In this document: piece after piece, positions 1 through 64,000 of the stretch
How the letters are laid out: each line of letters starts with the position of its first letter
Position numbering within the stretch: position 1 is the first letter of the stretch
Source: Flavobacterium faecale
Lineage (GTDB): Bacteria; Bacteroidota; Bacteroidia; Flavobacteriales; Flavobacteriaceae
NCBI RefSeq assembly: GCF_003076455.1
Contig: NZ_CP020918.1
Coordinates: forward strand, 930,001 to 994,000
Length of the DNA: 64,000 nucleotides
Direction of reading: 5' to 3'
The notes under the pieces: generated by a model
What the model was told of the DNA's origin: nothing
Database searches by the model: none
Seen by the model: the letters and a program-made list of their open reading frames with translations, nothing else
Made by a program: the position numbers and the translations under genes

Positions 1-209
1 TTCCATTTTTACATTGTATAAAGTTAAAGCCTTTGGGGCTATAAGGTATTTGCGTTAACAGCAATTAATGATTCTCGGTTTATAAACAAATATAGAAGAA
101 AAGAACAAAATTGTAAAACTTGCTCTAAACTGCTATTTTCATATGTAGTTGTAAGCTGTTATTTTCAATTATAACAGAAAAGCTTAAACTAAAATCTAGA
201 TTTATCTTT

Positions 210-1112
210 TTATTTATTTAGTGTTTTTTTATACCAATCTACAATACCTTCTCCAATTTCGTGTGGATGCGATTCTTGTAGATAATGCTTTCCTTCACCT
301 AAATCTACTGCCGTAATATTTTTCCAAGTTGCAGCTATATGCTCACCTAATTCTCGATTAATTATGAGACCTGGTTCTGCATAGAATAACAACTTAGGAA
401 CGTCAGAATTTTTGTGGTATTCATTGTATGAATTAATAATGTCTGTAGTGAATTTTGGAACACCATCAAACGAAATTTGACTAGGCCACATAAACAGTGG
501 TTTACGGCTCTTTTCTTCCAAATAAGGCGCTCGATAATGGTCCATTTCTTCTTGAGTTAATTCTCTGCCCGCCATCATGGGTAGCATAGCTTCAATAAAG
601 AAGTTGTTTTTAACGATCATATCATGTCCTTCTACAGGGTCACGAAATTTTTTGAATAGTGCTTCGGTCTCTTTAGTCGTATTTTTCCAATAAGAAACTT
701 GAACCATAGCTTCAAAAAACACAATTCCTTTTACATTTTCTCTATGCTGATTGGCATAATTGAAACCTAAACCAGAACCCCAATCTTGTATTACTAGAAT
801 GACGTTTTTTAGCCCTAACTTTTCAACAAATGCATCTAAATAAGCAATATGATCTTTTAATGTATAGTCTATATCTGGCTTGTCAGATTTACCCATTCCA
901 ATAAGATCTGGAACAACTACACGACCTAAGGCACTTACATACGGAATAATATTACGCCATAAATAACTTGATGTAGGATTACCGTGTATTAGTAAAAAAG
1001 TATGTTCTGAATTTTTATCTCCTTCATCTACATAATGCATTTTAGAATCTAATACTTCTTGAAATTTAGACTCAAAAGGAAACGCTGCTGATATCTGTTT
1101 TTTGTTTGTCAT
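210..1112 (-). CDS. Haloalkane dehalogenase, HLD-II (DhaA-like) type
   Basis: Alpha/beta-hydrolase of 300 residues, predicted to hydrolyse carbon-halogen bonds through a covalent ester. Visible catalytic set: nucleophile D110 followed by halide-binding W111 (QDWG), second halide ligand N45 in HGNP, acid E134 and base H276. Each lies exactly four residues after the DhaA positions (D106, W107, N41, E130, H272), which is the Asp-His-Glu plus Asn-Trp pentad of subfamily II. There is no signal peptide, so it is probably cytoplasmic. It is the last gene of a minus-strand run of eight closely spaced genes that begins with another dehalogenase-like gene. The natural substrate cannot be read from the sequence; an epoxide hydrolase is less likely because of the Asn-Trp halide pair. 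Confidence 0.88.
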   Translation of the reverse strand: MTNKKQISAAFPFESKFQEVLDSKMHYVDEGDKNSEHTFLLIHGNPTSSYLWRNIIPYVSALGRVVVPDLIGMGKSDKPDIDYTLKDHIAYLDAFVEKLGLKNVILVIQDWGSGLGFNYANQHRENVKGIVFFEAMVQVSYWKNTTKETEALFKKFRDPVEGHDMIVKNNFFIEAMLPMMAGRELTQEEMDHYRAPYLEEKSRKPLFMWPSQISFDGVPKFTTDIINSYNEYHKNSDVPKLLFYAEPGLIINRELGEHIAATWKNITAVDLGEGKHYLQESHPHEIGEGIVDWYKKTLNK

Positions 1113-1133
1113 ATTTTTTTACTTTTTAAATTT

Positions 1134-1832
1134 TTAAATTGAACTTTTGCGGTTTAAAACTCTTCCCACTTTTCTAATTTGCTTCAGTTTTTCCCGTTTT
1201 GTTTTATCCCATTTTTCTGTACCTGCACTATATCCATAAGCACAAATTTTAGTTGCATTTTCAAATAGAAATTCTTCCTGCTCTTTAGGATATATATTTC
1301 CTATTTCTCTAAGTGTCCAACCTACTCCTTTCTCTACATAATAAGCGTTGTCAGAAATTAAAGGTACTACCAAATCTATAAGTACTTGAAAAGGTAAATA
1401 GTGTTTTCTATGTGCGCTATAATAAAGTAAACCTACTATGCTTTGTCTTCTATGCCATGGGTTTCTAGAAGTATTCCATTTTTTATACGTTGGCAAAATT
1501 AGTTCTGCATCATATTCTACTAATTGCGCGTATATTTTTGAAATACTATCACTTGTTTCCCAACGATTAATTTTGTCTTGCCATACTTTAATCGTCGACC
1601 AAGAAGCAAACATTTCTTCTTTGTTTCTAATATGCTCCTCCAAGAAATACAAACAAAACATTTCTGTTCTATACACTTTTGTGTTCGTCCAGATATAATC
1701 CCATATCTCTAGTTGTTCACTAAAAGTTAAAAGGCTAAAACTAAAGCCGGCATTAAAAGCTTTCCTTTGTAAAGGAACGGTTTCACCTGCTTTAGAAGTG
1801 TTTGTTTCTATTTCTTGAAGGTAGTTTTGCAT
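1134..1832 (-). CDS. DNA alkylation repair protein, AlkD/HEAT-like family
   Basis: Protein of 232 residues, all-helical in character. The segment with NPWHRRQSIVGLLYYS and then VEKGVGWTLREIG is the pattern seen in the AlkD/AlkC HEAT-like glycosylase family, where aromatic residues and an Arg line the DNA-facing groove. Members remove positively charged alkylated bases or are non-catalytic relatives. Length fits the family (about 220-240). The gene lies 21 nt upstream of the HLD-II gene and 44 nt downstream of an NAD(P)-binding gene, so it is probably cotranscribed. A repair function beside dehalogenases would fit tolerance of alkyl halides, but that link is inference. Confidence 0.7.
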   Translation of the reverse strand: MQNYLQEIETNTSKAGETVPLQRKAFNAGFSFSLLTFSEQLEIWDYIWTNTKVYRTEMFCLYFLEEHIRNKEEMFASWSTIKVWQDKINRWETSDSISKIYAQLVEYDAELILPTYKKWNTSRNPWHRRQSIVGLLYYSAHRKHYLPFQVLIDLVVPLISDNAYYVEKGVGWTLREIGNIYPKEQEEFLFENATKICAYGYSAGTEKWDKTKREKLKQIRKVGRVLNRKSSI

Positions 1833-1876
1833 TTCTATTCTAAAAATCTTGTACTGTTGGACGAATTATTGGTTCA

Positions 1877-2512
1877 TTAACTTAAAGATTCTTGAATAGA
1901 CTCTTTTCCACTAAATAACTCAACTGTTTTGCCTTTTGTGTCGTTATTTTCTAGACAATACGCAATTACATTAGCGACATCTTCTCTAGGAATGACTAGC
2001 TCTTTAAAATTTTCAGATCTTGTAGTTCTAATTAAACCCGTTGCTTTTTCATTGATTAAACTACCAGGTTGTAAAATCGTATACGCTAAACCACTTTCTA
2101 ATAAATAATAATCGGCAAAATACTTCGCTACTAAATATGGTTTTAAGTCAGATACAAACTCGTTAGGATCACCAGCACCCAGACCACTTACCATAATAAA
2201 ATGCTGTATATCATTTTTTATAGCATAATCAACAGCCTTTTTGGCTGCCCATAGATCTATTAAAAGTGTTTTATCGTAACCTGTATTACCTCCAGAACCA
2301 GCACTAAATACTACTTTATCGCAATCTTTAAAAGCGTGTTCAAAATCGTTTTCAAGGTCTCCAACTACAATTTCTGCACCTAGTTTTTTAAGTTCTTGCC
2401 CTTTCTGTTCATTACGAACCAAGGCAACTACAGAATTTTCTTCTTGGAGCAATTTTTCAACAAGTATTTTTCCTATTTGCCCACTTGCTCCTATAACTAA
2501 GGTTTTTTTCAT
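1877..2512 (-). CDS. NAD(P)H-binding atypical short-chain dehydrogenase
   Basis: Protein of 211 residues with an N-terminal Rossmann dinucleotide site GASGQIG (residues 8-14) and a later YLVAK that fits a YxxxK pair. This is the layout of atypical (SDR_a5/NmrA-like) NAD(P)-binding proteins, which include quinone and flavin reductases and redox sensors. The substrate is not identifiable. It is 16 nt downstream of a classical SDR gene in the same operon, and an NAD(P)-binding paralogue lies three genes upstream, so the operon is rich in small NAD(P)-dependent enzymes. Confidence 0.75.
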   Translation of the reverse strand: MKKTLVIGASGQIGKILVEKLLQEENSVVALVRNEQKGQELKKLGAEIVVGDLENDFEHAFKDCDKVVFSAGSGGNTGYDKTLLIDLWAAKKAVDYAIKNDIQHFIMVSGLGAGDPNEFVSDLKPYLVAKYFADYYLLESGLAYTILQPGSLINEKATGLIRTTRSENFKELVIPREDVANVIAYCLENNDTKGKTVELFSGKESIQESLS

Positions 2513-2528
2513 ACTAGATTTTATATCA

Positions 2529-3272
2529 TTAAAATTCCTGTACTGTAGGACGAATTACCAACTCATTAATATCTACATCATCAGGTTGCTCAATAACATA
2601 AGCGACAGCTTTAGCAATAGAAATAGCAGGAATAGCATCTTTATATACTTGTTGTACAAACTGAGAAGTAGCCTCGTCTGAGCTTCCTAGTTGCAATTCA
2701 GAATCAATTAAACCTGGTGTAAGTATGGTGGTTCTAATGTCCTTACCTACTTCTTTTCGTAAGCCTTCACTAATAGCTCTTACTGCAAATTTAGTCCCAC
2801 TACTATACACAGCTCCACCTGGGCTCACATTTAATCCGGCTACGGATGCAAGATTTATAAAATGACCTGATTTTTGTTTCTGAAATTCTGGTAATGCTGC
2901 AGCAATTCCGTATAACACCCCTTTGATATTTACGTCAATCATGCTATCCCATTCGTCTACTTTAAGTGCAGCTAATGGTGCTAATGGCATAATGCCTGCA
3001 TTATTTATCATTACATCTATTTTACCAAAACTGTCAATTGCCTTTTTAACTAATGCCTTTACCTCATTAGCTTTGGTAACGTCTGTTTTTAAAACTTCAA
3101 TTGCTCCTCCACTTTTTCTGATATCCTTCGCTATCTTTTCTAATTTTTCAATTCTTCGAGCGCCTAAAACTATTTGGGCTCCTTTTTCAGCTAAATAACG
3201 TGCTGTAGCTTCTCCTAATCCACTACTTCCGCCTGTAATTACTACTACTTTACCTTCTATATTATTTTTCAT
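2529..3272 (-). CDS. SDR-family oxidoreductase with an altered YxxxK motif
   Basis: Classical short-chain dehydrogenase of 247 residues: glycine-rich TGGSSGLG (13-20), NNAG (90-93), catalytic Ser about 143, then Tyr156 and Lys161. The normal spacing is YxxxK, but here the segment reads YSSGTK, one residue longer, encoded by a doubled AGT codon. Cofactor binding should be intact, while proton relay between Tyr and Lys may be disturbed. The gene sits in the middle of the operon with gaps of 16 and 23 nt to its neighbours. The substrate is unknown; relatives reduce aldehydes, ketones and serine-type alcohols. Confidence 0.88.
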   Translation of the reverse strand: MKNNIEGKVVVITGGSSGLGEATARYLAEKGAQIVLGARRIEKLEKIAKDIRKSGGAIEVLKTDVTKANEVKALVKKAIDSFGKIDVMINNAGIMPLAPLAALKVDEWDSMIDVNIKGVLYGIAAALPEFQKQKSGHFINLASVAGLNVSPGGAVYSSGTKFAVRAISEGLRKEVGKDIRTTILTPGLIDSELQLGSSDEATSQFVQQVYKDAIPAISIAKAVAYVIEQPDDVDINELVIRPTVQEF

Positions 3273-3295
3273 TGTATTTGATTTTTAAAATTTTA

Positions 3296-3697
3296 TTAAT
3301 TAGTTCTTCCTACTATTAATTTTGAAAATGGTATTCCAGTAACTTTTACACTACCAACGATATAAACAATAGCTAAAACTAAGTCCATAAATGAGATAGC
3401 CACCATCTCTGTAGCGACTCCCTCAAAATTTGCGGAAGCATATTGCACCAACGAAAACCCTATAAGCCGTACTAAACCATTCCAAACAATAATAGACGCT
3501 CTATTTTGAATATCATTTGAAGCCCAAACAAGTGCTGCTCCAGCAAAAAGGATAAAAGAACCTGTTACCGCACCTGTAATAAATGTATCAGCTGTGGGAT
3601 TTGACATTGCCTGATAGAACATTCCAAGACCAATTGGAAAATTAAAAATACCTGTAATAAGGACTAATTTTTTAAACATGTTGTTTGAATTTTTCAT
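3296..3697 (-). CDS. Small four-helix integral membrane protein, function unknown
   Basis: Protein of 133 residues with about four hydrophobic segments (near residues 9-30, 38-60, 70-88 and 98-120) and short polar loops. No motif was recognised. Its 3' neighbour is the SDR gene (23 nt), and its start overlaps the stop of the upstream epimerase-like gene by 4 nt, which indicates translational coupling. Small proteins of this kind are common in Bacteroidota redox operons. No function is claimed. Confidence 0.6.
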   Translation of the reverse strand: MKNSNNMFKKLVLITGIFNFPIGLGMFYQAMSNPTADTFITGAVTGSFILFAGAALVWASNDIQNRASIIVWNGLVRLIGFSLVQYASANFEGVATEMVAISFMDLVLAIVYIVGSVKVTGIPFSKLIVGRTN

Positions 3698-4368
3698 TTT
3701 ATTTTATACTTTTTTGCTAATTTATTAACCTGTTCATTTTCTAAAAGTTTGTTGTCGGTTCCAAAAAGAACGCTATTAATCATAGCGAGACCAACGTTGG
3801 CACTTGTGGTGTTATTTTTCTTTTTTTCTAAAAGTCCAAAAAACGGACGAGCGATAAAATAGAATGCATTTACCCAAGATGTTTTTGATTTTATGCCTTT
3901 CAAAGGAATAATTAATTGAAGTCGAAACATATAAGCATCTTTAAAGCCCATATTCAAAATCATATTCTCGGTTTTACCTTTTACACGGGCCCACATCAAT
4001 TTTCCTTTTTCGGTACTATCAGTGCCTTCACCAGATACATAGTTAAATACCATTTGTGGATTTATAGTATAAAGCGTTTTAGCCAATGCTTCCGTTATTC
4101 CGTAGGTAAAACGATGATATTCTTCCTCTTTCATTCCAATTGAGGAAACTCCCATGCAGTGAAAACAAGCATCATACCCTTGCAATAGATCCTTAATAGC
4201 TTTGAAATCGAAGAAGTTTTTATGAATAACTTCTTTCAATTTTGGATGCTGCATTTGCAAAGAGCTTCGGTTTATGACCAATACTTCTTGAACATTTGGA
4301 GATTCTAAACATTCTATTAAAACGCCTCGTCCCACCATACCCGTGGTTCCTGTTATAATTACTTTCAT
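3694..4368 (-). CDS. NAD-dependent epimerase/dehydratase-type Rossmann protein
   Basis: Protein of 224 residues starting with a Rossmann motif GTTGMVG (7-13) and resembling the oxidoreductase HTATIP2-type/NAD(P)H-binding group within extended SDRs. A catalytic YxxxK is not obvious, so it may be a reductase of another type or a redox-sensing protein. It overlaps the downstream membrane protein gene and the upstream TfoX-like gene by 4 nt each (ATGA-type junctions), a strong sign of an operon. The substrate is unknown. Confidence 0.68.
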   Translation of the reverse strand: MKVIITGTTGMVGRGVLIECLESPNVQEVLVINRSSLQMQHPKLKEVIHKNFFDFKAIKDLLQGYDACFHCMGVSSIGMKEEEYHRFTYGITEALAKTLYTINPQMVFNYVSGEGTDSTEKGKLMWARVKGKTENMILNMGFKDAYMFRLQLIIPLKGIKSKTSWVNAFYFIARPFFGLLEKKKNNTTSANVGLAMINSVLFGTDNKLLENEQVNKLAKKYKIK

Positions 4369-4697
4369 TTCTTATCTTTACTTTTTTGAATTTCTAAAGA
4401 GACTTTAGCCCAAGCAATAACTTGGTTAGCATCTTCCAGAATTTCGATAGGAACTTCATAAAAAGAAGCGACCACACTGTTATTTTTAAAAAGTTTTAAA
4501 GCTTCAGAACCAGCTGCTAGATAGTCCGCTTTATTGCTTTCATCTACTTTGAAATAGAGTAGTTCTTTTGAAACAATTCCGAACATCAAGTCGTCTGCAT
4601 ACAGACCTATACAACCGAACATTCGTTTGTAATGAATCGTTTTCCAATTGGACAATTGATCCAAAATAAAGTCTAAATAATCAGTTGAAGCAGCCAT
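4365..4697 (-). CDS. TfoX/Sxy N-terminal domain protein
   Basis: Protein of 110 residues matching the TfoX N-terminal domain: the segment KRMFGCIGLYADDLMFGIV is characteristic, followed by YFKVDESN. Single-domain members of this length are widespread and often not competence regulators; the C-terminal helix-hairpin domain of true Sxy is absent. It is 5 nt downstream of the HLD-III gene and overlaps the next gene by 4 nt. The role is unknown, and a direct role in DNA uptake is not supported by the context. Confidence 0.8.
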   Translation of the reverse strand: MAASTDYLDFILDQLSNWKTIHYKRMFGCIGLYADDLMFGIVSKELLYFKVDESNKADYLAAGSEALKLFKNNSVVASFYEVPIEILEDANQVIAWAKVSLEIQKSKDKK

Positions 4698-4702
4698 TTA
4701 AT

Positions 4703-5641
4703 CTAGTTTATATTTTTTAGAATTCTCCTCAATGAAAAAACAAAACTCTCGGGACTGTCTTCTTGTGTAAAATGACCTGCTTCAGGTAACAATTGCACTG
4801 GTGCTTTAGGAAAAATAGCACGCCATTTATCTTGAATATCTTGTGAAGCAACTGTATCATCTTTTAATCCGAAAATAAATTCAACAGGTTTGTCTTGAAG
4901 TGTATTTAGCTTGCTTTCTAAATCTTCTAACCAATCAGCTGCCAAGGTAATTTCTGCCGGAAAAACAGCGGTTCCTTTTCTAGACTCTTTGGTTGGAAAA
5001 GCCATTGAATATGCATCTGTAATGGCTTTGTTACTGCTTGATTTGGAATTAATAGAGCCTTGCATTAATGTAGTTGCAAAAAAGTTTTCGTCTATAATTT
5101 TTGTTTGCATTTCTGGCGTTCTCATGTACATGGAGAATTCGACCATTTTACCTTCCGCTTTCCAAGCCCAAGTATTGCTTATCACAACTCCCAACACTTT
5201 ATCAGGATTACTAGTAGCAACAGATAAACCTGTTGGACCTCCCCAATCTTGAACAACAATAATAAACTTATCTAGTTTTAAATGTTCAAAAAGAAGAGCA
5301 CTAATCCATTGTGCATGCTCTTGTGGCGTAAAACCATAATTTGCTGGTGTGTCCGAAAAACCAAAACCAGGTAAATCATAAGCGATTACTCTAGCTTCAC
5401 CAGAAAGTTCTTTAATAATATTTCGATTCAAAAAAGACCAATCTGGGTTTCCGTGCGTCAATACAATCGGAATTCCTTCGCCTTCATCAATATAATGCAT
5501 AGAAACTCCGTCTCTTTCGAACCAATTACTTTGAAAAGGATATTCCGTTTTATCTACTATAAAAGGTCGCTGCTTTTTGTTGTTTCTATCTCTATTGAAA
5601 ATTACCGGATCAGGTATTTGAGTGTTTATTTTGTTTTCCAT
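4703..5641 (-). CDS. Haloalkane dehalogenase-like hydrolase, HLD-III type
   Basis: Alpha/beta-hydrolase of 312 residues. Visible residues: N65 in HGNP, nucleophile D132 followed by W133 (VQDWGG), acid D261 in GLKDD and base H290 in EAGHF. The acid placed after strand 7, with an Asn-Trp halide pair, fits subfamily III (Asp-His-Asp plus Asn-Trp) rather than the subfamily II pattern at 210-1112. It is the first gene of the eight-gene minus-strand operon, preceded by a long leader with a TATCTTTG box at 5727-5734. Subfamily III enzymes tend to be oligomeric and weakly active, so activity here is uncertain. Confidence 0.82.
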   Translation of the reverse strand: MENKINTQIPDPVIFNRDRNNKKQRPFIVDKTEYPFQSNWFERDGVSMHYIDEGEGIPIVLTHGNPDWSFLNRNIIKELSGEARVIAYDLPGFGFSDTPANYGFTPQEHAQWISALLFEHLKLDKFIIVVQDWGGPTGLSVATSNPDKVLGVVISNTWAWKAEGKMVEFSMYMRTPEMQTKIIDENFFATTLMQGSINSKSSSNKAITDAYSMAFPTKESRKGTAVFPAEITLAADWLEDLESKLNTLQDKPVEFIFGLKDDTVASQDIQDKWRAIFPKAPVQLLPEAGHFTQEDSPESFVFSLRRILKNIN

Positions 5642-5726
5642 GGTATTTTTATTTAATGTAAGTGGTTATTTCTTTGCTGATTTTATAATTAAAATCTATA
5701 AACAAACGCTAACAATTTGTCTAGCA

Positions 5727-5734
5727 CAAAGATA
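5727..5734 (-). promoter_or_regulatory. Candidate -7 box for the dehalogenase/SDR operon
   Basis: The minus strand reads TATCTTTG, a match to the Bacteroidota TAnnTTTG box, 86 nt upstream of the HLD-III start. A TTG lies only 16 nt further upstream, shorter than the usual 19-21, so the -33 element is weak. The call rests on the -7 box alone. Confidence 0.4.
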
Positions 5735-5879
5735 AGCAACACTATAGACTCAAAATTTATACTAATTCTTGAATGTTGTATACTTTTTAAGGTACGCAGT
5801 TGCAACGCTGCAATCTAGATCGTATTTAATTCACTACGAGTTAGTTACTGTATAATAGTAATTCGTCATTTACCGATAA

Positions 5880-5970
5880 TAAAAAAGCTGAGACTATTTT
5901 TGTAATAATCTAAGTGCTCACGATGTAATTGAATTTTGAAAATCGAATTCGGAATTATACTTTAGGGATT
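5880..5970. repeat. Partial copy of the accessory-region intergenic repeat
   Basis: This stretch carries GCTCACGAT followed by an AATTG/GAAAAT/CGGAATTATACTTT tail. It matches the 3' half of the repeat family found at 9.9-14.1 kb, at lower similarity. The rest of the 344-nt gap (5642-5985) holds only the operon leader; no gene was seen. Confidence 0.4.
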
Positions 5971-5985
5971 GGGCTATTAAGTTGA

Positions 5986-6888
5986 TTATTTTTTTTGATA
6001 TAACATTTTTGCACTTCCTAACAGGTAATTTCTCCATCCAAAATTAGGATAGGCTTTATCCATTTTCTGAATGAATTCTTCTTCATTCTTAGCCGCAGAA
6101 AGTTGTGTTTTCATTTCTTTAAGATAGTTGATTTTAATGGTTACGTCTCCCGAAGTTTCCGGTGCACTGTGTGAAGAGAAATAGGTGGTATATCCTTTTT
6201 CTTGAAAAGCAGCAAGCTCTTTAATTACCGTATCTATAAATTCAGTATTGAAAATCATAGTATGGTTATCGTGCCCAACCATATGTAAGTGAACCGCCTT
6301 TATTTCTGGCATTTCTACATCAAAACCAAAACCGGTAGGCGTAATAACAAATGGAATCCCTGAAATCTCTTGAGCTCCCGCCTTTAATAAATCGGTTGGT
6401 ACAATTGTAGTTTCGTCAAGATCTTGTCCTGAGACTTTTTTCAAGACAGATAGCGATTCATTTCCGGAATTCTTCATATAATCCAAAGATTCTTGATTAG
6501 AATAGATATGATTGAATTTTAGCTTGTGCGTATCAAAAAAGTGCTTTCCAATTAAATGATACGAAACCATTACATCAATATCTTTATAACCCAAGCCAAC
6601 AATATAATCCACTAGTTCCTTGTAATTATCTTTCATTGGAGGTGTTTCAATCAATACCCCTTTTCCCTTCTTTTCGATAAAAAAAGCGTGAGTATTAAAA
6701 AAGCCTTTCGTTTCATAAACGTGAACTTTCGTTTCTCCATAATCAAAAATTTGCATAGTACCTTTTTTCAATTGTACTGCTTTAATATTTTCATTAAAAG
6801 TTCTCATACTTGGTTCTTGAGCAGAAACATTCTGAATTCCAAATGATACTATAAATCCGTAAACTATTGCTGTAATTATATTTTTCAT
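5986..6888 (-). CDS. Exported metallo-beta-lactamase-fold protein lacking the HxHxDH motif
   Basis: Protein of 300 residues with a Sec signal peptide (hydrophobic 4-20, VSAQ cleavage near residue 24). The body resembles the MBL fold (ETKGFFNTHAFFIE, then VLIETPPMKDN), but the position expected to hold HxHxDH reads SYHLIGKHF, so the zinc site is mostly gone. It may bind a ligand or metal in another way. It is the last gene of the quinone-reductase operon, 11 nt downstream of the double-ABM gene. It is annotated as a degenerate MBL protein because catalytic activity cannot be assumed. Confidence 0.6.
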   Translation of the reverse strand: MKNIITAIVYGFIVSFGIQNVSAQEPSMRTFNENIKAVQLKKGTMQIFDYGETKVHVYETKGFFNTHAFFIEKKGKGVLIETPPMKDNYKELVDYIVGLGYKDIDVMVSYHLIGKHFFDTHKLKFNHIYSNQESLDYMKNSGNESLSVLKKVSGQDLDETTIVPTDLLKAGAQEISGIPFVITPTGFGFDVEMPEIKAVHLHMVGHDNHTMIFNTEFIDTVIKELAAFQEKGYTTYFSSHSAPETSGDVTIKINYLKEMKTQLSAAKNEEEFIQKMDKAYPNFGWRNYLLGSAKMLYQKK

Positions 6889-6899
6889 CTTTAACTAAA

Positions 6900-7523
6900 T
6901 TATATTTCTGTTACAAAATTCATGTATTGTTTTAAATCTCCATCTACAGTGTCTTCCAACAATTTTCCTGTTTTCATGGCGTACGGTTGATGAAAATGAA
7001 TATCCCAAACATCAGATTCTTTTCTCCAATGTTCATAAACAGCCAAGGTATCTTCTTGCCCGTCAACAGTGTATAAATCGAACAGGATGTTTCCTTCTTC
7101 CTCTTTTCGAGTGTTGGTAATATGATCTTCAAATTGGGCTAAAATTTGCTTTCTATAATTTGGATCGAACTTAAAGATGAAGAAAATGATGAACAGTTCG
7201 TCATCTGCATTTGCAGATTTAGAACGATCTGGTAACGGATTGGTATCTCCTAAAAAATAAAAATCGGGTGCCGTTGCCAAGGCTGTTTGGCCTATTTGCA
7301 TTAACTTTTGCGTATGAGGCTCTTTATCGTGAGATTCGATGGCTGCTTTGTCTGCCCAACGTTCGTACACAAAAAACACATTGGAATCAGCTTTCGATAC
7401 AAAAACTTTAATTTCGTGATTTCCAGCTTCTTTTTGTGTTGCCGCTTGCGCTTCTTTTAAAGTTGCTGCAAAACTAGGTGCGTGTTCTGGTTTTGCGGTG
7501 AATTTTACTATGGTGCTTTTCAT
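6900..7523 (-). CDS. Double ABM-domain (quinol monooxygenase-like) protein
   Basis: Protein of 207 residues made of two dimeric alpha/beta-barrel (ABM) domains, about residues 1-75 and 105-200. Each has the pattern FVYERWADKAAIESH or AVYEHWRKESDVWDIH, then HFHQPY or a related ending. YgiN-type ABM proteins are quinol monooxygenases or bind quinones. Two domains in one chain would form an internal pseudo-dimer. It lies between the nitroreductase gene (28 nt) and the MBL-like gene (11 nt). A single-domain ABM gene occupies the matching place in the paralogous operon at 17151-17441. Confidence 0.78.
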   Translation of the reverse strand: MKSTIVKFTAKPEHAPSFAATLKEAQAATQKEAGNHEIKVFVSKADSNVFFVYERWADKAAIESHDKEPHTQKLMQIGQTALATAPDFYFLGDTNPLPDRSKSANADDELFIIFFIFKFDPNYRKQILAQFEDHITNTRKEEEGNILFDLYTVDGQEDTLAVYEHWRKESDVWDIHFHQPYAMKTGKLLEDTVDGDLKQYMNFVTEI

Positions 7524-7551
7524 GATGTTTTTTTTTTGATTTAAAAATTAC

Positions 7552-8205
7552 TTATAAGATGGTGATTACTTCTTCTTCTGAAAATCTAGATTTTGGAAGG
7601 CTTGCATTAAAATCGGTATCTTTTCTATATCCCAAAGACACTACAGCTAAAGCAGTATATCCTTTTTCACGTAAACCAAACTCTTCGTCTAAAGCTTTTA
7701 CATCTACACCTTCCATTGGGCAAGCGTCAATTCCTAATGCAGCAACTCCTAATAAAAGGGAACCCATATTTAAATAAACTTGTTTTTCCATCCAATGTGG
7801 TAAATCTTTAAGGTCGTATTTATGAATATCTGCAAACAACATACGCCCACCGTGCATTTGGTCTTTAAATTGTTGAGCCGCAAAACGACCGTCTTTATCT
7901 TCTTGCTCTAAAATGCTATTCATATAGGCATCATCGGCATTTGTTCGCGCTGCAATAACAATTACATGAGAGGCATCTAAAACCTTTGGTGTATTAAAAT
8001 GAAAGAAACCTTGTGTTCCTTTTGCAATACGTTCTTTTCCTGCTGCAGTGTCTGCAATTAAAAAATGCCAAGGTTGTAAGTTTACACTTGAAGGACTCAA
8101 ACGCAATACATCTTTTACTTGTTGGAAATCTGCCTCTGAGATCTTTTTAGTTGCATCAAATTCTTTTACAGAGTAACGGTTGTTTAAAATTGTAGTTAAG
8201 TTCAT
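7552..8205 (-). CDS. Nitroreductase family protein (NfsB-like)
   Basis: FMN-dependent NAD(P)H oxidoreductase of 217 residues. Family marks: NRYSVKEFD at the N-terminus (FMN phosphate contact), SPSSVNLQPWHFLIA near residues 36-50 and PMEGVD near 160. Members reduce nitroaromatics and quinones. It is second in the operon, 27 nt after the MDR reductase gene. The nitroreductase at 19087-19752 is a close paralogue with the same motifs, pointing to duplication of the operon or of its core. Confidence 0.9.
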   Translation of the reverse strand: MNLTTILNNRYSVKEFDATKKISEADFQQVKDVLRLSPSSVNLQPWHFLIADTAAGKERIAKGTQGFFHFNTPKVLDASHVIVIAARTNADDAYMNSILEQEDKDGRFAAQQFKDQMHGGRMLFADIHKYDLKDLPHWMEKQVYLNMGSLLLGVAALGIDACPMEGVDVKALDEEFGLREKGYTALAVVSLGYRKDTDFNASLPKSRFSEEEVITIL

Positions 8206-8232
8206 GTTTTTATATTTTTTTAGATTCTTATT

Positions 8233-9174
8233 TTAAAGTGTAACTATTACTTTTCCAACCGTTCTACCTGCTTCAACTTCTGTATGAGCAGCTCTCATTT
8301 CAGCAAAAGGGAATGTTTTATAAATGGTTGGTTTTAAAGTATTGTTTGCTAACATTTCTTTTAAGGTATTCATATCATCTCCATTAGATTGAACCAACAT
8401 AGATGCTACTTTTACATTATTTTCTGCTTTATTTTGAGCTTCTTCAATAACTGGTGGCGGAGTTGGTAATGAAATTATAGAACCACCATTACGCATTACT
8501 TTTAATGAATTGAATAATACTTCTCCTCCCATTCCGTCCAAAACAAAATCGATATTTGTAGCTACTTCTTCAAAAGCTTGTTTTTTATAATCTATATGCT
8601 CATCTGCTCCTAAAGACATTACAAAATCTTTATTTTTAGCAGAACTTGTTGTAACTACATAAGCTCCTAAACTTTTAGCAATTTGAATGGCAAAATGACC
8701 AACACCACCAGAACCAGCGTGAATTAGAACTCTGTCATCTTTTTTAACAGTATGTTGAAGCACTTGCAAAGCTGTTAATGCAGCCAAAGTTGTAGCAGCA
8801 GCTTCTTCAAATGAAATAGTGCTAGGCATTTTTGCTAGATGGTCTTCTGATGAAGCCACAAATTCTGCATATGCATTTCCTGCTCCTGGGAAATTTACCA
8901 TTCCAAATACATTATCACCTACTTTAAATTTTGAAACTTTATCACCAATAGAAACAACCGTTCCTGAAATATCCCAACCTAAAATAACATCCGTAGGTTT
9001 TCCATAAAACATTTTTAAAGCTTCTTCAGCCGATCTAACTTTCGCATCCGCAGGATTAATACTAATTGCTTTTACTGCAACTAAAACTTCCGTTTCGTTT
9101 ATTGTAGGTTTATTAATATCCTTCATTACTAAGTTTTCAATTCCACCTGCTTTTTCTAATACTATTGCTTTCAT
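8233..9174 (-). CDS. NADP-dependent zinc-free quinone oxidoreductase (MDR family)
   Basis: Protein of 313 residues of the medium-chain dehydrogenase/reductase superfamily. The NADP-binding segment HAGSGGVGHFAIQIAKSLGA lies at about 152-171, and the N-terminal catalytic domain lacks the zinc-binding Cys/His cluster, as in QOR enzymes. It is the first gene of the operon behind a strong promoter with a palindromic operator (9194-9210), and it is divergent from the HxlR regulator gene. A role in reducing quinones or other electrophiles under HxlR control is inferred from family and context. Confidence 0.88.
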   Translation of the reverse strand: MKAIVLEKAGGIENLVMKDINKPTINETEVLVAVKAISINPADAKVRSAEEALKMFYGKPTDVILGWDISGTVVSIGDKVSKFKVGDNVFGMVNFPGAGNAYAEFVASSEDHLAKMPSTISFEEAAATTLAALTALQVLQHTVKKDDRVLIHAGSGGVGHFAIQIAKSLGAYVVTTSSAKNKDFVMSLGADEHIDYKKQAFEEVATNIDFVLDGMGGEVLFNSLKVMRNGGSIISLPTPPPVIEEAQNKAENNVKVASMLVQSNGDDMNTLKEMLANNTLKPTIYKTFPFAEMRAAHTEVEAGRTVGKVIVTL

Positions 9175-9193
9175 CTTTTTAATTTTAAATTAT

Positions 9194-9210
9194 ACTATCA
9201 TTTTTATAGT
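9194..9210. promoter_or_regulatory. HxlR-type operator, site A
   Basis: Inverted repeat ACTAT-N7-ATAGT immediately downstream of the -7 box of the MDR operon. The surrounding 30 nt (9191-9220) are identical to 19769-19798 at the paralogous operon. This placement would block transcription when bound. A related half site AGTATAGTA lies at 9256-9264, within a conserved block. Confidence 0.7.
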
Positions 9211-9212
9211 GG

Positions 9213-9243
9213 CAAAAGTATATATAGTTTATATACTGTGCAA
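9213..9243 (-). promoter_or_regulatory. Promoter of the MDR-nitroreductase-ABM operon
   Basis: The minus strand has TTG (9243-9241), a 20-nt spacer and TACTTTTG (9220-9213), an ideal Bacteroidota sigma-A promoter. The -7 box overlaps the 30-nt block shared with the second operon. Confidence 0.7.
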
Positions 9244-9316
9244 TAACGGTCAAGAAGTATAGTATGAAATAAATTTGTAACTAAATGTAAATCAATTATT
9301 TGTAAAATAAAAATAA

Positions 9317-9333
9317 ACTATAAAAAATATAGT
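9317..9333. promoter_or_regulatory. HxlR-type operator, site C (autoregulatory)
   Basis: Second ACTAT-N7-ATAGT inverted repeat. It ends on the first base of the TTG -33 element of the HxlR promoter, so the regulator should repress itself. The same motif is at 19897-19913. Confidence 0.65.
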
Positions 9334-9363
9334 TGCACACTAATAAATAGCGTTATATCTTTG
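9333..9363 (+). promoter_or_regulatory. Promoter of the HxlR regulator gene
   Basis: TTG at 9333-9335, 20-nt spacer, TATCTTTG at 9356-9363, with the ATG 29 nt downstream. Operator site C overlaps the -33 element. Confidence 0.7.
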
Positions 9364-9392
9364 CACATTATAACATATATAAATAAGCAGTT

Positions 9393-9779
9393 ATGGACAG
9401 GAAAGAACTTTTCGAAAAAAAGCCAAAAATAAAGATCAACGACAAAATATCGTGGTGTCCTACTAGTGCCGCCATGGAATTGATAGGTGGAAAATGGAAG
9501 AGTGTGATCCTGACCCACTTGATTAGTGGTACCAAGCGCTACAACGAATTACGCAAAGAAATTCCGGGAATCACGGAGCGAACCTTGAGTTTGCAACTCA
9601 AACAATTGGAAGAAGATGATATCGTGAACAGAAAAGTTTTTACCAAAAAACCACCTTTAAAAGTAGAATATACCTTAACTGAATTTGGTCAAACTCTCGT
9701 TCCTATTTTGAACCTTATTATCGAATGGGGTCTTATGGCTGCAGAAACCAAAGGGGAGTTTGTTTTTGACGAAGAGTAA
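9393..9779 (+). CDS. HxlR-family transcriptional regulator
   Basis: Winged-helix regulator of 128 residues with the HxlR signature: WCPTSAAMELIGGKWK (21-36), then RYNELRKEIPGITERTLSLQ as recognition helix, and a beta wing ending near KPPLKVEYTLTEFG. Cys22 is at the conserved N-terminal position that senses quinones or electrophiles by thiol modification in YodB/QorR-type members. It is transcribed away from the MDR operon, with ACTAT-N7-ATAGT operators at both promoters. This supports autoregulation plus control of the reductase operon, and possibly of the matching operon at 19.8 kb. Confidence 0.9.
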   Translation: MDRKELFEKKPKIKINDKISWCPTSAAMELIGGKWKSVILTHLISGTKRYNELRKEIPGITERTLSLQLKQLEEDDIVNRKVFTKKPPLKVEYTLTEFGQTLVPILNLIIEWGLMAAETKGEFVFDEE

Positions 9780-9910
9780 CTATTTGGGAAGCGTTAAATA
9801 TGCTCTTGCCCAACTATTGTAAACAAAAAATAATATATTTAGGATTGCATACCATCTCATGCTTCCTAAAAAAGATTTGTTGCTGACTATGGAAAATGAC
9901 ATAATCTGAC

Positions 9911-10216
9911 ATCTGAGCAAATCTACCTAGTTAGTCATTCTGCAAGAATGGCACACACGCATACACAACGAGGATCTGCAATCTGGGTCATTGCGAGGAA
10001 CGCGGCAATCACGTGCGGTGCGTCACTTTTTTTGAGTTGGAGATTTGATTTTAAACGATTATTATTAGTGATTTTTGTTGTCTAGTAACGGATATAGCTA
10101 CGGTAATTGTCAATAGGAATGAGCGCAAAGTCGAAGACATTTACGTAGCGTTCACGATGGAATCACCGTTTAAAAATAAAATTGGGCATTATACTTTGCG
10201 GAGCGGGGGAACCAGA
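9911..10216. repeat. Intergenic repeat, long copy 1
   Basis: About 300 bp of non-coding sequence that recurs at 12950-13211 with moderate similarity. Shared blocks: GAGCAAATCT, a small palindrome ATTGC-N10-GCAAT (9990-10009), TCTAGTAACGGAT, GCTACGGTAATTGTCAATAG and a GCG-AAGTCGAAGACATTT block ending in TTGCGGAGCGGG. The 808-nt gap 9780-10587 contains this copy, a hairpin at 10335-10364 and nothing else recognised. Confidence 0.65.
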
Positions 10217-10334
10217 AGATATTGCGAAGATAGTGTTGCTTTTGTATAGCGATGAATCAAAATGAATGACCGGACAGAATATTGGTGCCAACGGCGGTAC
10301 TGCATAAAGGCAATTACTTTTTTTAGTTAATAAA

Positions 10335-10364
10335 ATAAGTCCGCTCCAAATGGAACGGACTTAT
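10335..10364. terminator. Orphan hairpin with a 9-bp stem
   Basis: ATAAGTCCG (10335-10343) pairs with CGGACTTAT (10356-10364), and the loop has an inner TCC/GGA. No T-run follows on the plus strand and no gene ends nearby, so terminator function is doubtful. It may be the remnant of a lost gene end. Confidence 0.35.
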
Positions 10365-10587
10365 ATATAAACCTCTTCTATCTTTTTGAACATGAGCCAG
10401 TCCTAAACCTTTATACTCTCATTCGAAAGATTGTAAATTAGACAGGCTTACTCTTTATTTTTAAAATTTGTCATCATTTTGTACACTTTAGATAAATTAT
10501 TAATCCTTTAAACATCTAAAAATGGTATTTGGTATAATAAACTAAAAAATTTAATATCAATGCTAAATTGCATTTAAATGAAGTATA

Positions 10588-11610
10588 TTGCTCAAATACA
10601 AAATTTATAATGGAAATTACCGTTATATAATCACACACAAAATAACTACAATATTGGATTTTACAAACCCGTTAGTCTATGGAGTTCCTTGTTTTTTGGG
10701 CTTTATCGCAATAGAACTTACTTACAGCAAAACTCATGACGACAAAGAATTATACAAATGGAAAGATTTTTTTTCCAGCTTATCACTTGGAATAGGATCT
10801 GCAGTAATTGGTGCTCTGGTAAAAACAGTAGCCGTAATTTTAGTCTTTAATTTTGCTTATGAGCTATTTAATCCTCTTGTGGATGGTGTTAGAACCAATA
10901 TTATGGGTTGGCAATCTTTTGGATATGCTTGGTATGTTTGGATAATCTGCATGCTATTAGACGATTATTCTTATTATTGGTTTCATAGACAAAACCATAT
11001 GGTCCGTTTTTTATGGGCTGCACATATTGTACATCACTCTTCAGACAATTTTAATTTAGGAACAGCGGTACGAAATGGTTGGTTTACTATTTTTTACAAG
11101 CCTTTTTTTTATGTTTGGATTGTTATTATAGGTTTCCCGCCAGAAATGTTAGTTGTTTGTATGGGGATTGAAGCTTTATGGCAATTTCAACTTCATACGC
11201 AGTATGTAAAAAACTTAGGGTTTTTAGAAACCTTTTTAAATACACATACCATGCACCAAGTGCACCACGCTCAGAATATTGAATACATGGACAAAAATCA
11301 CGGTGGAATCCTAAATGTATTTGATCGCGTTTTTGGGACTTGGAAAAAAATAGACCAATCTATTGATATAAAATATGGTGTTTCTGTCCCTCCAGAATCT
11401 TATAACTTGTTTATAATTTTAACACACGAGTATAAAAACATTTGGGATGATATGAAAAAATCAAGTAATTGGTATCACAAATTTAAATACGCCTTTGCTG
11501 CTCCTGGTTGGAGTCATGACGGAAGCACACAAACGATTAAGCAAATTAGAAAAGAAATGGCAGAAGATGCTAATAACAATTTAGAAGTATCAAATCCTAA
11601 ACCTATTTAG
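10588..11610 (+). CDS. Sterol desaturase/fatty acid hydroxylase family protein
   Basis: Integral membrane di-iron oxygenase of 340 residues as drawn. Histidine motifs: HRQNH (133-137), HIVHH (146-150), HQVHH (223-227) and H238, the usual eight-His arrangement, embedded in hydrophobic segments. The start is uncertain: 10588 is TTG, and the in-frame TTG at 10654 gives an N-terminus DFTNPLVYGVP that looks more like family members; no ATG is available. It is the only plus-strand gene with a clear family in the accessory block and is separated from the HxlR gene by 800 nt of repeats. The substrate may be a sterol, carotenoid or fatty acid; this cannot be decided. Confidence 0.88.
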   Translation: MLKYKIYNGNYRYIITHKITTILDFTNPLVYGVPCFLGFIAIELTYSKTHDDKELYKWKDFFSSLSLGIGSAVIGALVKTVAVILVFNFAYELFNPLVDGVRTNIMGWQSFGYAWYVWIICMLLDDYSYYWFHRQNHMVRFLWAAHIVHHSSDNFNLGTAVRNGWFTIFYKPFFYVWIVIIGFPPEMLVVCMGIEALWQFQLHTQYVKNLGFLETFLNTHTMHQVHHAQNIEYMDKNHGGILNVFDRVFGTWKKIDQSIDIKYGVSVPPESYNLFIILTHEYKNIWDDMKKSSNWYHKFKYAFAAPGWSHDGSTQTIKQIRKEMAEDANNNLEVSNPKPI

Positions 11611-11615
11611 CTAAT

Positions 11616-12005
11616 GTGTTCGCAAAATATGATGGGGAACATAATGGAGATGAACCGGATTTGCGGTTTTTTACGCCAACCTATTTTCACAGAATAAAAC
11701 TACATACTGTAACGCATAGCATAGGTGGAAGTTCACCAAGTAGCGAAGAACCATCCTGGGAGGGTGATTTACTTTGTCAACTCTCCGTTGATGCAGATAC
11801 TCTAAAGTTTAAAAAAAACTTTTGGTTTGGTAATTATGGCAGCGATTCCAAATATTTCAATGCCAATGGCCGCGAAATTTCGAAATTAAAATATGAGTTG
11901 GAACACGACTATCATCCTTATTCTTATTTTACTAATAAGCAATTTAATTTTAAACTTTTCACTATGGATGAGAGACAATTGTACCTAATAACACTTGTTA
12001 ATTAA
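11616..12005 (+). CDS. Hypothetical protein, possibly a gene remnant
   Basis: Open frame of 129 codons from a GTG that begins 5 nt after the desaturase stop; there is no ATG, and the frame is open back only to 11601. The product is polar and aromatic-rich, with no signal peptide or membrane segment, and no family is recognised. Absence of a normal start suggests it is the 3' part of a larger gene whose front was lost, or a small translationally coupled gene. Low confidence. Confidence 0.4.
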   Translation: MFAKYDGEHNGDEPDLRFFTPTYFHRIKLHTVTHSIGGSSPSSEEPSWEGDLLCQLSVDADTLKFKKNFWFGNYGSDSKYFNANGREISKLKYELEHDYHPYSYFTNKQFNFKLFTMDERQLYLITLVN

Positions 12006-12030
12006 AACGTAGTCTACTACTATAAATACA

Positions 12031-12130
12031 ATCTCGTCGCGCAAAGTCAGAGACATTTACGCAGCGTTCATGATGAAATTTTCATTTGAAAACTGAATTA
12101 AGAAATATACTTCACAGCTGGTCATATACA
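12031..12130. repeat. Intergenic repeat, short copy 1
   Basis: Contains GCGCAAAGTCAGAGACATTT, then a GCAGCGTTCATGATG block and an AATTAAGAAATATACTT tail, the 3' core of the repeat family. It lies right after the 11616 reading frame. Confidence 0.55.
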
Positions 12131-12159
12131 AAATATAATAAGTATTAGCTACTATAATT

Positions 12160-12262
12160 ATCATTGTTGATGGGCGCAAAGTCGGAGACATTTGCGCAGC
12201 ATTCACGATTAGATTGCCGTTAGAAAATTGAATTAGGAATTATAGCTCGTACAGCGGGTGAT
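12160..12262. repeat. Intergenic repeat, short copy 2
   Basis: Tandem second copy of the core: GGCGCAAAGTCGGAGACATT, then TTGCGCAGCATTCACGAT and AATTAGGAATTATA. With the previous copy it fills the 326-nt gap 12006-12331. A further fragment with GAGACTTCGCACAGCTGG follows at 12310-12328. Confidence 0.55.
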
Positions 12263-12331
12263 AGAAAGTTGGTTGTATTGCGATGGCAAATAGCAATGGT
12301 TATGAAGAACGGAGACTTCGCACAGCTGGAT

Positions 12332-12886
12332 TTATTTACTACCAACCATGTTTAATAATAAATTCACAAAACAACTAATTCCCAAAACGATTAAATAATA
12401 ATTCACAAGGCTCATATTTGTCATTTCTTTATTTGAACGCAATGCAATTATCAAAAAAACAATAAATGAAATGGGAATCAAGCTAATGCAATAAAAAAAC
12501 AAGATATATATTAGATTCATTGAATTAGAGTCTAGTATCAGGATAAGTAAACCATTTACAACTCCAATCATGATTGAAGCTAAAAGTAATTTCATAAAAA
12601 ATTTGAAATCCATAATTGGTAGTGAATTTGCTTTATCATTTTCCGCAAGCGGCATTTGTTTGTTATTTAAAATCTTTATTATTGCCAAAATAGTTGATAA
12701 AGAGAAAACTATTGTTAACCAACTAAAAGCAATAGAAAGACTATATAACTGTAAAAATTCAACTATTGAAGTAACAATCATGAAGAAAATATAGTTGAAT
12801 ACTAAAAAGATCCAAAAGTTTTTTCTAGATAAAGGTTCCGCTATTTTAAAAATTGTTTTCCACGTATTTAAATATTCTTCTATCAT
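12332..12886 (-). CDS. DUF805-like membrane protein
   Basis: Protein of 184 residues. The N-terminus YLNTWKTIFKIAEPLSRKNFW followed by a long hydrophobic helix resembles DUF805 proteins, which start with a Y..W-K-Y..F-GR-SR-EFW pattern. About four to five hydrophobic segments follow. The function is unknown. It stands alone on the minus strand between two repeat stretches, like the next three genes, and has no operon partner. Confidence 0.55.
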   Translation of the reverse strand: MIEEYLNTWKTIFKIAEPLSRKNFWIFLVFNYIFFMIVTSIVEFLQLYSLSIAFSWLTIVFSLSTILAIIKILNNKQMPLAENDKANSLPIMDFKFFMKLLLASIMIGVVNGLLILILDSNSMNLIYILFFYCISLIPISFIVFLIIALRSNKEMTNMSLVNYYLIVLGISCFVNLLLNMVGSK

Positions 12887-12949
12887 CTTAAATTAAATTT
12901 ACTGTTGTGCAAATCTGTGCAAAATTTATACATAATACTTTCATTGAGC

Positions 12950-13211
12950 AAATCTCTCTGAATTTACTTCCACAATAGTCATCCACAATCTTGATTATTG
13001 AGAGGAACGCGACAATCACGTACAGTGCATCACTTTTTATTCAGCTGATTTGATTTTATAGTATTAATTTGGTGCTTTATGTGTTCTAGTAACGGATTAG
13101 CTACGGTAATTGTCAATAGGAATGAGCGCTAAGTCGAAGACATTTGCGCAGCATTCACGATGGAATTTCCATTTGAACATTGAGTTAATAATTATACTTT
13201 GCGGAGCGGGT
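12950..13211. repeat. Intergenic repeat, long copy 2
   Basis: Second long copy, aligned with 9911-10216 from GAGCAAATCT to TTGCGGAGCGGG. The middle is diverged while the blocks TCTAGTAACGGAT, TTGTCAATAGGAATGAGCGC and GTCGAAGACATTT are retained. It fills the 332-nt gap between the DUF805-like gene and the PD-(D/E)XK-like gene. Confidence 0.65.
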
Positions 13212-13218
13212 AACGTTT

Positions 13219-13905
13219 TTATTTATCTACTTCTAAATACAAATTTTCTATATCAATCAATTCTGAATTTTCTATATTCAAATACTTTTTCATTTTTTTA
13301 ATTTCGTCAGACCATTCTTTTATGTTTTGAGGTGATTTTCTATTTTTAGAGATCATATCTCCAATAAAATATATATTGACTAACTTAGATTTTATTCCAG
13401 ATCGTTTTAACAAATCTAGGACATAAATTCTATTCGCAAGTTGATAATATTTTTCAGTCCAAGGATTGTCCTCAATGATTGCAATCCTATTATTTTCGGC
13501 TGTTTTCAATAATGTTTTCTCAATTTTTAATAGACTATTTTCTGAAGCTCCGCTACTTTGGCTAAGTTCTCCCAAATGTGCTTTAGCTTCTATTAGAATC
13601 CAAGTTTTAATTCCATTTTGGATTGTATACCCTATTAAGTCCCAATTCATTGAATTTCCTTTTTGAGGCCATTCTTTTTTCCAATTAGACAATAATTCTT
13701 GGTAATTTGGTTCATTTTCTAAAAAAGACAAACCTACTAATTCTTTATCTGGTATATCTTTTCCTTTGTCAAAATCAAAGTCTACCCAAGAAATATTATC
13801 AATATGTAATAATTCTTTAACTCTTTTATCAAACTCATTTCTATGTCGTCCCGTCCATCTCAAAAGGTGAAATTCACTCCCGTAACCTAATGCCATTTTT
13901 CCCAT
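13219..13905 (-). CDS. PD-(D/E)XK nuclease-like protein
   Basis: Protein of 228 residues. The core NWDLIGY (D89), then WILIEAKAHLGEL (E106, K108) gives a D...ExK pattern on adjacent strands, as in PD-(D/E)XK nucleases. The N-terminal YGSEFHLLRWTGRHRNEF with E11 may supply the helix-1 acid. No specificity domain or partner methylase is present. It is a single-gene unit flanked on both sides by the intergenic repeat. A role in DNA defence or repair is inferred from fold features only; a non-catalytic member is also possible. Confidence 0.5.
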   Translation of the reverse strand: MGKMALGYGSEFHLLRWTGRHRNEFDKRVKELLHIDNISWVDFDFDKGKDIPDKELVGLSFLENEPNYQELLSNWKKEWPQKGNSMNWDLIGYTIQNGIKTWILIEAKAHLGELSQSSGASENSLLKIEKTLLKTAENNRIAIIEDNPWTEKYYQLANRIYVLDLLKRSGIKSKLVNIYFIGDMISKNRKSPQNIKEWSDEIKKMKKYLNIENSELIDIENLYLEVDK

Positions 13906-13984
13906 ATTTTAATCAGTCTAATTCGTTATTTAAGTTTAATGTTAGTTGGTTTGCATAATGTTACCCAACGTTGTTATGTATGAT

Positions 13985-14120
13985 TAGTAATAGAAGGTTG
14001 GTTTTATTGCAATGGCAATTAGGAATGGGTGCGAAGTCGGAAGACTTCGCACAGCTGAGACATTTGCGCAGCGTTCGCGATGTCTTTGCCGTTTGAAAAT
14101 AATACTTTGCGAAAAGGGTT
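13985..14120. repeat. Intergenic repeat with a perfect 10-bp hairpin
   Basis: Copy of the repeat core in which GTGCGAAGTC (14029-14038) and GACTTCGCAC (14043-14052) form a perfect stem with loop GGAA. A GACATTTGCGCAGCGTTC block follows, then a tail ending in ATACTTTGCG. Just upstream, ACCCAACGTTGTTATG at 13962-13977 resembles a recombination core. Confidence 0.6.
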
Positions 14121-14121
14121 A

Positions 14122-15651
14122 TTAACGTTTAAATTCATCTCTTAACTCTATAAAATCAACTGGTAAAACTGGATTAGATATTACTTTCTTTTTTTCTTCC
14201 AAATTAATACCAAGCGATAAATAGATCATACTTGCTCTTATTAAAGTAATTAATTTTAAAGTTTTTTGTTCAAATTCATCCCTAGTAATTACAAATGTAA
14301 GTTCGTTGTCAAATAATCCACTTTCTACAAATTCTACAATTTTAAAAGATTTATGTTCAATAAAGTTCCTAATTTGAGCTAATTTTTTTGCTTCAGGTTC
14401 TATTGAATGTGAGAACTCTTCATTTTTCTCATATAAATCTTTACTTAACCAATATAAACCTTTGAAAGCCCAATTTTGGGTGTCAATTATTTTATTATTT
14501 ATTTTAACAGTTCTCGTTGACTTATCATAAAAACTCCAAATACCTCTAAATGAAACTTTTTCGGGTTTATGCTCTAAATCTAGATAATCATTCATTAGAT
14601 ATCCAATTTTGTCCAAAATAGAATAACATAATCTAAATGTAGTTTTAATTTTTTCACTACTATATGAGTAAACAGCATAATCTAACGTGTCTAGCTGGAT
14701 ATTATCTTTGTCGGAGTAATGTGTTTGCTTTTGAGTTAAACCTTCGAACAACAGATGTCTTGCAGAGACAAACTCTTGCTTTATTTGATTAAATATTGTT
14801 TGATAAATAGGTGGTTTATCAAACTTTAGAGTAATGGTAGGAAGTAGAAGACAATCATGTCCAGCAATATTATCTGTTATAACGTCATTGAGAGGGTTTA
14901 AGAAAAGATGGTTTTTTAAACACCAAGTTCTATATTCTTGTTCTGCTTTAGAATCACCAATAGAGAAAGTTTTTAAGTTTTGAATATCACTTAATTTTTC
15001 AATGTCAATGATAGATTCTAAAATACTTATAATATTTTTAAACGCGGCATTTGCTTCTTCATAAATATCTGTATTTATTGCTTTATTTAAATATTTATAA
15101 GCCAATTTTAAAAATAAAAGTTGATGACCACTATCGTATAGTATTTTGGAATAGTGGAAAAGACTAAATCCAATATTTCCAAGTGCCATTGAAAAAGTAG
15201 AGTCAATTTTTATTGCTCTCTGCCAATATAATTGAGCTTCTGAAAATCTACCCAAATGGCTGAACAATATTCCTAAATTAGTTAAAATCTCACATTTTTG
15301 CTGATTATTTCTACTGTTTTTAGAAAATGAAAGTGCTAATCGTAAATTAATTATTTGCTGTTCAGATTCCCTTAAATCAAAACTCCAAAATTCATCCGAG
15401 TTAAAATTTTGAGTTAATTGCTGGAGATATGACCAGCCATTTGCTACATTGTAATGAAAAGTCATTTTATTTTCATCTGAAAAACCTTCTAAATTTTGCT
15501 TTTCGGAAAGGTTTAAACCAAAATTAATATCTTTTTCACTTCCTGTTTCTCTACCTGTCTCAAAAATTATTGCCAATAAATTGACGACCTCAACTGGCTC
15601 AAAATTATTGAGGTGTTCTAAATTTAATATTTCGTTATAGGTGAAATCCAT
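14122..15651 (-). CDS. TPR plus HEPN-domain protein, LA2681-like
   Basis: Protein of 509 residues. The middle (about 120-210) has TPR-like helices (LTNLGILFSHLGRFSEAQLYWQ). The C-terminal helical domain has RNFIEH (428-433), the R-phi-xxx-H motif of HEPN RNases, in a setting resembling the LA2681-type HEPN family. HEPN proteins cleave RNA, often in abortive infection or toxin systems. The gene starts 80 nt after the end of the reading-frame extension of the SIR2-like gene, in the same direction, so the two may act together. No antitoxin-like small gene is adjacent. The HEPN call is moderately secure; the defence role is inferred. Confidence 0.65.
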   Translation of the reverse strand: MDFTYNEILNLEHLNNFEPVEVVNLLAIIFETGRETGSEKDINFGLNLSEKQNLEGFSDENKMTFHYNVANGWSYLQQLTQNFNSDEFWSFDLRESEQQIINLRLALSFSKNSRNNQQKCEILTNLGILFSHLGRFSEAQLYWQRAIKIDSTFSMALGNIGFSLFHYSKILYDSGHQLLFLKLAYKYLNKAINTDIYEEANAAFKNIISILESIIDIEKLSDIQNLKTFSIGDSKAEQEYRTWCLKNHLFLNPLNDVITDNIAGHDCLLLPTITLKFDKPPIYQTIFNQIKQEFVSARHLLFEGLTQKQTHYSDKDNIQLDTLDYAVYSYSSEKIKTTFRLCYSILDKIGYLMNDYLDLEHKPEKVSFRGIWSFYDKSTRTVKINNKIIDTQNWAFKGLYWLSKDLYEKNEEFSHSIEPEAKKLAQIRNFIEHKSFKIVEFVESGLFDNELTFVITRDEFEQKTLKLITLIRASMIYLSLGINLEEKKKVISNPVLPVDFIELRDEFKR

Positions 15652-15731
15652 GATTTTTTTTTTAGCTAGCTAGTTACGGTTACGTTATGGCAAGTACAAG
15701 CAATAAATTATATACGGCTTGGAAACAATAT

Positions 15732-15863
15732 TTATTCTTCATCAAATTTATTTTCGGCTTCTATCAGGGGTTCGTGCCATTTCCACAATTCCTCAAGAGT
15801 TTTAAAATTATTTGGTATTTTATTTCCATCTTGAAACATTTCATTAGGTGTTAATGGTATTGC
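15732..15863 (-). other. In-frame 43-codon continuation of the SIR2-like gene beyond TGA
   Basis: Translation continues in the same frame after the TGA at 15864-15866 for 43 codons to a TAA at 15732-15734. It gives a protein-like tail (AIPLTPNEMFQDGNK, later TLEELWKWHEPLIE). The composition looks coding, so the TGA is probably a recent nonsense mutation, a sequencing error, or a readthrough site. Confidence 0.6.
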
Positions 15864-16763
15864 TCAATGATGATAACTTTCTACTGTTCTTCTTGGATGC
15901 AAAGCTAATGATGATTCGAAATAATCTTTGCAATAGTGGTAATGACTTGAATGAATGAATGTCTTCCAAGATTTTAATAATTTTTTCTCATCTTGGATAT
16001 CTATTAATTCAAACTCTTCCATTGCTCTATCCTCTACATTTCCCCAAGCTTTTTGAAGTAGTTCGATTGCTTCTACGTCACTCACTGGTGCAGAATATCC
16101 AAAAACAGTAACTCTTTCAGCTTCTTCTAGTCTATTTCCGAGAGCTTCCCATTGTCCCTTTATAAAAGTATCACTATTATAATTTTTTTTGTCTACAGGA
16201 TATAATAATTTAGTTGGTTCAAAATCTCGCATTGTTTTTTTAGAAGTCCAGCCTGCATGTCCAACTGTACCATTTGATTCGTCAAATTCAAGTGAAACAC
16301 AACCGTGTAAATGCAAAATACCTGGACTTTCTACAAATTTGCTATTTCTTAAATAAGCTTTATACAGAAATGGATCCCAATTAAATGTTGCGATTATATC
16401 TTTCTTATGACGTAATGAAAGTATAAGGTGATCATATATTGTCGGTTCATCAGGCAATTCCAATTCGCTAAAATATTTATAGACTACTTTTTCTACATAT
16501 TCTCTTTCGGCTTTATATTTATCATCCTTTGCCAATAAACTATATAGTTTTTCAAAATCTTCTTTTAAAAGTTGATATTCTTTTGGTAACTCATTAACTA
16601 CATTAGTTAATCCTACAATGTCAATTACATTCCACATTAAAGGAAGTAGTTTTCCGTTTTTTTCAGGATTTCTTAATGTCGAAGCATAGGTAGCTCCAGC
16701 TCCAAGAATGACAACGTGCGCCCCTTTTCCGTGTACGATTTCTATTTCTTCCTCTCTGTTCAT
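15864..16763 (-). CDS. SIR2-like (SIR2_2-type) domain protein, apparently truncated
   Basis: SIR2-fold protein. The start is set at the ATG at 16763; an upstream ATG at 16802 would add 13 poorly conserved residues. Numbered from 16802, the motifs are the nucleotide loop VVILGAGAT (30-38), TFNWDPF with N141, LHLHG with H164/H166, and KGQWEALGNRL...GYSAP (215-239). These are typical of bacterial SIR2-like NADase or ADP-ribosyl-type domains found in antiphage systems. The frame stops at TGA but a coding-like tail continues in frame. Its downstream neighbour encodes a TPR-HEPN protein. NAD cleavage is inferred from the family. Confidence 0.7.
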   Translation of the reverse strand: MNREEEIEIVHGKGAHVVILGAGATYASTLRNPEKNGKLLPLMWNVIDIVGLTNVVNELPKEYQLLKEDFEKLYSLLAKDDKYKAEREYVEKVVYKYFSELELPDEPTIYDHLILSLRHKKDIIATFNWDPFLYKAYLRNSKFVESPGILHLHGCVSLEFDESNGTVGHAGWTSKKTMRDFEPTKLLYPVDKKNYNSDTFIKGQWEALGNRLEEAERVTVFGYSAPVSDVEAIELLQKAWGNVEDRAMEEFELIDIQDEKKLLKSWKTFIHSSHYHYCKDYFESSLALHPRRTVESYHH

Positions 16764-16782
16764 ATTGTTGCCAACTCGTTTA

Positions 16783-16838
16783 TATGTATCACAATACACC
16801 ACCCAATTATGAGTGCTTATGTATCACAAATATGATAC
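16783..16838. promoter_or_regulatory. Candidate operator upstream of the SIR2-like gene
   Basis: A 12-nt direct repeat TATGTATCACAA at 16783-16794 and 16818-16829. The second copy is part of a perfect inverted repeat GTATCA-N6-TGATAC (16821-16838). It lies just upstream of the chosen start and would suit a dimeric repressor, but no cognate regulator is nearby. Confidence 0.4.
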
Positions 16839-16926
16839 TTTATTCATTACGCTAATGTAAGATAAAACAATGAAAAATATTACATATAAAATGTGCAAAG
16901 AAAAGTTATGTAAAAAAAATATTCCT

Positions 16927-17045
16927 CGAATCCCCAAAATCCCTAGCCCAGATAGCAGTGGAGCTCTTTTTAAACTTGCCTTTTTTGGCAAGATTAAAAA
17001 AGCGGGAACGCCCCGAAGCGTCGGGGGCTGGAAATAGCTCCAAAA
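16927..17045 (+). ncRNA. Structured RNA candidate resembling the flavo-1 motif
   Basis: The segment begins near CCCTAGCCCAGATAGCAGTG and ends GGGGGCTGGAAATAGCTCC, wording typical of the flavo-1 RNA seen in Bacteroidota intergenic regions (from memory, not searched). Two perfect hairpins are visible: CTTGCC/GGCAAG (16975-16992) and CCCCGA-AGCG-TCGGGG (17011-17026). The long-range pairs AGCCC/GGGCT (16945-16949 with 17025-17029) and GGAGCT/AGCTCC (16960-16965 with 17036-17041) cross, so a pseudoknot is possible. Strand is assigned from the motif orientation. Confidence 0.5.
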
Positions 17046-17083
17046 AAAATAACTACTATCATCAAATTATAACCAAAAAAAAA

Positions 17084-17125
17084 GGAGCTTTTGGACCATG
17101 TATTCACATTGGTCGCAAAAGCTCC
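17084..17125 (-). terminator. Intrinsic terminator of the second reductase operon
   Basis: Perfect stem GGAGCTTTTG (17084-17093) / CAAAAGCTCC (17116-17125), with inner GACCA/TGGTC. On the minus strand it is followed by nine T. It lies 26 nt after the stop of the ABM gene. Confidence 0.85.
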
Positions 17126-17150
17126 ATTTTCAAATTAAATGGTGTATTAG

Positions 17151-17441
17151 TTATGCAAGCATAGTCATTTTGTTCACTGCAAATTCGGCAATAGCATCTT
17201 TGGCCGCCGTTTGGAACGCTACATAATGAGGCGTTGCAGCGTGTAAAGTAAGTGCCTCAGCATCTTTCCAGTTCTCGTACATTGTAAATGTATTGGCGTC
17301 GTCATTGTCTTGAAGGCAGTTGTAGTTGATACAACCCGCTTCTTGAACACTACTGGCAACTAGTTTTAGTAATTCGGTTTTAACCAATTCTCTATTTTCT
17401 TCTTTGGCTACAATTTTGGCCACAACAGTTATTTTGCTCAT
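17151..17441 (-). CDS. Single-domain ABM putative quinol monooxygenase
   Basis: Protein of 96 residues with the YgiN-like ABM pattern: SKITVVAKIVAKEENRELVK, then CINYNCLQDNDDANTFTMYE and LHAATPHYVAF. These small dimers act on quinols or polyketides, or in electrophile metabolism. It is the last gene of the second reductase operon, although a 121-nt gap separates it from the cupin gene, and is followed by a strong terminator. It is the counterpart of the double-ABM gene at 6900-7523. Confidence 0.85.
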   Translation of the reverse strand: MSKITVVAKIVAKEENRELVKTELLKLVASSVQEAGCINYNCLQDNDDANTFTMYENWKDAEALTLHAATPHYVAFQTAAKDAIAEFAVNKMTMLA

Positions 17442-17562
17442 GATTTTTCTTTTTTTATGGTAACAAAATTACAGCTTTCAGATGGCTTTACTGCCTAATT
17501 TAACGTTCTCTTCTCAGTTAATTTTGGAAAGAAAAGCCAACCAATGGGCTGCATTTTTATTG

Positions 17563-18045
17563 CTATTTGTTAGATTTTGCTTTGTTCAAGTAATCTGGAA
17601 CTTCTTTTGAAAGCCAATCTTCGCGCACGGGTACATGCACATCTAGATCCACGGTTTGCTCCAAAGCCCAAAATTCATGCGGTACATTTTCGGGGAAAAC
17701 AATTACTTCGCCTACACCAACTTCTACAAATTGTTCTTTGCCATCAATGATCGTTTTAATTTTGACCTTACCCGACATGATGTAGGTAATTTGCTCGTTT
17801 GGGTGTTTGTGCCACGCAATATGAGCACCTTTTTCGAGATTAAAAATGGTCATTTGACCTTTTTCACCATGAAACCATTTGCGTTTGATTCCTTCCCCGA
17901 TAGTTTCCGATTCCATTTCATCAAAATTGAAGTGCTGCACTTTTGAAGTTGCAACAGAATCTATGGTGTTTACTTGTGCCGCTGTGTTTTGAACGCTAAA
18001 TGCGCTGATCAAAACAGCAGTTGCGATCGCTATTTTTACTTTCAT
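17563..18045 (-). CDS. Exported cupin-domain protein
   Basis: Protein of 160 residues with a signal peptide (hydrophobic 5-20, TAAQ cleavage near 24). Cupin motif 1 appears as AHIAWHKHPNEQITYIMSG and motif 2 as VIVFPENVPHEFWALE, giving His/Glu metal ligands. It is 9 nt downstream of the MDR gene, so cotranscription is likely. The first operon has no cupin at this place; it has an exported degenerate MBL protein instead. The periplasmic substrate is unknown. Confidence 0.85.
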   Translation of the reverse strand: MKVKIAIATAVLISAFSVQNTAAQVNTIDSVATSKVQHFNFDEMESETIGEGIKRKWFHGEKGQMTIFNLEKGAHIAWHKHPNEQITYIMSGKVKIKTIIDGKEQFVEVGVGEVIVFPENVPHEFWALEQTVDLDVHVPVREDWLSKEVPDYLNKAKSNK

Positions 18046-18054
18046 TATTTTGTA

Positions 18055-19068
18055 TTAGTTGTTAAAACCTTCTAGAACAATTTTACCTTTTGCTTTTCCT
18101 GTTTCCAAGAAGGCATGCGCTTTACGTAAGTTTTCGGCGTTGATGCTTCCGAAATTCTCACCTAAGGTTGTTTTAATAGTTCCGTTGTCAATCAAAGTGG
18201 CTATTTCGTTCAAGATATTGTGTTGACTAATCATGTCTTCTGTTTGAAACATCGAACGCGTAAACATAAATTCCCAGTGCGTAGAAACCGATTTTGCTTT
18301 GAAAGGCATGATGTTGAACGATTTTGGATCATCAATAAAACCAAATTTTCCTTGTGGTTTGATCACTTTTACAATCTCTTCCGCATGTTGTTCGGTAGCA
18401 TTTAAGCTTACAATATAATCTGGAGCAGCAAGCTTGTATTTTTCGAATTCTTCGCTCAATTTATTTCGGTGGTTGATTACGGTGTCTGCACCCAATTCTT
18501 TCAGCCAATCTGTTGTTTCTTCGCGTGAAGCGGTTCCGACAATTTTTAGTTTTGTCAATTTCTTAGCTAATTGAACTAAAATTGATCCCACACCACCAGC
18601 AGCACCAATAACCAAAATTGATTTGTTAGCATCATCTTTGGCTACTTCTAATCTGTCAAACAACATTTCGTAAGCGGTAAGAGAGGTCAATGGCAAAGCA
18701 GCAGCTTCGGCATACGATAAACTTGTTGGTTTTTTACCCACAATGCGCTCGTCTACCACTTGATATTCGGCATAACTTCCTTGGCGTGTGATATCACCTG
18801 CGTACATTACTTCGTCTCCAACTTGGAACAAAGTCACGTTTTCACCCACTTCTTTCACGATTCCGGTAGCATCCCAACCAATGATTTTCCAGTTGTCGCC
18901 ATCAGCAGGCATATTGGCACGTACTTTATAATCAGCAGGATTTACGGAGATGGCCTTGATTTCGACAAGAATATCTCTTCCAGTTGCTTTAGGCGTTTCT
19001 ACGGTTACGTCCTGTAGTGATTTTACATTTTCTACAGGTAAATTTTCTTTATATCCAATTGCTTTCAT
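18055..19068 (-). CDS. Zinc-free MDR alcohol/quinone oxidoreductase
   Basis: Protein of 337 residues, zinc-type-like MDR without structural zinc cysteines. The NADP site IGAAGGVGSILVQLAKKL is near 153-170, and the N-terminal domain has VNPADYKVR as in quinone reductases. It lies between the cupin gene (9 nt) and the nitroreductase gene (18 nt). It is functionally analogous to 8233-9174, but longer and in reverse order relative to the nitroreductase, so the two operons are not simple copies. Confidence 0.87.
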   Translation of the reverse strand: MKAIGYKENLPVENVKSLQDVTVETPKATGRDILVEIKAISVNPADYKVRANMPADGDNWKIIGWDATGIVKEVGENVTLFQVGDEVMYAGDITRQGSYAEYQVVDERIVGKKPTSLSYAEAAALPLTSLTAYEMLFDRLEVAKDDANKSILVIGAAGGVGSILVQLAKKLTKLKIVGTASREETTDWLKELGADTVINHRNKLSEEFEKYKLAAPDYIVSLNATEQHAEEIVKVIKPQGKFGFIDDPKSFNIMPFKAKSVSTHWEFMFTRSMFQTEDMISQHNILNEIATLIDNGTIKTTLGENFGSINAENLRKAHAFLETGKAKGKIVLEGFNN

Positions 19069-19086
19069 TTTCGTATTTTTTATAAA

Positions 19087-19752
19087 TTATATTACAGTGA
19101 TAATTTCACTTTGTGGTAATCTAGATTTTGGTGTTTTTTCTGTTGAATTAAAATCAGATGCGGTTCTGTAGCCAATTGAAACAGCCACTAAAGAGGTGAA
19201 TCCTTTTGCTCTTAATCCGAATTCTTCATCTAAAGCTTTTATATCAATACCTTCCATTGGCGTTGCATCGATACCTAAAGTGGCAACTCCTAACAAAAAG
19301 TTACCAATGTTAAGGTATACTTGCTTCTCCATCCAATGCTGATAATCTTTTAATTCATATTTATGAATGTCAGCAAAAGCGTTCATTCCTCCTTGCATTC
19401 CTTTCTTTATGTCATCATTTGGCAATCTTCCGTCTTTATCTTGTACCTCTAAAAGGTGATTAAAATAGGCGTCATCTGCGCTTTCATTTGTTTTTGAACA
19501 AAACAATACAACTGCTGATGCATTCGTTATTTTTGGTTCATTAAAATGAAAAAAACCTTGGGTTCCTTTTGTCATACGTGCTTTTCCTTCAGTTGTTTCA
19601 GCAACTATAAAGTGCCAAGGTTGCAGGTTTACACTTGAAGGACTCATTCGTAATAAATTTTTAACCTGTGCCATATCTGTTTCAGATATTTTTTTGGTAG
19701 TATCAAATTCTTTCGTGGTGTATCTCCAGTTTAATGTTTCTTGTAAATTCAT
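19087..19752 (-). CDS. Nitroreductase family protein
   Basis: FMN-dependent oxidoreductase of 221 residues with NWRYTTKEFD, MSPSSVNLQPWHFIVAE and TPMEGIDIKALDEEFGLR. It is a close paralogue of 7552-8205. It is the first gene of the second operon, with promoter and operator sequences almost the same as those of the first operon. Confidence 0.9.
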   Translation of the reverse strand: MNLQETLNWRYTTKEFDTTKKISETDMAQVKNLLRMSPSSVNLQPWHFIVAETTEGKARMTKGTQGFFHFNEPKITNASAVVLFCSKTNESADDAYFNHLLEVQDKDGRLPNDDIKKGMQGGMNAFADIHKYELKDYQHWMEKQVYLNIGNFLLGVATLGIDATPMEGIDIKALDEEFGLRAKGFTSLVAVSIGYRTASDFNSTEKTPKSRLPQSEIITVI

Positions 19753-19771
19753 TTTATTATTATTTTTTTAT

Positions 19772-19788
19772 ACTATCATTTTTATAGT
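19772..19788. promoter_or_regulatory. HxlR-type operator, second locus site A
   Basis: ACTAT-N7-ATAGT within a 30-nt block (19769-19798) identical to 9191-9220. It lies just downstream of the -7 box of the nitroreductase operon. A half site AGTATAGTA at 19834-19842 also matches the first locus. Confidence 0.7.
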
Positions 19789-19790
19789 GG

Positions 19791-19821
19791 CAAAAGTAAG
19801 TATAGTAATTAAAACTCACAA
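19791..19821 (-). promoter_or_regulatory. Promoter of the second reductase operon
   Basis: The minus strand has TTG (19821-19819), a 20-nt spacer and TACTTTTG (19798-19791), with the same spacing and -7 box as the promoter at 9213-9243. Confidence 0.7.
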
Positions 19822-19896
19822 GAACGGTCATAAAGTATAGTAATGAATTTTTTATTTAAGTAGTTGTATGTTAATTAATTAACAGTTTAATTTTTT

Positions 19897-19913
19897 ACTA
19901 TAAAAAGTATAGT
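19897..19913. promoter_or_regulatory. HxlR-type operator, second locus site C, without a regulator gene
   Basis: ACTAT-N7-ATAGT, 125 nt from site A (123 nt at the first locus). Downstream, AAACTTTGCGCATTGTAA looks like a decayed version of the TATCTTTG promoter of the HxlR gene, but no HxlR frame follows. The rest of the 504-nt gap 19753-20256 holds one copy of a direct repeat (20055-20101). Confidence 0.6.
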
Positions 19914-20054
19914 GGTGTGATTATATATTGCATACAAACTTTGCGCATTGTAAAAATACTAAAATGATAATTAGTAGGCGTTTAGTTAATGTAATCAAAT
20001 AGCCTCCTTATACCTAGGCTTTACAAATTTGAGCCATTTGTCTAAGGTTTCCAC

Positions 20055-20101
20055 GAAATACGGTACTTATGACAATTCAGAATTTCAAACGAGATGATGT
20101 G
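20055..20101. repeat. Direct repeat, copy 1, flanking the toxin-antitoxin pair
   Basis: 47 nt with a single mismatch to 20885-20931; the last 38 nt (20064-20101) are identical. Each copy contains a short frame beginning MTIQNFKRDDV that soon stops, so it may be a duplicated gene fragment. Confidence 0.75.
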
Positions 20102-20256
20102 CAGGTAGGCGCGGGTTACATAAGTCAACTAATACAAGATTAACTATTTGATCAATTGAAATCTACCACTATTTTTAAAATTCTGTATCAGTAGTAAATT
20201 TTGTAAATTTGTGTAAACATATACTAGTCCAGCTACCACTTCTAAAATTTTGAACT

Positions 20257-20475
20257 ATGCAATCTATAAACTTTACTGCCTACACAGAGAATTTAGAGCA
20301 AATAGAAGCAATTAAAGCTTTTATGAAAGCCTTGAAAATTAAATTTGAAGTTTCAAAAGAACAACCATATAATCCTGATTTTGTTGAAAAAATAGAAAAA
20401 AGCAAGCAAGAGTTTATAGAAGGTAAATCTACTCGTGTCAAAAAAGAAGATTTACAAAGTTTTTTAGGCTTATAA
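20257..20475 (+). CDS. Antitoxin of a YoeB-type pair (DUF2683-like)
   Basis: Protein of 72 residues, two-part: N-terminal IEAIKAFMKALKIKFEV, then QPYNPDFVEKIEKSKQEF and an acidic tail. This layout matches small antitoxins paired with Txe/YoeB toxins, and it is paralogous to 25112-25318 (shared PYNPxFV). Its last base is the first base of the toxin start. The partner toxin is interrupted, so the antitoxin may be an orphan or may cross-neutralise the toxin at 24849. Confidence 0.75.
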   Translation: MQSINFTAYTENLEQIEAIKAFMKALKIKFEVSKEQPYNPDFVEKIEKSKQEFIEGKSTRVKKEDLQSFLGL

Positions 20476-20741
20476 TGAGTTACCACTTAGATTTCTCGAA
20501 TCAAGCTAAAAGCGATATTGAATTCCATAAAAAATCAGGAAACAAAGCGGTCTTAAAAAAACTACTTATTTTATTGAACGACCTAATAGAGCATCCTTTT
20601 GAAGGAACAGGAAAACCTGAAGCTTTGAAACACAACTTAACAGGATGCTGGTCACGTTGAAGTAACCAAGAATACAGACTTGTTTATGAAGTCCTCGAAA
20701 ATAACATATTGCTGTACTCTGCCAAAGGACATTATGGTTAA
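20475..20741 (+). pseudogene. YoeB/Txe-family toxin interrupted by TGA
   Basis: An 88-codon toxin frame with TGA at codon 62 (20658-20660). Before it: HPFEGTGKPEALKHNLTGCWSR; after it, in the same frame: SNQEYRLVYEVL and KGHYG. The intact paralogue at 24849-25121 has WSRRIDNEHR at this point, so an Arg codon CGA has probably become TGA. The lost part carries R68 and H86, matching the catalytic Arg and His of YoeB. The product would be inactive unless the stop is read through. Confidence 0.8.
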
Positions 20742-20884
20742 TTCTCAAAAAACACTTTTACTTCTAATTCTTTAAATATTTGTATCATTTTACGTCTTTT
20801 TTTATAATTCAGGTAGATACAATTGTGCCATAACAAGTACAAAAAATAGTTACTAAGATTAGGTTACATATTACATGTTCCCAA

Positions 20885-20931
20885 GAAATACGATACTTAT
20901 GACAATTCAGAATTTCAAACGAGATGATGTG
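20885..20931. repeat. Direct repeat, copy 2
   Basis: Second copy of the 47-nt repeat described at 20055, on the other side of the toxin-antitoxin pair, 830 nt away. The 306-nt gap 20742-21047 otherwise contains only the DUF4494 promoter region. Confidence 0.75.
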
Positions 20932-21015
20932 TTGGTTTGTGCAGGTTAAAAGTATATTTTTCGAAATTGTGAATATCTATTCGAATTAGATTCTAGTTAT
21001 TTAACCTATAAAATC

Positions 21016-21023
21016 TATCTTTG
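21016..21023 (+). promoter_or_regulatory. -7 box of the DUF4494 gene
   Basis: TATCTTTG, 24 nt upstream of the ATG. No clear TTG is found 19-21 nt upstream. Confidence 0.45.
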
Positions 21024-21047
21024 TTTTCCTTAAAAAAATAGAACAAG

Positions 21048-21599
21048 ATGAGTGCAATGTGGTTTGAATGCAAGATAAAATATAGAAAAACAGATGAAAA
21101 CGGTGGTCAAAAAGTCACATCAGAACCTTATTTGGTAGATGCACTTTCATACACCGAAGCAGAAAGAAGAATCAACGAAGAGATGGCTGCTTATGTAAGT
21201 GAAGAATTTAAAATCACCAACATCAAAGTGGCTAACTATGCCGAGATTCACCCGTTTGAAAACTCTGACCGTTGGTTTAAATCGAAAATCGCTATGATTG
21301 CTTTTGACGAAGAGTCTGGAAAAGAACGCAAAACCAATATGTATTTTCTAGTGCAAGCTAATGATGTGCGTGAGGCATATGATAACACCATGCACACGAT
21401 GCAAAACACAATGGGTGAATTTGCCATCACAGCTATCAATGAATCACCAATTATGGACGTTTTCCCGTATTTTAGCGGTGAAGAGGACTCATTGGAGCAA
21501 CTAGAAAAATTTAACACAACCAAAGCGTCAAAACCAGCTCCTGTTGAAGAAGAAGTAATTGACAATATGGAATTTGAAACTGAGATTTCTAGTAACTAG
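21048..21599 (+). CDS. DUF4494 protein
   Basis: Protein of 183 residues matching the Bacteroidota family DUF4494: MWFECKIKYRKTDENGGQK, EPYLVDALSYTEAERRI, then FFLVQA-like and ESPIMDVFPYF near the end, with a variable acidic C-terminus (155-183). No signal peptide. The function is not known. The gene is monocistronic, with its own -7 box and a strong terminator. Confidence 0.85.
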   Translation: MSAMWFECKIKYRKTDENGGQKVTSEPYLVDALSYTEAERRINEEMAAYVSEEFKITNIKVANYAEIHPFENSDRWFKSKIAMIAFDEESGKERKTNMYFLVQANDVREAYDNTMHTMQNTMGEFAITAINESPIMDVFPYFSGEEDSLEQLEKFNTTKASKPAPVEEEVIDNMEFETEISSN

Positions 21600-21628
21600 A
21601 AAATTCCAATCTTTGTAATACAACAAAA

Positions 21629-21657
21629 CCCGATAGCTCAATACTATCGGGTTTTTT
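21629..21657 (+). terminator. Intrinsic terminator after the DUF4494 gene
   Basis: Perfect 8-bp stem CCCGATAG (21629-21636) / CTATCGGG (21644-21651), followed by six T. Confidence 0.9.
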
Positions 21658-21811
21658 GATTAAACGAAAACCTGCAGCAGAAATTCACCTTAAACATTAT
21701 TAAAGAGCACAGGTAACTTGCCATAAAATTTAGTTTTAAATAAACAGAATAACCATACAAAATATCAAAAATGATTTGTACTATTGCATTTTAAAATCTA
21801 AATAATCTCTT

Positions 21812-22501
21812 ATGAAAAAAATTAAATTTGTAGCAGTACTAACGATCCTATTATCCTCATTTTTAATGACCTCATGTAGTACTGACGATACACCTAGCAA
21901 CGACGGAACCTCAACGGATGGTTTTTGGCCATTGGCAGTGAACAATCAGTGGAATTTTAATGACAATGGAACAAGTACATCAACCATAAAAATAACTGGT
22001 ACCACAAGTTTCTCTGGAACAACTTACTACCAACTACAGGAACCAAATCCTTATAATTTAGATTTTTGGGTAGTAAAAAAAGGAGCAACATACTACCTTA
22101 AAGTTGCAAAACTAACAATTACAGAAAATGGAACTACTATTACAATACCAAGCTACGAAGCACCCGTTTTAAAAGAAGATTTGGCAGTAAACACTAGTTC
22201 CTCTGGAACTGTGAATTTAAGCGTAACAGGAACAGCAGGTGGGCAAACAATCAACTTCCCTACTACAATTAAATATACCCTTACAACTCTAGAAAAAGGA
22301 GGTACGCTTACTATAAATGGAACAACTTATACAGATGTACTAAAATCTAGCCAAAAACAAGAGGAAACCATCAACGGACAAACTACGATTGCAGAAAGTA
22401 CTACTTGGTACGCAAATAATGTTGGACCAATAAAATCAATTACAAAATCGGACGGTATTACAACTGAAAGTGTCATAATAAACTACATCTTAAATAACTA
22501 A
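21812..22501 (+). CDS. Secreted lipoprotein, beta-rich, function unknown
   Basis: Protein of 229 residues with a lipoprotein signal (hydrophobic 7-20, lipobox MTSC at about 19-22), then DDTPSNDG, a flexible acidic tether. The rest is rich in Thr, Gly and Ser with alternating beta pattern (WNFNDNGTSTS, TIKITGTT), suggesting a beta-sandwich at the cell surface. No C-terminal T9SS sorting domain is seen. It is convergent with sufD, sharing a two-way terminator. No function is claimed. Confidence 0.8.
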   Translation: MKKIKFVAVLTILLSSFLMTSCSTDDTPSNDGTSTDGFWPLAVNNQWNFNDNGTSTSTIKITGTTSFSGTTYYQLQEPNPYNLDFWVVKKGATYYLKVAKLTITENGTTITIPSYEAPVLKEDLAVNTSSSGTVNLSVTGTAGGQTINFPTTIKYTLTTLEKGGTLTINGTTYTDVLKSSQKQEETINGQTTIAESTTWYANNVGPIKSITKSDGITTESVIINYILNN

Positions 22502-22652
22502 AACAAAATATTAGACATAATAAGATATACAAATAAAGCAGCTAGCGTGACGTAGATGGACTTTAAACGCATTTATTACTTACTGCACAATAACATGTTC
22601 TGTCTACAAGCACAGCAGCAGCTTTTCAATCTTGATACGTAGTATAAAGCAA

Positions 22653-22685
22653 AAACCCTTTCAAAGAATTTCTCTGAAAGGGTTT
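22653..22685. terminator. Bidirectional terminator between the lipoprotein gene and sufD
   Basis: Stem AAACCCTTTCA (22653-22663) / TGAAAGGGTTT (22675-22685), with a T-run on the plus side and A-run on the other. It ends both the lipoprotein transcript and the suf operon. Confidence 0.9.
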
Positions 22686-22706
22686 TTTTTTATAGAATCT
22701 ACTTAA

Positions 22707-24023
22707 CTACAAATCAAATCCAATTTTTACGCCCAATTTACTAGCGATGATATTGGTAATTCGTTGTTTCAATTCAGGTATTTTGATTCCTTCGATAACT
22801 GCATTCGAAAAAGCATACATCAACAAAGCTTTAGCTTCTTTTTGTGGAATACCACGTTGTTGCATATAAAACAAAGCGGTTTCATCCAATTGTCCAACGG
22901 TACAACCGTGAGAACATTTCACATCATCTGCAAAAATTTCCAATTGCGGTTTTGCGTTGATCGTCGCTTTTTCACTCAACAAAATGTTGTTACTTTTTTG
23001 AAAAGCATTTGTTTTCTGCGCCTCTCTCTCTACATATACTTTTCCGTTGAAAACTCCGGTAGAGCGATCAGAGAAAATACCTTTGTAGTCTTGAAAACTT
23101 TCGCAATTTGGCTGCGCATGATTCACAAGTGTATAATGATCAACATGTTGTTTGTCACCAATAATCGTGATTCCGTTTAAGGTACTTGTCAAATTTTCAC
23201 CAAAGTGATAAAAATTCAAGTTGTTACGAGTAATATTTCCACCAAACGAAAAAGTATGCACATATACATGACTCTCTTTTTGTTGTGAAACATACGTACT
23301 GTCTACCAAATTAGCTTCGGCAGCGTCATTCTGAATCTTATAGTAATCAACAATAGCACGCTTCTCTGCATAAATCTCAGTAACTGAATTGGTCAGTACA
23401 GGATTTTCGCTTAAACTCTGGTGACGTTCAATAATTTGCACATGAGCGTTTTCGCCCACAATTACAAGATTACGAGGTTGCACCATCAAAGCTGCTTCAC
23501 TACCCGTTGAGAAATACATGATTTCGATAGGTTTGTCTGCTACTTTATTTTTTGGGATATTGATGTAAGCACCTTCATTTGCAAACGCAGTATTCAAAGA
23601 GGCTAAACTCTCGTCTTTACTTGCTATTTGATTGAAGTAGGTGTCTATAATTGCTTTATATTTTGGTTTGTTTAACGCCGATGACATCAAACAAACATCG
23701 ATTCCTTCGTGGGTTGTAGAGGACAAGTTTGAGCTAAAAACACCATCAATAAATACCAATTTATAAGTATCCATTTCGTGCAAGAAGTATTTTTTTACTT
23801 CCTTGAATTCAACTGCTACGTCACTCTTTGGAAAAACCGTAAAGTCATTTTTTAAGATGGCATTTAGTGAGGTATATTTCCAAGCTTCCTCTTTTTTGGT
23901 TGGGAATCCTTTATTTTCAAAGTTCTTCATGGCCGAAGTTCTCACGTCATGCAATTGTGAATGCACATCAACACGTTCTTCAAACGCCATAAAAGACGAT
24001 ACTAATTTTTCTTTTAATTCCAT
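22707..24023 (-). CDS. sufD: Fe-S cluster assembly protein SufD
   Basis: Beta-helix scaffold protein of 438 residues, partner of SufB and SufC in the SufBCD complex. The signature region is near the C-terminus: FADDVKCSHGCTVGQLDETA, then YMQQRGIPQKEAKALL, with the His that helps cluster assembly. The N-terminal helical part contains GFPTKKEEAWKYTS, typical of SufD. It is the last gene of the suf operon (61 nt after sufC), followed by a terminator. SufS and SufE, which often follow in Flavobacteriaceae, are not here. Confidence 0.95.
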   Translation of the reverse strand: MELKEKLVSSFMAFEERVDVHSQLHDVRTSAMKNFENKGFPTKKEEAWKYTSLNAILKNDFTVFPKSDVAVEFKEVKKYFLHEMDTYKLVFIDGVFSSNLSSTTHEGIDVCLMSSALNKPKYKAIIDTYFNQIASKDESLASLNTAFANEGAYINIPKNKVADKPIEIMYFSTGSEAALMVQPRNLVIVGENAHVQIIERHQSLSENPVLTNSVTEIYAEKRAIVDYYKIQNDAAEANLVDSTYVSQQKESHVYVHTFSFGGNITRNNLNFYHFGENLTSTLNGITIIGDKQHVDHYTLVNHAQPNCESFQDYKGIFSDRSTGVFNGKVYVEREAQKTNAFQKSNNILLSEKATINAKPQLEIFADDVKCSHGCTVGQLDETALFYMQQRGIPQKEAKALLMYAFSNAVIEGIKIPELKQRITNIIASKLGVKIGFDL

Positions 24024-24084
24024 TTTGTTTAGTTTACAGATTACAGTTTCAGTTAACAGTCTCTAGACTTGATACTGCGACTGA

Positions 24085-24834
24085 TTACTGATTTTCTGCT
24101 TTAATCCAATCGTATCCTCTTTCTTCTAATTCTAAAGCTAGAGATGCATCTCCAGATTTTACAATTTTTCCGTTCAATAGAACATGAACGAAATCAGGAA
24201 CGATATATTCTAATAATCTTTGGTAGTGCGTAATAACTACTACAGCGTTTTTCTCGCTTTTTAGCTTGTTTACACCATTAGCAACGATACGCAATGCATC
24301 GATATCCAATCCTGAATCAGTTTCATCAAGGATAGCCAATTTTGGCTCTAACATTGCCATTTGAAAAATCTCATTACGTTTTTTCTCTCCACCAGAAAAT
24401 CCTTCGTTCAAAGAACGAGAAAGGAACTTACGGTCGATCTCCAATAATTCTGATTTCTCACGAATTAATTTCAACATATCGCTAGCAGCCATTTCTTCTT
24501 CTCCTTTTGCTTTACGAGTTTCGTTTATAGCGGCTCTCATAAAGTTGGTTACAGAAACTCCTGGAATCTCTACTGGATATTGAAAAGAAAGAAACACTCC
24601 TTTGTGTGCTCTTTCTTCTGGAGCTAATTCTTCCAAATCTTCTCCATCCAAAGAAACACTTCCTTCGGTAACTTCGTAGTTTTCATTTCCTGCAATAACC
24701 GCAGACAAAGTACTTTTTCCAGCACCGTTTGGTCCCATGATTGCGTGTACTTCTCCTGCTTTTACTTCAAGATTGATTCCTTTTAATATTTCTTTATCCC
24801 CAATTGAGGCGTGTAGATTCTTGATTGATAACAT
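24085..24834 (-). CDS. sufC: Fe-S cluster assembly ATPase SufC
   Basis: ABC-type ATPase of 249 residues: Walker A GPNGAGKST (34-42), signature FSGGE (146-150), Walker B LAILDE (166-171), then SGLDIDAL. It powers the SufBCD scaffold. In this operon it lies 14 nt downstream of a toxin gene, not next to sufB, so its translation may depend on readthrough of the toxin-antitoxin insert. Confidence 0.96.
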   Translation of the reverse strand: MLSIKNLHASIGDKEILKGINLEVKAGEVHAIMGPNGAGKSTLSAVIAGNENYEVTEGSVSLDGEDLEELAPEERAHKGVFLSFQYPVEIPGVSVTNFMRAAINETRKAKGEEEMAASDMLKLIREKSELLEIDRKFLSRSLNEGFSGGEKKRNEIFQMAMLEPKLAILDETDSGLDIDALRIVANGVNKLKSEKNAVVVITHYQRLLEYIVPDFVHVLLNGKIVKSGDASLALELEERGYDWIKAENQ

Positions 24835-24848
24835 GATGTTTATTTTGT

Positions 24849-25121
24849 TTATTCGTAATGTCCTTTTAATGAAATGATACTTAATATATCTATGATATTT
24901 TCATCTATTATTTCGTAAATTATCCTATGTTCATTATCGATTCTTCTTGACCAATAACCCGCTAATCCATACTTTAAAGCTTCTGGTTTCCCAATTCCTT
25001 CGTAAGGATTAATTTGAATTGCTTTGATCAATTCTGAAATCTTCTTTATGATTATCTTATTCCCTGATTTTGACCAAAAATCTAAATCCTTTTTGGCTTT
25101 TTTAGAAAATACTACTTCCAT
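24849..25121 (-). CDS. YoeB/Txe-family toxin (intact), inside the suf operon
   Basis: Protein of 90 residues of the RelE/YoeB fold: NPYEGIGKPEALK, GYWSRRIDNEHRIIYEI and ISLKGHYE. E47, R66 and H88 match the catalytic positions of YoeB, a ribosome-dependent mRNA endonuclease. It overlaps its antitoxin gene by 10 nt, and its stop is 14 nt before sufC. It is homologous to the broken toxin at 20475. Confidence 0.88.
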   Translation of the reverse strand: MEVVFSKKAKKDLDFWSKSGNKIIIKKISELIKAIQINPYEGIGKPEALKYGLAGYWSRRIDNEHRIIYEIIDENIIDILSIISLKGHYE

Positions 25122-25318
25122 AAAGCATCTAATTCCTCCATAGTCATTTTTATTCCTTTGCCGTCTCTGACTTCTTTTGCTGCTTCCAAAATCTCTTTTA
25201 CAAACTCAGGATTATATGGTTTATCAATCTTTTCTTCGATTTCAAAACCAAGCGATTTAGCCAACGATTTCAACACTGGATAATCTTTTTTCTTAACATT
25301 TTTTAAAATGAGTTCCAT
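25112..25318 (-). CDS. Antitoxin paired with the YoeB-type toxin
   Basis: Protein of 68 residues: MELILKNVKKKDYPVLKSLAK, then KPYNPEFVKEILEAAKEV and an acidic end MTMEELDALW. It is similar in layout to the antitoxin at 20257. It is first of the pair and overlaps the toxin start, the usual arrangement for antitoxin excess. It lies 39 nt downstream of sufB, apparently on the same transcript. Confidence 0.82.
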   Translation of the reverse strand: MELILKNVKKKDYPVLKSLAKSLGFEIEEKIDKPYNPEFVKEILEAAKEVRDGKGIKMTMEELDALWK

Positions 25319-25357
25319 ACTGATTGTAATTTAAGATGATATTCAAATTTACAAAAA

Positions 25358-26806
25358 TTATCCCACCGAACCTTCCAAAGAAATTTCCAATAATTTTTGT
25401 GCCTCAACAGCAAATTCCATTGGTAATTTATTCAAAACTTCTTTACTAAAACCGTTTACGATTAGAGCAATTGCTTTTTCAGTCGGTATTCCACGTTGGT
25501 TACAATAGAAAACTTGGTCTTCACCAATTTTACTAGTGGTTGCCTCGTGTTCTATTTTGGCTGTTGGATTTTTACTTTCGATATAAGGAAAAGTATGTGC
25601 TCCACAATTATTACCCATCAACAGTGAGTCACATTGTGAAAAGTTACGTGCATTGTCTGCATTTGGCGATATACGTACCAAACCTCTATAACTATTTTGT
25701 GATTTTCCGGCAGAGATACCTTTCGAAATAATGGTGGACTTGGTATTTTTACCCAAGTGCATCATTTTTGTTCCTGTATCTGCTTGTTGGAAATTATTGG
25801 TTACAGCGATCGAATAAAATTCTCCAACTGAATTATCTCCTTTTAAGATAACCGATGGATATTTCCATGTTACTGCCGAACCTGTTTCTACTTGTGTCCA
25901 AGAAATTTTTGCGTTTTTCTCGCAAATTCCTCTTTTCGTTACAAAATTGTAAACCCCACCTTTACCCTCTTTGTTTCCAGGAAACCAGTTTTGAACAGTA
26001 GAATATTTAATTTCAGCATCATCAAGGGCGATCAATTCAACAACTGCTGCGTGCAATTGATTTTCGTCACGACTTGGCGCTGTACAACCTTCTAGGTAAG
26101 ACACATAACTACCAGCATCTGCTACAAGTAATGTTCTTTCAAATTGACCTGTACCGGCTTGGTTAATTCTAAAGTAAGTCGAAAGTTCCATTGGACATCT
26201 CACCCCTTTTGGAATATAACAGAAAGACCCGTCTGAGAAAACAGCCGAGTTCAAGGCAGCATAAAAGTTGTCTTTTTGCGGCACTACAGTTCCCAAATAT
26301 TTACGAACCAATTCTGGATGCTCTTTGATAGCCTCAGAAATACTCATAAAAATGATTCCTTTTTCTCCCAATGTTTTCTTGAATGTCGTTGCAACCGATA
26401 CGGAATCGACAACGATATCCATCGCTACATTGTTCATCATTTTTTGCTCATCGACAGAGATACCCAACTTTTTGTACATTTCCAAAAGTTCTGGATCTAC
26501 ATCGTCAAGTGTTTTGTTAGGATCAATTGTTTTTGGTGCCGAATAATACGAGATCGCTTGAAAATCTGGTTTTGTATAATGAACATTTGCCCATTCTGGC
26601 TCCACCATTTCTTCCCACGCTCTAAATGCTTCGATTCTCCAATCGGTCATCCATTGTGGCTCTTCCTTTTTTAACGAAATAGCACGAACAATGTCTTCAT
26701 TTAAACCAATAGGAAACGTTTCCGATTCCAATTCGGTATAAAATCCATACTCGTATTCTTTGTTTTCTAATTCGACTTTTAAGTCGTCTTCGGTGTATTT
26801 TGACAT
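25358..26806 (-). CDS. sufB: Fe-S cluster assembly protein SufB
   Basis: Protein of 482 residues, main scaffold subunit. Landmarks: [20 protein letters not shown], a beta-helix core with [18 protein letters not shown] (cluster-ligand or persulfide-channel Cys), and [20 protein letters not shown] near the C-terminus. It is second in the operon, 90 nt after the A-type carrier gene. Confidence 0.96.
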
Positions 26807-26896
26807 TTGTATTGTATAGATTTAAAGACTTTGAAAGGTGTAAATCACCACTAGTCTTAAATTATTTTTTTATTCTAAAATTAAAAACAGATTGTT

Positions 26897-27226
26897 CTAC
26901 AAAGAAAATGACTCTCCACAACCACAAGTTCTTGTCGCATTAGGATTATTGAATACAAATCCTTTTCCGTTTAAACCTCCTGAAAACTCCAAAATCGTCC
27001 CTGCCAAATACAAGAATGATTTCTTTTCAACAGCAATCGTGATATCATTATCTACAAATATCTTATCGTCATCTCCTTTTTTGTCATCAAATTTTAAATC
27101 ATATGACAAACCGGAACAGCCACCACTCTTCACGCCTACTCTTACATAGTCTTTGGCAGCATCAAAACCATCGTCTTTCATTAAGTCGACAATTTTCTTT
27201 TTGGCTTCGTCTGAAACTTTTATCAT
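26897..27226 (-). CDS. A-type iron-sulfur carrier (SufA/IscA/HesB family)
   Basis: Protein of 109 residues with the A-type motif: GGCSGLSY with C37 and TCGCGE with C101 and C103, which hold an Fe-S cluster for transfer to apo-proteins. It is the first gene of the suf operon, behind the promoter at 27294-27325. Confidence 0.95.
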   Translation of the reverse strand: MIKVSDEAKKKIVDLMKDDGFDAAKDYVRVGVKSGGCSGLSYDLKFDDKKGDDDKIFVDNDITIAVEKKSFLYLAGTILEFSGGLNGKGFVFNNPNATRTCGCGESFSL

Positions 27227-27293
27227 TTGCTTATTTTTTAAGAACCAACTAGCAACTTTTACACCGCTATATTGATTTTGTCTAAATTAACTG

Positions 27294-27325
27294 CAAAGAT
27301 AGTGTTTAAAAATCTTTTTTAACAA
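27294..27325 (-). promoter_or_regulatory. Promoter of the suf operon
   Basis: The minus strand has TTG (27325-27323), a 21-nt spacer and TATCTTTG (27301-27294), 67 nt upstream of the A-type carrier gene. Nothing else is recognised in the 411-nt gap 27227-27637, apart from the leader of the divergent DUF898 gene. Confidence 0.65.
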
Positions 27326-27637
27326 CTGATAACATTTTTATAACTAATAAGAGAATAGAAATTATTTATCGAAAGCAAAACAAACAAGCTCTTTATTTAT
27401 CGAAAATTAAAAAAGTCTAGCTCTACTATCTTATTAATTAGCAAACAGACAAAAATAGCGAAATCAAAATCTAGATTTTAACAGTCTAAAAAACTAACTA
27501 TCAGTTTATCAACCAAGAAGCCACTACTACTTCTCTTATAATTATTCTGAAATATTATCGCCTTTTGTTTTTATTAACAAACTAAATAGTATATTTTTAT
27601 CGCCGAATATTTTTACTTTAAATTATAACAGTCATCT

Positions 27638-28600
27638 ATGGAAAACTTTTCGTACACGAAACAAAACTACGCCTTACAATTCAATGGTAAGGGTGGCGAT
27701 TTTTTTGGCATTATTATGGTCAATTGGCTTTTGACAATTATCACACTTGGTTTTTATTACCCTTGGGCAAAAGCTAAAAAACTACAGTACCTCTACAAAT
27801 CAACATCTTTAAACGAAGATAGCTTTGCTTTTCATGGTACCGGAAAAGAAATGTTTAAAGGTTTTATTAAAGCAATTGGGTTTTTCGTTATAACGATTAC
27901 AGTAGTATCTGTTGCATTTTACTTTGCAGACATTTTGCACTTAATCCCTTTTACACTTTACCTTATATTAATAGCAGTTTTACCAATTGCCATTCATGGT
28001 TCGTATCGCTATAGAATGTCACGCAGTTCGTGGAGAGGTATCCGATTTGGATATAGAGGTGACCGCAAAGAGTTCACACTTTTATTTTTCAAATGGATTG
28101 GCTTAACCATTATCACTTTAGGATTTTATGGTCCATGGATGGCCATGCACATGAGAAATTATCTTTTAGGAAACGTTCGTTTTGGCGATGCCGAATTTAA
28201 CTATGAAGGTGATGGGGGAGATTATTTCATATTAAACCTTAAAGGGTATTTGCTAACATTAGTCACGCTAGGTATATATATGTTCTGGTGGCAAAAAGAT
28301 TTGTTTGACTATTATGTAGACAATTTGAGCATTCAAAAAGGGAAAGATTCTATCCAATTCAACTCAACAGCTACTGCAGGTGGGTTTTTCAAAATTATCA
28401 TTACAAACTTACTATTGGTGATTTTTACTTTGGGTCTTGGTTATGCTTGGGCAGCAACGAGAACCATGAACTTCATTTTTAATAATATTGAAGCAGAAGG
28501 TGATATTGATTTGAATACCCTAATGCAAACCGAAGAAAATTATAAAGATGCAACTGGCGAAGACGTTAGTGATTTTTTAAATTTAGATACTATTATGTAA
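27638..28600 (+). CDS. DUF898 (YjgN-like) membrane protein
   Basis: Protein of 320 residues with repeated units: a polar start FNGKGGDFFGI, then LLTIITLGFYYPWAKAK; the same pattern recurs at about 145-165 (IITLGFYGPWMAMHMRNYLLG) and 255-280. Six or more membrane helices. The family has unknown function, often beside M48 peptidases as here (3 nt to the next gene), which suggests a joint role at the inner membrane. Confidence 0.9.
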   Translation: MENFSYTKQNYALQFNGKGGDFFGIIMVNWLLTIITLGFYYPWAKAKKLQYLYKSTSLNEDSFAFHGTGKEMFKGFIKAIGFFVITITVVSVAFYFADILHLIPFTLYLILIAVLPIAIHGSYRYRMSRSSWRGIRFGYRGDRKEFTLLFFKWIGLTIITLGFYGPWMAMHMRNYLLGNVRFGDAEFNYEGDGGDYFILNLKGYLLTLVTLGIYMFWWQKDLFDYYVDNLSIQKGKDSIQFNSTATAGGFFKIIITNLLLVIFTLGLGYAWAATRTMNFIFNNIEAEGDIDLNTLMQTEENYKDATGEDVSDFLNLDTIM

Positions 28601-28603
28601 ATC

Positions 28604-29671
28604 ATGAGCAACAAAACAACTGCTGTATTCTATGATGGCAAAACGGCTATTCCTCAACAAATAGCCGTTTTGTTGCATAAAGCACATGCCACAATCGAAT
28701 TCCAGACTATAGATCTTGAAACCATCAAATGGCAAATCAGAGACATTTCTTTTGACAAACGAACTGACAGCTTGTTCTTGGAACACGGAAAAGATACTTT
28801 GCAACAACTTAAAATTGAAGATTCAGTTTTTATTAAAGAACTTCAGTCGTACCGAAAAGACAACGGCCAAATTGGTTGGTACCAAAACCTACTCGATCTA
28901 GGAACCACTTCGCATGTTGTTGTTGCACTTTCGATCCTAGCCATCATTGCCTTGTGTTATGTATATGCGATTCCGTGGGTAGGTGAAAAATCGGTAGTGT
29001 TAATTCCTGAAGAATATGATGACAAATTGGGTAGCTCCGCTTTTCTAGAAAATGAATATTTTGTCTCTGTGGATGCTGCCAAAACCAAAACCTTGAATGA
29101 ATTTGCAGCACAGCTACAACTGCAAAACACCAAAAAACTTAAATTTACCGTAGTAGATTCAGATGAAGTAAACGCTTTTGCATTGCCAGACGGAAACATT
29201 GTTGTCTTTACAGGAATTCTGAAAGAAATGAAGAACTATGACGAGTTAGTGGGTTTACTAGGTCATGAAGCTTCACATGTTAACAACCGACATTCGATGA
29301 AAATGCTTTGTCGATCGCTCTCTGGCTATTTATTTGTATCTATAATTTTGGGAGATGCCAATGGTGTCATGGCGGTTATTGGTGATAACGTCAATAGTTT
29401 ACAATCTCTTTCGTTCTCAAGAGAATTTGAACGTCAAGCAGATGAAGATGGTTTTAAAATTTTGGTCAAAAACAAAATCAATCCACAAGGAATGGCTAAT
29501 TTGTTTCAAAGATTGAAAAAAGATACATCCATCACAATTCCAGAATTTTTGAGTTCGCACCCAGTTACAGACGATCGAATTTCGACCATTACCAAAATGA
29601 TAAAAGACGACTCTTTTTCGTTTACTGAGAATCCAAACCTAAAACGATTATTTGTAGAGCTAAAGCGTTAA
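28604..29671 (+). CDS. M48-family zinc metallopeptidase
   Basis: Protein of 355 residues. The zinc site is HEASH (H221, E222, H225) with third ligand E276 in FERQAD. One membrane helix lies at about 104-127 (VVVALSILAIIALCYVYAI), leaving the C-terminal protease probably on the periplasmic side. It is coupled to the DUF898 gene by a 3-nt gap. Related proteases handle membrane-protein quality control or outer-membrane assembly. Confidence 0.9.
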   Translation: MSNKTTAVFYDGKTAIPQQIAVLLHKAHATIEFQTIDLETIKWQIRDISFDKRTDSLFLEHGKDTLQQLKIEDSVFIKELQSYRKDNGQIGWYQNLLDLGTTSHVVVALSILAIIALCYVYAIPWVGEKSVVLIPEEYDDKLGSSAFLENEYFVSVDAAKTKTLNEFAAQLQLQNTKKLKFTVVDSDEVNAFALPDGNIVVFTGILKEMKNYDELVGLLGHEASHVNNRHSMKMLCRSLSGYLFVSIILGDANGVMAVIGDNVNSLQSLSFSREFERQADEDGFKILVKNKINPQGMANLFQRLKKDTSITIPEFLSSHPVTDDRISTITKMIKDDSFSFTENPNLKRLFVELKR

Positions 29672-29781
29672 TTGTTAAAACACGCTCAAAGTTCACCCTT
29701 ACCAACGGATAATATGTTTGAATTTTCATAAATTGCAATGTCAAAACACTTATTTCTGACTGTTTAAAAAATGAATAATCA

Positions 29782-30639
29782 ATGAAACTATATCCAATAG
29801 AAACCGGAAATTTCAAACTTGATGGTGGCGCTATGTTTGGCGTAGTACCCAAAACAATTTGGAACAAAACCAATCCCGCAGACAACAATAACCTCATCGA
29901 TATAGCAGCGCGCTGTTTATTGATCGAAGATGGTAATCGCCTAATTTTGATTGATACCGGAATGGGCGACAAGCAATCCGATAAATTTTTTGGCTATTAT
30001 TCCCTTTGGGGATCCCATACCATGGACAAATCTTTGGCGAAATATGGTTTTGCAAGAGAAGACATTACCGATGTGTTTTTTACGCACCTACATTTTGATC
30101 ATTCTGGTGGCGCTGTACAATGGAACAAAGATAAAACGGGCTACGAACCTGCTTTTAAAAATGCAAAATTCTGGAGCAACGAAGACCATTGGAAATGGGC
30201 TACTAAACCAAATCCAAGAGAGAAAGCCTCGTTTTTGTCTGAAAATATTTTGCCAATGCAGGAAAGTGGTCAGCTTCATTTTATAAACAAAGCCGACGGA
30301 GATTATGGTTTTGCTAGTGAAATGGACTTTTCGATTTTTTATGCAGACGGTCATACCGACAAACAAATGATCCCGATTATAAGTTACAATGGCAAAACAA
30401 TTTGTTTCATGGCCGACTTACTTCCTACCGCAGGACACATCCCTATCCCGTATGTGATGGGTTATGACACGCGCCCGCTATTGACGATGCCCGAAAAGAC
30501 AAAATTTCTAGAAGAAGCCGCCAACAATAATTACTATTTATTTTTGGAACACGATGCGCACAACGAAATCATTAGGGTGCAGCAAACTGAAAAAGGCGTT
30601 CGACTGAAAGATGTTTTTAAGAGCGAAGATATCTTTTAA
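29782..30639 (+). CDS. MBL-fold metallohydrolase
   Basis: Protein of 285 residues with an intact HLHFDH (H102, H104, D106, H107), later ADGHTDKQM and LEHDAHN supplying more zinc ligands. This is the lactonase/AHL-hydrolase-like branch of the fold (ILIDTGMGDK at 55-64). No signal peptide. It is downstream of the M48 gene by 110 nt. The substrate is unknown. Confidence 0.9.
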   Translation: MKLYPIETGNFKLDGGAMFGVVPKTIWNKTNPADNNNLIDIAARCLLIEDGNRLILIDTGMGDKQSDKFFGYYSLWGSHTMDKSLAKYGFAREDITDVFFTHLHFDHSGGAVQWNKDKTGYEPAFKNAKFWSNEDHWKWATKPNPREKASFLSENILPMQESGQLHFINKADGDYGFASEMDFSIFYADGHTDKQMIPIISYNGKTICFMADLLPTAGHIPIPYVMGYDTRPLLTMPEKTKFLEEAANNNYYLFLEHDAHNEIIRVQQTEKGVRLKDVFKSEDIF

Positions 30640-30862
30640 ACTTTCGATAAAAAAAATTTAACCAACTGCAAAACACCATTCTGAGCCTTGATTTGATAGT
30701 ACTAAAATGAAGTTTGAAAGCCCACTCCTTTCCGATTCAACAGAAAAATGTGCTTTTAGGTGGCATATTTTCAATAAAAAGTACTAACATACTGTTAAGT
30801 CTGTGTATTGTTTAAAATAAATCTGTACTTTCGAATATTATTGTAAAATCTAATTTAACATT

Positions 30863-32488
30863 ATGAATAGTTTCAAACCATTCTATATTTCTGCCTTTGC
30901 CATATTGGTGCTTAGCAGTTGTAGTACTCAAAAATCAGCATTTAACTTCAGCAAGTTTAGTCCAATAACTGCACCTTTAAATGTAACCAAAAAAGCAGCT
31001 TTAAAAGAAGCAGATCTTAAACGTTGGAGCCATCTTGACATTCAAAAAGACACCGTTCCTGGAATGAGTGTTGACAGAGTGTATGCTGAATTGCTAAAAG
31101 GCAAAATGGGCCAAAAAGTAATTGTCGGAATTATAGATTCTGGTGGAGACATCGAACACGAAGACTTGAAAGCCGTTGTGTGGACAAATCCTAAAGAAAT
31201 TCCTGGAAACGGAATTGACGATGACAAAAATGGTTATGTGGATGATATTCACGGTTGGAATTTTCTTGGCGATATTGTCAAAGAAAATTTAGAATACGAA
31301 AGAATTGTAAAGAACAAAAGCATTACAGACGAAGCAACTTACTTGGCTGCCAAAGCTGAAAATGATCAGGAAATAACTGCTGCTTCAAAGAAAAAAGGGC
31401 AGTACGAAGAAATGAGCTCTGTATTGACAGAAGCTGACGCAACTATTGCTGCTACTCTAAATAAAGCAGATTATACGGTTGAAGAAGTAAAAGCAATAAG
31501 TTCAACAGATGACAAAGTAATCAAAGCAAAAGGTTCAATCGAACGTTTTTTCTCTTTTGGTATGCCAATTAGCAAATTAAAAGAAGCCTTGAAAGGTGAA
31601 CTTGACAAAGCAAATGCAACTTTGAGCGGTGACAACATGAAACAAGACTACCGTAAAGTAGTTGGTGACAACCCAAATGATATTAACGATACCAAATACG
31701 GTAACAATAATGTAATGGGACCTGATGTTAAAGAAACCCTTCACGGTACACACGTTGCCGGAATCGTTGCTCAAGTGCGTCACAATGACAAAGGTGGTGA
31801 TGGTGTTGCTAACAACGTAGCAATCATGACTGTTCGCGCCGTGCCAGATGGTGATGAGTATGACAAAGATATCGCATTGGCTATTCGTTATGCTGTGGAC
31901 AACGGTGCCAAAGTAATCAACGGAAGTTTTGGTAAAGCGTTTTCTCCTCAAAAACAATGGGTTTTTGATGCGATTAAATATGCTGCTAGCAAAGACGTAT
32001 TGATCGTTCATGCTGCTGGTAACTCTGCAAAAGACATTGATGTTTTTGACAATTTCCCAAATGACTCTGAAGACAAGAAAACGGAAATAGCAGACAATAT
32101 GATTACTATTGGTGCCTTAAACTTTGAATACGGACCAAAAGTAGTTGCTCGCTTTTCTAACTTCGGAAAATTAAACGTGGATGTATTTGCTCCTGGAGTT
32201 CAAATCTATGCTACTACTCCAGAGAATACGTACCGTTTTCTTCAAGGAACCTCAATGGCGTCTCCAAATGTTGCAGGTGTTGCAGCATTGATTCGTTCTT
32301 ATTTTCCAAAATTAACGGCTTCACAAGTAAAACATATTTTGATGGATTCTGGTGTAGCAGTTACAACAGATATTATCGTAGGCGGAAAACCTAGTGATAT
32401 GCGTCCTTTTGCAGATTTATCAGTTTCTGGTAAAATGGTAAATGCTTACAATGCCTTTTTGATGGCAAGCACAATGTCAAAAAAATAA
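30863..32488 (+). CDS. S8-family subtilisin-like lipoprotein peptidase
   Basis: Protein of 541 residues. Lipoprotein signal with C20 (LVLSSC). Catalytic triad D92 (IIDSGGDIEHED), H294 (HGTHVAG) and S464 (GTSMASP), with oxyanion N387 (AAGNS). A charged insert of about 160 residues (130-290) lies between the Asp and His motifs and is partly helical. It is likely anchored in the outer or inner membrane facing the periplasm or surface. Followed by a strong terminator. Confidence 0.93.
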   Translation: MNSFKPFYISAFAILVLSSCSTQKSAFNFSKFSPITAPLNVTKKAALKEADLKRWSHLDIQKDTVPGMSVDRVYAELLKGKMGQKVIVGIIDSGGDIEHEDLKAVVWTNPKEIPGNGIDDDKNGYVDDIHGWNFLGDIVKENLEYERIVKNKSITDEATYLAAKAENDQEITAASKKKGQYEEMSSVLTEADATIAATLNKADYTVEEVKAISSTDDKVIKAKGSIERFFSFGMPISKLKEALKGELDKANATLSGDNMKQDYRKVVGDNPNDINDTKYGNNNVMGPDVKETLHGTHVAGIVAQVRHNDKGGDGVANNVAIMTVRAVPDGDEYDKDIALAIRYAVDNGAKVINGSFGKAFSPQKQWVFDAIKYAASKDVLIVHAAGNSAKDIDVFDNFPNDSEDKKTEIADNMITIGALNFEYGPKVVARFSNFGKLNVDVFAPGVQIYATTPENTYRFLQGTSMASPNVAGVAALIRSYFPKLTASQVKHILMDSGVAVTTDIIVGGKPSDMRPFADLSVSGKMVNAYNAFLMASTMSKK

Positions 32489-32531
32489 AATTTGTATACT
32501 TAACCCGTACAAATTAAACCTAATACTATCT

Positions 32532-32600
32532 AAACCATTAAGAAACTAAAGACCATTACCTTAAAATGATTCTTAGTTTCTAAATGGTTTATTTTTTTTA
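32532..32600 (+). terminator. Intrinsic terminator after the S8 peptidase gene
   Basis: Long stem: AAACCATT (32532-32539) and AGAAACTAA (32541-32549) pair with TTAGTTTCT (32573-32581) and AATGGTTT (32583-32590), followed by a T-run. Confidence 0.85.
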
Positions 32601-32647
32601 AAACCAAACTGAATTTTAAACTACTCTTTTTATTTAAAGCAAAACCT

Positions 32648-34510
32648 ATGACAAAAAAGATATTCTTACTTGCTATATCAGCATTTTCACTGGGATCGTA
32701 TGCCCAAAATACTCCTTACTGGCAACAGAAAGTAGACTATAAAATGAACGTTTCTATGGATGTTGAAAAATTTCAATACAAAGGAGACCAACAATTAGTC
32801 TATACCAACAACTCGCCAGATACTTTGAAAAAAGTGTACTATCATTTGTTTAATAACGCTTTCCAGCCGGGTAGCGAAATGGACGAACGCCTGCACACGA
32901 TCAAGGATCCTGACGCACGTATGACGGGTAAAGAAAAAAACGGGAAAGAAAACCGTATCAAAAATTTAAAACCGAACGAAATTGGCTTTTTGAACATCAC
33001 CAACTTGAAACAAGATGGTGCAGTGGCAAAAACCAAGGTTACAGGAACAGTTCTCGAGGTGTTTTTGGCAAAACCAATTTTACCACATTCTTCTACAACT
33101 TTAACCTTAGATTTTAACGGACAAGTACCGGTACAAATTCGTCGTTCAGGTCGCAACAATTCTGAAGGAGTTGCTTTGTCTATGTCACAATGGTACCCAA
33201 AATTAGCTGAGTTTGATTTTGAAGGTTGGCATGCAGATCCTTATATCGCGAGAGAGTTTCATGGTGTTTGGGGAGATTTTGACGTAAACATTACCATTGA
33301 CAAAGCCTACACTATTGGAGGATCTGGTTATTTGCAAAACCCGAACGAAATAGGTCACGGCTACCAAGACAAAGGTCTTGAAGTAACGTATCCTAAAAAA
33401 GCAAAAACGCTAACTTGGCATTTTGTTGCACCAATGGTACACGATTTTGCTTGGGCAGCAGATCCCAATTATGCACACGATATCTTGAAAGGTCCAAACA
33501 ATGTTGATATTCACTTTTTATACAAAAACGAACCTGCTACGGTTGAAAAATGGAAACAAGTAGAACCAATGATGGTCAAAGTTATGGAGGGTTACAACAA
33601 AAAAGTAGGTCCGTATCCATACAAACAATACTCGTTTATTCAAGGTGGCGATGGCGGAATGGAGTATGCAATGTGTACTTTGATGCTTGGTAACGGAACT
33701 GTAGATGGTATTTACGGAACTGCAACACACGAATTGGGGCACTCTTGGTTCCAACACATTCTAGCATCCAACGAGTCCAAACATCCTTGGATGGATGAAG
33801 GTTTCACGACTTATATTCAAGATTGGGTTATCAATGATTTGGCTGCCACAAAAGAGAGTAATCCATTTGAAGGCAATTACAAAACATACTACTACCTTGT
33901 AAATTCTGGCAAAGAGCAACCACAAACTACTCATGGTGACCGATATGACGAAAACCGTTCGTACAGTATCGCATCCTATGTAAAAGGAAGTATTTATTTG
34001 TCTCAATTGGGTTACTTGATTGGACAAAACAATTTGGACAAAACCTTAAATCGCTATTTTGAAGATTTCAAATTCAAACACCCTACTCCAAATGACATCA
34101 CAAGAACTGCAGAGCGCGTTTCTGGAGCCGAATTGGATTGGTATTTAACCGATTGGACACAGACCGTAAACACAATCGATTATGGTATAAAAGAAGTTAC
34201 AGAAAAAGATAACAATACCGTTGTCGCTCTAGAACGTATTGGTAGAATGCCAATGCCAATGGATATTTTGGTTGAATACACAGATGGAACCAAAGAAAGT
34301 TTCTATGTTCCTTTGCGAATGATGTATTTCGAAAAAGAAAACCCGACTCCAGAAATTAAAAGAACGATATTGAAAGACTGGCCATGGGCAGCTTCTAATT
34401 ATGAATTTTCAATTTCGAAAAATAAATCGAGCATCAAAAAAATCACCCTTGATCCAAGCGGATTAATGGCAGATGTGAAGCAAAGCAATAATACATACGA
34501 ATCAAAATAA
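32648..34510 (+). CDS. M1-family aminopeptidase-like metallopeptidase, exported
   Basis: Protein of 620 residues with a signal peptide (SYAQ cleavage near 20). Zinc site HELGH (361-365) followed by E384 after 18 residues, the gluzincin pattern. The exopeptidase-type GGMEY motif is at 336-340. The C-terminal part lacks an obvious T9SS sorting domain. Probably periplasmic peptide degradation. Confidence 0.93.
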   Translation: MTKKIFLLAISAFSLGSYAQNTPYWQQKVDYKMNVSMDVEKFQYKGDQQLVYTNNSPDTLKKVYYHLFNNAFQPGSEMDERLHTIKDPDARMTGKEKNGKENRIKNLKPNEIGFLNITNLKQDGAVAKTKVTGTVLEVFLAKPILPHSSTTLTLDFNGQVPVQIRRSGRNNSEGVALSMSQWYPKLAEFDFEGWHADPYIAREFHGVWGDFDVNITIDKAYTIGGSGYLQNPNEIGHGYQDKGLEVTYPKKAKTLTWHFVAPMVHDFAWAADPNYAHDILKGPNNVDIHFLYKNEPATVEKWKQVEPMMVKVMEGYNKKVGPYPYKQYSFIQGGDGGMEYAMCTLMLGNGTVDGIYGTATHELGHSWFQHILASNESKHPWMDEGFTTYIQDWVINDLAATKESNPFEGNYKTYYYLVNSGKEQPQTTHGDRYDENRSYSIASYVKGSIYLSQLGYLIGQNNLDKTLNRYFEDFKFKHPTPNDITRTAERVSGAELDWYLTDWTQTVNTIDYGIKEVTEKDNNTVVALERIGRMPMPMDILVEYTDGTKESFYVPLRMMYFEKENPTPEIKRTILKDWPWAASNYEFSISKNKSSIKKITLDPSGLMADVKQSNNTYESK

Positions 34511-34519
34511 TATTTTTAT

Positions 34520-34564
34520 CAATGACGACAGGTTTTCCAAGTTTATTGAAAGCCTGTCTCATTG
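34520..34564 (+). terminator. Stem-loop after the M1 peptidase gene
   Basis: CAATGA and GACAGG (34520-34532) pair with CCTGTC and TCATTG (34553-34564). An A-run, not a T-run, follows, so it may stabilise the 3' end rather than end transcription. Confidence 0.45.
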
Positions 34565-34760
34565 AAAAAAACCAAATCCAGAACAGTTTACCTCTTTCTA
34601 TTTAATTCTGGAAATAGCATTGTCCAAAAATGTAAACAGCAATACTCTGGATAAAAAGCTACAATTACAACCATTCATTTTTATCCTTTCAAAATAGTCT
34701 TCAAAAAAAAATTTCGCTTTCATAAAAGTTGTTTCTTTATGAGATCAAAGCAAATTTTTT

Positions 34761-36008
34761 ATGTGGCTTAGCAAAAAATGGTTCCTCTACTTCAGTAGTT
34801 TTATGACACTCTTTGTTTGTCACCATTCCTACGCTCAAACTACGGATCAAACAAGTAACTGCCCTATAAAAGCATTGCCTGAATATTTCTGCAAAAAAGA
34901 TACTACTTGCATCGTAGTCCCACAAAAAAATAATTTTTTCATGGTTTTACCTGTTCTATTTGTACAACCTGCAAATGGTTTGCTTTATGGCGCAATAGCA
35001 CAATACACCTTCAAAGGAAAATTACCAAGAGATAAGTATTCTTCTGCTTTTATAATGGCGACCTACACCACCAAAAAACAATTGTTGGTCGATGCCAAAA
35101 GTAATTTTTTATTAAACCACAATTCGCTATATCTATGGGGTGACTGGCGCTATTACAAATTTTCGCAATCCAATTATGGTTTAGGATCTGATAATGTTCC
35201 CTCTGGCAAAAATGACTTCACTATAGAATCTATAGCCCAACCCATGAAGTACGATTATATAAAGTTTTACCAAACTGCATCATTACTTGTAGCTCCCAAT
35301 TTATTTTTGGGCGCGGGCATCCATTTTGATGGTTATTTGAATATTGCAAGCCTACCTACTGAAGGCACTACTACTCAACAAAATTACCACAACACTTATA
35401 ATTCACAGTTCGGCTTTAACAATAATCACTATTTAGTAAAGAGTTTCAGCCTCAATTTAATTCATGATTCAAGAGACAATTTGGTCAATCCCAATCACGG
35501 CTGTTTCACCAATCTAAATTTAAAATCAAATTTAGAATTTGGTAAAAATGCCTTTTCGAGACTTATTCTATTTTCAGAATTCAAATATTATGTCCCCTTA
35601 AGCCACACCAACAAACAACACGTATTGGCATTTTGGAGTTACGGTCAGTTTTTGTTAAAAGGCCATCTACCCTATTTAGGTTTACCTGCAAATGGTGGCG
35701 ACCAAGATAGTCGCTCAGGACGCGGTTACACCCAAGGTCTATTTCGAGGACAAAATCTATACTACTTTGAAACAGAATATCGTTTCCCGTTGAGCTGTAA
35801 CCAGCTTTTGAGCGGAACTGTATTTACCAACTTTACGTCTACAAGTGACAAAGCTCGAAATATTGCTGTTTTACAATACATTCAACCAGCCTTTGGATGT
35901 GGATTAAGACTGTTAATTGATAAAACTACGCGAACCAATGTGGTAGCCTCTTATGGAGTAGGACGCCATTCTAAAAGCTTTTATGTAAACACCGGAGAAA
36001 CTTTTTGA
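34761..36008 (+). CDS. BamA/TamA-like outer-membrane beta-barrel protein
   Basis: Protein of 415 residues with a signal peptide (HHSYAQ near 26). The barrel region has the Omp85-type features HDSRDNLVNPNHG and GRGYTQGLFRGQNLYYFETEYRFPL, and the strand-rich body begins right after a short linker. No POTRA domains are present, so this is a barrel-only member of the surface-antigen family, as in patatin-free or transport-type relatives. The next gene is 42 nt downstream. The role is uncertain. Confidence 0.8.
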   Translation: MWLSKKWFLYFSSFMTLFVCHHSYAQTTDQTSNCPIKALPEYFCKKDTTCIVVPQKNNFFMVLPVLFVQPANGLLYGAIAQYTFKGKLPRDKYSSAFIMATYTTKKQLLVDAKSNFLLNHNSLYLWGDWRYYKFSQSNYGLGSDNVPSGKNDFTIESIAQPMKYDYIKFYQTASLLVAPNLFLGAGIHFDGYLNIASLPTEGTTTQQNYHNTYNSQFGFNNNHYLVKSFSLNLIHDSRDNLVNPNHGCFTNLNLKSNLEFGKNAFSRLILFSEFKYYVPLSHTNKQHVLAFWSYGQFLLKGHLPYLGLPANGGDQDSRSGRGYTQGLFRGQNLYYFETEYRFPLSCNQLLSGTVFTNFTSTSDKARNIAVLQYIQPAFGCGLRLLIDKTTRTNVVASYGVGRHSKSFYVNTGETF

Positions 36009-36050
36009 TTATTAAATTTTATTCCACTAGTTTTGAAAAAAATTGAGAGA

Positions 36051-37193
36051 ATGAAATCATTTGATGTAGCCATTATAGGCAGTGGACCTGCGGGTGCTTC
36101 GGCAGCCTTTGAATTATCAAAATCAGGAATTTCTACCGTTATTATCGAAAAAGAAATTTTACCCAGGTACAAAACCTGTGGTGGCGGATTTGTTTTTAGA
36201 GGGTTAAAAAACATGCCTTTTGATATCTCATCTGTAATCGAAAAGCAGTTTTATTCTATCGATACCTATTTTTCAAACAAACAATCCCATCTTACCACCG
36301 CACGTGACCAACCGATCATCACAATGATCATGCGCGACAGTTTTGACAACTTAATTGTAGAAAAGGCCAAAGAAAACGGTGTGACTTTGTTGCAAGATCA
36401 CAAAGTAGAAAGCATCACATTTGGCGAAAACCAAATTTTACATACCAACCAAGGTCCAATTCAAGCCAAATTTATCATTGCTGCAGACGGCGCTTTGAGT
36501 CCGATTGCAAAAATGACGGGCTGGGTAGAAACGAGACTCATCATTCCGGCTCTGGAATACGAAGTAGAAGTTCCCGCCGCCGATTTTGAACGACTGTCTC
36601 AAAATGTTCGTTTCGACATTGATGCAATACCGTATGGTTATGGCTGGTGTTTCCCAAAAAAGAATCACCTCTCTATTGGGGTTGCTGTTATGATTAAAAG
36701 CAATAAAAAAATCAATTTAAAAGAATATTACGCGACCTATTTAAAAACCTTGGGAATTACCGAAATCATTAGTGAATCGGCTCATGGTTTTGTGATTCCG
36801 GTGGCACCAAGAACAGATAATTTTGTTCGAAAAAATGTATTTCTAGTCGGTGACTCAGCAGGATTGGCTGATCCTTTGGTAGCCGAAGGAATTTCGAATG
36901 CAATTTTGAGCGGTGTTCAAGCAGCACAAGCTATCGCTGAAGCAGCATTAGACCCTGAAAAAGCAGCGGCGCTTTACCATGCAAAATTGGAGGCTACCAT
37001 CTTGCCCGAAATACGCACTGGAGCAAAACTATCGCATTACTTTTATAATCAAAAAACCTTTAGAGATTTGGTCTTAAAAAAATACGGTCAAAAAGTCGCT
37101 GAAGCCATGACCGATTTATTTATGGGCGAAAGAACCTATCCAAGCGATTACAAAGCAAGTATTGCAAAGAAAATTAAAGGTGCAATCTTTTAA
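36051..37193 (+). CDS. Geranylgeranyl reductase family FAD-dependent oxidoreductase
   Basis: The start is set at the ATG at 36051 (a TTG at 36033 would add six residues). Protein of 380 residues: FAD loop GSGPAGASAA (10-19), RYKTCGGGF near 45, and LVGDSAGLADPLVAEGISNA near 270, the signatures of the GGR/NAD(P)-FAD monooxygenase-type family. Such enzymes reduce polyprenyl chains or act on quinone or lipid precursors. The window shows no isoprenoid partner genes. Confidence 0.88.
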   Translation: MKSFDVAIIGSGPAGASAAFELSKSGISTVIIEKEILPRYKTCGGGFVFRGLKNMPFDISSVIEKQFYSIDTYFSNKQSHLTTARDQPIITMIMRDSFDNLIVEKAKENGVTLLQDHKVESITFGENQILHTNQGPIQAKFIIAADGALSPIAKMTGWVETRLIIPALEYEVEVPAADFERLSQNVRFDIDAIPYGYGWCFPKKNHLSIGVAVMIKSNKKINLKEYYATYLKTLGITEIISESAHGFVIPVAPRTDNFVRKNVFLVGDSAGLADPLVAEGISNAILSGVQAAQAIAEAALDPEKAAALYHAKLEATILPEIRTGAKLSHYFYNQKTFRDLVLKKYGQKVAEAMTDLFMGERTYPSDYKASIAKKIKGAIF

Positions 37194-37223
37194 TGATTAA
37201 AGCATAAAAAGCAATTTAGTTTG

Positions 37224-37231
37224 TAACTTTG
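37224..37231 (+). promoter_or_regulatory. -7 box for the lipoprotein-mfd pair
   Basis: TAACTTTG, 20 nt upstream of the lipoprotein ATG. No TTG is present at the expected -33 position. Confidence 0.4.
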
Positions 37232-37251
37232 TACTTCTTTTTAAACCCATT

Positions 37252-37851
37252 ATGAAAAAAATTCTCTCTTGTTTACTAGGTCTTGTTGTCTTACTTTTTT
37301 CATGTAAAGACGACAATCAACAACGACTTGCCGAAAACAAAAAAGAAGCAGCCAAGAAAGAAATTATTTTTTCACAAATAGAAAAAGGATGGATTTTCTA
37401 CGACAGTCCAATCAATGAAACCGCAGAGGAATCTGAAAAAACATGGAATGAATTTCGAATGTTTTTGACTGAATTATCCAAAAAGCCAAAGAAATCTATT
37501 GAAGCCTTTCAACAAAGAGCAAGTGCCATTTCAAAGGCCGCAATGAATTTGAACAACAATATTCCGATTGCTTTTGACCAACCACAAATCAAAAGTCGTA
37601 TTTCTGTGGTTATTACCAAAGTTCGAATGATGGATTTGTACATTCACTTAGACAATATTCCGGCCAAAAAAGTCGTTGTTTTAATTAGCGAAATCAACCG
37701 AGAATTGGCTACCCTTCAAAGAGAAATGGACAAAACAGTCGAAAAAAGTAAAATCCCTGTTGAAGAAGGCGAAGCCGACCTAAAACAAATGTTAGACAAT
37801 ACCAGAGCCATCCCGACTACTGGCCCAACTAATGTAATCACCATTGAGTAA
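37252..37851 (+). CDS. Lipoprotein, function unknown
   Basis: Protein of 199 residues with lipobox LLFSC (C18) after a hydrophobic signal, then a charged linker and a helical body (ISKAAMNLNNNIPIAFDQ, VVLISEINRELATLQ). No recognised domain. Its stop overlaps the mfd start by 8 nt, so the two are translationally coupled, an odd pairing of an envelope protein with a repair factor. Confidence 0.8.
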   Translation: MKKILSCLLGLVVLLFSCKDDNQQRLAENKKEAAKKEIIFSQIEKGWIFYDSPINETAEESEKTWNEFRMFLTELSKKPKKSIEAFQQRASAISKAAMNLNNNIPIAFDQPQIKSRISVVITKVRMMDLYIHLDNIPAKKVVVLISEINRELATLQREMDKTVEKSKIPVEEGEADLKQMLDNTRAIPTTGPTNVITIE

Positions 37852-40800
37852 AGCAGCACTATATAAAACATACGATAATTTGCCCAAAACGGTGCAAATT
37901 GCCAAACTATTGCAAGATAAAAAAGAACTAAAAATGCATCTCAAGGGATTGCTAGGTTCTTCTATTTCATTCACAATTCAGTCAATTTTCAAAAAAACAG
38001 CCCTCCCCTTTTTACTTGTTTTAGAGAACAAAGAGGAAGCTGCTTATTTCTTGAATGACTTAGAGCAAATGGTCGGTGAACCCGATGTATTGTTTTACCC
38101 AGCATCTTATCGCCGTCCGTACCAAGTAGACGAGACTGACAACGCCAATGTTTTGTTACGTGCAGAGGTGCTTAACCGCATTAATTCGCGCAAAAAACCC
38201 GCAATTGTAGTCACCTACCCCGAGGCATTGTTCGAAAAAGTGGTCACTCGTAAAGATTTAGACAAAAACACATTAAAAGTTAGCGTAGGCGATAAAATTT
38301 CGATCGATTTTATCAACGAAGTCTTATTCGAATATGAATTTAAAAGAGTGGATTTTATTACCGAACCCGGAGAATTTTCGGTTCGTGGTGGTATTGTCGA
38401 TGTTTTTTCATTTTCGAATGATAATCCGTATCGAATCGAATTTTTTGGAAACGAAGTGGATAGCATGCGTACCTTCGATGTAGCCACACAACTTTCGATA
38501 GAAAAACAAACTAAAATCACGATCATTCCTAATGTTGAAAATAAGGTTTTTCAAGAAAACAGAGAATCATTTTTAGATTATATTTCAGAGAAAACCGTTT
38601 TAATTCTTCAAAACACAGAAGGATTTTTATCACAACTTGACAAGCAGTTTGCCAAAGCCGAAGAAGCTTTCGCAAAATTAAATACCGAAATCAAGCGCGC
38701 TGCACCCGAGCAATTGTTCTTGAACCAACCCGAATTTATTAAACGTGCTTTGGATTTTTCGATTGTAGAATTAGCTTCGAAACCTGTTTTTAAGGCCACC
38801 GAAAAATTCGAATTTCATATTCAGCCGCAACCGTCTTTCAATAAGCAATTTGATTTGTTGCTGAATAATTTGAGTGAAAATCATTTTAATGGTTTGACTA
38901 ATTATTTATTTTGTTCGAATGACAATCAGGCAAAACGATTCCACGACATCTTCGAGACTTTGGATGAAAGCAATTCTGAGAACATTCGAAAACAATACAA
39001 TACAGTGGTTTTACCATTGTACCAAGGTTTTATTGATACCGAAAACCAAATTGCTTGCTATACTGACCACCAGATTTTTGAGCGTTACCATAAATTCAAC
39101 CTCAAAAGTGGCTATTCGAAAAAGCAAAACATTACTTTAAAAGAGCTTACCGCCTTAACCGTTGGGGATTATGTAACACACATTGACCACGGAATTGGAA
39201 GGTTTGGTGGTTTGCAAAAAATACAAGTAGAGGGGAAAACCCAAGAAACTATCAAACTTGTCTATGCTGATAATGACATTGTGTATGTGAGCATTCACTC
39301 GCTACACAAAGTGTCAAAATATACTGGAAAAGACGGAACGCCACCAAAAATTTATAAGTTAGGCTCGAATGCCTGGAAAGTTTTAAAACAAAAAACCAAA
39401 GCCAGAGTCAAGCATGTAGCCTTCAATTTGATTCAGCTATACGCCAAAAGACGTTTGGACAAAGGCTTTGCTTTTGCTCCAGACAGCTATTTGCAAAACG
39501 AATTGGAAAGTTCGTTTATCTACGAAGATACACCCGACCAATACAAATCGACTCAAGAAGTCAAAGCCGACATGGAAAGCGATCGCCCGATGGACCGATT
39601 GGTTTGTGGTGATGTAGGTTTTGGAAAAACGGAGGTAGCGATTCGCGCCGCTTTCAAAGCGGTGGACAATAGCAAACAAGTCGCTATATTGGTGCCGACC
39701 ACTATTTTGGCCTACCAACATTACCGAACATTCACCGAGCGATTGAAAGATATGCCCGTGAGTGTGGGTTATTTAAACCGTTTTAGAACTGCCAAACAAA
39801 AAGCAGAAACCCTGAAGCAATTGGCCGAAGGCAAACTAGATATCGTTATTGGAACCCACCAATTGGTGAACAAAAATGTCGTTTTCAAAGATTTAGGTTT
39901 ATTGATTGTGGATGAGGAGCAAAAATTTGGTGTGAATGTCAAAGACAAACTCAAAACCATTGCCGCTAATATCGATACTTTGACCTTGACGGCAACGCCG
40001 ATCCCGAGAACCTTACAATTCTCTTTGATGGCAGCCCGAGATTTATCGGTTATTACGACACCTCCACCCAATCGTTATCCTATTGAAACTAATGTTGTCG
40101 GTTTTAGCGAAGAAACAATTCGAGACGCGATTTCGTATGAGATTCAGCGCAACGGACAGGTATTTTTCATTAACAATAGAATCGAAAATATTAAAGAAAT
40201 AGCTGGTATGATTCAGCGACTCGTTCCTAATGCCCGCGTGGGTATTGGTCACGGTCAAATGGATGGTAAAAAATTAGAAGAATTAATGTTGGCCTTCATG
40301 AACGGGGAATTCGACGTTTTGGTAGCAACAACAATTATTGAAAGTGGTTTGGATGTACCCAATGCCAATACCATTTTCATCAACAACGCTAACAATTTCG
40401 GACTCTCAGACTTGCACCAAATGCGTGGTCGTGTGGGACGTAGCAACAAAAAAGCCTTTTGTTATTTCATCTGTCCTCCTTACTCCGCCATGACCGACGA
40501 TGCCAGAAAACGTATTCAAGCATTAGAGCAGTTCAATGAACTTGGAAGCGGGTTTAATATTGCCATGAAGGATTTGGAGATTCGTGGTGCTGGAGATTTA
40601 TTGGGTGGTGAACAAAGCGGATTTATCAACGAAATTGGATTCGACACCTATCAAAAAATCTTGAACGAAGCCATTGATGAGTTAAAGGAAAATGAATTCA
40701 AAGATTTGTATCCAGAAGACAACGATATTGAGACGAAAGAATATGTCAAAGACATTCAAATAGACACCGATTTTGAGCTTTTATTCTCAGATGAATACAT

Positions 40801-41212
40801 CAACAACGTTTCGGAGCGATATAGCTTGTACAACGAGCTAGGCGCAGTTAAAAACGAAGAAGAACTAATGGTCTTCCAAAACAAACTGACGGATCGTTTT
40901 GGTCCAATGCCACCACGTGCAAAAGCATTGATGAACAGCATCCGTATTAAATGGATTGCTAGCGGTATTGGTATCGAAAAACTGGTAATGAAAAAAGGTA
41001 AAATGATTTGCTATTTTGTTTCTGATCAACAATCTGACTTTTACCAAACCAATCGTTTTAGAGATATTTTACAGTTTGTACAAAAAAATACCGGTATTTG
41101 TAAAATGAAAGAGAAACAAACTCCTGCCGGTTTGCGCTTGCTCTTGACTTTCGACAATGCCAAAACTACTCGAAACGCATTGGAGTTAATGGAAAAATTG
41201 GGTGGAAAATAA
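37844..41212 (+). CDS. mfd: Transcription-repair coupling factor Mfd
   Basis: Protein of 1122 residues that frees RNA polymerase stalled at lesions and recruits UvrA. Domains in order: UvrB-like N-terminal region (1-350), RNAP-interaction domain starting at TVGDYVTHIDHGIGRFGGL (about 438), SF2 helicase motor with GDVGFGKTEVA (about 587) and DEEQ (about 688), then the TRG-type and C-terminal UvrA-binding domain. The start is TTG overlapping the stop of the lipoprotein gene; MSKAALYKTYDNLPKT matches the usual N-terminus of flavobacterial Mfd, so this start is preferred. Confidence 0.97.
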   Translation: MSKAALYKTYDNLPKTVQIAKLLQDKKELKMHLKGLLGSSISFTIQSIFKKTALPFLLVLENKEEAAYFLNDLEQMVGEPDVLFYPASYRRPYQVDETDNANVLLRAEVLNRINSRKKPAIVVTYPEALFEKVVTRKDLDKNTLKVSVGDKISIDFINEVLFEYEFKRVDFITEPGEFSVRGGIVDVFSFSNDNPYRIEFFGNEVDSMRTFDVATQLSIEKQTKITIIPNVENKVFQENRESFLDYISEKTVLILQNTEGFLSQLDKQFAKAEEAFAKLNTEIKRAAPEQLFLNQPEFIKRALDFSIVELASKPVFKATEKFEFHIQPQPSFNKQFDLLLNNLSENHFNGLTNYLFCSNDNQAKRFHDIFETLDESNSENIRKQYNTVVLPLYQGFIDTENQIACYTDHQIFERYHKFNLKSGYSKKQNITLKELTALTVGDYVTHIDHGIGRFGGLQKIQVEGKTQETIKLVYADNDIVYVSIHSLHKVSKYTGKDGTPPKIYKLGSNAWKVLKQKTKARVKHVAFNLIQLYAKRRLDKGFAFAPDSYLQNELESSFIYEDTPDQYKSTQEVKADMESDRPMDRLVCGDVGFGKTEVAIRAAFKAVDNSKQVAILVPTTILAYQHYRTFTERLKDMPVSVGYLNRFRTAKQKAETLKQLAEGKLDIVIGTHQLVNKNVVFKDLGLLIVDEEQKFGVNVKDKLKTIAANIDTLTLTATPIPRTLQFSLMAARDLSVITTPPPNRYPIETNVVGFSEETIRDAISYEIQRNGQVFFINNRIENIKEIAGMIQRLVPNARVGIGHGQMDGKKLEELMLAFMNGEFDVLVATTIIESGLDVPNANTIFINNANNFGLSDLHQMRGRVGRSNKKAFCYFICPPYSAMTDDARKRIQALEQFNELGSGFNIAMKDLEIRGAGDLLGGEQSGFINEIGFDTYQKILNEAIDELKENEFKDLYPEDNDIETKEYVKDIQIDTDFELLFSDEYINNVSERYSLYNELGAVKNEEELMVFQNKLTDRFGPMPPRAKALMNSIRIKWIASGIGIEKLVMKKGKMICYFVSDQQSDFYQTNRFRDILQFVQKNTGICKMKEKQTPAGLRLLLTFDNAKTTRNALELMEKLGGK

Positions 41213-41550
41213 GGTTGAAAATAAGGTTGAAAAAAATCAAAGTTCAAAAATCAATTGCAAAAGTCAATTTTAAAAAATTAAAATCTTGCTTCTTTGAGTA
41301 TGCTATGTTGAATTCATTTTGAGAGCTATAGAAACTTCTTTTCTATATTCCCCCGAGATTTGTTGATTATTTAATGAAATTCAAAAATCAGGTTGAAAAA
41401 TCAAATTTGGGTAAGGAAACTTTATGAATTCCAGATTTTGCGTTAGGGATGGTCCCAAAACCTCCAAACAGCATCGCTTTGCTATTTTTTAAAGCAAAAC
41501 ATACAGCGCATACCCAATTAGAGTACCGAAATCATTAATTTAGCGAAACA

Positions 41551-41588
41551 AAAAAGCTTCCGCGACAAAATTGTTACGGAAGCTTTTT
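41551..41588. terminator. Bidirectional terminator between mfd and the EnvC-like gene
   Basis: Stem AAAAAGCTTCCG (41551-41562) / CGGAAGCTTTTT (41577-41588), with T-runs on both strands. The rest of the 396-nt gap 41213-41608 has a 12-bp tandem duplication (AATAAGGTTGAA) at the mfd stop and nothing else recognised. Confidence 0.88.
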
Positions 41589-41608
41589 TTATACTTAAAA
41601 CAATGTTT

Positions 41609-42976
41609 TTACATGTTTGACAACCATCCTTGAGGATTGGTATAGGTTGTATTTTGCAATAATAAGAACTTTATCACGGTTTTACCCGTTTCTCCACTTG
41701 TTCTCACACGACCCAAACTTTGTTTGATATTTACTTTGTCTCCTTTACTAACCGAAACTGAACTCAAGTTTTGGTAGACTGTGAAGTAATCTCCATGCTG
41801 AATCATTACGGCTTTGTTCACCGGTGACAAGATCATTACACTAGCAACTTCTCCACCAAATACGGCTCTTGCATTAGCGCCTTCTTCGGTTGTGATTTCG
41901 ACACCACTGTTATGAATCACCAAAGTATTGTAAATTGGGTGTGCTTGATCTCCGTAGCCTAAAGAGACAAATCCTTTTTCTACTGGCCAAGGCAACTTTC
42001 CTCTATTGGCTCTAAAGTTATCTGCAATCAGTTTAGATTCTGGTGTAAGTTCAATTCTAGAAGACGAAACTTCTGCACGAGGTGGTGCTGGTTCTTTTTT
42101 GACTTCTTCTTCAGCTGCAGCAACAGCTTTTTTGATTCCTCTATTTGATTTTCCAGCAGCAGCAGCGGCGGCAGCAGCTTTTTCGGCAGCAGCGGCAGCA
42201 CGTGCAGCAGCAGCGGCTCTTGCTTTTTCGGCAGCGGCTTTTCTATTGGCTTCGGCAATTGCCTCACGAATCAATCGATCGATTTGACGGTCAATGTTTT
42301 TGGACTCACTTTGTTTTTTTCGAATATCAGAAACGATGCGGTTTTTATCTTTTTTGATTTCGTTTACCAATTTTTCTTGCTCTACTCGTTCTTTTTCAAG
42401 TGATATACGCTCTTTTTTGTTTTCTTCTAATAAACGTATTTTTGCTGCTTTTTGCTCTTGCAACTTTTTGTTAATAGATACTAACTCGAGTGATTTCCCC
42501 TTAATTTCTTCACCTTGCTCTTTTCTAAAGTTGGTATATTGTTTTAAATATTGCACTCTTTTGAAAGCTTGTAAAAAGTTCTCAGACGAAAGGATAAACA
42601 TCGCGCGACTTTGCTCGGAACGACTCTTATAAGATTGCACAATTTTCTTGGCGTAATCTTCTTTTAAAACGTTTAACTCTCTATTTAACTCGTTTATTTT
42701 TAATTGATTGCGATACATATCATCACCCAACAATTTGGTTTGTTTGGTTGTAGTATTGATCAAAGTCTCCTTTAGCTTGATTTTGTTTTTTTGAATCAAG
42801 TACACGGTCATTGCTGACTTTTCTTTGGATTTGATTCCTTTCAACATGTTCTCATTGTCCCTAATTTCTCGTTGAATTTGGGCTTTGCGTTGCTCTAACT
42901 TTTCTTGTTGAGTAGATTGACTCCAGAGAACAGAAGTCATGCAAATAAAAACTAGGCTTAGAATAAACTTTGGCAT
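41609..42976 (-). CDS. EnvC-like murein hydrolase activator with degenerate LytM domain
   Basis: Protein of 455 residues: signal peptide (about 1-19), long coiled coil (about 20-245), an Ala-rich segment (about 240-285) coded by GCN repeats, and a C-terminal M23/LytM-like domain (about 345-455). Zinc ligands are changed: HNSGVEI instead of HxxxD, YQNLS instead of the HxH, and KFLLLQN in place of the last His. This fits EnvC-type activators that switch on amidases at the division site without being peptidases themselves. The next gene upstream is 25 nt away. Confidence 0.85.
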   Translation of the reverse strand: MPKFILSLVFICMTSVLWSQSTQQEKLEQRKAQIQREIRDNENMLKGIKSKEKSAMTVYLIQKNKIKLKETLINTTTKQTKLLGDDMYRNQLKINELNRELNVLKEDYAKKIVQSYKSRSEQSRAMFILSSENFLQAFKRVQYLKQYTNFRKEQGEEIKGKSLELVSINKKLQEQKAAKIRLLEENKKERISLEKERVEQEKLVNEIKKDKNRIVSDIRKKQSESKNIDRQIDRLIREAIAEANRKAAAEKARAAAAARAAAAAEKAAAAAAAAGKSNRGIKKAVAAAEEEVKKEPAPPRAEVSSSRIELTPESKLIADNFRANRGKLPWPVEKGFVSLGYGDQAHPIYNTLVIHNSGVEITTEEGANARAVFGGEVASVMILSPVNKAVMIQHGDYFTVYQNLSSVSVSKGDKVNIKQSLGRVRTSGETGKTVIKFLLLQNTTYTNPQGWLSNM

Positions 42977-43001
42977 GTTGACAATATATTTTTGTGCAAA
43001 T

Positions 43002-43805
43002 TTAATTAATTAAAATTCTTTTGTACCCATTTGGCACACTATATGGAAAAGAAAGTTCATCGCTGAAGTTTACATCGGTGTATTCTAGGTTAATTTCTGT
43101 TTTTCCTTTCTCCTGACTTGCATTAATATACAGTTGCAACGGCATTATTTTAGTATCAAAATTTTTATAATTGCCGTAATTCATTTCGATTTTTCGCCCT
43201 TTGTCAGATTGGACAACTTCTTGCTTTCTAACTTTGAAATTTTCTGCGTCAATGTAAAACGTTTTTTGAGTAGTATTATTGGCTTTATCTTCCAATTTAT
43301 ACGATTGCTCTTCTTGTGTTTGGGTGTATTTACCTTTTCTTAAATCGTCTAAAGCTTCACCCATCAACATGTTCTGTACTTTGTCATAATCTAAGTCGGT
43401 TCCTAGCCATTGGCTTAACCCACTAAAATCACCTTCAAAATAGGTTCCTTTTATTTTTTCGTAATAACTAACTTTTTCAGGCGTAATCAAGGCTTTGGCC
43501 ATGGTAATTCCTAGAAAACGAACACTAACCAAAATTTGCTTGTCTTTTTGAATTCGGATCTCGGCAGTTACATTTTGCGTTTGTTTTCCGTTGTCAAAAC
43601 GAACATTAGATTTGATGTACACGGCCGAAAAATCGGTTTTGTTGTCGTAATGTTTGCTAATTATAGAACTAGACTTCATTTCTTTAACCGCCTCTGTCGA
43701 GGTGTTTTGAATCAATGACTTCTTTGATTTACAAGAAACTACTAGCAAACTAGTAGCCAGCACGCCAATCATGAAACTTCTATTTACTATGGATTTAATC
43801 TTCAT
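43002..43805 (-). CDS. DUF4292 lipoprotein
   Basis: Protein of 267 residues with lipobox (LLVVSC, C25), then a LolA-like beta-rich domain: VRFDNGKQTQNVTAEIRIQKDKQI and VRFLGITMAKALITPEK, typical of DUF4292. It probably faces the periplasm and may handle lipids or lipoproteins. It is in a tight unit with the TPR protein (9 nt) and the EnvC-like gene (25 nt), suggesting a common envelope role. Confidence 0.85.
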   Translation of the reverse strand: MKIKSIVNRSFMIGVLATSLLVVSCKSKKSLIQNTSTEAVKEMKSSSIISKHYDNKTDFSAVYIKSNVRFDNGKQTQNVTAEIRIQKDKQILVSVRFLGITMAKALITPEKVSYYEKIKGTYFEGDFSGLSQWLGTDLDYDKVQNMLMGEALDDLRKGKYTQTQEEQSYKLEDKANNTTQKTFYIDAENFKVRKQEVVQSDKGRKIEMNYGNYKNFDTKIMPLQLYINASQEKGKTEINLEYTDVNFSDELSFPYSVPNGYKRILIN

Positions 43806-43814
43806 TTTTGTTTT

Positions 43815-45161
43815 TTATTTTTTTAATAACTGATTTGCTTTCGAAAAATACAATTCCTTCTTAGCCATATCTCCAAGCCCATTGTAGGCTTCTCCAAGCT
43901 GGATATTGAAATTGATTTCTAAAGCTTTGTCCTCAACTACAAAATCCATACCCATTTCAAGGAACTCTTTTGCTTTTTTAAATTGCCCCAACTGATTATT
44001 TCCTAATCCCGAAAAATAATAGAATTGTGGTTGGTTGGGAAATAAATCAATCAAATCAGTGGCTTTTTTTGCTACTTTGTCAAACTGCTTCGTGTCTGTG
44101 TAGGCTTGCAGTAGCAGTAAATTGGTTTCTACGCCAACGCTTTCGCTCTTTTGATTGGCAATTTCATAAAATTGTATGGCTTTGTCGTATTGTTGTTTGC
44201 TATGGTAAAATTTACCCAACTCTTGCGCTACGTTTATGTCGGAATCGTTATCAAAATACCCAACGGCTTTTTCTAAATCTGCTGCATATTGTGGATTTAT
44301 ATTCACAAAAAGCAGAAATTCATTAAGAATACGATGTTTTATTTTCGAATCAATTTTACTGCTTTCCAGCACAAGATTCATTGCTTTGACCGCCTTATCA
44401 CCATCTTTATTTTCTAAATGGTATTTGAACAGACTTACCTGCGCCCATACAGAACTTGGTATTTCTTTCTCCAACTCTTTTGCTGTTTGAAGCACTTTTT
44501 CTATATCATTATTTTTCGAATACAAATAAATCAATGATACATAGTTAGATTCCTCTTTTGGCGCTTTTTTAATTTGTTGTAGCAAGTTTTCAATCTCAGA
44601 ACTTTGGTATTTACCTTGAGAAAGAATCTGAATTTTGTAGGCTTCACGTCGATCCGATTTCCCTACCGTTTCATTTAACTCATTGATTAAAGCCAACGCT
44701 TTATCAAACTGCGATGTATTCATGTACAATGAGGTCAAATCTTCTTTGAACTTGGCATCAAATGGGATTAATTTGTTGATGGTCATAATGCCGCCAACAA
44801 AATCTTTGGTAGCGTAATTGACATCATAAATACCTACGAGAAACCATTTGTTAGTAGGGTCAATCTCATTTGCTTTTTCGAAAGAAGTAATGGCGTTATT
44901 ATAGTTTTTTTGAGCTAAATAATTTTTACCTAATTCGAAATGGACTGTAGCATTTTGTGGCTCTAACTTTAAGCACTTTTCTAGCGAAACAATTGCTTTG
45001 TCATAATTCTCAATTCCTTTTTGTTTTAAGGCTTCAAAAAAATAGTCTTGAAATTTATCTTTATCAGTGGGTTTGTACTCGCCCGTATCTTGCGCATACA
45101 CGAGTGTTGCGTTGCATAGCAACACAGCAAACCAACATACCAAAATAGATTTATACCTCAT
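43815..45161 (-). CDS. Exported TPR protein
   Basis: Protein of 448 residues with a signal peptide (VYAQ near 24) and at least eight TPR-type helical repeats, clearest at NATVHFELGKNYLAQKNYNN, GKFYHSKQQYDKAIQFYE and INFNIQLGEAYNGLGDM. It is a scaffold in the periplasm. It heads the TPR-DUF4292-EnvC unit, 111 nt after the nucleotidyltransferase gene. Confidence 0.88.
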   Translation of the reverse strand: MRYKSILVCWFAVLLCNATLVYAQDTGEYKPTDKDKFQDYFFEALKQKGIENYDKAIVSLEKCLKLEPQNATVHFELGKNYLAQKNYNNAITSFEKANEIDPTNKWFLVGIYDVNYATKDFVGGIMTINKLIPFDAKFKEDLTSLYMNTSQFDKALALINELNETVGKSDRREAYKIQILSQGKYQSSEIENLLQQIKKAPKEESNYVSLIYLYSKNNDIEKVLQTAKELEKEIPSSVWAQVSLFKYHLENKDGDKAVKAMNLVLESSKIDSKIKHRILNEFLLFVNINPQYAADLEKAVGYFDNDSDINVAQELGKFYHSKQQYDKAIQFYEIANQKSESVGVETNLLLLQAYTDTKQFDKVAKKATDLIDLFPNQPQFYYFSGLGNNQLGQFKKAKEFLEMGMDFVVEDKALEINFNIQLGEAYNGLGDMAKKELYFSKANQLLKK

Positions 45162-45272
45162 TTAAAACTACCTTTTATCGTTAAAAAACAAAATTCAGAA
45201 AGAAAAACCATAAAACAACTAACTGATTATATTTTTCTTCCTGAACTGTAGTACTATTTTTTTTTTCGAAAA

Positions 45273-46289
45273 TTATTCTAAAACTGAATAATCACCGATG
45301 CTCACACTTGTGAATTTACCATCAAAATTTACATGGTTTCCGATCATAGCATTATCTAAATCGGCATTTTTTATATGTGCATGCGTTTGAATCAAACTAT
45401 TTTTGATCGTGCTATCAGTTACATGACAACCTTTTCCTAATGAAACATTTGGTCCAACGGTAGCGTTAATCAACACTACATCATCAGCAATATTACAAGG
45501 CGGAATGATCGTACTGTTTTCCAACTTCACGTTTGAAGCTACTAATTCCACACCATCAGATTGAAGAAAACCAAGCATTCTAGTATTGGTCTCTACCGTT
45601 ACATTTTTGTTTCCGCAGTCCATCCATTCGTCAACACTACCGGTTTTAAAAACTTTTCCGTTAGCCATCATGCCTTTGATACCGTCATTGATTTGGTATT
45701 CTCCACCATTTTGGATGTTGTTGTCCAAAACATTTTGTAACTCCTTTTTCAAATCGGCAACCTCTTTGAAATAATATATTCCGATTACGGCTAAGTCGCT
45801 CACAAATGTCTCTGGTTTTTCAACCAACTCTACAATTTCAGACTTATCGTTTAATTTTACAACTCCGTATGCTTCAGGTTCGTCTACTTGTTTTACCCAA
45901 ATTACAGCATCGGCAGTTGGATCCAATTCAAAATCGGCTCTAATCAACGTATCTGCATAAGCAATAACTGCAGGTCCAGACAACGATTCTTTGGCACACA
46001 TAATGGCGTGACCCGTTCCTAGCGGTAAATCTTGGCGGTAAATTGAAGCTTTTGCTCCCAAATCTGTTGCCAATTTCTCCAAACTTTTGACTACATCGTC
46101 ACCAAAAAAAGCAGGATCACCCAATACGAAAGCTATTTCGTCAATAGGTTCTTTCAATATTTTGGCAATATCCTCTACCAAACGGTGAACGATTGGTTTA
46201 CCTGCAACAGGAATTAATGGTTTTGGTACGGTCAAAGAATGTGGGCGAAGACGAGAACCACGTCCAGCCATTGGAACTATTATTTTCAT
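45273..46289 (-). CDS. Sugar-phosphate nucleotidyltransferase with LbH repeats
   Basis: Protein of 338 residues. N-terminal pyrophosphorylase motif GRGSRLRPHSLTVPKPLIP (9-27) and a C-terminal left-handed beta-helix (about 250-338, hexapeptide-like: NSTIIPPCNIADDVVLINAT). It makes NDP-sugars such as dTDP-glucose or GDP-mannose for envelope glycans; which nucleotide cannot be told. It neighbours dut and a flippase gene, but a shared pathway is not shown. Confidence 0.88.
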   Translation of the reverse strand: MKIIVPMAGRGSRLRPHSLTVPKPLIPVAGKPIVHRLVEDIAKILKEPIDEIAFVLGDPAFFGDDVVKSLEKLATDLGAKASIYRQDLPLGTGHAIMCAKESLSGPAVIAYADTLIRADFELDPTADAVIWVKQVDEPEAYGVVKLNDKSEIVELVEKPETFVSDLAVIGIYYFKEVADLKKELQNVLDNNIQNGGEYQINDGIKGMMANGKVFKTGSVDEWMDCGNKNVTVETNTRMLGFLQSDGVELVASNVKLENSTIIPPCNIADDVVLINATVGPNVSLGKGCHVTDSTIKNSLIQTHAHIKNADLDNAMIGNHVNFDGKFTSVSIGDYSVLE

Positions 46290-46428
46290 TTTTTTTTATT
46301 TAAATTCTTAGGCAACAGCCTTTGAATGTCTATTTTTAATTTTAAAATCTAAAGACTGCGTAGCAATAACATTTACTCCAAACTGATTACTGCAACTGAA
46401 TACTGAGACTGAATACTGCGACTGAGCA

Positions 46429-46863
46429 CTACTTCACCCCTGTACTACCAAACCCACCTTCACCTCTTTCGGTTTCAGATAGTATTTCGACCTCAGACCA
46501 ATCGGCACGTTCGTGTTTGGCAATAATAAGCTGTGCAATTCGCTCTCCGTTGTTAATCACAAAAGGCTCATTGGATAAATTTACTAAAATCACTCCAATT
46601 TCACCACGGTAATCGGCGTCAATTGTACCAGGACTGTTAAGTACTGTTATTCCGTTTTTAAAGGCTAGTCCGCTTCTTGGTCGTACTTGTGCTTCGATAC
46701 CTATTGGTAATTCGATAAAAAGACCTGTTTTAACGATTGTTCTAGCCAGTGGCTGTAATGTTACCGCTTCAACCAAATTGGCCCTTAAATCCATGCCTGC
46801 AGAAGCTATCGTTTCATAACTCGGCAAAGCATGTTGTGATTTGTTTATAATGTTTATTTTCAT
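46429..46863 (-). CDS. dut: dUTP diphosphatase
   Basis: Trimeric dUTPase of 144 residues, hydrolysing dUTP to dUMP. All five motifs are present: AGMDLRA (22-28), PRSGLA (62-67), [13 protein letters not shown] (79-91), GERIAQLI (106-113) and [10 protein letters not shown] (133-142). It lies 41 nt downstream of the flippase gene in the same direction. Confidence 0.97.
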
Positions 46864-46904
46864 TTTATATTTTTTTCGAATAAAAAGCAGTCGAAGATAG
46901 CCTT

Positions 46905-48371
46905 CTACGCTTTTTTTCTATTGGCAATACTCATTAATGTTTCTTTTTCATTGTGGTAAATAAAATATACAAATACCAGCAATAACGCAATACCTACAAA
47001 ATAATTTTCTCTAAATTTATAAAAAGAAATACAAGAAAACAGAATCGATAATCCCATGTAGCTACCGATTTTTTTGAAATCATACGGAATTGGATAGTAT
47101 TTATTTCCTAGAAAATAAGAAATCCCCATCATACTTCCGTACGCAGCGAGCGTAGCAATCGCAGAACCCATATAACTCATGGACGGAATTAACAGGTAAT
47201 TTAAAACCAAGGTGATCACGGCTCCAACAATCGATATATAGGCTCCGATATAGGTTTTATCAATTAATTTATACCAAACCGATAGATTAGTATAGATTCC
47301 TAAACAAAAATTAGCCAAAATAATCAAAGGCACTACCTTCATCGCTACCCAGTAAGAAGAGTCAAGAATCATATAAGATTTAAATAAATCGGCAAATACA
47401 ATCACACTCAGCATGATAAGCGAACCAAAGATGACAAAATATTTGGTTACTGTTGCATAGGTATTTGGTGCGTTTTTGTCTGAAGCATGGCTAAAGAAAA
47501 AAGGTTCAATCCCTAGCGTGTATGCGGTGCGGTACAAAACCATAAACAAACCGAGCTTGTAGCAAGCAGAATACACCCCAACCTCTGAATCTGCGATTTG
47601 CGCCGGAAGTAATTTGCCCAATAGTATTTTGTCAAATTGCTCATTGATTGCAAAGGCAATTCCGGCTACCATAATCGGTAAACCGTATCGCATCATTTTC
47701 TTCCATAACCCAAAATCAAATTTCCATTTTAAGAAAATGTAATCCGGTGAAAGGACGATAAACGTAAGCAAACTTGAAATAATATTGGCTAAGAAAATAT
47801 AACCAATCTCGAAATTCTCGATATATACCGAACTTACAAATCCTTGTGGATTCTCTTTGGCTACAACTGGAAAATAAAGCAAGAATAAAACGCTCAAAAT
47901 CAAATTGACCAATACGTTTCCTATTTTGATTAAGGCATACACCATAGGTTTTTGCACTGCACGCAGCTTCGAAAATGGAATGATCACAAAAGCATCCAAA
48001 GCCAAAATCCAAATCGTATAGGTAATGTATTGCGAATCAATCCCAGACCATTCTGCCAGCGATGTTCTAAACAACAAAGCAGCAAAAAGGAAACAGATGG
48101 TAGTCCAGAAGATCGAAATCATAGACGTTTCAATCACCGATTTCTTATTGTCTTCATTGCTATAGAATCTAAAGAAAGCCGTTTCCATACCATAAGCTAA
48201 TATGACATTGAAAAAGATCATATAGGCAAAGATGATGGATACTTTTCCATATTCCGCCTTGGGTAATAAATTGGTATAAAGTGGCACCAACAAAAAACTA
48301 AACATTCTTGGCAATACTGTGGCCAGTCCGTAAATAGCAGTTTGTTTAAAAAGTTTTTTATATAATCCCAA
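46905..48371 (-). CDS. Oligosaccharide flippase (Wzx/MOP-type)
   Basis: Protein of 488 residues with about 12-14 hydrophobic helices; the N-terminal [20 protein letters not shown] is typical of PST/Wzx lipopolysaccharide flippases. It moves lipid-linked glycans across the inner membrane. It is close to the nucleotidyltransferase, which may supply a sugar precursor. Confidence 0.9.
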
Positions 48372-48494
48372 AATGACTTATCTATTAATTCGAAAGCAAA
48401 AATAACAATTCTTTTGTTTAATCACGGAAAGTTAGGCAAACATTAGGTTTTGACCCACTAAGTATACAACTTCAACGTTCCTAAAATCACATTG

Positions 48495-48935
48495 CTATGA
48501 GACACCATTTTCATCTAATATTTTTATAAAATGGAAACCCTTAGGCTCAAAACCTTGGTTGTAATAAAAACGATGTGCTGTAAAATTGTTTGAATAAGCG
48601 TCTAGCGTGATCATCGTGCAACCTGCAGCTACCGCCAAATCATGGATATAGTCGGTCATCATTTTACCAATACCCTTAGCACGATGACTAGGGTCTACTA
48701 CAAAATTGTCAATCTCAATATATTTTCCAGCCCACAATTTATAACCTGTCCAAAAACCGGTAAGACCAATGCAGACATCATTTTCGTACACACCCAATTG
48801 CTTGTAGTTATGCGGCACCATCTCTTGCAGAAAGGATTTATATTTTTCGAAAGTGAAAGCGGGATACAAATGACGGATCATTTCCAATTCGGAAACCATC
48901 TCAGTAAGGGTTGAAAGTTCTCTTATAACTAGCAC
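48495..48935 (-). CDS. GNAT-family N-acetyltransferase
   Basis: The start is moved to the GTG at 48935 (LVIRELSTLTEMV follows). The longer open frame to 49034 runs through the terminator of atpG and gives an unlikely hydrophobic N-terminus. Protein of about 146 residues with the acetyl-CoA loop VVDPSHRAKGIGKMM and C-terminal HRFYYNQGFEPKGFHF. The substrate is unknown. Confidence 0.85.
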   Translation of the reverse strand: MLVIRELSTLTEMVSELEMIRHLYPAFTFEKYKSFLQEMVPHNYKQLGVYENDVCIGLTGFWTGYKLWAGKYIEIDNFVVDPSHRAKGIGKMMTDYIHDLAVAAGCTMITLDAYSNNFTAHRFYYNQGFEPKGFHFIKILDENGVS

Positions 48936-48974
48936 AATATAAAATTTTAAAATAAAAAATAAAACTAACAAAAA

Positions 48975-49001
48975 AAAGAGTCCCGCATTGCGAGACTCTT
49001 T
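48975..49001 (-). terminator. Terminator of the atp operon
   Basis: AAAGAGTC (48975-48982) pairs with GACTCTTT (48994-49001), with an inner CGC/GCG; a T-run follows on the minus strand. It lies 26 nt after the atpG stop. Confidence 0.88.
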
Positions 49002-49026
49002 ATATATTCTTAAAAAAAAATTTTTT

Positions 49027-49887
49027 TTAACCATTCAAAGCCTCTGCTCCACCTACGATCTCTAAGATTTCGTTTGTAATAGCAGCTTGACGTGCTTTGT
49101 TATATGTTAATTTTAATTGATTTCTTAAATCTGTTGCATTATCTGTTGCCTTGTGCATTGCAGTCATACGCGCACCATGCTCTGAAGCGAAAGAATCACG
49201 TATTCCTTTGTACAATTGTGTTTTTAACGACTTTGGTATCAAAGTCAACACAATCTCCTCTTTAGAAGGCTCAAAAATATAATCAGAAGGAGTTACATTC
49301 AAATCAGATTTGATTGGAGCTAATGGTAAAAACTGTTCAATTTGAACGATTTGAGTTGCTGCATTTTTAAATTGATTATAAATCAATTCAATTTTATCAT
49401 ACTCACCATCAACAAACTTTTCAGTTAATACATCTGCAATGGCAGCCACGTTATCAAAAGTTAGCGCATCATAAACACTACTATGATTTTCGACAACCGA
49501 AACTGTTTTACTCAAAACATCATTTCCTTTTTTACCAATAGCGAAAAAATCTACCTGTTTACCAGCGTAAAAATCAACTCTACTTTTTGACGCTTTGATT
49601 ACGTTAGTATTAAAAGCACCACATAAACCTCTATTTGAAGATATCGCTACAACTAATACTTTTTTAATCTCGCGTTGCGTAGTAAATTCTCCACCTGCAT
49701 CACCTTCAAGTGTAGCAGAAAGATTTTGTAACAACTCCGTTAATTTTTCGGCATAAGGGCGCATAGCCGTGATTGCATCTTGTGCTTTCTTTAGTTTTGC
49801 TGCAGAAACCATTTTCATAGCCGATGTAATTTGCATCGTTGATGAAATGGAAGTAATTCTATTACGGATTTCCTTTAAATTTGCCAT
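49027..49887 (-). CDS. atpG: ATP synthase gamma subunit
   Basis: Central stalk subunit of 286 residues: N-terminal helix LKEIRNRITSISSTMQIT and C-terminal helix with MTAMHKATDNATDLRNQL, the two coils that rotate in the alpha/beta ring. It is the last gene of this atp operon; atpD and atpC are not adjacent, as usual for Bacteroidota. Confidence 0.97.
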   Translation of the reverse strand: MANLKEIRNRITSISSTMQITSAMKMVSAAKLKKAQDAITAMRPYAEKLTELLQNLSATLEGDAGGEFTTQREIKKVLVVAISSNRGLCGAFNTNVIKASKSRVDFYAGKQVDFFAIGKKGNDVLSKTVSVVENHSSVYDALTFDNVAAIADVLTEKFVDGEYDKIELIYNQFKNAATQIVQIEQFLPLAPIKSDLNVTPSDYIFEPSKEEIVLTLIPKSLKTQLYKGIRDSFASEHGARMTAMHKATDNATDLRNQLKLTYNKARQAAITNEILEIVGGAEALNG

Positions 49888-49892
49888 TTTTT

Positions 49893-50005
49893 CCCCTCCC
49901 CAACCCTCCCCGAAGGGGAGGGAGACTAATTGAGGGCATCTGTCTTATATTAATATTACTTTCGTTCTCCAATTACCCCTCCCTTTTGGGGAGGATGGGT
50001 GGGGA
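49893..50005. repeat. G/C-rich double-hairpin element inside the atp operon
   Basis: About 113 bp between atpA and atpG. Left hairpin CCCTCCCC-GAA-GGGGAGGG (49904-49922), right hairpin CCTCCC-N5-GGGAGG (49978-49994), and the ends are inverted C-rich/G-rich tracts. It is far richer in G+C than its surroundings and looks like a small inserted palindromic element. A shorter relative (CCCCCTAACCCCAAAAGGG) is at 61189-61207. Confidence 0.7.
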
Positions 50006-51583
50006 TTAATTATATTTTGCTGAAACTTCTTTAGCTACTGCTTCAATTACATCTGTAATTTCGTCTGTTAATTTCCCTGCTTTCAAAGCATCCAAAGTTG
50101 CTCTGTGTTTAGCATTCAAGAAAGACAAAAAGTCTTTTTCAAATTCTCTAACTTTATTTACAGGAACATTTCTCAATAAGTTTTTAGAACCAGCGTAGAT
50201 AATTGCTACTTGGTCTTCAACAGTATAAGGATCATTCAAACCTTGTTTCAAGATCTCAACGTTTCTTCTACCTTTTTCAATTACGTTCAATGTAACTGCA
50301 TCAAGATCAGAACCAAATTTAGCAAAAGCTTCCAATTCACGGAACTGTGCTTGATCTAGTTTTAAAGTACCTGATACTTTTTTCATTGATTTAATTTGTG
50401 CATTTCCTCCAACACGAGATACCGAGATACCTACGTTAATTGCTGGACGAACCCCAGAGTTAAACAAATCTCCATCAAGGAAAATTTGACCATCTGTAAT
50501 CGAAATTACGTTTGTTGGGATATATGCAGAAACGTCACCAGCTTGTGTTTCGATAATTGGTAGCGCAGTTAATGAACCACCACCTTTAACGATACCTTTT
50601 AATGAATCTGGTAAGTCGTTCATGTTTTTTGCAATTCCATCATCAGCGATTACTTTACAAGCGCGCTCTAATAAACGAGAGTGCAAGAAGAAAACGTCAC
50701 CTGGATATGCCTCACGTCCTGGAGGTCTTCTTAACAAAAGAGATACCTCACGGTAAGCAACAGCTTGTTTAGATAAATCATCATAAACAATCAAAGCTGG
50801 ACGACCAGAATCTCTAAAGTACTCACCAATTGCAGCACCTGCAAAAGGAGCATAAACTTGCATTGGAGCAGGATCAGATGCATTTGCTGCAACGATCACT
50901 GTATACGCCATAGCACCTTTTTCTTCCAACATTTTAGCAATTCCTGCTACAGTAGAAGCTTTTTGTCCGATAGCTACGTAGATACAAAATACAGGTTTTC
51001 CTGCTTCGTAAAATTCTTTTTGATTTAAGATAGTGTCAATACAAACAGTTGATTTACCTGTTTGACGGTCACCAATAACCAACTCACGTTGACCTCTACC
51101 TACTGGGATCATAGCATCAACTGCTTTTACACCTGTTTGTAATGGCTCAGTAACTGGTTGACGGAAGATAACTCCAGGAGCTTTTCTTTCCAAAGGCATT
51201 TCGTATAAGTCTCCACCGATTGGTCCTTTTCCATCAATAGGAAAACCAAGTGTGTTTACTACACGTCCTACCATTTGTTCTCCTACTTTAAGAGAAGCGA
51301 TACGTTGTGTTCTTTTTGCTACTGAACCTTCTTTGATACCAGTTGATGGTCCTAAAAGTACCACACCAACGTTATCTTCTTCAAGATTCAATACAATAGC
51401 CTCAAGGCCATTTTCAAATTCAACTAACTCACCGTATTGAACATTTGAAAGCCCGTAAATACGAGCAATACCATCTCCAACTTGAAGTACGGTTCCTACT
51501 TCCTCTAGCGTTGCGCCAGATTCAAAACCTTCTACTTGCTTTCTTAATATTGCTGAAATTTCAGCAGGTTTGATTTCCGCCAT
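50006..51583 (-). CDS. atpA: ATP synthase alpha subunit
   Basis: Protein of 525 residues with Walker [10 protein letters not shown] (171-179), and [20 protein letters not shown], the alpha-subunit signature region. It forms the non-catalytic nucleotide sites of F1. 38 nt downstream of atpH; 118 nt (repeat element) before atpG. Confidence 0.98.
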
Positions 51584-51621
51584 CTTAATTTATAATTTAG
51601 ACACTTAAATGTGCAATAAAA

Positions 51622-52155
51622 CTAGTTACTTAATTCTCTTTTTAATACTTGTAATCTGTTTGCAACCGAAGCATTATACTGTTGGTCACCTATTCTCAAA
51701 ATAAATCCTCCAAGAATAGCAGGATCTACAATACTCTTAATTGTAATTTTTTTGTTCGAAAGCGTTGCAATCTTAGCCAAAACTGTAGCCTCTAATGCTG
51801 CGTCCATAGGAATTGCAGTAGTAACATGTGCTACCTCAACTCCAGATTCTTCATCAAACAAAAGACTATATTGTTGTGCAATGCCTTCCAATATTTCAAA
51901 CCTTTTGTTTTCGAATAACAAATGAAACAAACCTTTGGTTACTCCATTTGCAGTTGCAAAAACTTCCAAAAGTACTGATTCTTTAACCTCAACATTGATA
52001 GTAGGGTTTTGAATAAATGAATTCAATTCTGCATTTCCACCAACTGTTGTTGCTATCGTTTGCATGTCTTGATTCACAACATTGGCTCTACCTTTTGAGT
52101 TTGCTAAGTCTAGAATTGCTTTTGCATAACGAATTGCTGCTCTTGTACTTGCCAT
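51622..52155 (-). CDS. atpH: ATP synthase delta subunit
   Basis: Protein of 177 residues; N-terminal helical domain RAAIRYAKAILDLANSKG and C-terminal IKSIVDPAILGGFILRIGDQ, typical OSCP/delta signature. It connects F1 to the b-subunit stalk. 5 nt after atpF. Confidence 0.96.
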   Translation of the reverse strand: MASTRAAIRYAKAILDLANSKGRANVVNQDMQTIATTVGGNAELNSFIQNPTINVEVKESVLLEVFATANGVTKGLFHLLFENKRFEILEGIAQQYSLLFDEESGVEVAHVTTAIPMDAALEATVLAKIATLSNKKITIKSIVDPAILGGFILRIGDQQYNASVANRLQVLKRELSN

Positions 52156-52160
52156 AATGA

Positions 52161-52661
52161 TTAGTTTATCTTAACGTCACCTAACATTTTCTCAATCAAT
52201 TTTGTTTGAGCGTCTTTGTTAGACAATTCTTCTTTCAATAATTTTTCAGCGATACTCAATGATAAGGTTGAAACTTGTAATTTCAATTCTGCCATAGCTG
52301 CATTTTTTTCACTGTTGATAGCTGCTTTAGCTTGCTCGATCATTTTTTGACCTTGCTCTTGTGCTTCAGTTTTTGCATCTGCTACCATTTTTTCTTTCAT
52401 TTCGCGAGCTTCTTTTAGCATGTTGTCACGCTCAGCTCTTGCTTCTTGCAATATACGTTGGTTATCAGCCTGTAAATTTTGCATTTCTTGTCTTGCATTC
52501 TCAGCAGAAAGTAAAGCATTTTTAATTCCTTCTTCTCTATCATTAACTGCATCAAGAATTGGTTTCCACGCGAATTTTTTTAACAAAAGTATTAATCCAA
52601 CAAATATTAGTATTTGCCAAAAAAACAAACCAAACTCAAACTGATTTATTAACTTTTCCAT
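52161..52661 (-). CDS. atpF: ATP synthase b subunit
   Basis: Protein of 166 residues with one N-terminal membrane helix (about 10-28, FGLFFWQILIFVGLILLLKK) and a long charged coiled coil. It forms the outer stalk. Located between atpE and atpH. Confidence 0.96.
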   Translation of the reverse strand: MEKLINQFEFGLFFWQILIFVGLILLLKKFAWKPILDAVNDREEGIKNALLSAENARQEMQNLQADNQRILQEARAERDNMLKEAREMKEKMVADAKTEAQEQGQKMIEQAKAAINSEKNAAMAELKLQVSTLSLSIAEKLLKEELSNKDAQTKLIEKMLGDVKIN

Positions 52662-52785
52662 TGTATATAAGTATAAATTTTATCTTTTTATTTTGTAACA
52701 AATTGCAAACTGCAATGTATAATGTTTTAATTTTAAAAACAATAGTTACAACCAACCGTTGCAACTATTGTTTTTTCTGTTTTAA

Positions 52786-52977
52786 TTATGATGCGAACAA
52801 CGCAGCAAAACCAATACCCTCAATAAGTGCAGCTGCGATAAGCATAGCTGTTTGGATCTTTCCTGAAGCTTCTGGTTGACGAGCAATAGCGTCCATTGCT
52901 GAACTACCAATTTTACCAATACCTAAACCTGCTCCAATAACGATTAACCCAGCTCCAATAATTTGTGGAATTTCCAT
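52786..52977 (-). CDS. atpE: ATP synthase c subunit
   Basis: Short hairpin protein of 63 residues; the loop has ARQPEASGK and the ion-carrying Glu is E53 in ALIEGIGF. The residue after it is Gly and no Gln is present in the first helix at the usual sodium-ligand place, so proton coupling is more likely than sodium coupling (inference). Confidence 0.96.
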   Translation of the reverse strand: MEIPQIIGAGLIVIGAGLGIGKIGSSAMDAIARQPEASGKIQTAMLIAAALIEGIGFAALFAS

Positions 52978-53086
52978 GATATATATATTAAAAATTAAAC
53001 ATTCAAATTGATTAACGATTTAAGACAAACGATTTTTGATTTTTGAATACAACTGCACTCCAAATCTAGAATCACAAATCTGCAAT

Positions 53087-54244
53087 CTAGTGCGCTTCTT
53101 CATGGTGATGCTCTTCTACCGCTGAACCGAAGTAAAGTGCAGATAACATCGTGAAGATATATGCTTGTAAAAAGGCAACTAAAATTTCAAGAATAGAAAG
53201 TAAGAATGACAATCCGAATGACAAACTACTTCCGATCCAACTTTTGAAAATAAACATCAAACCAATGATACTCATCAATACAATATGTCCAGCAAAAATG
53301 TTGGCATACAAACGTATCATTAAAGAGAATGGTTTAATAAATATCCCTAACAACTCAATTGGCGCTAAGATGATACGCATTAATTTTGGTACACCTGGCA
53401 TCCAGAAAATGTGACCCCAATAGTTTTTGTTAGCTGTTAAGTTGGTAATCAAGAACGTTAAAAACGCTAATGAAAATGTAATTGTTAAGTTACCCGTTGC
53501 ATTGATCCCTAGTGGTGTCAATCCAAAAATATTTAAGAACAATACAAAGAAAAATATGGTCAATAAATAACTCATGTAGTTTTTGTATTTTTTCTCTCCA
53601 ATGTTTGGTATCGCGATCTCATCACGTACATACAATACAATTGGCTCAAAAATACGTCCTGGTCCAGAAGCAATTCCTTTATTTTTAGCATACGATCTAG
53701 CCAAACTTGTAAACAAGAAAAACATCAATAATGCTGCTCCAATGATTGAAACTACTGTTTTTGTGATCGAAAAGTCGATTGGACGAAAGTTTGAAGGAAA
53801 ACCAGTTTCTTCATTTTCAGTAATAGTTCCCGCAGCGTCTGTTCTGTAGATTTTACCATCATGATGATTGACAACATAATATTTTCCATCAGATTCTGCT
53901 ACTTCTTTACCGTGGTGAAATTTTGCAGAAGAAAATACGTGTAAACCTTCATCCAATAAAATTACTGGCAAAGGCAAACTCCAATGTTCTCCAGTTTCAT
54001 CATCTTGTGTGAACGAAAAATCGTGAGAATCTAAAACGTGGTGACCCACAAAAGCTTTAATTTTAGACTTTACATCCGTCGGTTCAGCGTGACCGCCCTC
54101 ATGATGTGCTTCAGCTACTACCGCATGAGCGTTCTCTACATTAACTTTTGCAGAATCAATCTCTTGATTTGCGAAACTCACTAAGGGAAGACATGCTAGA
54201 AATGTTGTTACTACTAATCTAAGCGGCCTGTTTAAAATCACCAT
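53087..54244 (-). CDS. atpB: ATP synthase a subunit with a long exported N-terminal region
   Basis: Protein of 385 residues. The C-terminal channel part contains the essential Arg R311 in LMIRLYANIFAGH. Unlike short versions, it begins with a signal-like segment (about 1-26, FLACLPLVSFA) and about 130 polar, His- and acid-rich residues before the first channel helix at about 162. This extension is common in Bacteroidota. A His-rich tail (EEHHHEEAH) ends the protein. Confidence 0.96.
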   Translation of the reverse strand: MVILNRPLRLVVTTFLACLPLVSFANQEIDSAKVNVENAHAVVAEAHHEGGHAEPTDVKSKIKAFVGHHVLDSHDFSFTQDDETGEHWSLPLPVILLDEGLHVFSSAKFHHGKEVAESDGKYYVVNHHDGKIYRTDAAGTITENEETGFPSNFRPIDFSITKTVVSIIGAALLMFFLFTSLARSYAKNKGIASGPGRIFEPIVLYVRDEIAIPNIGEKKYKNYMSYLLTIFFFVLFLNIFGLTPLGINATGNLTITFSLAFLTFLITNLTANKNYWGHIFWMPGVPKLMRIILAPIELLGIFIKPFSLMIRLYANIFAGHIVLMSIIGLMFIFKSWIGSSLSFGLSFLLSILEILVAFLQAYIFTMLSALYFGSAVEEHHHEEAH

Positions 54245-54362
54245 AATTACAAAAATATGTTATATTTACGTTTCTAAAATTTGGTGCAAAGGTACATTTT
54301 TTATTAATACTCAAAAGCATAACAAAAATATTTTTTAAAATACCTTTAACAATTATTCATTT

Positions 54363-54755
54363 TTAATCCTTTTTATTTAATAATCTAATAGTTAGCACCG
54401 TCTCTATGACTAGAAAAACAACAAAGAGACCAAAAAAATTAATCCTCTCTGTTGTGTTACTGCATGAAGCACAATTTATAATCGGCTTTGCGAGCAGGTA
54501 ACACGGAAGAATTTTGATACTTGTACCCAAAAGAAAACTCATACCTACGTTGTCAAAACTTTCTACTTTTACTCTTAATAAAATCATAAAAAGCAGGACT
54601 GAATATCCCACAAAAAACAAGTATAAAACCGTTAAACTGTACTGAAATGTTCCTTGATTAATTTTTAAAATAAAAAAAAGGAATTGATGTAAAATATAAA
54701 CCAATCCCGAAATTTTAAGCAAATCGATGACCGATTTGTATTTTTGTAGCATCAT
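54363..54755 (-). CDS. Four-helix membrane protein at the atpI position
   Basis: Protein of 130 residues with four hydrophobic segments and a CASCSN motif between helices 3 and 4. No certain family (a flavobacterial DUF6168-like protein is possible). Its place between atpZ and atpB is where AtpI, an assembly or ion-transport helper, is found, so a similar role is inferred. Confidence 0.7.
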   Translation of the reverse strand: MMLQKYKSVIDLLKISGLVYILHQFLFFILKINQGTFQYSLTVLYLFFVGYSVLLFMILLRVKVESFDNVGMSFLLGTSIKILPCYLLAKPIINCASCSNTTERINFFGLFVVFLVIETVLTIRLLNKKD

Positions 54756-54795
54756 AAAATAAATATTGTTCTTTACCTGAAAATTACCTTGGCAA

Positions 54796-55023
54796 TTATT
54801 TCTCTTTATTTATTTCGTTGACTTGTCTAATGACATTGTACAAGGCCAAAACTACGCCTACCATTACCAATATCTTGCTGTAATATACCTTAGAGCTCGG
54901 GTAATTATCGTCTAACCAAGACCCCAAATAGGAGAACAAAAAAATAATCACTCCCATTTGAATCGGAATGTTTATGAGCGCCAACCACTTGGTCGAATTA
55001 CTTTTTTGAGGTTTCTTTTCCAT
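54796..55023 (-). CDS. AtpZ/AtpI-family protein
   Basis: Protein of 75 residues with two helices: KWLALINIPIQMGVIIFLFS and a second near VYYSKILVMVGVVLALYNV, with GSWLDDNYP between them, the AtpZ pattern. Its start overlaps the bactofilin gene by 26 nt, so it is translationally coupled. Probably helps assemble the c-ring or carries divalent ions. Confidence 0.85.
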   Translation of the reverse strand: MEKKPQKSNSTKWLALINIPIQMGVIIFLFSYLGSWLDDNYPSSKVYYSKILVMVGVVLALYNVIRQVNEINKEK

Positions 55024-55399
55024 CTGTAATCATACTTATTGCAGCTTGATCTTTCATGACGCAAGTTGCACTGAAATCTGCGCCTGGCTCCACCGCTAGT
55101 TTTCCAACACTTACTTCACCATGAATACTTGCTTTGGATTTGACATTCAGAATTTCTATCACTTCAATTTTTCCATGAAACGATCCTTCGATATCGGCAC
55201 TATTGCAAATTACATCTCCTATAACTTTTCCGGTTGGACCAATTACGAGCTTTCCTGTAGATTCAAAATTGCCTTCAAGCGAACCATCTAACCGAAAATC
55301 GGCCTCAGAGATAATGTCTCCTTTGATGATCGTTCCTTCGACAATTCTGTTGGTTTTCCCTAAAGCATCCGAAAAGGATTTTGATTTTTTATCAAACAT
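54998..55399 (-). CDS. Bactofilin-type polymer-forming protein
   Basis: Protein of 133 residues with the bactofilin beta-helix: GTIIKGDIISEADFRLDGSL, GPTGKVIGDVICNSADIEG and VKSKASIHGEVSVGKLAVEP. It forms filaments next to the membrane. It lies between sprE/porW (3 nt) and atpZ (26-nt overlap), so filament, gliding/secretion and ATP synthase genes share one transcript. Confidence 0.9.
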   Translation of the reverse strand: MFDKKSKSFSDALGKTNRIVEGTIIKGDIISEADFRLDGSLEGNFESTGKLVIGPTGKVIGDVICNSADIEGSFHGKIEVIEILNVKSKASIHGEVSVGKLAVEPGADFSATCVMKDQAAISMITDGKETSKK

Positions 55400-55402
55400 A
55401 TA

Positions 55403-58021
55403 TTATTGTTTTTTTAGTGCTTCGTATGCCTCCAAATTCTTTTTAATTTGAATAACACTATAATTTTCAGTAGACACAATTAGCGGACTGTCTTCAATTT
55501 TATAACTCTTATTTTGTTTCAATAGCGTTGTGATACTATTGGCGTATACCTCTGAAGTTGCTCCTTGAACTACAAAAAAGCGTTGATTTGTTTTATAATT
55601 TTCGATTCGAAAACTCAATTGATGCTGCTGTTCTTCATCAATAAACTTCTTCATTTTGGCTTCCATGCTTTTTACTTTGGCATCGTCAAAATTTTCAATT
55701 TTATAAATAATTTTCCAACTTTTTGAAGGTGCCGCACTAAAGTTCATATTCTCCAATGCCGGTATTTGAGTCTTCAAAATACTCATTGCTTTTTTGCCTT
55801 CCTCTGTATTTGGATAATTATCCGCAACATACTGAATTGCTTTTTTGTACGGCACCAAACCTTGCGCTTTTCCAATTGCATTGGCGCGTAGTAACTCAAA
55901 TTTTGATACAATTTCGTCTCCAGCATATTGGTTAATCAACAAATCGGTTTTGGTGAGTACCTCATCAAATTTTTCTTCATCATACAAGGCATACGTTTGG
56001 TCGTACACACCCTCAGGAGAATCTTTGGCTTCTTGAATTTTTGAATTGCTAATGATTTGTGCATACCTAGAATCCGGAAACTGAGACACAATGGCTTTTT
56101 TCACTTCTAAAGCTCTAGAACTGTCTGTTATTTGATAAATTTTGTACAAATTATACAGCGCCGGCAATACTATTTTCTCTTCTGGTTGCTGACGTAGCAA
56201 TTGCTCCAGTTTATTCGAAGCCAAATTGTATTCTTTAAATTTTTCTTTATAAATCACACCCAATTGATAGTAAGCAAAGTTGCGTTCTTTGTTGAGACTG
56301 TCTCTTTCTTTTGGGTCTGTGGGAATCTGGTTGATATAAAAATCGGTAGCATACGCTGGATTTTCGTCTGCTTCTGCCTTAGCTTTTGCAGCATCATCCT
56401 GTTGATCATTTGCATTTGAGTTGGCTACAGCAGCAGAAGCTCCAGAAACCATCCTCCAGTTGACACCTGGAGTTCGAGCGCCCCAATTTTTTTTGAACTG
56501 AACTTTTCCAAAGGCCACGGTAGTGGGATTATAAAAATAAAACAAAGGCGATTGCGAACTACTTGCTCCAATTGAAGGTGGCAAAATAGCCATGTTGGGC
56601 TTTGCAATTCCGGTATTTGGGTTTGCAACAGCGTCATCATTATTGGTTGCTTTGCTGTTATTTTCAATGTTCTTTTGAATTTGCAACTGCTTTTCGAGTA
56701 AAATTCTTTTTTTCTCGTCTTGCTTTTTTAGCTCTGTGATATAGTTCTCATAATAGGCAATACGCTCTGGACCCGACATATCGATCACCTTAATAATACT
56801 ATCGTTTTTGACTGCCACAGCTTCGTTCAAGATCACTTCATCAAGATTTTTACGCACTTTGGACAGGTGAATAAATTCTCGAGTTTTGTCATTTAACTTC
56901 GTTAACGTACTATCATAATACTTAGCTGCTATAGGATATTTGGCATCTCTAAAGTATCTGTTGGCAATGTTTCTATAATTTGAAGCCACCAAATACTCAT
57001 CACCTTTCGTGCTTTTTAATGAGGCATTGTAATATTTCTTTGCCTTAGCATCATTATTTTGCTTGTCGTAAAAAAGTCCGAATTGATGATTTAACACATC
57101 TAGAAAAGGACGGTTTTCGCGATCTTTTAGTAATTTATTAAATGTTTCAACAAATTGTAGGGTATCACCGTTTTTAAAATCAAAAAGTTGTGCTTTTTTT
57201 GCTTGCGCCTGAATCACGTACTTGCGTTCTGCTTTACGGTTCATTTCGATTATTGATTCATAACTTTCTAAGGCTTTCTCAGGGCTATTTAATTCTTCAT
57301 AAAGTTGCCCAAGAATAAAACGGTAGCGCGCTTTTTGTTTGTTTTTTGTCGAAAATTTCTCTGCCAAAACCAATTTTGTTACCGCACTATCTTTTTCTTC
57401 CAAGTTCAAATAGGCTTCAGACAGTAAAGCATTCGCGTCTGATTTAATTTGTTTTTTGAGTTTTTCTCCTCCCAACAATCGTTTCATATTGTCTACCACC
57501 ACAGCATCATTGCCTAAGCGCATGTTGGTTTTTTCACGCCAAATTTTAGCTTCGTAAATACGACTACTACTTGGATATTTGTACAAAATGTAATTGAAGG
57601 CATCCAGGGCAGGAATAAAACGCTGATCGTAGTAGCGCGCTTTCCCTAGAAGTAAATAAGCTTCATCGGTTTGAAAATTTCTTTCGGTACCGTCAATATT
57701 CATCGAATGTTTTTGAATTGCCTTTGTAGCTTTGGTTTCGGCAACATCAAAATCGGTATTTTTTTGTTTTTTGTCACCTACCAGATCTTCATTGAACTGC
57801 ATTTTTTCGATAGGCAAAAGTTTCCAAAAGTTATCTTGATCATTTGCATTGATTCCTGCTACGCCTTTGTCAAGACCAATTTGTCCGTTGTACAAAATAT
57901 TGTATTTGGTACTCAAGGCATGTGAATTTCTAGACAAAAAGCTATCTCTTTTGGTAGAACATGCTCCCAAAAAAATAACAAGTCCTAGCGAAATAGAAGA
58001 ATTAACTATATTGGTTTTCAA
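55403..58021 (-). CDS. sprE: TPR lipoprotein SprE/PorW, T9SS and gliding protein
   Basis: Protein of 872 residues: lipobox FLGAC (C21), TPR-like repeats in the first half (AYLLLGKARYYDQRFIPALD, YRFILGQLYEELNSPEKALE) and again near 580-740, and a small C-terminal domain. Length, lipoprotein nature and position upstream of bactofilin and atp genes fit SprE/PorW, which is needed for type IX secretion and gliding in Flavobacterium. The identification is by recall, not by search. The first part of the operon; its promoter was not found in the 120-nt region upstream. Confidence 0.78.
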   Translation of the reverse strand: MKTNIVNSSISLGLVIFLGACSTKRDSFLSRNSHALSTKYNILYNGQIGLDKGVAGINANDQDNFWKLLPIEKMQFNEDLVGDKKQKNTDFDVAETKATKAIQKHSMNIDGTERNFQTDEAYLLLGKARYYDQRFIPALDAFNYILYKYPSSSRIYEAKIWREKTNMRLGNDAVVVDNMKRLLGGEKLKKQIKSDANALLSEAYLNLEEKDSAVTKLVLAEKFSTKNKQKARYRFILGQLYEELNSPEKALESYESIIEMNRKAERKYVIQAQAKKAQLFDFKNGDTLQFVETFNKLLKDRENRPFLDVLNHQFGLFYDKQNNDAKAKKYYNASLKSTKGDEYLVASNYRNIANRYFRDAKYPIAAKYYDSTLTKLNDKTREFIHLSKVRKNLDEVILNEAVAVKNDSIIKVIDMSGPERIAYYENYITELKKQDEKKRILLEKQLQIQKNIENNSKATNNDDAVANPNTGIAKPNMAILPPSIGASSSQSPLFYFYNPTTVAFGKVQFKKNWGARTPGVNWRMVSGASAAVANSNANDQQDDAAKAKAEADENPAYATDFYINQIPTDPKERDSLNKERNFAYYQLGVIYKEKFKEYNLASNKLEQLLRQQPEEKIVLPALYNLYKIYQITDSSRALEVKKAIVSQFPDSRYAQIISNSKIQEAKDSPEGVYDQTYALYDEEKFDEVLTKTDLLINQYAGDEIVSKFELLRANAIGKAQGLVPYKKAIQYVADNYPNTEEGKKAMSILKTQIPALENMNFSAAPSKSWKIIYKIENFDDAKVKSMEAKMKKFIDEEQQHQLSFRIENYKTNQRFFVVQGATSEVYANSITTLLKQNKSYKIEDSPLIVSTENYSVIQIKKNLEAYEALKKQ

Positions 58022-58182
58022 TTGAATGTATTTTTTATCATTTAACTTCTAAAATACTTTTTTAGTATAATGACTGGTAAAAATACGCTTCTTTTTGATA
58101 TATAGAAATTTAAAGCGCTAAAATCACTTTTTGTGCTAGTAAGAATTTTGGGGTTTTCAGAATATTGATGATTATAAAAATT

Positions 58183-58904
58183 TTAGGATACGGCAGGATT
58201 GTCTTTATAATATTGATATTCTGGATAGGTTTTTATTAAATATTTTTCTGTTCTCGAAGGGATAAAAAACAGACTGCAATAACCTAAAAAGCAATAGGCA
58301 ACTAAAATGGACTTAATCCAAATAAGTAAAAATCATTTTCGATTAAGAAATCAAAATGATTGTTTATTGAAATTATTACATTGATTGAGAGAATATGAAC
58401 AGAATTTATATAACCATTTTGGATGAAAATTTCTTCCAGAAGCCATCTTCTTTTTCCACTTTCTTTGGTTCGTTTTAACATTATACTATTCGAAAACAAT
58501 ACATACATCCATGAGCAAGTAACTGTTAAATACAAAAGCAAAAAAAACCAAGATCCAAACCAGACCTTCTTAGCAATCGTAAATAACAATATAATGAGAA
58601 TAATCGCCAGCAATATTCTTCGGCCAAAGAAAACCTCCTTAAAACTAGTCCACAGCATGTGATAGTATTTTTGAATCATCACTTTCTTTCTACTTTCTAT
58701 CACGTCAGAAAAGCCGAAAACGCCAAATTTTTTAAATTCTATTTCGAGTACTTCGTCAAAACTTAGTGTAGCATTTACTTCCCAATTTTTTTCAATAGCG
58801 TGTGCAAGATGATCTACTAATTCTATTTGCAAATCATGCCACTCTACATAATGTGTACGAGTAAACAAAAACAATTTTTCAATTTGTTGTTTGGATAATG
58901 TCAT
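58183..58904 (-). pseudogene. PadR-linked membrane protein gene with a frameshift
   Basis: The uninterrupted frame covers 58302-58904 (200 codons; TLSKQQIEKLFLFTRTHYVEWHDLQIELVDH at the start in shorter blocks, then membrane helices). After it, another frame continues with strong coding character: LLIWIKSILVAYCFLG, then TEKYLIKTYPEYQYYKDNP, to a TAA at 58183-58185. Adding one base in the A5 run at 58328-58332 (T5 on the coding strand) joins the two into about 240 residues. It is either a homopolymer error, a phase-variable tract or a recent lesion. Confidence 0.65.
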
Positions 58905-58965
58905 TGTAAAATAGTTAATGAAGTTAAAACAGAACTTTATTGATGAGAATTAAAACTGTAAAGGT

Positions 58966-59652
58966 TTATTTTAAATTCATCTGAGACAATTCGCGTGTTT
59001 GCTTCACAAACTTTAGGTGTTGAAAACCCATATTTATGTACAAACAGGTCATAGTAAAAAATGTAACTGGATAAAAATAGAATAGAATTTGAGCATCAGC
59101 AATTGAACTTACTTTTTTAAAACTATAAATCCCGATAATCATAAGGGTCAAATTTATGATCTGATAAAAACTCGTTAAATTAAAAATAAAGCTGTAGGTC
59201 GAAACTGTTTTAGTTTTTTTAATTTGAAATTTAATGTAGAAAAGCAGTAGTAAAATTACTGCACAAAAACTTTGCAAAACTAAGTTCATGGTCGAAAGCA
59301 TTGCTATTGAATCACCAATTTTAATTTTCACAGCAAATAGAGCCATGATTAAGCCGCAACTTATAGCTATTAAAAACAGTCTTTTGTTTAAACGAACACA
59401 CTTTTGCAAAGCTATTTTGGGTATCGAAAGGTTTAGCTTTAACAACCACGAGCTTTTTGGTCGTAACATATCTTCCCATCTTGAGAATACATTTTTCAGA
59501 TTTTCATCGAATGATTGTCAATTTTCGTCCATTTCTATTTCGATCTCCGTCGCTATATGGTCTGTTAGCTCCATTTTTAAATCCTCAAAAGGAAGACCGT
59601 TTAAAACTAAAATCGCATCAATTTGCTCAATTTGTTGTTTGGATAATGTCAT
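58966..59652 (-). pseudogene. PadR-linked membrane protein gene interrupted by TGA
   Basis: The frame starts at ATG 59652 (MTLSKQQIEQIDAILVLN, paralogous to the neighbour) and meets TGA at 59518-59520, within a segment reading EMDEN-stop-QSFDENLKNVFSRW. The same frame then continues to 58966 with four to five membrane helices. TGG (Trp) to TGA is the simplest explanation. The 167-codon open part is a fragment, so it is called a pseudogene. Confidence 0.75.
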
Positions 59653-59663
59653 TGTAAAGTATT

Positions 59664-60005
59664 TTAAAATTCTAAATTGGGCTTTAGGTTTACAAGTGAT
59701 TGCATATTTCGAATAAAATCTTCTAATTCGGCCAATCGGTTTACGGTTTCTTGGGTTCCAACTTCGGTAAGTTTATAATATTTACGCATTCGATTATCCA
59801 CTTTTTTAATTTCGACCTCCAATATTCCCTCTCCTTCCAACTTATGAAGCGCAGGATACAAGGCACCTTCGGTGATATTGAGTTCGCCGGCAGTAATTGC
59901 TTTTACCTTTTGCGTAATCTCATATCCATACATCTTTCCGTTTTCCTCTAGCAACTTCATTATGATGGTAGTAAGACTGCCTTTGTATAATTGTGAATTC
60001 TTCAT
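59664..60005 (-). CDS. PadR-family transcriptional regulator
   Basis: The start is set at ATG 60005 (MKNSQLYKGSLTTIIMKLL); the longer frame to 60056 runs through the promoter. Protein of 113 residues with the PadR winged helix: YGYEITQKVKAITAGELNIT, EGALYPALHKLEGEGIL and RMRKYYKLTEVG. It represses until a ligand binds and usually controls its own operon, here the two membrane-protein genes that are now broken. Confidence 0.93.
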   Translation of the reverse strand: MKNSQLYKGSLTTIIMKLLEENGKMYGYEITQKVKAITAGELNITEGALYPALHKLEGEGILEVEIKKVDNRMRKYYKLTEVGTQETVNRLAELEDFIRNMQSLVNLKPNLEF

Positions 60006-60025
60006 AACTACTTTTTCTGTTCGTA

Positions 60026-60064
60026 CAAATATACATAAGATTCTTATACATAACATTCTTATGT
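60026..60064 (-). promoter_or_regulatory. PadR promoter and operator
   Basis: A minus-strand TATATTTG (60033-60026) -7 box, followed upstream by two palindromes: ATAAG-ATT-CTTAT (60035-60047) and ACATAA-N5-TTATGT (60048-60064). ATGT/ACAT half sites are typical PadR targets, so autoregulation is likely. A canonical TTG at -33 is not seen. Confidence 0.6.
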
Positions 60065-60110
60065 GTGTAAAGTTTCAAAAACTTTGATTTAAGAAAACTA
60101 TTCACTTTAC

Positions 60111-60118
60111 TATATTTG
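60111..60118 (+). promoter_or_regulatory. -7 box of the FNR-type reductase gene
   Basis: TATATTTG, 16 nt upstream of the ATG; a TTTG lies 24 nt further upstream, slightly too far for a standard -33 element. Confidence 0.45.
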
Positions 60119-60134
60119 TAAAAAATTAAAATCT

Positions 60135-61187
60135 ATGTCTTCATTTTTAAAATTAATTATAAAAGAAGTAAAGCGTGAAACGGCCAATGCAGTTTCGATT
60201 CTTTTTAATGTACCCGAAGAATTAAAAGCAGAATACCGTTTTGTGGCTGGTCAATATGTGAACCTAAAATTAACGCTAGACGGAAAAGAAATTCGTAGAG
60301 CCTACTCAATTTGTTCTTCACCAGAAAGTGGTGAGTTACGCATTGCAGTAAAAGCAGTAAAAGAAGGTGTGTTTTCGCAATTTGCAAACAATCAACTTAA
60401 AGCCGGTGACGTGATCGAAGTAGGCAAACCAGAAGGTAAATTTATATTGGAACCTAGCGCTGATGCTCAAAAAAATTACATCGCTTTTGCATCTGGTAGT
60501 GGAATAACACCTGTGATTTCGATCATAAAATCGGTATTGAAAAGCGAGCCAAAAAGCTCATTTGTATTGGTTTACGGAAATAAATCACCTGAAGAAACTA
60601 TATTTCAGCAAGAATTACACGATTTGCATTTGCAATACGTAAGCCGTTTTATAGTAGACAATGTATATAGTCAAATAAATGTGGACAACGCACAGTTTGG
60701 GCGTGTAGACAAATCGGTGATTAATTATGTATTGAATACCAAACACAAAGAAATTGAATTTGATCAATTCTTTTTGTGCGGACCAGAGGAGATGATAAAC
60801 ACTGCTTGTGCGGTTTTGAAAGAGAAAAACGTAAGTGAATCGGCTATACATTTTGAACTTTTCACCTCATCATCACAAGAGATCGAAATTAAAGAATCAC
60901 TTAGCGGTCATTCTAAAATTACCGTTTTGGTAGATGATGAAGAAACTAGTTTTGAAATGTCACAAAAGCAAACCATTTTGGAAGCGGCATTGAAAAAAGG
61001 AATCGATGCTCCCTATTCTTGCCAAGGTGGAATATGCAGTAGTTGCCTTGCGAGAGTAACAGTTGGAACTGCCGAAATGTCTAAAAACTCTATTTTATCT
61101 GATAAAGAAATCGCAGATGGTTTGATCTTAACTTGTCAAGCGCACCCAACATCACAGACGATTTATATTGATTATGATGACGTATAG
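60135..61187 (+). CDS. Ferredoxin-NADP reductase-like protein with C-terminal 2Fe-2S domain
   Basis: Protein of 350 residues: FAD domain with RAYS (55-58), NAD(P) domain with GSGITPVISI (about 122-131), and a plant-type ferredoxin domain with C296, C301, C304 and C334 (CX4CX2CX29C). This is the PaaE/HmpX layout of phenylacetyl-CoA epoxidase reductases and related electron-transfer proteins. No paa genes are next to it, so the partner oxygenase is unknown. Confidence 0.92.
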   Translation: MSSFLKLIIKEVKRETANAVSILFNVPEELKAEYRFVAGQYVNLKLTLDGKEIRRAYSICSSPESGELRIAVKAVKEGVFSQFANNQLKAGDVIEVGKPEGKFILEPSADAQKNYIAFASGSGITPVISIIKSVLKSEPKSSFVLVYGNKSPEETIFQQELHDLHLQYVSRFIVDNVYSQINVDNAQFGRVDKSVINYVLNTKHKEIEFDQFFLCGPEEMINTACAVLKEKNVSESAIHFELFTSSSQEIEIKESLSGHSKITVLVDDEETSFEMSQKQTILEAALKKGIDAPYSCQGGICSSCLARVTVGTAEMSKNSILSDKEIADGLILTCQAHPTSQTIYIDYDDV

Positions 61188-61220
61188 TCCCCCTAACCCC
61201 AAAAGGGTGAATTTGGAATA

Positions 61221-61529
61221 ATGATAAATAAAACCGAAATATTTAAAAATGCTACTGAACTTCTGGATGAACCAGAAGTTCGAGCACTTTTGGAGTATTG
61301 CGAAAGTCTTGAGGATGAATTGGTTGATTTTAAATTCGAAAAATCAAATAACAAAGAATTGATCTTACTCGACATGATCAAAGAAGTGGTAAAAGGCTGC
61401 TCTGCTCTGGAAAAAGAACAAATGGAGCACGATCGTTTTGGTTATGATTCTCCTAATTACCAAGACACCATTACCCACCTAAAAAGATACATACACGAAA
61501 TTTGTCGCATTAATAAAATTTGGCTTTAA
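61221..61529 (+). CDS. Hypothetical helical protein
   Basis: Protein of 102 residues, acidic and mostly helical (NATELLDEPEVRALLEYCESL, EKEQMEHDRFGYDSPNYQDT). No signal or membrane segment. It follows the reductase gene by 33 nt, in a stretch that carries a small G/C-rich repeat, and may share its transcript. No function is known to me. Confidence 0.7.
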   Translation: MINKTEIFKNATELLDEPEVRALLEYCESLEDELVDFKFEKSNNKELILLDMIKEVVKGCSALEKEQMEHDRFGYDSPNYQDTITHLKRYIHEICRINKIWL

Positions 61530-61556
61530 TGAGGCAAAGTCACCAATTTCGATTAC

Positions 61557-62657
61557 TTAAATCGCCTCAAATAATTTGCCTGGCAAAGGTCTAATCACCC
61601 CTTTGAGTTCCATATTGAGCAACAAACCGGAAATTCTATAAATCGGAAATTCACATTCTAAGGCTATAATGTCCATTAATTCTTTACCGGTTTTTAGAAG
61701 ATAATCGTATATTTTTTGTTCGTCAGGCTCTAATTCTACAAAAAGCTGTTTTTGAACCGGTTTTGCCATGGCCTGAATATCCCAATTTAGAATATAAATC
61801 AAATCGGCTGCAGAGGTGAGCACGTGAGCTTTTTGAGATTTGATCAAATTATTACAGCCCTGACTGTACTTATCGGTTACACGACCTGGTACAGCAAAAA
61901 CATCTCTGTTATAATCGTTTGCCATGTTGGCGGTAATCAATGATCCGCCGCGATCTGCAGATTCTATTACAATGGTCGCTTCGGTCATACCTGCGACAAT
62001 ACGGTTGCGACGTACAAAATTCTCTTTATCAGGATTGGTGGTACTCCAAAATTCACTCATAAAACCACCGTTTTCTTCCATCCTTGCAACATACTTTTTA
62101 TGCGGTTTAGGATAAATTTGGTTGAGTCCATGGGCAACAACACCAATAGTTTGCAAATTGTACTCCATTGCCAATTGGTGGGCTACAATATCAACACCAT
62201 AAGCAAAACCACTCACAATTACAGGGTTAAGCGGCGCTAAATCTTCGATCAATTTTCTGCAAAATTCGGTTCCATACGAGGTAATTTGTCTCGTACCTAC
62301 AATACTAATTAATTTGCGGTTGTTCCAATCAATGTTTCCAGAACTAAAAAGCAGTACAGGACCATCAAAACAATGTTTCAATCGGTCTGGGTAATTAGCA
62401 TCCTGAAAATAATGTGTTTTGATGCCATTGGTTTCAATAAACTGCATTTCTTTGGTGGCTTTTTCAAAAACCGTTTTATCTTGCATATTTTTGAGCAACG
62501 CAGTCCCTACTCCATCAATTGAAGCAAGTTGTTGGGGCTTAGTTTTGAAAACTTCTTCGGCAGTGCCGTAGTTGGCAAGGAGCTTTTTGGCCATAATATC
62601 GCCAACACCGTCTACTCTTTGCAGTGCCAATAGGTAAAATAATTCTTGTTCTGTCAT
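61557..62657 (-). CDS. dprA: DNA-processing protein DprA
   Basis: Protein of 366 residues: an N-terminal helix-hairpin-helix region (LALQRVDGVGDIMAKKLL), the Rossmann-like core with GTRQITSYG, VSGFAYGVDIVAHQLAME, NFVRRNRIVAGMTEA and GGSLITANMANDYNR, and a C-terminal winged helix. It loads RecA on incoming single-stranded DNA in transformation. Convergent with the 61221 gene. Confidence 0.96.
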   Translation of the reverse strand: MTEQELFYLLALQRVDGVGDIMAKKLLANYGTAEEVFKTKPQQLASIDGVGTALLKNMQDKTVFEKATKEMQFIETNGIKTHYFQDANYPDRLKHCFDGPVLLFSSGNIDWNNRKLISIVGTRQITSYGTEFCRKLIEDLAPLNPVIVSGFAYGVDIVAHQLAMEYNLQTIGVVAHGLNQIYPKPHKKYVARMEENGGFMSEFWSTTNPDKENFVRRNRIVAGMTEATIVIESADRGGSLITANMANDYNRDVFAVPGRVTDKYSQGCNNLIKSQKAHVLTSAADLIYILNWDIQAMAKPVQKQLFVELEPDEQKIYDYLLKTGKELMDIIALECEFPIYRISGLLLNMELKGVIRPLPGKLFEAI

Positions 62658-62725
62658 GCTAATGAATTGTGGCTGAAAAGTATAAAAATTTTATGGTATT
62701 TGTTAATAAAAATTGTGAATAAAAT

Positions 62726-62755
62726 TTTGATAACTATTTTCATTACTTAACTTTG
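62726..62755 (+). promoter_or_regulatory. Promoter of the HU-SPOR gene, close to leaderless
   Basis: TTTG (62726-62729), an 18-nt spacer and TAACTTTG (62748-62755). The ATG is only 5 nt after the box, so transcription would begin at or next to the start codon. Confidence 0.6.
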
Positions 62756-62760
62756 CCAAT

Positions 62761-63708
62761 ATGAATATCGAACTTTACATCGCCCAGCTTTTATACCGTT
62801 ACCAGTGCGTTACCGTTCCTGGTTTTGGTGCTTTTTTGACCGAAATTCAATCTGCTCAGTGGATTGAGGAAAGTCATTCGTTTTCTCCACCAAAAAAATC
62901 AGTTTCTTTTAATACCAACATTCGAACAAATGATGGCTTACTAGCAAACCATATTGCCAATGCAGAGAAAACATCGTATAGCTACGCGGTGAGTGCGATT
63001 CAGCATGCTGTTTTGAATTGGAAAAACAATTTGGAGCAAAATGGAAAAATCATTCTTGACGAAATTGGTTCAATCCAATTGAACAGTGAAGGTAGTCTAG
63101 TTTTCAAACCTTTGGAGCAAAACAACTTCTTGACAAGTGCTTTTGGACTTTCTTCATTCATTTCTCCAGCAATTACGAGAGAAATTGAAGCGCATATTGA
63201 ACCTGTTGAAGAAAAAGAAGTAATCGTTTTTGAGCCAGAAACAACAAATAGTCGTTCGTACTTGAAGTATGCCGCTATCTTTGTTCTTGGATTGGGATTG
63301 GCCGGTACAATTGCTTATCCTATGTATCAAAATGAGATGAATACGCAACAAACTTTGGTTGAAAAAGCGGTTCAAAAACAAGTAGAATCAAAAATTCAAG
63401 AAGCTACATTTTTTATCAAAAACCCGCTGCCTGCAGTAACTCTTTCGATAAAAGAAAATAAACCCGAAGTAGTAAAAATGTCCTACCATGTTATGGCAGG
63501 AGCGTTTAGAGACGAAAACAATGCCAACAAAATTCTGAAAAAATTACTAAACGCAGGTTTTGATGCGAAAAGGATTCCGTTGAACAAAAGCAATTTGTAT
63601 CCAGTAATTTACGGTAGCTACAAAACTTTTTCGGAAGCAGAAAAAGCGAAAAAAGTAATTAATGATAAAGACAATCCAGATGCCTGGATTTTGATTGAAT
63701 CACTATAA
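62761..63708 (+). CDS. HU-CCDC81-like and SPOR domain protein
   Basis: Protein of 315 residues: N-terminal HU-like domain (1-130; LYRYQCVTVPGFGAFLTE, ILDEIGSIQLNSEGSL), one membrane helix (about 168-187, YAAIFVLGLGLAGTIAYPMY) and C-terminal SPOR domain (about 238-315; YHVMAGAFRDENNANKILKKL). SPOR binds denuded peptidoglycan at the septum. The HU-like domain is on the cytoplasmic side, so the protein may link DNA or cytoplasmic partners to the cell wall at division. Confidence 0.85.
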   Translation: MNIELYIAQLLYRYQCVTVPGFGAFLTEIQSAQWIEESHSFSPPKKSVSFNTNIRTNDGLLANHIANAEKTSYSYAVSAIQHAVLNWKNNLEQNGKIILDEIGSIQLNSEGSLVFKPLEQNNFLTSAFGLSSFISPAITREIEAHIEPVEEKEVIVFEPETTNSRSYLKYAAIFVLGLGLAGTIAYPMYQNEMNTQQTLVEKAVQKQVESKIQEATFFIKNPLPAVTLSIKENKPEVVKMSYHVMAGAFRDENNANKILKKLLNAGFDAKRIPLNKSNLYPVIYGSYKTFSEAEKAKKVINDKDNPDAWILIESL

Positions 63709-63730
63709 ATCAATCGTCTACCCTATATAA

Positions 63731-63761
63731 AAAAACCTCCAAAGTATGTTTGGAGGTTTTT
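63731..63761. terminator. Bidirectional terminator
   Basis: AAAAACCTCCAAA (63731-63743) pairs with TTTGGAGGTTTTT (63749-63761), with T-runs on both sides, between the HU-SPOR gene and the partial gene at the window end. Confidence 0.9.
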
Positions 63762-63769
63762 TTTGTGCC

Positions 63770-64000
63770 TTATTTAGTAAAGTCTGCTTTGGATAGTTGA
63801 TTACCAAATTTAATATTTGTCCAATTGACCAAAATCCATGGATCATTAGTTTCTATAGCCTCCCAATTCGAACCTTTGTATTTTCGTTTGGTCGGAATCA
63901 ATATACCGTCCACCTCTTCGTATTCCAATTTCATTAGTAAAGGATCTGTTTTACCAAAATCGACAACCGTAAACAAAAATTGATCTACTAAATTTGTAGA
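63770..64000 (-). CDS. Partial gene, C-terminal part only (DUF6503-like)
   Basis: The frame is open to the right end of the window; the 76 codons seen end with KRKYKGSNWEAIETNDPWIL and NIKFGNQLSKADF. This resembles the C-terminus of DUF6503-type Bacteroidota proteins (exported, lipid-binding-like). The apparent start inside it is TTG and is not real. The rest of the gene lies outside the window. Confidence 0.6.
   Translation of the reverse strand, partial: STNLVDQFLFTVVDFGKTDPLLMKLEYEEVDGILIPTKRKYKGSNWEAIETNDPWILVNWTNIKFGNQLSKADFTK

Follow-up and report, generated by a model that had tools for sequence, protein, structure and literature searches.

SIR2 domains are found in several described defence systems; those of KomC/HAM-SIR2, ThsA, DSR2 and Avs5 carry or accompany other sensor parts, and SIR2-HerA is also named Nezha. 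Integrons have the core-site consensus GTTRRRY and, in recent studies, are reportedly presented as stores of phage defence genes. An additional domain is described as unique to the IntI integrases (PMC2426708, PMC8352920). Anantharaman et al. (2013; PMC3710099) list the LA2681 family of HEPN proteins both in fusion with TPR and as sharing operons with TPR.

The window, by which is meant the whole stretch of 64,000 nucleotides of Flavobacterium faecale DNA that was analysed, encodes a SIR2-like protein and a TPR-HEPN protein on its minus strand (Table 1). A first-pass annotation had placed both ORFs here, with the second lying 80 nt after the extended frame of the first and in the same direction; both are present, and that spacing, counted to the ATG of the TPR-HEPN gene, is exact. 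Measured from the real TGA stop, the gap is 212 nt. Given their shared direction and the short gap, the two genes may be co-transcribed here. The domain calls of that annotation stood; its proposal that the pair forms a two-gene module was not supported, and the premature stop of the SIR2 gene had been read merely as an "extended frame".

Table 1. Positions in the window of the two genes, of the putative cassette traces and of the elements that follow them.
Feature	Position	Strand	Remarks
SIR2-like ORF	15864-16763	-	299 aa from ATG at 16763, the start favoured by alignment with relatives; 312 aa from upstream GTG at 16802; ends at in-frame TGA (15864-15866)
Continuation of SIR2 frame past TGA	15732-15863	-	43 codons and TAA (15732-15734); resembles C-terminus of intact relatives
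Putative left end of SIR2 cassette, GTTGGCAACA	16766-16775	-	exact, directly ahead of ATG
Putative right end of SIR2 cassette, decayed	15718-15727	-	8/10 nt complementary to left end
TPR-HEPN gene, LA2681 family	14122-15651	-	509 aa; frame intact
HEPN motif RNFIEH, residues 428-433	14353-14370	-	R428 and H433 invariant
Repeat element directly 3' of TPR-HEPN	13987-14119	-	partly shared with 13096-13211, 12144-12259 and 12009-12124
Next gene, 228 aa, no family	13219-13905	-	GTTGGGTAAC before (13960-13969), GTTACCC after (13208-13214)

All four motifs named for the SIR2-like protein by the first-pass annotation were located within the ORF: GAGAT at residues 21-25, TFNWD at 126-130, LHLHG at 150-154 and GYSAP at 222-226. 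The ORF is not a chance one, since among 395 genomes searched, seven besides its own encode relatives at 47-65% identity whose frames stay open for 337-359 aa. No Pfam, NCBIfam or PADLOC model matched the window protein above cut-off (NCBIfam gave one chance match at 0.066), a phmmer search against PDB sequences returned one chance match only (0.097), and the relatives had nothing above cut-off in Pfam, NCBIfam, PADLOC or PHROGs, the last searched with two relatives only and not with the window protein; a known SIR2 defence system was thus rejected on profile evidence. Support for the SIR2 fold, as claimed earlier, came from structure prediction of a relative 90% identical to the window protein (L039), which was modelled at pLDDT 90.1, was found to have a SIR2 fold by Foldseek and VIA, and resembles the defence SIR2 NADases SIR2-HerA, KomC, ThsA and DSR2. 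In an alignment of 55 sequences, N128 is nearly invariant and H153 invariant, and the window protein has both; we take these to be the SIR2 active-site residues. Because of this fold and the conserved Asn and His, the members of this small family (about 340 aa) are predicted to be NADases that would kill or stall the infected cell by removing its NAD.

The family differs from the SIR2 of SIR2-HerA, with which it shares 13-18% identity and which PADLOC did not match, and from KomC/HAM-SIR2, ThsA, DSR2 and Avs5 in being a lone domain of ~340 aa that ends in a C-terminal helix of its own. Among the matches listed for SIR2 neighbours (25 families of 35 and of 63), there was no HerA model. In one plasmid (L138), a HerA-type ATPase (DUF87, 4.8e-17) is encoded ahead of this SIR2; the gene that it directly follows itself matches SIR2_2 weakly (0.0008, below cut-off), and hence the ATPase may be part of a separate SIR2-HerA pair.

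By sequence, the TPR-HEPN gene is a member of the published LA2681 HEPN family, PF18733 (HEPN_LA2681) matching its product at 1.6e-69 and 233.8 bits against a curated cut-off of 27. The earlier description of a TPR protein with a C-terminal RNFIEH HEPN motif was thereby borne out for HEPN, and the TPR_1 match (4e-6, 26.9 bits) fell slightly below its cut-off of 27.8. As in the family at large, a TPR part lies ahead of the HEPN part with its R-x4-H motif, and no test made here set the window copy apart; R428 and H433, of the R-x4-6-H active-site motif, were invariant in 9/9 sequences in two alignments. The structure model is helical (pLDDT 80.8), and its Foldseek matches, many of them to TPR chains, were weak, with a best E of 2.5e-3 and none at E<=0.001. 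Most likely, the protein is a HEPN ribonuclease whose TPR part restrains it or sets it off.

In other Flavobacteriaceae, SIR2 relatives at 82-90% protein identity lie in an integron-like cassette, either by themselves or together with a membrane protein of the AbiC family. Of 251 confirmed SIR2 stretches the best 80 were read; there, a putAbiC (PF16872) membrane protein is encoded 3' of SIR2 in nine of the 12 closest loci, its frame being broken in L047 and late-starting in L056; the window differs in having no putAbiC. The SIR2 family, which is absent from Pfam, NCBIfam and PADLOC, is shared between Flavobacteriaceae genera along with its membrane AbiC-family partner, and a literature search found no publications joining SIR2, AbiC and defense system. 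A 10-nt inverted repeat bounds the SIR2 cassette exactly in four relatives (L039, L043, L044 and L056), and the cassette boundaries of some may hold long, attC-like imperfect palindromes. Nine stretches of DNA were folded in all; z values before SIR2 were -3.98 in L056, -3.01 in L043, -1.81 in L040 and -1.05 in the window, and those after putAbiC were -3.21 in L039, -1.72 in L056 and -1.55 in L043.

Within the window, DNA similarity to six of seven close relatives begins at 16772-16775. The decayed right end is followed by an apparent 5' arm of an attC-like site; similarity to L040 extends as far as 15690, and another site of L039 resembles 15699-15741 (44 nt, 82%). No 3' arm was seen at this right end, the stretch after SIR2 and before the TPR-HEPN gene has no significant fold (z 0.16), and none of the 62 ORFs of the window has exact cassette ends. 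Across its own genome, the 5' arm pattern found no match, and near-matches to the left end elsewhere showed no excess over a reversed control. An empty site for the SIR2 cassette was not found; in the genus draw, no relative of the next gene upstream exceeded 53%. The cassette reading of the window copy thus rests on its likeness to relatives.

The kind of repeat that follows the next three genes is missing between SIR2 and TPR-HEPN, which counts against their separate arrival. The repeat after TPR-HEPN folds at z -5.05, but as separate small hairpins. The 116-nt repeats were found at five chromosomal places, all inside 908-944 kb, three of them directly after the stop of a minus-strand gene (13219 and 14122 in the window, 908476 in the chromosome), and a core of ~30 nt is shared by 14 of 101 genus genomes, this one included. 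They were rejected as attC sites, having no private complementary ends, and hence are left unnamed. The gene next downstream is possibly a further decayed cassette.

The reading preferred here, with a probability of about 0.75, is that of two separately acquired single defence-type genes which became adjacent by chance of insertion, the SIR2 copy being cassette-derived and cut short and the TPR-HEPN gene being a lone LA2681 gene. The SIR2 gene would have arrived as an integron-like cassette and then decayed, its left end staying exact and its right end being partly lost. An intact SIR2 NADase would act on the infected cell through loss of NAD, and the lone TPR-HEPN RNase, restrained or triggered through its TPR part, would act without the SIR2 protein. 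An antiphage role is likewise a prediction.

A two-gene abortive-infection module might also exist as one private to this lineage, with SIR2 depleting NAD, HEPN cutting RNA and the TPRs sensing; the common strand, the 80-212 nt between the genes and the defence type of both families speak for it. Among SIR2 loci from the best 80 of 251 confirmed stretches, from which records near the window's own genome were possibly left out and in many of which contigs end on short flanks, none had an LA2681 gene by tblastn (0/86, E<=0.01) or by profile (0/89, E<=0.001), and the reverse search found this SIR2 family in 0/13 and 0/8 LA2681 loci (0/21). Homologues of the two were thus never adjacent in the loci examined, an outcome that the first-pass annotation had itself named as refuting; putAbiC occupies that place in most close SIR2 relatives, the SIR2 copy is truncated, and in a phylum draw of 395 genomes the window's own genome alone holds both genes. 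The SIR2/TPR-HEPN two-gene system was rejected on the 0/89 and 0/21 counts, although a sample so drawn could overlook a small clade that has both genes together; a private module is highly improbable, and knowing that the two very probably form no system saves a wasted experiment. A phage origin of either gene was also rejected: with none of 50,697 phage records matching SIR2 and one matching TPR-HEPN, and with six and eight IMG/VR loci, respectively (a single-sequence scan for TPR-HEPN gave none), neither resembles a typical phage gene. That SIR2 arrived by ordinary horizontal transfer, its GTT-N7 ends being coincidental short repeats, is very doubtful. The left end alone is exact in the window, and global pair counts are like those of other triplets, both in the window (20 vs a mean of 17.6) and in all 86 SIR2 loci (242 vs 280 for TTC, 272 for TTG and 246 for CAA), and a first, loose test was weak (at least 9 nt in 12/83 SIR2 loci vs 3.9%). 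Unlike these global counts, position-aware tests at ORF edges were positive: mutually complementary ends are exact in 9/84 SIR2 loci vs 1.3%, exact ends near the recombinase family were found for 21 of 140 ORFs with one control match over 12 triplets, and recombinase loci chosen independently of the motif had them in 7/30 vs 0/35 control loci.

The truncation admits two further explanations, each of them unlikely. The TGA, 43 codons short of the point where the frame closes, might be a sequencing or assembly error or be read through, leaving an intact SIR2 that works alone; the 43 codons past it are open and like those of intact relatives, as would be expected of an error or of a very recent change, but the assembly is one contig. 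Alternatively, the short product might itself be functional, given that GAGAT, TFNWD, LHLHG and GYSAP all lie ahead of the stop. Against this, W329, L333 and E337 of the lost part are nearly invariant in the 55-sequence alignment, and the structure model is highly confident at the protein end (pLDDT block means 93-98 over residues 311-340). On the preferred reading of a decayed cassette, the window's SIR2 copy is probably inactive or impaired through loss of this conserved C-terminal helix, and the complete protein is absent from this genome.

Flavobacteriaceae genomes hold cassette arrays with private GTT-N7/N7'-AAC ends, often near a tyrosine recombinase, and a literature search, judged by title and abstract, found no publications describing such arrays. 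Like integron cassettes with their attC sites and IntI, these have genes in one direction between mutually complementary GTT.../...AAC ends, with possible long imperfect palindromes in certain relatives; the SIR2 cassette end GTTGGCA departs from the core site. The recombinases near the arrays differ from integron integrases in having no IntI insertion: IntI4 has 43 residues where the L056 recombinase has two, and two motifs are 64-65 residues apart in 15 motif-recognised recombinase ORFs, some of which are a single gene met in two loci. On TIGR02249, three array-linked recombinases score 181.7-213.4 bits (cut-off 265), in two stretches, and the window's own genome has no integron integrase above that cut-off, the model matching there only in pieces, of which the highest-scoring, at 2.35 Mb, reach 104.4 and 97.6 bits. 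Since NCBIfam NF040815, "site-specific tyrosine recombinase/integron integrase", covers two of the three above cut-off, part of this array and recombinase system may be on record already. Movement of the cassettes by such a recombinase is inferred. Tentatively, and at somewhat less than even odds, we propose an integron-like system in the Flavobacteriaceae, this genome included, in which one-direction cassettes, each with private 10-nt inverted ends (GTT-R-N6 ahead of the start codon and its complement behind the stop), lie beside a mostly SPLD-tailed tyrosine recombinase without the IntI insertion; its cargo would consist partly of abortive-infection genes, including the undescribed SIR2 family and its AbiC-like membrane partner, and the window would hold a stray decayed cassette.

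The cassettes that seemingly move defence-type genes are of more interest than the pair itself, and they are the likely route of SIR2 transfer. If such a system is real, these arrays would escape surveys that search by the additional domain of IntI. If the array-linked recombinase moves the cassettes, gene capture of the integron type needs no IntI-specific domain, and the Bacteroidota would hold an uncounted reservoir of defence genes.

A SIR2-like open reading frame and a TPR-HEPN frame, both on the minus strand, were confirmed in the window (see table), and the HEPN assignment of the latter held: its frame is intact, the protein matches the LA2681 HEPN family (PF18733) at 1.6e-69, and R428 and H433 are invariant across relatives. 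The first-pass annotation had proposed that the two genes form a two-gene defence system, and the pairing was examined from both sides, SIR2 loci being searched for LA2681 and LA2681 loci for SIR2. The SIR2 loci comprised the best 80 of 251 confirmed stretches of a genome scan, six loci from a viral scan and three fetched from six plasmid records. In these 89 loci (flanks of at most 6 kb, often shorter), a profile combining the protein of the window with 14 full or partial LA2681 sequences found nothing at E ≤ 0.001, the best match being 0.0098; the profile works, since it recovered all eight viral LA2681 genes. Conversely, a SIR2 profile found nothing at E ≤ 1 in 13 LA2681 loci and eight more from viral contigs. 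A draw of 395 genomes from the phylum held the SIR2 family in eight and LA2681 in four, with both only in the window's genome; a draw of 395 from the order added one LA2681 genome. With neither gene's loci (89 SIR2, 21 LA2681) holding the other, the proposed system is not supported. Fusion of the LA2681 family to TPR, and its presence in operons with TPR, are described in passages of Anantharaman et al. (2013, PMC3710099). The surroundings of TPR-HEPN relatives differ greatly among nine plasmid neighbourhoods, read from 21 matching plasmid records, and the two of four genome loci that were read gene by gene; the window's gene is an ordinary LA2681 gene.

Coordinates of the features discussed
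Feature	Location	Strand	Remarks
SIR2 gene	window 15864-16763	-	299 aa from ATG
TPR-HEPN gene	window 14122-15651	-	509 aa
GTTGGCAACA	immediately 5' of SIR2 ATG, where similarity to relatives begins		left cassette end
ORF of 228 aa, no family	window 13219-13905	-	GTTGGGTAAC before, GTTACCC directly after
Repeat, ~116-160 nt	window 12009-12124, 12144-12259, 13096-13211, 13987-14119, 10045-10207; chromosome 908326-908465		
Recombinase relative, own genome	chromosome 2350964-2351992		48%; E ≤ 1e-40 search
Recombinase region L217, own genome	chromosome 2333000-2352800		
Vibrio coralliilyticus plasmid region	L138:1782-6032		

The named closest relatives of the SIR2 gene, among the best 80 of the 251 confirmed stretches, belong to Flavobacteriaceae. 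Its frame most likely starts at the ATG at 16763 and stops at a TGA (15864-15866), beyond which the same frame stays open for 43 codons. Because these codons resemble the C-termini of intact relatives, whose open frames span 337-359 aa, the window's gene is, as judged from sequence, truncated, and the truncation is probably recent; the missing segment includes Trp, Leu and Glu residues that hardly vary among relatives and that lie in the final helix, a part modelled with confidence. Searches of Pfam, NCBIfam and PADLOC with the protein yielded nothing above cut-off, and sequence comparison with the PDB nothing noteworthy. The fold was modelled on the 90% identical Tenacibaculum protein of locus L039 from a 55-sequence alignment (pLDDT 90.1, pTM 0.90). 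Across that alignment the LHLHG His never varies, and the TFNWD Asn hardly does. Foldseek placed a SIR2-HerA chain on top (E 3.2e-8, TM ~0.5), followed by archaeal sirtuins, and in a second look with VIA the defence proteins SIR2-HerA, KomC, ThsA, Avs5 and DSR2 ranked highest, with sirtuins just after; the SIR2 fold read earlier from motifs is clear in this model.

A better candidate system than the window's pair is the SIR2 gene with a gene of the putAbiC cluster (PF16872, an AbiC-family membrane protein). The latter lies 3' of SIR2 in nine (L039, L041, L043-L047, L056, L059) of the 12 closest loci (L039-L048, L056, L059; at least 68% identity, among the best 80 of 251 stretches). It overlaps SIR2 in four loci and follows 22-23 nt downstream in four; the open frame in L056 starts later, 213 nt after SIR2, and that in L047 is split in two. 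A third gene follows in L041 and L044, and that of L041, the sole one scanned, encodes a second, ThsA-like SIR2 protein. An AbiV-type HEPN gene was found 5' of SIR2 in L039 and an AbiJ-type gene 3' in L042, and restriction and schlafen families occur once or twice beside SIR2. On a Vibrio coralliilyticus plasmid (L138), a gene of this SIR2 family is preceded by a HerA-type ATPase and, before that, by a weak SIR2_2 match; the region is a defence island, in which the ATPase perhaps forms a separate SIR2-HerA pair with what looks like a SIR2 of its own.

Similarity between the window's DNA and that of seven close relatives from other genera (79-88% identity) begins at 16772-16775 in six and ends with the frame at 15731 in five. 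The exact complement of GTTGGCAACA stands at the putAbiC stop in L039, L043 and L056, followed there by a stretch with a 3' arm ending in GTTG and then by genome-specific sequence; in L044 it sits after the third gene. Integron cassettes have their own left and right ends that are mutually complementary, and the SIR2 cassettes of relatives are alike in this. When 84 of 86 SIR2 loci, those with a recognisable start, were examined, an exact GTT+N7 with a downstream complement was found in nine, directly after an ORF in eight of them (swapped pairs, 1.3%; 19 control triplets, 0-3 loci each); the nine are not independent, since four are the close relatives L039, L043, L044 and L056. As the window's left end is exact, its right end decayed (8/10), and no 3' arm was seen at the latter, where the stretch does not fold, the SIR2 gene looks like a stray cassette whose decay has begun. 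The TPR-HEPN gene occupies the position expected of the next cassette, and no matching cassette ends were seen around it; the 228-aa ORF is perhaps another decayed cassette. The ~116-160-nt repeat was found only within 908-944 kb of the chromosome, directly 3' of the stop of a minus-strand gene at three of five places, and its core occurs in 14 of 101 genus genomes, own included. In Proteobacteria, the SIR2 relatives of L096, L099, L105, L107 and L108 are followed by sequence that by eye resembles classical attC sites, and ordinary integrons may thus carry the family as well; among these five, only L096 passed the exact-end test.

The 5' arm of the attC-like site (at most one mismatch) was found in 32 of 149 Flavobacteriaceae genomes, its reversed control never; it is absent from the window's own genome (4.6 Mb, assembled as a single contig). 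Two places read resemble arrays of short same-direction genes (13 of 14 ORFs in L185, all 16 in L186). Of 92 ORFs with same-strand genes on either side, 20 show an inverted repeat of 10 nt linking start and end, compared with 0.44% of shuffled pairs; none has a longer one, and AAC closes 19 of the 20. Private GTT+N7 ends were carried by 21 of 140 ORFs in ten recombinase-linked loci, the majority of them selected via the 5' arm, with one match altogether for 12 control triplets; elsewhere the same test gave 0/62 ORFs in the window and 1/75 in other controls. When recombinase loci were chosen independently of the arm (1.5 kb flank), 7 of 30 had such ORFs, compared with none of 35 control loci. 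Two of the 21 ORFs (444 and 196 aa) lie with a recombinase in L217 of the own genome. Integron-like arrays whose private ends are of the GTT-N7 / N7'-AAC type, close to a tyrosine recombinase that has no IntI insertion, were observed in L186, L218-L222, L225 and L217.

A tyrosine recombinase precedes the SIR2 cassette of L056 by 2.2 kb and stands at the head of the array in L186, and relatives (E ≤ 1e-40) occur in 70 of 100 Flavobacteriaceae genomes: by hand count, in 19 of 20 that bear the arm versus 51 of 80 others. Arm and recombinase share a contig in eight of the 19 (1.2-9.9 kb apart in seven, 48 kb in one) and lie on different contigs in 11. The recombinase best resembles models of archaeal XerA, integron-integrase and XerC/D. 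According to passages of two papers (PMC2426708; PMC8352920), an additional domain serves to recognise integron integrases; whereas IntI4 has 43 residues between two matched stretches, the L056 recombinase has two, and the 15 recombinase ORFs measured, some being one gene in two loci, have the same length at that interval. Service of the arrays by this recombinase is putative. Cassettes in Bacteroidota are not new, because integrons as such were already reported there (PMC8618304; PMC9668308); what may be new is arrays whose recombinase lacks the additional domain. Interest centres on this SIR2 family, on the AbiC-like partner found with it and on the cassette system.
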